IMG/VR virus record: IMGVR_UViG_3300042691_006758
Coordinates: 1 to 20,175 of that record
DNA: 20,175 bases
Source of the DNA: a virus
Reading direction: 5' to 3' (one strand)
Shown here: in pieces, positions 1-20,175 of the stretch
How positions within the stretch are numbered: the first letter of the stretch is position 1
Layout of the letters: every line of letters starts with the position of its first letter
The notes under the pieces: model-generated
Seen by the model: only the letters and a program-made list of their open reading frames with translations
Told to the model about the DNA's origin: nothing
The model's database searches: none
Translations under genes and position numbers: made by a program

Positions 1-41
1 ATATATTTGCCAATAATGTCTTTTCCAGTATTCGTTATCAT
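1..41 (-). CDS. Start of a further tail gene (partial, 13 codons)
   Basis: Reading down the minus strand, an ATG at 41-39 overlaps the TGA stop of the preceding gene in an ATGA arrangement and opens a frame that runs off the window edge. The visible peptide is MITNTGKDIIGKY. A GAGG purine run lies about seven bases upstream of the ATG, inside the end of the preceding gene, so initiation is plausible and probably coupled to termination there. From memory, openings of the kind TNTGK-x-I-I-x-KY occur in small tail-tip proteins encoded after the hub in related phages; that family link is inference from 13 residues only. The position, directly after three tail-tip genes and in the same direction, supports a tail role. 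Confidence 0.6.
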   Translation of the reverse strand, partial: MITNTGKDIIGKY

Positions 42-916
42 ATGTCCGCCTCATATATTGTACCACTAGTCGTTATTTCTAGTTCTATTTGCTCATCTGG
101 ATCAAGATTGATAGCCTCTACTACAAGAGACCCTGTTTCTGGATCTATGTAAACATGTGCTCCATTTTCTCCAGTACCTGCCTCTGGAACTTTAGTGTCA
201 AACTTAATTGCAAAATTTTCAAAATATTTGTCAGATGTTGCCTGGAGTGCAACAATATTATTTGGATTATATTCTTGTTGAATACTTGTTAAATTTTTGA
301 TTGGTTGATAAATAATTGTTTGCCCATTAACAGTATCATTTCTAGCAACATTAATTAATTCTTGTCCACCAATATTTTCAAATATTAAATCTGCCATTAT
401 TTCTATTGGAACTACATCATCATTAAATAGTATTGTATCTATTGGTGCGGTTTTAACTGGTGGTGGAGGAGAACTTTGTGTTGCTGGACTAATTGTAGAT
501 GGTGTAGCAGATACCGTTGACGGAGTTGTTGGAGTTGGTGATGGAGTTGGTGCTACTGTCGTTGTTGGAGTCTGAGTTGGCGCCTGAGTTGGAGTTGCTG
601 GAGTCGATGATGGAGTAGATGATGCTGAAGATGTATTACCATCTACTTGAGATTTTGGTGGAATTGTAACTACTTTTGGAATTACTGGTGTAACAGGTAT
701 TACAGGAGTAACTGAATCAGATGTAGACTTTTCCAGCCTATCTTTAATTTTCTCTAAATTTGCTTTAGCAGTAGCAATTCTTTGTTTTGCATCTATAATT
801 CCTCTATATCTATTTGCAGATGCTTCCCATGTTGCAGCACGGGCCATGTTGCCTTCTGATCTTGCCTTTGCTGCTCTATCAAGCGCTGCCTGTAAATTTT
901 CTTCTGGGGTAGCCAT
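38..916 (-). CDS. Tail-tip protein with N-terminal coiled coil, Pro/Thr-rich linker and C-terminal beta domain
   Basis: The 292-residue product is probably a minor structural tail protein. Residues 1 to about 65 are charged and helical with Ala/Lys/Glu heptad character. Residues about 67-157 are a low-complexity linker of Pro, Thr, Ser, Val and Ala ending in a PPPP run. Residues about 158-292 form a compact domain rich in Ile, Asn and Asp, with phrases such as ELINVARNDTVNG and NPNNIVALQATS. No catalytic motif or signal peptide is visible. I chose the ATG at 916: GAGG sits six bases upstream, and it begins one base after the TAA of the hub gene. A GTG four codons earlier would use up that ribosome site. 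The three-part build suggests an extended, flexible attachment between hub and outer tail tip. Function beyond structural is not established here. Confidence 0.72.
   Translation of the reverse strand: MATPEENLQAALDRAAKARSEGNMARAATWEASANRYRGIIDAKQRIATAKANLEKIKDRLEKSTSDSVTPVIPVTPVIPKVVTIPPKSQVDGNTSSASSTPSSTPATPTQAPTQTPTTTVAPTPSPTPTTPSTVSATPSTISPATQSSPPPPVKTAPIDTILFNDDVVPIEIMADLIFENIGGQELINVARNDTVNGQTIIYQPIKNLTSIQQEYNPNNIVALQATSDKYFENFAIKFDTKVPEAGTGENGAHVYIDPETGSLVVEAINLDPDEQIELEITTSGTIYEADI
448..715 (-). repeat. Low-complexity Pro/Thr-rich linker repeat
   Basis: On the plus strand this stretch repeats short units built from GGAGTTG, GGTG and GTAGATG in irregular order. On the coding strand these are degenerate copies of threonine, proline, serine and alanine codons, giving TPTQ-, TPSP- and TPST-like peptides for about 90 residues. 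The repeat is in frame and within a coding gene, so it is a protein linker rather than an intergenic element. Such runs can change length by slippage. Confidence 0.75.
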
Positions 917-917
917 T

Positions 918-3900
918 TTATACCTCACTCAAATATAAAGTCATCTCTGGACCTGTATTAGTTCTGGAATATTCTATATTGTATACTACAAATCTTTCTG
1001 ATGGATCTGCTACTAAATTTATACCGTCGCTGCTTTGATAATTAATTGTAACTATGTCTCCAAGTTGAAGAGTTGGTATAGAAAATGTACTAAGACCTAT
1101 AGATTTTTTAGGAACCATGACCTTGTTGATTATCCATCCCATTAGAGCATCAGCATCATCTTGTGTTTGAATGTAAGGGGTATCCAAACTAAAATCATTT
1201 TTTCCGTATACCATGCGACTCAGTTTAATATTGTCATACTTTGCTTTTTCAACTAAAGGTGAATAAACCAGTGCACTACCGCTAAATGGGGGGTCAGAAA
1301 GATTTCCTACTTTATTGAAGTACTCGTCAACTGTTAATTGATACGTAGTATCTTGGGTAAATGTAACTCCTTGAATTCTTAAATAGTTTCCACTAGTTTC
1401 ATCAAGAATTAAAGCCTTGTCTGATGAATTAAATATCAAAAACTCTGCACCATAAGAATCAGCCTGAAACCCAGACACTGAATATCCCTTTATTCTATTG
1501 AAGGTTGGCGATAGTTGTGCATATAATGCTGGATATGCTCTGTCATATCTAATATCAAAATAAGAACACTCTCTCATTATTGTTCCAAATTCATCAAAAT
1601 ACATATTATATTTTGGAGGTTGTTCTGAACTAATACCCGATAAATAGGTACCCTGAATAATTCCACTCATAGCATATTTTCTAAATGACTCATTTGCATC
1701 TATAGTTTTATCTCCAAAAACATCAGCCAAGGTTTCTCCAACAGTGAAAACTGTATTTTGAGAATAGTTTTCAGCAATTGCATAAATGTTTTCAAACATG
1801 CATCTTGAAGATCCACGTACAAAAAGTGCCATGTTGTTATAGATAGGAAGAGGATCTGTATCATCTACAACCTTTATGAGTTTGTTATTTATATAAAGAT
1901 AAAAACGTCTTGTTGTACCAATATCTTGATATTCAACATTTAGGTCATAGACCGTTGGTTTTTCCTCTCCAGCCATTCTGTATTGGCCAGTAAATCTTCC
2001 ATCGTCTACAATAATGCTTGCCAAGCCTCCCCACAGTTTGATTGGTATTGCATTATTATTTGAAGAGTCTTTTTTAATTTTATAAAATACGACATTGTTT
2101 AAATTAATTTCTGATTGTCCAGCCTGATTTATTTTTAAATATGATTCAACATTAGTTTCTGTTAATGCAACAATTTCAAAATAATATCCATTATTTGTTT
2201 CTGGATTTAGAAGAACAGCAATTCCTCCAGAACCTCCGCCAATGCTTACATTTTGATTTGGCTGAACGTTATTTACCTGATAATATGAAGTTGATCCAAT
2301 CGGTGTTTGGCCTCTTGTTTCATTATTTTCAATTTTTCCAATTATTCTGATTCTCGTTCCAAAGTTTTTATATGCGTTATCAAGATTTTTATAAACATAA
2401 GAAACAAAATTTAATGGATTCTCTGTAGTTTTAAATGATGGACCATTCATAACTAAAGCAGAAGATTGTATTGTTCCAGTTTGTGTTGACTTCAAAGAAT
2501 TAACATCTGTTTCTGTTAAATAGTTTGTTGCCATAAAATTCTTAATAATGCCATTTCTTGTTGTTTGTTGAGCAAGAACATTGTTTACTCCTGCAGCACC
2601 TAAAGTAGTAGCAGGCCTTGTAACATCTTCATCTAAAAGCGTTGTAAACAAATATTGGGACTGCATATCACAACCACGAATACTTGAATTATTTGACCAA
2701 TAATTGTTTAGTCCTGCGGTATGCTCAACTATTGGTGTTCCAAATTGTCCTCTGCCATGTTCATAAACAGGTCCTGGCTGTAGTCTAAAAACTCCATCTA
2801 TTGTTTCATAATAAGGGGTGCTAAAAATTCTAATGAGTCCTGTAGGATATATTTTTCCATTAAATGGAAGAGATGCAAAGTACTTTTGGTATTCTTGGTT
2901 ATTGCTAATCCAAACATTTCCAGTTCCAGTTACATTAAATTCTGCAGCATCATATTTAATAACTTCTCCGCCAGCGTATAGGTATCCTTGAAATCTTGTT
3001 AGCCAATATACATTTTCACCTATGTCAATCGTATTATTTATAACTACCCCGCCTACAACTGTTGGAGGTACGCTAGGAACATCAGAATTAAGTGGCATAG
3101 CGCCAAGAACATAACTACCTTGTTGCACTGCAACCTGATTTACAGTCTTTGTTGCTTCATCTCCAGAAACTTCCCAAAGCAGTGCTGGTTTATAGATCCA
3201 TGTTTTTTCACGATCAACCATGCTTGCTTCTCTAATACTTCCATAAGATCTTTGAATATATCTTGTCGTGTAAGTAATTCGTCCATCATTATATACTTTT
3301 TTATCTTCAGAAGATATGGATAAAATGTTTGGAAGATTTCCAGATGTTGCGTTTTCAATAATACCTTCATCTGTTTGATTATTTGATCCAGATAAAACAA
3401 AATCTGTGGGCCTATCGTCAATGCTTGGCATTAAATAGTCTTTACTCATTACAACAAAGTTATTGTATTCATCAAAAAACATTGCGGACTGAGTTGATAT
3501 TGCAAGTTGATTTAAAACCTCTGCTACGTTTTGGTCTGGGGCAACAAAAAAATATGGAATTATTGGATCGTTTTCATTAGGCAATCTTTTAAATGTATAA
3601 TTGGTAAAACCAATAAAATCTAACATAGTACTTATTGCCATACTTAAAGATGTTTGTGTCATCAATAATCTAGGCGCATTCATTGATTCTAAAAAGAAAT
3701 AAAAATCTCTTAAAGCAATTTCAATAGTTCCAGCAGTTATATCTGCTTGCGGCATACCTTCTGAATAAAGAGTTTTAATAGGAACATAATAATCAAATCC
3801 GTCAACATTGACGAGAATTTCATAAAAATTAAACTTAATATTTTTTCTTAAATAATTTGCAACAATACTATTTGTATTATTTGAATTAAATGCTTGATCA

Positions 3901-5228
3901 TCATCAAATAAACTTATTGTTCCATTTGATGCCAATAGTTGTCCTACTGGCAAAGATGTTATTCCGATATCAGACAGAACCTTTGTAATTCTGTAGTCAA
4001 TAGTTTTATCAGAAATATCTGCAATAAGTCTAGGTGACATTTCAATCAAATCTAATGTTGAATCACTCTTATTCATTGTTTCAGTTACAACTCTAATACC
4101 ACGCAAATATTGAAATTGTCTATATACAACCTGACCGCTTATGTCATCATTAAACTGATCTGGATTTGTTAAGTCTGTTACAAAACTTGTTAGCCTGTCT
4201 ACTGTTTCTGATCCAAGATACCAATCATAATTTGGAGTAAAAGTTTCGTATTCATTTCCTGTCCAAATATAAAATGTTCCTTTGTCACCTTCGTTAGGAA
4301 TAACTAAGTATGAGTATCCAACAATAGAACTTTCTGGAAGAAGAGTGCTAGATGCAAGAGTTTCTGCAAATATGAAAATGTCTTTGTATATTTCTGGAAT
4401 TATTAATCCGTATTGTAACTCTACATACCCATCTGGGCCAATAATTGGAGATCCGTCTGAACGTGTGCTATTTTCGTTAAAGGTTATTGCGTCTACCCAG
4501 TTATCTCCAGATAAATACTGAATTTTCCATCTTAAAGGAGTTGTTTTGTTTGCGTCTCCAAATAATGGATCATCTATAGATCCTGTTTGAGTTGTAAACG
4601 GACCTAGGTTAACAGTACCAACGTTTGTTTGAACTTTTACAATTAATCTATTTGCTGGCACATTGTTTTTATAAACAACAAATGGAACAGCATCATCAAT
4701 ATAATATAATGAATTAGATATTTGATTTGCTACGCCATATTCAATATTGTTTTCTGTTCTATATGAAGTCCAATATCTAAACTGATCATACCTAGAAGCC
4801 ATATAATATCTAGGTCTTTGTGCTAGATCAGCACCAGAGTTTGCTAAATACCTTCCATTCATAAACATAGTTTTGTTAATGCCAGACCTTGGCCTAAAGG
4901 GCTTAACACAGTCTTCCAAAGAATATATCATCTTCATTTTTTCTTTTGGCAATGTAAATTGTTGAGGAGTTCCTGAATTAGTAAATCCTCCATCTATTAC
5001 AACATCGGCATCTGTAGCACCAGTGTAGTAGTTGCCAGAATCTAAACTATCAAAAGTATTTGGTAGATTTATAAAGTCAGAGCCAGGAGTATTTGGTCGG
5101 TATCTGTAGTTGCCAACTTTAAATATATTATCTGGCATATTCATATTCCACTCAGCAAGAACTAAAGACTTTAGGCTTACTGTCGATGATGTTTCAAGAT
5201 AGGTCTTTAATGCTTCATTTACAAACAT
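918..5228 (-). CDS. Large tail hub / baseplate minor tail protein
   Basis: The 1436-residue product is the likely central tail-tip (hub) protein. Around residues 520-600 there is a stretch typical of hub proteins, with a VAEVLNQLAISTQ helix followed by FFDEYNNFVVMS. Residues about 1000-1150 look like a concanavalin/LamG-type beta sandwich: GYYFEIVAL, a FYLYINNKLIKVVDD strand pair and ALFVRGSSRCMFENIYAIAE. The C-terminus, from about 1330, returns to a hub-like domain with LQLGDIVTINY and ERFVVYNIEYSRTNTGPEMT. No peptidase or lysozyme motif is evident. The ATG follows directly on the TAA of the upstream minor tail gene with no spacer, so translation is probably coupled. Position after the tape measure and distal-tail-like gene fits a hub. 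The hub call rests on order and motif resemblance; the lectin-like part could bind host-surface glycans, which is inference. Confidence 0.75.
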   Translation of the reverse strand: MFVNEALKTYLETSSTVSLKSLVLAEWNMNMPDNIFKVGNYRYRPNTPGSDFINLPNTFDSLDSGNYYTGATDADVVIDGGFTNSGTPQQFTLPKEKMKMIYSLEDCVKPFRPRSGINKTMFMNGRYLANSGADLAQRPRYYMASRYDQFRYWTSYRTENNIEYGVANQISNSLYYIDDAVPFVVYKNNVPANRLIVKVQTNVGTVNLGPFTTQTGSIDDPLFGDANKTTPLRWKIQYLSGDNWVDAITFNENSTRSDGSPIIGPDGYVELQYGLIIPEIYKDIFIFAETLASSTLLPESSIVGYSYLVIPNEGDKGTFYIWTGNEYETFTPNYDWYLGSETVDRLTSFVTDLTNPDQFNDDISGQVVYRQFQYLRGIRVVTETMNKSDSTLDLIEMSPRLIADISDKTIDYRITKVLSDIGITSLPVGQLLASNGTISLFDDDQAFNSNNTNSIVANYLRKNIKFNFYEILVNVDGFDYYVPIKTLYSEGMPQADITAGTIEIALRDFYFFLESMNAPRLLMTQTSLSMAISTMLDFIGFTNYTFKRLPNENDPIIPYFFVAPDQNVAEVLNQLAISTQSAMFFDEYNNFVVMSKDYLMPSIDDRPTDFVLSGSNNQTDEGIIENATSGNLPNILSISSEDKKVYNDGRITYTTRYIQRSYGSIREASMVDREKTWIYKPALLWEVSGDEATKTVNQVAVQQGSYVLGAMPLNSDVPSVPPTVVGGVVINNTIDIGENVYWLTRFQGYLYAGGEVIKYDAAEFNVTGTGNVWISNNQEYQKYFASLPFNGKIYPTGLIRIFSTPYYETIDGVFRLQPGPVYEHGRGQFGTPIVEHTAGLNNYWSNNSSIRGCDMQSQYLFTTLLDEDVTRPATTLGAAGVNNVLAQQTTRNGIIKNFMATNYLTETDVNSLKSTQTGTIQSSALVMNGPSFKTTENPLNFVSYVYKNLDNAYKNFGTRIRIIGKIENNETRGQTPIGSTSYYQVNNVQPNQNVSIGGGSGGIAVLLNPETNNGYYFEIVALTETNVESYLKINQAGQSEINLNNVVFYKIKKDSSNNNAIPIKLWGGLASIIVDDGRFTGQYRMAGEEKPTVYDLNVEYQDIGTTRRFYLYINNKLIKVVDDTDPLPIYNNMALFVRGSSRCMFENIYAIAENYSQNTVFTVGETLADVFGDKTIDANESFRKYAMSGIIQGTYLSGISSEQPPKYNMYFDEFGTIMRECSYFDIRYDRAYPALYAQLSPTFNRIKGYSVSGFQADSYGAEFLIFNSSDKALILDETSGNYLRIQGVTFTQDTTYQLTVDEYFNKVGNLSDPPFSGSALVYSPLVEKAKYDNIKLSRMVYGKNDFSLDTPYIQTQDDADALMGWIINKVMVPKKSIGLSTFSIPTLQLGDIVTINYQSSDGINLVADPSERFVVYNIEYSRTNTGPEMTLYLSEV

Positions 5229-5867
5229 TTAGACCTCTTCCAGAGTTACCGATATGTTCCAAAGATCAAAATTATTACCGCCACGCTTTACGACGGAATA
5301 GTTAAAGTCTGCAAAGTATACCTGAATAATTTCATTATACTGTCCTAGATGTGTAAATGCATTATTATCATCACCAAAATTAGAATATTTATCGTATGCA
5401 AGATACATCCAAAATGGTCCAGGATGCGAGTTATACCAGTCTAAAATTTCTACTCCACCAGCACCGCCGTCTGCTGTAAATTCTTGTACATAGTTTTGAT
5501 AAGGCGAAACTCCTGTTGCTGGGTCGAACTCTGCATTTTGAAAAAATGCTCTTGATGGCAAAAGACTCCAAGACCAACTAACTGTCATCTTATCTGCAAT
5601 ATGATAAGATCTCATACGACCATTTATTGTTCTTTGTCTTTGCTCTATTCTTTGTGGTGTAAAACTAATTTCTCCACGATTATGATCTGAAAGTATTAAA
5701 AACTGATCTATTAAATCAGGGTCTGTTCCGTCTGGAACATCTGCCCCTACTTCGTAGCCATTTGGAACGTATAGACCGCTTGTAAGGGTGCCAGCATTAT
5801 CTGACCATAAAACAGCCTGTGGCCTCTGATATCTTTTTCTACCAGTTAGGTATGCTGCTGTTGCCAT
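5229..5867 (-). CDS. Minor tail protein (distal-tail-like position)
   Basis: The 212-residue protein is encoded between the tape measure and the hub, the usual place of a distal tail protein that joins tube to baseplate. Its sequence is rich in aromatic residues and beta strands. It opens with YLTGRKRYQRPQAVLWSD, carries IEQRQRTINGRMRSYHIADK around residues 73-92, and then PFWMYLAYDKYSNFGD around 150-166. It ends in FDLWNISVTLEEV. There is no signal peptide or membrane segment. The ATG shares one base with the TAA of the tape measure gene (TAATG), so translation is very likely coupled. The protein looks globular, unlike the repetitive tape measure. The distal-tail assignment comes from gene order, not from a decisive motif; a generic minor tail protein is the safe call. 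Confidence 0.75.
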   Translation of the reverse strand: MATAAYLTGRKRYQRPQAVLWSDNAGTLTSGLYVPNGYEVGADVPDGTDPDLIDQFLILSDHNRGEISFTPQRIEQRQRTINGRMRSYHIADKMTVSWSWSLLPSRAFFQNAEFDPATGVSPYQNYVQEFTADGGAGGVEILDWYNSHPGPFWMYLAYDKYSNFGDDNNAFTHLGQYNEIIQVYFADFNYSVVKRGGNNFDLWNISVTLEEV

Positions 5868-8800
5868 TATGCTCTTTGCCCCCTAATTCTTTGTGAATCA
5901 ATATATTTAATTTCGTCCAAAACAGCCTTTGCAATATTATCTGGGCTAGTATTTGTACCACCAACAGTAATACCTACACTATAATTATACACTGTACTTG
6001 AGTTATCGCTAAGAATTGACGTATTATTAACTGGTGCCGCCATTGCAAAAGATGATGATGGAGGGGTATAGGTTGGTGTCTGAATATTTTTATTAATCAT
6101 AGACGGATACTTAGACTCATTAATTGTATTAAGAAGTGGTGCAAAAGCCTTGCTTGCTGCACGATTGACAACAAATTCTCCAGGAGTTAGAAGTGCAGGA
6201 ACATAGTCTGAGCCTATTCTTCCTCCGTATGCCATAGGCTTAACTTTTCCACCATATGCCATAGGTTTAATGAAACCGCCATACATTACTGCCTGCTGGG
6301 TAGTTCCATCACCACTTGGTCCTTGCTGAGTTGTTGTGATAATAGTTTGATTAATAGTTTCATTAATCACTCTGTTTATAGTTTCATCTATTACCCGTTT
6401 AATATTTTCGTCTACATTTGTAACAAGGTCAACCGTTTTGCTTTCAAATTTATTGTATGCTGCAAGAGCAGACTGTAATGCACTACTTGCAGTTACCATT
6501 TGATCTTTATATTGTGTAGCAGTAGTGGTTGCTGCCTCTAAAGCAGTTTGTGCCTGATCCCATGCTGTTTTTTCTGCTTCGATTGCTTTAAGTCTATCAC
6601 TTAAAATCTTTTCTCTCTTCTTAACTTCTGACTCAAGGGGTACGAGAATTTCATTTTGTATTTTTGCTATAGCCGCTTCTTTAATAGCAATATCGGCAAT
6701 AGCCTTCTGTTTATCATCTTGATAGTCTCTAATCTTCTTTTCTAGTGGCTCTACCTTTTCACGCAAAAGTTTTTCTCTAGCAGCCTCGCCCTTTTCAATA
6801 TCATCTTTCATCTTTCGTATTTTTTCTACTTCAACTGCCTGGGCTTTTTCGGCAGCGACTATCTGATCTTGAAGTTTTTGAATAGACTCAATTATTGGCT
6901 TTCTTAACAGTTCTTTTTGATAAATTTCATCCTGTATATTTCTAATTTCTATTTGTTTTTCAGCACGTAGTTTTTCTATATTATAAATTTCATCTTCAAT
7001 CGCACGAATCTCAAGTTGTTTTTCAGCACGTGTTTCTTCAATTTGTCTAATATTATCTTGAATATCCCTAATAGAACGCTGTATTGTTTCTGACTGTTCT
7101 TCTAGTGCAAATATTTGTTGGTTGATTTGGAATTGACGCTCTTCAATATCTGCACGAGTCATTCCCTGTGCAGATCTAATACCGCCTAGTTCTGCCTGTC
7201 TTGCTGCATCAAGAACACCTCCAGCACGTTGAGAAGCGGCGCTTGCAGCCTGCGCTCTTGCTTCTTGTGCAGCCCGTGCAGCAGCAGCAATATCACCTTG
7301 AGTAATAGCACTTGCAATATCAAGTTGACTTCTTTGTTGATTTAAAATTTCTTGATTTACATCAGCAACTTGTTGTAGTGCTTTGGCCTGTGCGTCATAT
7401 TTATCGTTTATTTGTTGTGCAACCTTATCCATCAAGGTTAACTCATTAGCAAGATCAGATGACTCTTCCTGTAAGTCTGCGATTGGCCTACTAAAATTAA
7501 GTTCTACTTGTAAATCTAATCTATTAATTTCATTTTGAAGAGACTCTATGCGACGTGATCCAAATACTGGATTTATCTCAAGTTCACGTTCTTTATTAGC
7601 GATATCATTTTGTAAACTTTCTAGTCTACGAGATCCAAATACTGGATTAACTTCAAGTTCACGTTCTTTTTGAGATATACTATTTTGTAAATTTTCTATA
7701 ACACGATTACCGTATACTGGATTTATTTCTAAATCTAGTTCTTTATCATTAATCTGATTTTGTAGACCCTCAACAAATCGTTTTCCATATTGTGGATTAA
7801 ATTCAAGATTTAACTCTGCTGCAGCGATTGAATCTTCTAGTTGTCTACGAACATCATCATATGCAGATGGGGGCAACAACGTTCCATCGGCAAGAGTAAG
7901 CCCAGAGGCTGCGGTTTCAAGTTGTCTCTTAATCTGATCTATTTGACTTTGTGCCTTTTCAATATTAAGATCTATTGGTCTAATTGTTGTATATTCAATA
8001 CTTGCAATTTCAGCACGTAGAGTATCTATTTGTTCGTTTGCTTTTTCTACCCCTTGTTCAAGAGTAAGTCCAGCAAACATGCTTTCAAATTCGGCAGGTA
8101 TTTTTGCTAGTGATGATGCAAGATCCTGCATTGATTTCTCAAATGCTGCCTGTGCAGCACGTGTTTGCTGATCAAATACCTTCATTGCTGCATCTCTTAA
8201 TTTTTCAAATGCAGCCATTGCAGCCTTTGCTGGCTCAATTACACCTTCTGTTGCATCTCCTAATTGCTTTAGCGCCTCTTTGGATCCCAATATACTCTTC
8301 ATAGTCTCGGAGCCAATACCATTTTGTAATATTTCTCTTACCAATGATGCATCTTGGGCAATCATTCTTAATGTTTCTGGATCAACAATGCCAGCCTGTC
8401 TAGCCATTGATACTGCCTTTAGTGCATCCTGAGCCTCTCCGACCTTTGTCTTTAAGTCTTCAGCAAGATTTAATACTTCAAGATTTAGTTTCTTCATTTC
8501 TTCTTTAGCGGCTTTGGCATCTGCTGCTAGTTGACGTAATTCTTTTCCTGTTATATCTTTAGAATTAATTGCTACCGCTAAATTTGCATCTGCTACCATC
8601 TGAAGTGCAGTGGCTGAATCAACTCCAGATGCTTGCAACTTTAGAAGCGCTGCTGCCTGTGCTTTAGTATCCTGTAGGGCCTGTGCATTTGCTACCTGGA
8701 ATTCTCCAACAACCTTTTCATTAAATGCTTCTTTAAGTGCTTTGCCTTGTTTTGTTAAAACTACTTCACCATTTTTGATGGTCATATAAGTTTTACGAGT

Positions 8801-11800
8801 TTTATCATCCATGCTTTCTAGGAACGAAATAAATTCTCTATTAAAACCGCCTTTTGGACCAGCCATTAGTTGTTGTGTTACACCAACGAATCTCTTTAAT
8901 CCATCTCCACCTGTTATTTTCATTAATTCTTTTACGCCACCAGCAGCATCTATACCTGCTTTACGAATAAACTTAAGTCTGTTTAGAAGTTCGTCTAGTG
9001 TAGTATCTCTTTCTTTTGTACCACCACCAGCACCCTTCCCCTTACCTTTCTTTGGAGCACCCTGTGCACCTTTGCCAGTTCCAACTAAATAAGCGCTTGC
9101 CTGTGCAGAAGATCCTCCAGCGAGTCCCTTTATATGTTCTGGAACTCCAGCAAGGCCTTTTGAAGCATCAAAGAAATTCTTAACATTTGGATCAGAGTAT
9201 GTGGCACCAAAATCAATAATCATTTCTTTTGTAATTGTGTCGCTTGTTCCCACTAAAGTATTCCATGTATCTAATATTCCCTGATATACGGACTGATCTG
9301 GATTATTTGGATCTTTGGCATATTTTGCAACAATCTCTTGTGTTATTGGACCCTTCTCAGCCTTAAGCGTATTTGTTATTCTTTGAATTTGCTGTAGTTG
9401 CTTAAGTCCAACGGTATTAATATCTACTGTTACGCCATACTTAGGTAAAATATTTCCAACAGAAGCAATAGCATCTTGTACTTCTTTAAACTGTTGTGGA
9501 TTACCCTTGATAAAATCAGTTACTATCTTGTATGTTTTTTCATTTGCCCCAGATTTTTCTAGTAATCCTATCAAAACATTTGCTTCTGCCATGCCTTGAG
9601 TATTTACAATAAAATCAAAGTTAGTCTGTAATGTTGGATTATCCTTTGCCATATTTATAAATGAAAGGATTTGATTTGGATCCATTTCTCCAGAAGCAAG
9701 GCTTAACTGAAGCATTGTCTTAAATTCACTATTTTCTAGTTTAGAAAGCGCATCAATAGTTTGATCCTTAAACACAGCCATTGGACCCTCTTTATACATT
9801 GTATCTGCAGCAGCCTTAATTGCTGCATCAAATGCTCCAGGGCTGAATTGATCTTTTTGCTTAATTAATGCATCTAGTGTTTTAGCATTTTCTTTATTTA
9901 CTGCTTCAATTGCAGACTTACGCTGTTTTTCTAATTCATTAATTTCAGCATCGGTTTTAGCCTGTTTAATTTTGTTATCATATTGTTTATTTAGAGAATC
10001 GACTAATCCTTGTCCTTGTGCTACCGCTTCAAATCCAAGTTGAATTGCTGCAGTATCAAGTTTTAGATTTTCTGCTTTAAGTTTGTTTTGATCAAAAATC
10101 ATCTTAATTGCAGCGCCAGCACCAACTGCAGCACCAACTGGTCCACCAGCGAGGGCACCAACGCCAACTAATCCTGCAGCAGCAGCAAACTCTCCACCAG
10201 TACCGAGTGTTTTTTTCCTTTGAGAAATAGCATTTTGGAATACCTGTGCTTGCTGCTCCATGGATTGTTTTTTAATTTCAAGAGCAACTTGTAAAGGTTG
10301 ACTTTCTAATCTTTCTCCATTTGGACCAACTAGGCTAACAATATTTCCACTTATTTTTGCTGGTATTTCATAACTGCCAAGTTGTTCTCCAAGTGCAGCA
10401 GCAAGACTTCTTGCTTGCTCTGTAGTTAAAACTCCTTGCATAATTGCAGTAGATAAACCTAAACCTAAACTTTTTGCTACTTGCTCCTCAGATGCTCCCG
10501 CTTTTTGTTGAGCCTGAATATCTGCTAATAGATTTTGACCAAATCCACTTTCAAGAATAGTTTGACCAGTTTTTCTTTGTACGCCAGATGCTCCCGTGAG
10601 CATAGTCTCTCGTCTACGTTTTGCAGACTCTGTAGCGCTTACTGTTCCAGTTACCTTAGAAAGTTCTACTAATTTACTATTCGTCATAGTCATTGACTTA
10701 GCAAGATTTGCGCCTTCTTTGCTTGCATTTTTAAGATCAGAACTTAGTTTCCATAGTCCAACTCCGACTGCAGCAACTGCAGCAATGGCGATGCCGAGAG
10801 GATTTGCCAACATTGGAAGAAGTCCAGCAACTGCCGATATACCAAATAACATATTTGTTATTACCTGTGGTGCACCAGCCATTGCTGCAACCATTGCGCC
10901 AGTTCCTGCAGCCATTGCTGCTGGTCCAGCATAAGTCCCTATTCTTTGTGCTTTTGCAGCACGTTGGTCTCTCTTTAATTCTCTACTAGTCTGTGTTCCA
11001 TCGTCTTGAGATCTTGTATTATTTTTAATTGCTGTAGTTAGTTCATCCATTTGAGAATTACGACGCTCTTGTAATCCTCTTGGTCCAACTGATTGTCCAG
11101 CAGGAAATCCTTCTTCTGCACCAATTCCAAATGCAGGATTTCTAAATCCTCTTGGAATAACACGTCTAACTGAAGTTAGTGGCAATGCTCTACGGTCAGA
11201 TGGTCCACCACCACTTACTCTAGTTCCTGGCTCTTTTGGCTTTCCAGTTTGTCCAGTTACTACCCGCATTCTTCCATCTTGTGTTTCTACAGTTTCTCCA
11301 CGACCAACTAAAATCTGAGTTGCTCTTGCTCTAGCACCTTTGCTAGGCGTAATGCTTCGTCCGCCACCACGACTTAATCTTGCTGTAGTAAACCTATCTC
11401 CCTGTAATGCTGCAAGAACTTTAGTATTGCTCATTCTGCCAGTAGTTTTACTTACTTCTGGTCTTTCAAAAGCAACAATGTTTCCAGCAGCATCTCTTGT
11501 TACTGCAAGTCTATAATTAGGATCTAGTCTTTGTATGTCTCTTAATGGCCTTAATGCATTTTGAGAAGTTCTTGTTTTTGATACCGCTTCAATTACGTCT
11601 CCAATTGAAGCCGTAGAGTTCATCTTAATAGATGATTGTCCAAGAGGACTAAATGTTGTTGGAGCATAAAGAGATTTAATGGCATTACCAAAAAGACCGC
11701 CACGAGACTTCTTTACGATTCCACCTAGAATTCCAGTTCTAGTATTACCCATTCTAGAATAAATATCTTGATCGCCTATTAGTGTTCCATTTGGAATGTC

Positions 11801-14293
11801 ACGAAGAGAAGCAGTAAGATTGCTTCTTATTTGACCAGTTACTCTTGCAGCATCGTCTGGAGAAACTCCAAGATCAATAAGTCTTGCTGTCATCGTTAGA
11901 GTAGAACCTGGCTTATTGATTTCAGCAAGATATTTTTCTACTGGAACATTTCTAGTAATTAATCTTGAATTAGTATCTGGATCTATATCAAATCCAATTG
12001 CCGTAAATGCGTTAGCAGATCCAAATCCAAGAGATCTCATGTTTTCTGGAACATCTAGACCACGAACAATCTTTCTATCTACAGCGTGTGCAAATACAGT
12101 TCCGTCTTGATATTTAGCAATATCTCCACTTACAAGTGCTGCAATAAGTGGCTTAAATCTATCGTCTTGTGCAATTGGTTCTGGAACAACTGCTTCGCCA
12201 GGAGTTAGTAGTGCTGGTACCGAATCTTTTCCTGATTCTCCCCCTACTACCTGTGTGGTTCCAGAAGAAAACTTTGCTGGTCCAGTACCACCACCTTTTA
12301 TTCCAGGCTTAAATCCTGGCATCATCATTCCAGGATTAGCAGCAGCAAATCTAGTTGCAGCGGCTGTAGCCTGAACATATGCATTACGAAGTTGATTTAC
12401 TGCAGTGGCTTCAAGTGCAAATTGCTGTGTAAGTTTAGAGTGTGCTTGATTAAGAGAAGCAGCAACAACAGCGGCTTCCATCTGCTCACTATTTAAATAT
12501 TGAGTTTGTTGTGCAAGATTTGTGCTATTTCCAGATAACTTTAAAAATCCTTGACGCATTAATATAAATAATTTAATAATGTTTGCAGCACCGTTTGCCA
12601 CAAGACCAAAGGTCATCAGAAGTGTTGGTCCAACTAGTCCAATTAAAGTAGTTAATATTACTATAAACTTTTTGGTACCATCACCAAGATTATTAAATCC
12701 ATCAAGAAGTCTACCTAAAAACTCTACTACTGGTGTTATTGCCTTTAAAAATTCTTTACCTATTGGAGCAATAGCAATTTTTAAATCTTCTACTGCTGCT
12801 CTAAAGTTTGTACCAATTGCATCCTCTACTGCTTTTAATTCTCTCTCAGATAGGATTGCAAGTTCTTCTACTGATGCCCCTGCTAACTGCAAAACTCTTG
12901 AAGCCTGGTTTCCATCTTTTGTAACATTTTGGAAAAGTGTTGATAAGCGAGCAAACTGGAACTTACCAAATAGTTGTTCAATTGCTCTTGATCTTTCTAG
13001 TGGTGCAAGTGTATCAAGTGCTAAAGCAAAATCAATAACTGTCTGTCTTAAGTTTCCTACATTTCCCTCAACAATTTCTTTTATATTAATTCCCATATCA
13101 GCAAGCATTGCTGCTGCTTTTTCTGTTGGGTTAATTAATGATGCAAGACCAGACTTGAGTGCGTTAGCACCTTCTGATGCATTGATTCCACCTTCACGCA
13201 TAGCAGTTAAGAAGAATGCAAGATCTTCTACGCTACCACCTAATTGCTGAACAACTGGTCCTGCTTTTGGAATTGCAATAGTTAAATCTTCAATTGCTGT
13301 AACAGTTTGGTTTTCAACAGCATTCAAAAAGTTAATTTTTGATGTTAAGTCTTCTGCTGCTAAACCAAATGCATTGGTTAACGATATTGTTGTTTCAAGC
13401 GCTTGCTCTTGCTCAACATTACCAAGAACTGCAAGCCTTGTTGCTTCTGCTACCTGTGCTGTTAAGTCTGCACCAGTTTTACCCATTGCAGCAGCAGCGG
13501 CTGCCATTTCCATTGTTTTAACAACTGCAACACCATACTTAGTAAATTCTTCTGCTAGTGCTTGAATTTCACCAAGTGCTTTTTCTGTTTCTGCTGTTGT
13601 AGTGAACATATCACCGTAAACACGGCGGAACTTAAGGGCTTGAGCCTCAAGGTCCATAAATGTTTTTGCTGCTGCAGTTCCAAAATATGCAAGTGGAATT
13701 GTAAAACCAACCATTAATTGGCGGCCAGCCCACTGGGTATTTTTACCAAAATTTAATAGATTAGTAGAGCCTTGTTTTAGTAGTTGATTTAGTAGTGCTT
13801 GTTTTTGTGCTGCTACTGCTACTTGATTTCCATACTCCTTCATATTTAATGTTGTTGGAGTTATAGAAATTGCCTTCATTGCTCCCGATGCATCACGACC
13901 CAATTTAATATATTGTGTCTGCATCTTCTTGACACGTTCTTCGGCTACCCTGCCTATCGTGTCAAACTCTTGTTTAAATAATTTTCCAAATGTTCTTGTA
14001 GAACCACCAGCAAAACGGAAATACTCACGCATGGTGAGTTTGTTTTTCTCCAGTGCGTGAGTAAATGATTCCGTACTTGTTCTAATTGTGCCCATTTGGG
14101 CATAGAACTTACCGCCAGCATTGACGGTGTTCATTAAGTTGGTAGCAAGACCCTTTTGGGCTGCTGCTGCTGCAGCACTACCTTTATTTATACTTGTGTA
14201 TAGTTGTGCTAGTTGTCGCTGGAGATTTTTGATCTCTGCTAAAGATTGTGACGTATCTATATTTATGCCAATATTAGCATTTACGTCAGCCAC
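5867..14293 (-). CDS. Tape measure protein (giant, 2808 aa)
   Basis: This is the longest gene and has all the marks of a tape measure protein, which sets tail length, sits inside the tube and is ejected with DNA. Residues about 205-455 match a TP901-type core (VYGDMFTTTAETEKALGEIQ, AAAAAAMGKTGADL, MREGGINASEGANALKSGLA). Hydrophobic segments lie at about 540-578, 1117-1181 and 1363-1398. A Gly/Arg-rich, non-coiled region spans about 700-1115. Long coiled coils fill about 1900-2620 and include a 25-residue tandem repeat (2166-2265) and a 21-residue repeat (2401-2463). VPALLTPGE-type motifs occur near 690 and again near 2697. Three YGG units (9-residue period) precede the second. Start is GTG, with AGAGGT seven bases upstream and only 19 bases after the short chaperone gene. 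At about 1.5 angstroms per helical residue, the tail could be up to about 420 nm. Confidence 0.97.
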   Translation of the reverse strand: MADVNANIGINIDTSQSLAEIKNLQRQLAQLYTSINKGSAAAAAAQKGLATNLMNTVNAGGKFYAQMGTIRTSTESFTHALEKNKLTMREYFRFAGGSTRTFGKLFKQEFDTIGRVAEERVKKMQTQYIKLGRDASGAMKAISITPTTLNMKEYGNQVAVAAQKQALLNQLLKQGSTNLLNFGKNTQWAGRQLMVGFTIPLAYFGTAAAKTFMDLEAQALKFRRVYGDMFTTTAETEKALGEIQALAEEFTKYGVAVVKTMEMAAAAAAMGKTGADLTAQVAEATRLAVLGNVEQEQALETTISLTNAFGLAAEDLTSKINFLNAVENQTVTAIEDLTIAIPKAGPVVQQLGGSVEDLAFFLTAMREGGINASEGANALKSGLASLINPTEKAAAMLADMGINIKEIVEGNVGNLRQTVIDFALALDTLAPLERSRAIEQLFGKFQFARLSTLFQNVTKDGNQASRVLQLAGASVEELAILSERELKAVEDAIGTNFRAAVEDLKIAIAPIGKEFLKAITPVVEFLGRLLDGFNNLGDGTKKFIVILTTLIGLVGPTLLMTFGLVANGAANIIKLFILMRQGFLKLSGNSTNLAQQTQYLNSEQMEAAVVAASLNQAHSKLTQQFALEATAVNQLRNAYVQATAAATRFAAANPGMMMPGFKPGIKGGGTGPAKFSSGTTQVVGGESGKDSVPALLTPGEAVVPEPIAQDDRFKPLIAALVSGDIAKYQDGTVFAHAVDRKIVRGLDVPENMRSLGFGSANAFTAIGFDIDPDTNSRLITRNVPVEKYLAEINKPGSTLTMTARLIDLGVSPDDAARVTGQIRSNLTASLRDIPNGTLIGDQDIYSRMGNTRTGILGGIVKKSRGGLFGNAIKSLYAPTTFSPLGQSSIKMNSTASIGDVIEAVSKTRTSQNALRPLRDIQRLDPNYRLAVTRDAAGNIVAFERPEVSKTTGRMSNTKVLAALQGDRFTTARLSRGGGRSITPSKGARARATQILVGRGETVETQDGRMRVVTGQTGKPKEPGTRVSGGGPSDRRALPLTSVRRVIPRGFRNPAFGIGAEEGFPAGQSVGPRGLQERRNSQMDELTTAIKNNTRSQDDGTQTSRELKRDQRAAKAQRIGTYAGPAAMAAGTGAMVAAMAGAPQVITNMLFGISAVAGLLPMLANPLGIAIAAVAAVGVGLWKLSSDLKNASKEGANLAKSMTMTNSKLVELSKVTGTVSATESAKRRRETMLTGASGVQRKTGQTILESGFGQNLLADIQAQQKAGASEEQVAKSLGLGLSTAIMQGVLTTEQARSLAAALGEQLGSYEIPAKISGNIVSLVGPNGERLESQPLQVALEIKKQSMEQQAQVFQNAISQRKKTLGTGGEFAAAAGLVGVGALAGGPVGAAVGAGAAIKMIFDQNKLKAENLKLDTAAIQLGFEAVAQGQGLVDSLNKQYDNKIKQAKTDAEINELEKQRKSAIEAVNKENAKTLDALIKQKDQFSPGAFDAAIKAAADTMYKEGPMAVFKDQTIDALSKLENSEFKTMLQLSLASGEMDPNQILSFINMAKDNPTLQTNFDFIVNTQGMAEANVLIGLLEKSGANEKTYKIVTDFIKGNPQQFKEVQDAIASVGNILPKYGVTVDINTVGLKQLQQIQRITNTLKAEKGPITQEIVAKYAKDPNNPDQSVYQGILDTWNTLVGTSDTITKEMIIDFGATYSDPNVKNFFDASKGLAGVPEHIKGLAGGSSAQASAYLVGTGKGAQGAPKKGKGKGAGGGTKERDTTLDELLNRLKFIRKAGIDAAGGVKELMKITGGDGLKRFVGVTQQLMAGPKGGFNREFISFLESMDDKTRKTYMTIKNGEVVLTKQGKALKEAFNEKVVGEFQVANAQALQDTKAQAAALLKLQASGVDSATALQMVADANLAVAINSKDITGKELRQLAADAKAAKEEMKKLNLEVLNLAEDLKTKVGEAQDALKAVSMARQAGIVDPETLRMIAQDASLVREILQNGIGSETMKSILGSKEALKQLGDATEGVIEPAKAAMAAFEKLRDAAMKVFDQQTRAAQAAFEKSMQDLASSLAKIPAEFESMFAGLTLEQGVEKANEQIDTLRAEIASIEYTTIRPIDLNIEKAQSQIDQIKRQLETAASGLTLADGTLLPPSAYDDVRRQLEDSIAAAELNLEFNPQYGKRFVEGLQNQINDKELDLEINPVYGNRVIENLQNSISQKERELEVNPVFGSRRLESLQNDIANKERELEINPVFGSRRIESLQNEINRLDLQVELNFSRPIADLQEESSDLANELTLMDKVAQQINDKYDAQAKALQQVADVNQEILNQQRSQLDIASAITQGDIAAAARAAQEARAQAASAASQRAGGVLDAARQAELGGIRSAQGMTRADIEERQFQINQQIFALEEQSETIQRSIRDIQDNIRQIEETRAEKQLEIRAIEDEIYNIEKLRAEKQIEIRNIQDEIYQKELLRKPIIESIQKLQDQIVAAEKAQAVEVEKIRKMKDDIEKGEAAREKLLREKVEPLEKKIRDYQDDKQKAIADIAIKEAAIAKIQNEILVPLESEVKKREKILSDRLKAIEAEKTAWDQAQTALEAATTTATQYKDQMVTASSALQSALAAYNKFESKTVDLVTNVDENIKRVIDETINRVINETINQTIITTTQQGPSGDGTTQQAVMYGGFIKPMAYGGKVKPMAYGGRIGSDYVPALLTPGEFVVNRAASKAFAPLLNTINESKYPSMINKNIQTPTYTPPSSSFAMAAPVNNTSILSDNSSTVYNYSVGITVGGTNTSPDNIAKAVLDEIKYIDSQRIRGQRA
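6225..6300 (-). repeat. Three 27-base repeats encoding AYGG-V/I-KPM units
   Basis: On the plus strand CCGTATGCCATAGG at 6225, CCATATGCCATAGG at 6252 and a diverged copy beginning CCATACAT at 6279 are spaced exactly 27 bases apart. They encode tandem nine-residue units of the form KPMAYGGKV and KPMAYGGRI just before the C-terminal VPALLTPGEFVV motif of the tape measure. The third copy is degenerate. Confidence 0.85.
6905..7093 (-). repeat. 21-residue coiled-coil repeat in tape measure (63-base period)
   Basis: TTGTTTTTCAGCACGT recurs at 6953 and 7016 on the plus strand, exactly 63 bases apart. The two encoded units are RAEKQLEIRAIEDEIYNIEKL and RAEKQIEIRNIQDEIYQKELL. A diverged third unit, beginning SETIQRSIRDIQDNI, lies immediately upstream in the protein. 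The period is three heptads, as expected for a continuous coiled coil. Confidence 0.85.
7499..7798 (-). repeat. Four tandem 75-base repeats encoding a 25-residue unit
   Basis: Copies begin with the marker CCAAATACTGG or a variant of it at 7560, 7635, 7710 and 7785 on the plus strand, exactly 75 bases apart. In the tape measure they encode NPQYGKRFVEGLQNQINDKE, NPVYGNRVIENLQNSISQKE, NPVFGSRRLESLQNDIANKE and NPVFGSRRIESLQNEINRLD, each followed by a five-residue acidic/hydrophobic tail. An NP-x-(Y/F)-G turn alternates with an amphipathic helix, so this is not a simple heptad coil. Confidence 0.92.
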
Positions 14294-14312
14294 TTATAGC
14301 ACCTCTTACTGT

Positions 14313-14642
14313 TTAGTTATTTGCAAGCACTGTATTTAATAGAGCATTTGCGTCTTGAAGTTTAACGCCAGATGCTGCTTCAATGATCTTGTATACCGTT
14401 GGAAGATCCAAGATATCTTCAAGTTTTGAAACATCTGCAAGTTCTGGCTTATATTGTTCCATAGCAATTTGTACGCACTCAATAAGAAGAGTCATTGACT
14501 TTTCATTATCTTCTGCTACCCCTGCTACCTGCTCAAACTTGCTCATGAATGGTCTCAAAAGAGAGATTTTTAGTGGTCTCACGTTGATTTTTGTGCCATC
14601 CATAAGGACAAGTTCTTGACCCTCATGTACTGTTGTTGCCAT
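14313..14642 (-). CDS. Short tail assembly chaperone (G-like, N-domain only)
   Basis: The 109-residue protein lies directly before the tape measure gene, the standard place of tail assembly chaperones, which coat the tape measure before tube polymerisation. It aligns end to end with the first ~95 residues of the 239-residue chaperone just upstream: about 40 identical positions by eye, including PLKI, LR-x-FM, PEL and DLPT-x-Y-x-II. It lacks the T domain. No second frame can extend it, because only 19 bases separate its TAA from the tape measure GTG. AGGAGG stands four bases before the ATG, the strongest ribosome site in the window, and an extended -10 box (TGCTATAAT) lies in the same short gap. 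High expression relative to the long form is therefore likely. The functional call rests on position and paralogy. Confidence 0.82.
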   Translation of the reverse strand: MATTVHEGQELVLMDGTKINVRPLKISLLRPFMSKFEQVAGVAEDNEKSMTLLIECVQIAMEQYKPELADVSKLEDILDLPTVYKIIEAASGVKLQDANALLNTVLANN

Positions 14643-14646
14643 TTTT

Positions 14647-14652
14647 CCTCCT
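14647..14652 (-). promoter_or_regulatory. Perfect Shine-Dalgarno site of the short chaperone
   Basis: AGGAGG on the minus strand lies four bases before the ATG at 14642-14640. It is the best match to the anti-Shine-Dalgarno sequence among the starts in this window. It contrasts sharply with the long chaperone gene, which has no such site. Confidence 0.8.
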
Positions 14653-14667
14653 ATATAGGCTAATGCA

Positions 14668-14676
14668 ATTATAGCA
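14668..14676 (-). promoter_or_regulatory. Extended -10 promoter candidate for the short chaperone
   Basis: TGCTATAAT on the minus strand matches the extended -10 consensus (TG, one base, TATAAT) exactly. Transcription would start near 14661, giving a leader of about 19 bases that contains AGGAGG. No good -35 hexamer is visible at 16-18 bases (TTTTAA is the best). It lies in the 55-base gap between the two chaperone genes. Confidence 0.5.
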
Positions 14677-14697
14677 TAAAACGCTTATTTTTAAAAA

Positions 14698-15417
14698 TTA
14701 AGATTTCATAACAGATGGGTCTCGCATATCATCATAATCTAGACCCAAACCAATACCAAAGCCTGCTTTTTTAGCATTTGGCCCTTGCAAAGCAAGAACA
14801 TCATTTCCGTCAGAGGTTTTTCCTTTGCTGAAAACCCTTGCTTTAAGATCTTCCCATTCTTGCTGTCCTCTTTTTTTGCCATCTTTAGACTGTTCATCTA
14901 AATTTATTCCTTGAATTGCTGCTAAAAATTTCTTTTCTTCATAGTCCAATTCTCTCTTGCTTGCCAGGGTAGCCATTAGTTCTGGCATTGATAGTGATGT
15001 TTCTAATTCTTCGTAGTCTTTCCATATACCCAGCAAAAAGGCCTCTGCTTCTAGTTTAACAAGGTCCAACTCTTTCCAGGTAGCCCCTTTGCTTGTTGCT
15101 TGATCTTTTACTGCTTCATCAGATTTTTTGTCAATTTTAATTCCAGCAGCGGAGTCTATAATGTTATATATAGTTGGCAAATCAACATTATCTTCGAAAT
15201 CTTTTATATTATTCGACAATTCTGGATAATATTGCTTCATACAAATAAAAGCACATTCTGACAATATTTGTATTGCACCATCATCATTTTTTACGCCTTT
15301 GATTTTTTCAAAAGCGTCCATAAATTCTCTAAGATATTTTATTTTTAATGGAATTGCTTCAATCTCTATACCATTTAAAAATACTACTCTATTTCTTTTA
15401 TAAACTTCGGTTGCCAT
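14698..15417 (-). CDS. Long tail assembly chaperone (in-frame G-T fusion)
   Basis: The 239-residue protein carries an N-terminal domain (residues 1 to ~95) paralogous to the 109-residue chaperone encoded next. This is joined in one frame, by a Lys/Asp-rich hinge (KIDKKSDEAVKDQATSKG), to a T-like domain (about 113-239) with LEAEAFLLGIWKDYEELE and LDYEEKKFLAAIQGINL. In most long-tailed phages the equivalent long protein (lambda gpGT) needs a programmed frameshift; here none is required. The ATG at 15417 has no purine ribosome site: the bases before it read AGATAAA. A TAGAAT -10 box ends eight bases before the ATG, so the transcript is probably leaderless or nearly so. An intrinsic terminator stands just upstream. 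These features suggest deliberately low expression. At residues 97-98 an A6 run could allow -1 slippage into an immediate stop. Confidence 0.82.
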   Translation of the reverse strand: MATEVYKRNRVVFLNGIEIEAIPLKIKYLREFMDAFEKIKGVKNDDGAIQILSECAFICMKQYYPELSNNIKDFEDNVDLPTIYNIIDSAAGIKIDKKSDEAVKDQATSKGATWKELDLVKLEAEAFLLGIWKDYEELETSLSMPELMATLASKRELDYEEKKFLAAIQGINLDEQSKDGKKRGQQEWEDLKARVFSKGKTSDGNDVLALQGPNAKKAGFGIGLGLDYDDMRDPSVMKS

Positions 15418-15424
15418 TTTATCT

Positions 15425-15433
15425 ATTCTATCA
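15425..15433 (-). promoter_or_regulatory. Extended -10 candidate giving a near-leaderless long chaperone mRNA
   Basis: TGATAGAAT on the minus strand fits the extended -10 pattern with one mismatch in the hexamer (TAGAAT). The last base of the hexamer is eight bases before the A of the ATG, so the expected start site falls at or one base before the initiation codon. The -35 region would lie inside the terminator stem and has no recognisable hexamer. Confidence 0.42.
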
Positions 15434-15436
15434 TAA

Positions 15437-15470
15437 CAACAAAGCCCACCGCTAGGGTGGGCTTGTCGTT
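15437..15470 (-). terminator. Intrinsic terminator after the major tail protein gene
   Basis: On the minus strand a perfect nine-base-pair stem (AAGCCCACC with GGTGGGCTT, 15442-15450 and 15456-15464) closes a five-base loop. It is followed by a T-rich run reading TGTTGTTAT. Flanking AACGAC and GTTGTT can extend the stem imperfectly. It begins about 18 bases after the stop of the major tail gene, a common place for a terminator that isolates this highly expressed gene. Confidence 0.85.
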
Positions 15471-15487
15471 AATCTAAAACTAGATTA

Positions 15488-16123
15488 TTATGATGCTGGT
15501 GCCCAAGTACGATCTACGATCTTACCATAGGAAGCCGATGTATCTTCAGGAAGAAGACGGAAGGAAACTTCGAACATCGAAGGTTCATCACGCTTTGCAG
15601 ATACTGTTACGTTCTCAATTGAGAGCGCACGATATGCTGCGTAGACACGCTCTACATATGCAGAGTCTTCGCAATCTCCAGTTCCAGGTCCAACAGCAAC
15701 AATTCCACGCTCAACTGGACATTCTCCAATGTCACCTGCTGAGAGATTAAGTGTCTGTCCTGCTGAAGTGGACTTAGTACCTGATAGATCATCAGAACTG
15801 TAAGCAAGAGCCAAGAGAAGGTTCTCAAGGGTAGCCTCAGCAAAAGCGGTAGCAAGATTTACTTGCATACCTTGCTTGTACAACTTAGCAACGTCAAGAA
15901 GTTGGTCAACCTGTACTTCACCGAAGTCTGGTTGGAACTGCAATTCTAGACCGTTCATGGTATAGCCTACGTTTGTGAAATCAAGATCATCAGAAAGTGT
16001 ATCTCTGTATGATTCGGTTGCGTCAAATGCAGGTAGTGTGCCAGCAGTCAGCGTTGTATCAGCAACGAAGAGAGCGGCTGCGCCAACGATAATGTTGGTC
16101 GATGTACCACGAGTGTATGCCAT
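15488..16123 (-). CDS. Major tail (tube) protein
   Basis: The 211-residue protein is the likely tube subunit that polymerises around the tape measure. It begins MAYTRGTSTNIIVGAAALFV, has the acidic beta-rich composition of phage tube proteins, and ends in a compact strand region (SMFEVSFRLLPEDTSASYGK). Position between the tail terminator-like gene and the chaperones is the standard site. I chose the ATG at 16123 because AGAGGTG precedes it by six bases; an in-frame TTG seven codons earlier (16144) overlaps that site and was rejected. Its GC and C-ending codons are clearly higher than in flanking neck and tape genes, as expected for an abundant protein. It is flanked by an extended -10 box upstream and an intrinsic terminator downstream, so it probably forms its own strong transcription unit. 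Confidence 0.88.
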   Translation of the reverse strand: MAYTRGTSTNIIVGAAALFVADTTLTAGTLPAFDATESYRDTLSDDLDFTNVGYTMNGLELQFQPDFGEVQVDQLLDVAKLYKQGMQVNLATAFAEATLENLLLALAYSSDDLSGTKSTSAGQTLNLSAGDIGECPVERGIVAVGPGTGDCEDSAYVERVYAAYRALSIENVTVSAKRDEPSMFEVSFRLLPEDTSASYGKIVDRTWAPAS

Positions 16124-16183
16124 ATTTTTCACCTCTACTTTCAATAGAATCTATATGAAGTTTTGGCGGGTTTCCTCACGACA

Positions 16184-16192
16184 AGTATAACA
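16184..16192 (-). promoter_or_regulatory. Extended -10 promoter candidate for the major tail gene
   Basis: TGTTATACT on the minus strand fits TG-n-TATAnT. Start would be near 16177, giving an mRNA leader of about 54 bases before the ATG at 16123. No convincing -35 hexamer is present upstream. The gap of 75 bases before this gene is the largest in the window and holds no other recognisable signal except the ribosome site. Confidence 0.5.
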
Positions 16193-16198
16193 GCATTT

Positions 16199-16762
16199 TT
16201 AAGTATAAGGCCAGTTGGCTGGATCTTTAGTGTGATAATCAAACTCAATAATGATTTTACCTCTAACAGTATTCATGTTAACCGAGGCTAATTCTATTAA
16301 ATCTCTGCTTTCGTCTACTTGGTATACCCGAATATTATGAAAGTATACATTTTTTGGAATAGGAGTTACCCCATCATCATCAAATAATGTATTTGCTGCA
16401 GCCCAAGCATTTACATCTTCTGCGGCTGCGTCTTGTCTATCTAAAGCCTCAATGACCATAGCCATGGCATTGTTTTCTTTTTCTAGGCTACTGCATATAA
16501 ATGTATAAACTAATTGCTCTCTTTTATGTCTATAAAATGGAGATGGCCTAAATCTTAAAAGCCTGTCATACTGAATTAATAGTGGATTTGGAATATTACT
16601 TGACTGTAATAGTTGTTGATAAATTGTTGCAGCATCTTCTGGAGTAACTGGTAATATTGGTGTATTCTCAGACGGTTCAATAATGCCAAAATCAGTTAAT
16701 TGTGCTTTAATATATCCATTTATAAAAAATGGTGGATATGGTAAGTCTAATGTACTAGGCAT
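16199..16762 (-). CDS. Tail terminator-like protein
   Basis: The 187-residue protein is encoded immediately before the major tail protein, where tail terminator (tail-to-head joining) proteins usually lie. The N-terminus is Pro-rich (LDLPYPPFFINGYI), the middle is helical (CSSLEKENNAMAMVIEALDRQDAAAEDVNAWAA) and the C-terminus has alternating strands (FHNIRVYQVDESRDLIELAS, GKIIIEFDYHT). That helix-then-sheet order is compatible with the family. The start overlaps the end of the upstream gene by eight bases, with GGAG seven bases before the ATG. No membrane segment or enzyme motif is seen. The terminator role is inferred mainly from gene order. Confidence 0.7.
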   Translation of the reverse strand: MPSTLDLPYPPFFINGYIKAQLTDFGIIEPSENTPILPVTPEDAATIYQQLLQSSNIPNPLLIQYDRLLRFRPSPFYRHKREQLVYTFICSSLEKENNAMAMVIEALDRQDAAAEDVNAWAAANTLFDDDGVTPIPKNVYFHNIRVYQVDESRDLIELASVNMNTVRGKIIIEFDYHTKDPANWPYT

Positions 16763-17435
16763 CTTCTACTCCAATCGTAGCATTTGCTATCCACTTAAAT
16801 CCTGTTTGAACACCTTTTGCCTTACCCAGTTTTGCACCAGCCTTGATGTTTCTTTTAAATAATGTTGGCTTGTTTATATAATTATATAAGCCAGAGGCCT
16901 TTATAAATGACTGTCTAAAATAAGACAACATGAATTCATCAAACACTCTTTCATAAGATCCCTGAACCTCTTCGCCACCTGGATCACGAACGGTTACTGG
17001 CTTTCTAGTAAAAACAGTTTTACCTGCTTTTTCGAACGCAAGCACAGTTTTCTTTGGTTTAATCAACACGGGAATTCCATTTTCCATAATTGATGCTTTA
17101 TTATAAAATGGTGCAGTTGATTCTTGGGATAAACTTAACGATTGACGAAATGTAGAATTAACTGATAGGCCTAAATTACTAACAGTATAAGTTAGATTGA
17201 ATAGTCTTGCATTTCTATTTCCTTCTTGATACCATTCATAAACATGGTGAAGTGCTCTAGGATTTAACCTTGCTTGCATATCTATATATTGTCCTAGTGC
17301 TGCAATTACTGATTGTCCTAAGTTATTTAAAAATACTTTTTTACCCTGATGTACCCCGTCAATAAAGCCATTGGAATAATCAATAATGTTATCCATTGTT
17401 TTTTTAAAAGACTTTATATTTGTAGTAACTATCAT
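16755..17435 (-). CDS. Neck / tail-completion protein (HK97 gp10-like position)
   Basis: The 226-residue protein is basic and mixed alpha/beta. An N-terminal helix (KKVFLNNLGQSVIAALGQYI, about 32-51) is followed by HHVYEWYQEGNRNARLF (about 63-79), reminiscent of the HK97 gp10-like tail-completion family. Further on are a strand-rich middle and a Lys-rich tail (RNIKAGAKLGKAKG). It begins in a one-base TAATG overlap with the head-closure gene, with GAGG about 11 bases upstream. Position three of four in the neck set supports a head-tail joining role. The family call is from order and general resemblance. Confidence 0.68.
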   Translation of the reverse strand: MIVTTNIKSFKKTMDNIIDYSNGFIDGVHQGKKVFLNNLGQSVIAALGQYIDMQARLNPRALHHVYEWYQEGNRNARLFNLTYTVSNLGLSVNSTFRQSLSLSQESTAPFYNKASIMENGIPVLIKPKKTVLAFEKAGKTVFTRKPVTVRDPGGEEVQGSYERVFDEFMLSYFRQSFIKASGLYNYINKPTLFKRNIKAGAKLGKAKGVQTGFKWIANATIGVEDA

Positions 17436-17884
17436 TAGTCTGCGACCTCTTGGCTTTCTGTACGACGCAAAACTAATTTATAATATTCTATATTTTGAAA
17501 AGGTCCAGTAAATGGATCTACTGTGGCAACTTCATATATAGTGCCTCTGCCAATTCTTGGTCCTGCTGTTTCTCTATATATCAAAGAGTCACCACTATTA
17601 CGAATATTTACAATTAAAATATTAGATATGGCATTTTGTTCACCATTAGATGATATTCTTGGATCTGATTTTACTCTGCCTACTAGTTTGTTTTGATATT
17701 GCATAATAATTTCAGGCTTAAGATCTTCTTCTCCTGCTCCACCGACTGGTGTGGCATTACAAGTTATTGTTCTATCAAAAACCCATTCTTTTTGTGCCTG
17801 CCCATATTTATTTTGAGTTATAAGAGGATAATATATATCTGCCTTCATTGGATATAAAAAATCTGTTGTTTCACATACATTCAT
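17435..17884 (-). CDS. Head-closure (stopper) protein
   Basis: The 149-residue, beta-rich protein has the layout of phage head-closure proteins that plug the portal after packaging. It opens with a YPMKADIYYPLITQNKYGQ segment, followed by WVFDRTITCNATP, then a loop, and closes with the strand pattern TIYEVATVDPFTG and YYKLVLRRTE. The ATG shares one base with the stop of the upstream connector gene (TAATG), with GGAG eight bases before it. It also shares one base with the next start. The double overlap suggests stoichiometric, coupled translation of the neck set. Confidence in the stopper assignment is moderate because no single residue is diagnostic. Confidence 0.72.
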   Translation of the reverse strand: MNVCETTDFLYPMKADIYYPLITQNKYGQAQKEWVFDRTITCNATPVGGAGEEDLKPEIIMQYQNKLVGRVKSDPRISSNGEQNAISNILIVNIRNSGDSLIYRETAGPRIGRGTIYEVATVDPFTGPFQNIEYYKLVLRRTESQEVAD

Positions 17885-18876
17885 TATAAAACTCCAGGTG
17901 TACCAAAATTGGTTATATATTTCTCCAAAATTTTATCTACAATTAAATTGCCCGTTCCAAAGAAAGAACCTTTATCATATTCAACTCTGTACTGATCTGT
18001 TGAATATTTTAGAACATATCTCTTATGATAATCTAGTCTTCCACACTTTAAATCGTCAATAAGCATAAGTGTTGCATCTTTGATATCATATGGAACTACC
18101 TTATACCCCGTTGCTAACTGGAATAAATAGTTCCAGCCCATTGGAAATGTAACTCCAGGGGCAACAGCAATTGTGTTGGGACTGTCTTCCGAGTCGTACA
18201 TATAAATAGAATCAGAATACGCTAGTGGTACTCCTCTTGGAAAACTTGCTTGACGAATATAAGAATCTGATTGTTGAGTCCAGTCTTTAATAATTGAAGT
18301 TTTATCTTTTGTTAGAAGATAGTTCCATTGGCCATCTCCCTGCGCCTGTGGACTATCGTCATAATCCCAAACTAGTTCATTATTTTCATATGCTTTTAGA
18401 ATTAAATATACACGATCCCAAACTGGCATAAAGTCAGTATTATTTCCAATTGTCTCATACCAAGAACGCTCATAGTAAAATCCGCCAGGAACAATTGAGT
18501 CAATAATGGATCTTGCTAAACCTTCATAGTATGTAGCATCTTTGATTTCTGTTGCAGTTGTGCCAAGAGTTTTTGGATCTACATATGGTCGCATTACTTC
18601 AAGATTATCTTCTACAACAATATCGCCCTCTTCTGCACTTGTAGAAGCAGTTGTATAAATTGCATCATAAATTGTTAGAGAGTAAGACTCATCATATGTG
18701 TTAAACATATCTGGAAGAACATAAGTTATCTGTGAACTTGCAGAAGACGTTACTGTTGCTGTAACATCATTAACATTTCTAGTGCCCTCATTGATTACTA
18801 AAATATAATCAGTATTAGGCTCTGGCACATCATATGTGATGGACAGAGGATATGGTGGAAGTCTTAATAGTTGCAT
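17884..18876 (-). CDS. Head-tail connector / adaptor with N-terminal beta domain
   Basis: The 330-residue protein begins with about 95 residues of strand-rich sequence (SITYDVPEPNTDYILVINEG, DVTATVTSSASSQITYVLPD, YSLTIYDAIYTT) that looks like an Ig/fibronectin-type beta domain. A larger region follows with connector character: TYYEGLARSIIDSIVPGGFY, DRVYLILKAYENNELVWDYD, and a C-terminal DATLMLIDDLKCGRLDYHKR and VDKILEKYITNFG. Helices of that kind and the place after the capsid genes fit an adaptor bound to the portal. The ATG shares one base with the TAA of the 116-aa gene; no strong ribosome site is visible, so it probably depends on coupling. The N-terminal extension makes it longer than typical adaptors of about 100-150 residues. 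Function is inferred. Confidence 0.7.
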   Translation of the reverse strand: MQLLRLPPYPLSITYDVPEPNTDYILVINEGTRNVNDVTATVTSSASSQITYVLPDMFNTYDESYSLTIYDAIYTTASTSAEEGDIVVEDNLEVMRPYVDPKTLGTTATEIKDATYYEGLARSIIDSIVPGGFYYERSWYETIGNNTDFMPVWDRVYLILKAYENNELVWDYDDSPQAQGDGQWNYLLTKDKTSIIKDWTQQSDSYIRQASFPRGVPLAYSDSIYMYDSEDSPNTIAVAPGVTFPMGWNYLFQLATGYKVVPYDIKDATLMLIDDLKCGRLDYHKRYVLKYSTDQYRVEYDKGSFFGTGNLIVDKILEKYITNFGTPGVL

Positions 18877-19226
18877 TATGCTTTGCCGTAGTGCTTTGCT
18901 ACCTCAGCGGGGGTTGCCTCTCTTACCGCCCTATGCTTTAGCCACTTTACGGATACCTCCTTAGTAACAATGTTATAACCTTTTTGAAGTTGCCCCACAC
19001 CATTCCAATGAAGGTTTCTTTCAGAAAACAACGCAACTTTTTCTTGCGGGGTATCTGACTTAATTTCTTTATGATCATCTCTAGGTACAAAAGGCAGGAT
19101 AGCCTCTAGTAAATCTAATTTAGTTGTTGCCCCAAATACATCAATTTTATTTTTCTTCGCATATGATTTTAGTTGCGGCACTGTCATTTTATTGAATTCT
19201 TCTACTACTTCTTTTGTTGTTGACAT
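18876..19226 (-). CDS. Small head-region protein with SAP/Rho-N-like helical motif
   Basis: The 116-residue protein has a helix-turn-helix-like segment at about 13-46 (KMTVPQLKSYAKKNKIDVFG, then TKLDLLEAIL) that resembles SAP or Rho N-terminal domains, short modules that bind nucleic acid or protein. The C-terminal half (WNGVGQLQKGYNIVTKEVSV, LKHRAVREATPAEVAKHYG) looks like a compact second domain seen in proteins encoded between capsid and connector genes. GGAGG lies four bases before the ATG. A TGATATAAT box lies just upstream of it. The role may be capsid completion or genome contact; no function is proven by the sequence. Confidence 0.65.
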   Translation of the reverse strand: MSTTKEVVEEFNKMTVPQLKSYAKKNKIDVFGATTKLDLLEAILPFVPRDDHKEIKSDTPQEKVALFSERNLHWNGVGQLQKGYNIVTKEVSVKWLKHRAVREATPAEVAKHYGKA

Positions 19227-19241
19227 ATTTCCTCCACTGCT

Positions 19242-19250
19242 ATTATATCA
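19242..19250 (-). promoter_or_regulatory. Extended -10 promoter candidate before the neck operon
   Basis: TGATATAAT on the minus strand is an exact extended -10 match. With a 17-base spacer, TTTATA (19265-19270, inside the end of the 70-aa gene) matches four of six -35 positions. The predicted start near 19235 would leave only about nine leader bases, beginning with GGAGG, before the ATG at 19226. It could drive the 116-aa gene and the coupled neck genes. Confidence 0.45.
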
Positions 19251-19257
19251 GAATTGA

Positions 19258-19470
19258 CTATTTATATAAACTTTGTGGTCTTTTAACTCCAGCAGGAGTA
19301 CCACTTATAATTACATTTTCTCCAAAATTAGCATCAGGAATACATCCTAATGCGTACCTTTGTGTAATAATTCCATTAGGACCACTGATTATTGTTCCAA
19401 TACCCCCGACTGCTATACAGCCATCTCCACTATGTTGATGTGGGACTGTTGGATTTCCTGGATAAGACAT
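19258..19470 (-). CDS. Small Gly/Pro-rich protein of unknown function
   Basis: The 70-residue protein begins MSYPGNPTVPHQHSGDGCIA and continues with GGIGTIISGPNGIIT. It has two cysteines (about 18 and 44), many glycines and no predicted membrane segment. I do not recognise a family. Start is the ATG at 19470 with AGGAG five bases upstream; a TTG ten codons earlier lies inside a strong hairpin and was rejected. Its place directly after the major capsid gene, where decoration or capsid accessory proteins are often encoded, suggests a virion role, but that is context only. The composition fits a small beta-rich or extended surface protein. Confidence 0.65.
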   Translation of the reverse strand: MSYPGNPTVPHQHSGDGCIAVGGIGTIISGPNGIITQRYALGCIPDANFGENVIISGTPAGVKRPQSLYK

Positions 19471-19491
19471 TTTATCTCCTAATGTGATTAA

Positions 19492-19515
19492 GGAGGGCAA
19501 CTTGCGCTGCCCTCC
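19492..19515 (-). terminator. Strong hairpin after the major capsid gene (weak terminator or processing site)
   Basis: On the minus strand GGAGGGCA and TGCCCTCC form a perfect eight-base-pair GC-rich stem around an eight-base loop, 23 bases after the capsid stop. The following bases, TTAATCACATT, are a poor U-tract, so efficient intrinsic termination is doubtful. Partial termination, or an RNA stabiliser at the 3' end of a capsid message, are both possible. It lies upstream of the ribosome site of the 70-aa gene. Confidence 0.6.
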
Positions 19516-19538
19516 CTAAACTTTTTAGTTTTTACAAA

Positions 19539-20175
19539 CTATGCGGTTGGATCAACTGCAGCATCTGCATAAGAGACTGCATCTTGTTCTTCCCATTGAA
19601 TACCAAAGCGTACAAATACTGTGTACTCAATTGTATCCTTCTTTGGCTTGTATTCACGATTTACCGTGATATCACGCTGGAAGCCCCAAACACGGTTTGC
19701 AGGGAATGTCAAGTCGACATAATCTGCTGGGTAGTAAGGTACTTCCATTACGTCGACACCGAGAACACGAGTTGTACGTGCTCCACCGAATGTCTGACCA
19801 ACACCGTCTAGGTATTGCTGACGGTTACGCTCTGTACCGCCAGTACGTGGTGCAAACGCTTCAGCAATAGCATCAGCGAGTGTACCGTTGTTCTTAACAA
19901 TACCCTGGAAAGCATCTGTACCAGCATAGAACTTTAGGTTCTGCTTTACTGCACGATACTTACGTGGCATTGCGAGAATAATGTCCTGCATGACTTCTGT
20001 TGTCCAGTTGTCATCAGAAACTGTAACGAGTGCTTCGTGTGCCTCGCCATCATTCTGGACCTTGTAAACAAAGCCCTCCATGATGGAAAGGAAGTCGCCT
20101 GAAGAACCATCGCCATTAATAGCGAGGTCTTCAATATCGTTAGCAAATGCATTGGTCATCAAGCGAACTAGATGA
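19539..20175 (-). CDS. Major capsid protein (C-terminal part, cut by window edge)
   Basis: The minus-strand frame is open from the window edge to a TAG at 19541-19539, about 212 codons. It reads HLVRLMTNAFANDIEDLAIN at the start, so the TTG and ATG at 20162-20157 are internal codons and not starts. The segment FANDIEDLAINGDG followed by FLSIMEGF, the IILAMPRKYRA helix, GVDVMEVPYYPADYV, and the closing VFVRFGIQWEEQDAVSYADA are typical of the C-terminal half of HK97-fold capsid proteins. GC content is high for the window (a 60-base sample at 19801 is 55%) with many C-ending codons, as expected for the most abundant virion protein. The N-terminal part, any scaffold domain and the portal lie outside the window. 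Confidence 0.85.
   Translation of the reverse strand, partial: HLVRLMTNAFANDIEDLAINGDGSSGDFLSIMEGFVYKVQNDGEAHEALVTVSDDNWTTEVMQDIILAMPRKYRAVKQNLKFYAGTDAFQGIVKNNGTLADAIAEAFAPRTGGTERNRQQYLDGVGQTFGGARTTRVLGVDVMEVPYYPADYVDLTFPANRVWGFQRDITVNREYKPKKDTIEYTVFVRFGIQWEEQDAVSYADAAVDPTA

Follow-up and report, generated by a model that had tools for sequence, protein, structure and literature searches.

The phage DNA analysed here (the window; 20,175 nt, positions 1 to 20,175 of IMG/VR virus record IMGVR_UViG_3300042691_006758) carries two adjacent tail assembly chaperone genes, one in which the N and T domains are joined in a single reading frame (GT) and a second that encodes an N domain (G). Most long-tailed phages make both chaperones from one gene through a programmed ribosomal frameshift, which persists throughout tailed phages even when the sequence itself has not been conserved and which is usually attributed to the need for a fixed G:GT ratio. 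The two-gene set recurs in related viral loci, and the comparisons described below point to an overall explanation that we consider likely, namely that the two chaperones are encoded by two genes and that their ratio would be set by initiation instead of recoding.

GT and G lie on the minus strand, as do their neighbours, between the genes for the major tail protein and the tape measure protein. GT (14698..15417; 239 aa) consists of an N domain (residues 1-97; 15127..15417) and a T domain (approximately residues 105-239; 14701..15105), while G (14313..14642) is a protein of 109 aa. Both N domains match phrog_10504 (8.7e-23 for G and 1.8e-20 for GT); phrog_10474, which corresponds to the T domain, is matched by GT over residues 131-199 and not by G. 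The gene upstream of the pair (15488..16123) matches the major tail protein family phrog_885 at 0.0011 and the Ig-domain protein family phrog_2175 at 5e-33, and it occupies the position of the annotated major tail protein of phage MulchMansion. Downstream, the 2808-aa tape measure protein (5867..14293; Pfam PF10145 PhageMin_Tail, 7.6e-24) starts with a GTG codon that follows the stop codon of G after 19 nt. An earlier note, made from the sequence alone, had described the 239-aa gene as a single frame with N and T domains and the next gene as an N domain with about 40 of 95 positions identical by eye; both descriptions hold, and a BLASTP alignment gives 42/96 identities (44%) and 65/96 positives at 4e-27, with the PLKI, LR-x-FM, PEL and DLPT blocks that it had listed present in both domains. 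Its observation that the short gene cannot be extended, with 19 bases separating it from the tape measure gene, is likewise borne out by the gap. Searches of Pfam, NCBIfam and PDB sequences returned nothing useful for the two chaperones, and Rfam gave zero matches within the window.

Both genes are under purifying selection, with median dN/dS values of ~0.13 for the N domain of GT, 0.08 for its T domain and 0.09 for G. Synonymous divergence is about half as high in G (median dS 0.45) as in the adjacent GT (0.81-0.94) for the same 173 pairs, a pattern that would fit either a tighter constraint on the codons or RNA of G or its exchange through recombination.

In AlphaFold models based on alignments of the window and IMG/VR loci, G and GT share the same N-domain elements, two strands followed by four helices, at modest confidence (pLDDT ~82-89 over residues 11-90 of GT). 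Against the PDB, both models match the HK97 tail assembly chaperone (2OB9) best, with Z scores of only 4.2 and 4.5 and a mean pLDDT of ~66, and matches in a viral structure library include the GT protein of N15 and other chaperones at weak E values. The two N domains are homologous and share their predicted secondary structure, contrary to the possibility, raised in the earlier note, that they might be unrelated. The structural evidence is supporting and not decisive, and the chaperone assignment is carried by synteny and homology.

Classification by N-domain and T-domain profiles divided the loci into two states. Among the loci retrieved, by searches that favour close relatives and with related loci not independent of one another, a fused in-frame N+T gene followed by a second N gene was present in at least 138 distinct IMG/VR loci, and separate N and T frames with no second N gene were present in at least 113 distinct loci of the sister group, to which isolated phages of Streptomyces (Stanwilliamsviridae) belong. 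The second N gene accompanies 138/138 fused loci and 0/113 frameshift loci, so that the two states are mutually exclusive. In the first pass (160 loci plus the window), GT preceded G, the pair being flanked by the major tail protein and tape measure genes, in 155 of the 161 sequences, the other six being cut by contig ends, which extends to relatives the order of long gene first and short gene second reported for the window; a first set of 104 distinct loci and the larger set of 138 distinct GT+G loci were used for the counts that follow. The pair occurs in 138 distinct loci and is absent from the frameshifting relatives, which rules out assembly error as its source. No genuine intermediate, whether N and T frames with a second N gene or a fused GT lacking G, was found among the classified loci: apparent cases are explained by truncation at contig ends or, in L347, by an indel close to one, and the seeming exception L164 (Rhodococcus phage NiceHouse) is annotated as a frameshift set, is more distant and has an N gene that the profile missed. 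One two-gene locus (L131) has 172 nt between GT and G, compared with ~45 nt usually, the extra sequence lying ahead of the usual promoter and Shine-Dalgarno (SD) site.

Frameshift-type loci retain the conventional signals. The T frame is -1 relative to N throughout the tabulated loci, 96/113 carry a canonical X_XXY_YYZ heptamer (CCCAAAC in 48, GGGAAAC in 29, CCCAAAT in 16 and others in three), and the remaining 17 have the near-canonical CCCGGAA; a joined frameshifted gene is annotated in Sham and in the more distant NiceHouse. In one frameshift-type subgroup from IMG/VR (L246 and many of L273-L316), GGGAAAC stands at the same junction in place of CCCAAAC, and the heptamer has thus been exchanged while the frameshift was kept. 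A longer tape measure was considered as a cause of the switch and set aside: the open-frame lengths of the two groups differ (Mann-Whitney p 0.007, uncorrected for relatedness), but they overlap and the difference is too weak (medians 2480 versus 2666 aa).

No relatives were found among 84,980 bacterial and archaeal genomes. WhiB family genes are present in 13 of 14 long contigs with the GT+G arrangement, from which we conclude that these phages probably have actinobacterial hosts; the named relatives infect Streptomyces and Rhodococcus.

The two genes differ in how they appear to be started. GT lacks an SD site in the window and in all of the larger set (0/138), and its start codon is ATG in 104/104 loci. 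Seven nucleotides upstream of that codon in the window lies an extended -10 box, TGATAGAAT (15425..15433), a predicted leaderless promoter whose position is conserved in relatives: in 101/104 loci the distance from the end of the box TGNTANNNT to the ATG is 6-9 nt, and TANNNT is found 5-10 nt before GT in 137/138. The extended box is absent 5-10 nt before the starts of G (0/104) and of the tape measure gene (0/102), and is rare before the upstream neighbours, mostly major tail protein genes (1/100), and other ORFs (4/484); it occurs at that spacing in 2.6% of shuffles. A TANNNT -10 box placed ~7-12 bp ahead of the start codon, with no SD site, is the published layout of leaderless genes in actinobacteria, where such genes are common (PMC3160421; PMC3898074), and GT shows this layout. 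A pattern scan located a terminator-like hairpin between the major tail protein gene and GT, AAGCCCACC-CTAGC-GGTGGGCTT (15442..15464), and a hairpin with a T-rich tail is kept ahead of GT in 104/104 distinct loci. The predicted promoters of the two genes and the probable leaderless start of GT add to the earlier description of the pair and are the likely mechanism by which the two products are expressed separately.

G has a predicted promoter of its own and an SD site. In the window the extended -10 box TGCTATAAT (14668..14676) is separated by a 16-nt spacer from TTTAAA (14690-14695), and the SD site AGGAGG lies at 14647..14652; TGNTATAAT is present upstream of G in 138/138 loci and an SD site in 137/138. 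The -10 box is TATAAT ahead of G in all cases compared with 12/104 for GT. Pairing with the anti-SD is stronger for G than for GT in 104/104 pairs (medians of -10.2 versus -1.1 kcal/mol, calculated with a common bacterial 16S end that may not be that of the host), and in 103/104 loci the codons of G are better adapted than those of GT, with the major tail protein gene as the reference. The N gene of the frameshift-type loci has the same start layout as G (promoter in 60/63, SD in 62/63), and G thus seems to have kept the ancestral signals, with GT having gained new ones.

Two further elements were observed. The SD site of G is overlapped by a palindrome, CCTATATAGG (14650..14659 in the window) or CCTTATAAGG, with the pattern CCT-N2-6-AGG found in 32/37 representative G leaders, in 0.4% of shuffles and in 3/31 frameshift-type leaders. 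Its origin coincides with or postdates that of the two-gene state, and it may be an operator or a small hairpin that masks the SD site. Elsewhere in the window, a second TGATATAAT box (19242-19250, minus strand) lies 15 nt upstream of an ORF at 18876-19226 and may be a further late promoter in the structural region.

If the box ahead of GT were not a promoter, GT would be translated at a low level, with no SD site, from read-through transcripts, and the A+T-rich motif would have been kept for some other reason. The case for the promoter is made from sequence, one such motif is expected by chance per 20 kb, and leaky terminators exist; nevertheless, the fixed spacing of the box from the ATG, its scarcity ahead of other genes and the invariable hairpin terminator in front of it make this alternative quite unlikely in our view. 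We give almost no credence to a persistence of recoding, in which GT would be shortened to a G-like product by a dnaX-like -1 slip or a hidden site would extend G. In the window, GT has GAC AAA AAA (15124..15132) at the position that corresponds to the slippery site of relatives, with N and T joined in one frame, and the linker GAC AAA AAA TCT GAT would indeed lead to a stop straight after a -1 slip. However, an in-frame slippery heptamer is found in GT in 7/37 representatives, scattered and not conserved, and in G in 3/37, and a hidden slip of a dnaX-like or other kind was set aside for both genes. The former slippery site of G (14346..14354) reads GAC GCA AAT where relatives have GAC CCA AAC, and G has no access to a T frame, the tape measure gene starting 19 nt after it. 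A programmed frameshift at a slippery site is thus a property of the sister group and not of GT or G.

The origin of the N domain of GT leaves more room for doubt. In a tree of N domains, G forms one clade within the frameshift-type N genes of freshwater relatives (support 100/99, and 99/93 in a second tree), and the T domain of GT falls among the T domains of the same freshwater frameshift group (representatives in the last trees being at most ~80% identical in T). Because G and the T domain both nest among frameshift genes, frameshifting is most likely the ancestral state on this sequence evidence, and its loss needs one event and probably occurred once. The N domain of GT also forms a single clade, but on a long branch (0.72-0.73) outside the group that comprises G and the freshwater frameshift genes (99/96), and may be a duplicate that evolves fast or may derive from a relative further away. 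According to the second possibility, the domain was acquired by recombination and the pair is a mosaic and not a tandem duplication, with the working mechanism unchanged; the placement of the N domain outside a group that contains its own T domain speaks for this, whereas the length of the branch means that long-branch attraction may cause the placement, and no donor lineage with an in-frame GT or a GT-like N domain was found. We regard a mosaic as possible, if less likely than not. The proposal in the earlier note that duplication had replaced recoding is therefore upheld in that a two-gene set stands in place of recoding, with a sister lineage that keeps the -1 frameshift and has no second N gene, but duplication itself is likely and unproven. 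Rather unlikely, although less so than the absence of a promoter, is that the two proteins are subfunctionalised paralogues, GT acting only to start tube assembly and G only to keep the tape measure soluble, with start signals that serve timing and not stoichiometry, and with neither a fixed ratio nor a shared oligomer. The divergence of the N domains, the long branches of those of GT and the different start layouts would all fit such a division; on the other hand, the two N domains have retained a common set of motifs and a common predicted fold, the two genes always occur together, and lambda and TP901-1 need a balance between the two products (PMC5009743; PMC4493119).

We favour, with somewhat less assurance than the two-gene explanation as such, a scheme in which a phage lineage escaped tail-chaperone recoding by combining an in-frame G-T fusion with a separate G, the ratio being set by a leaderless GT promoter versus a leadered, SD-driven G promoter and the N domains being free to specialise. 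In the ancestor, a slippery heptamer would have yielded some GT from one N gene followed by a T frame at -1. In the first copy N and T would have been fused in frame and expressed from the -10 box just ahead of the ATG as a leaderless or nearly leaderless mRNA; the second copy, with N only, would have kept the strong promoter and SD site and lost both T and the slippery site. Many copies of G and few of GT would then result from transcription and translation initiation, not from recoding. An excess of G over GT should be expected from its SD strength, codon usage and match to the -10 box, although in Mycobacterium tuberculosis leaderless and SD transcripts show no overall difference in mRNA:protein ratio (PMC3898074), so that a leaderless layout alone does not prove that GT is low. 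In lambda the G:GT ratio is ~30:1 and GT links the tape measure to the tube protein (PMC5009743); by analogy, G would coat the tape measure protein, and GT would bind it via the N domain and recruit the tail tube protein via T. In TP901-1, a mutant whose G and T are permanently joined yields particles that appear complete yet are non-infectious (PMC4493119), which provides a reason for a separate G to persist. The two N domains, at 44% identity and with that of GT evolving fast, might co-assemble in this scheme, but the divergence could also mean different roles and not one shared oligomer.

A large group of aquatic, probably actinobacterial phages thus appears to make two chaperones from two genes, each with a conserved promoter-like sequence, and offers a natural and widespread replacement of recoding that can be compared with a sister group in which frameshifting persists. 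It suggests that the need for two products is separable from the need for recoding, and it leads to the prediction that the G:GT ratio can be set by separate initiation signals. G, GT and their amounts could be varied independently in these phages, which frameshifting phages do not allow, and leaderless translation becomes a candidate means of controlling dosage in an operon of phage structural genes. For annotators, a frameshift should not be forced onto phages with GT and G.

In the literature searched we found no account of a separate G with an in-frame GT (Xu 2004 and Xu 2013 were outside its reach, and a precedent is possible there). A loss of evident frameshift has been reported for some Microbacterium phages (PMC7302621), and the PRFect study points to many phages with no annotated chaperone frameshift (PMC10885494). 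Microbacterium phage EA1 is similar in that the evident frameshift has also reportedly been lost in an actinobacteriophage, but its second ORF, 75% identical to the T part of Koji, encodes T alone and lacks an N domain, so that there is neither a GT fusion nor an N copy; the frame of this ORF is open into the first ORF and a frameshift is possible, and EA1 is ruled out as an instance of the same solution. The closest annotated relatives are the Stanwilliamsviridae Streptomyces phages (MulchMansion 54/55, Sham 34/35, Forrest), whose N and T parts occupy the same position and carry a tail assembly chaperone annotation, with homologues of both domains (phrog_10504 and phrog_10474) and the same neighbours. 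MulchMansion has a terminator, TGNTATAAT and an SD site ahead of its N gene, as G does; these phages differ in that they have a single N gene, without a second copy, and encode T in the -1 frame. Compared with lambda gpG/gpGT, and also with HK97 gp13 (2OB9), TP901-1 and SPP1 17.5/17.5*, GT and G share the position between the tail tube and tape measure genes and the combination of a short N protein with a longer N+T protein, the N domains being homologous here and identical in lambda. They depart from the lambda type in that there are two genes, the longer one first, whose N domains have diverged and whose start signals are separate, and in that a slippery site is absent. The TP901-1 gpGfsT mutant has a permanent in-frame G-T fusion like that of GT, but it lacks a separate G and is non-infectious, whereas the natural phages described here supply G from a second gene.
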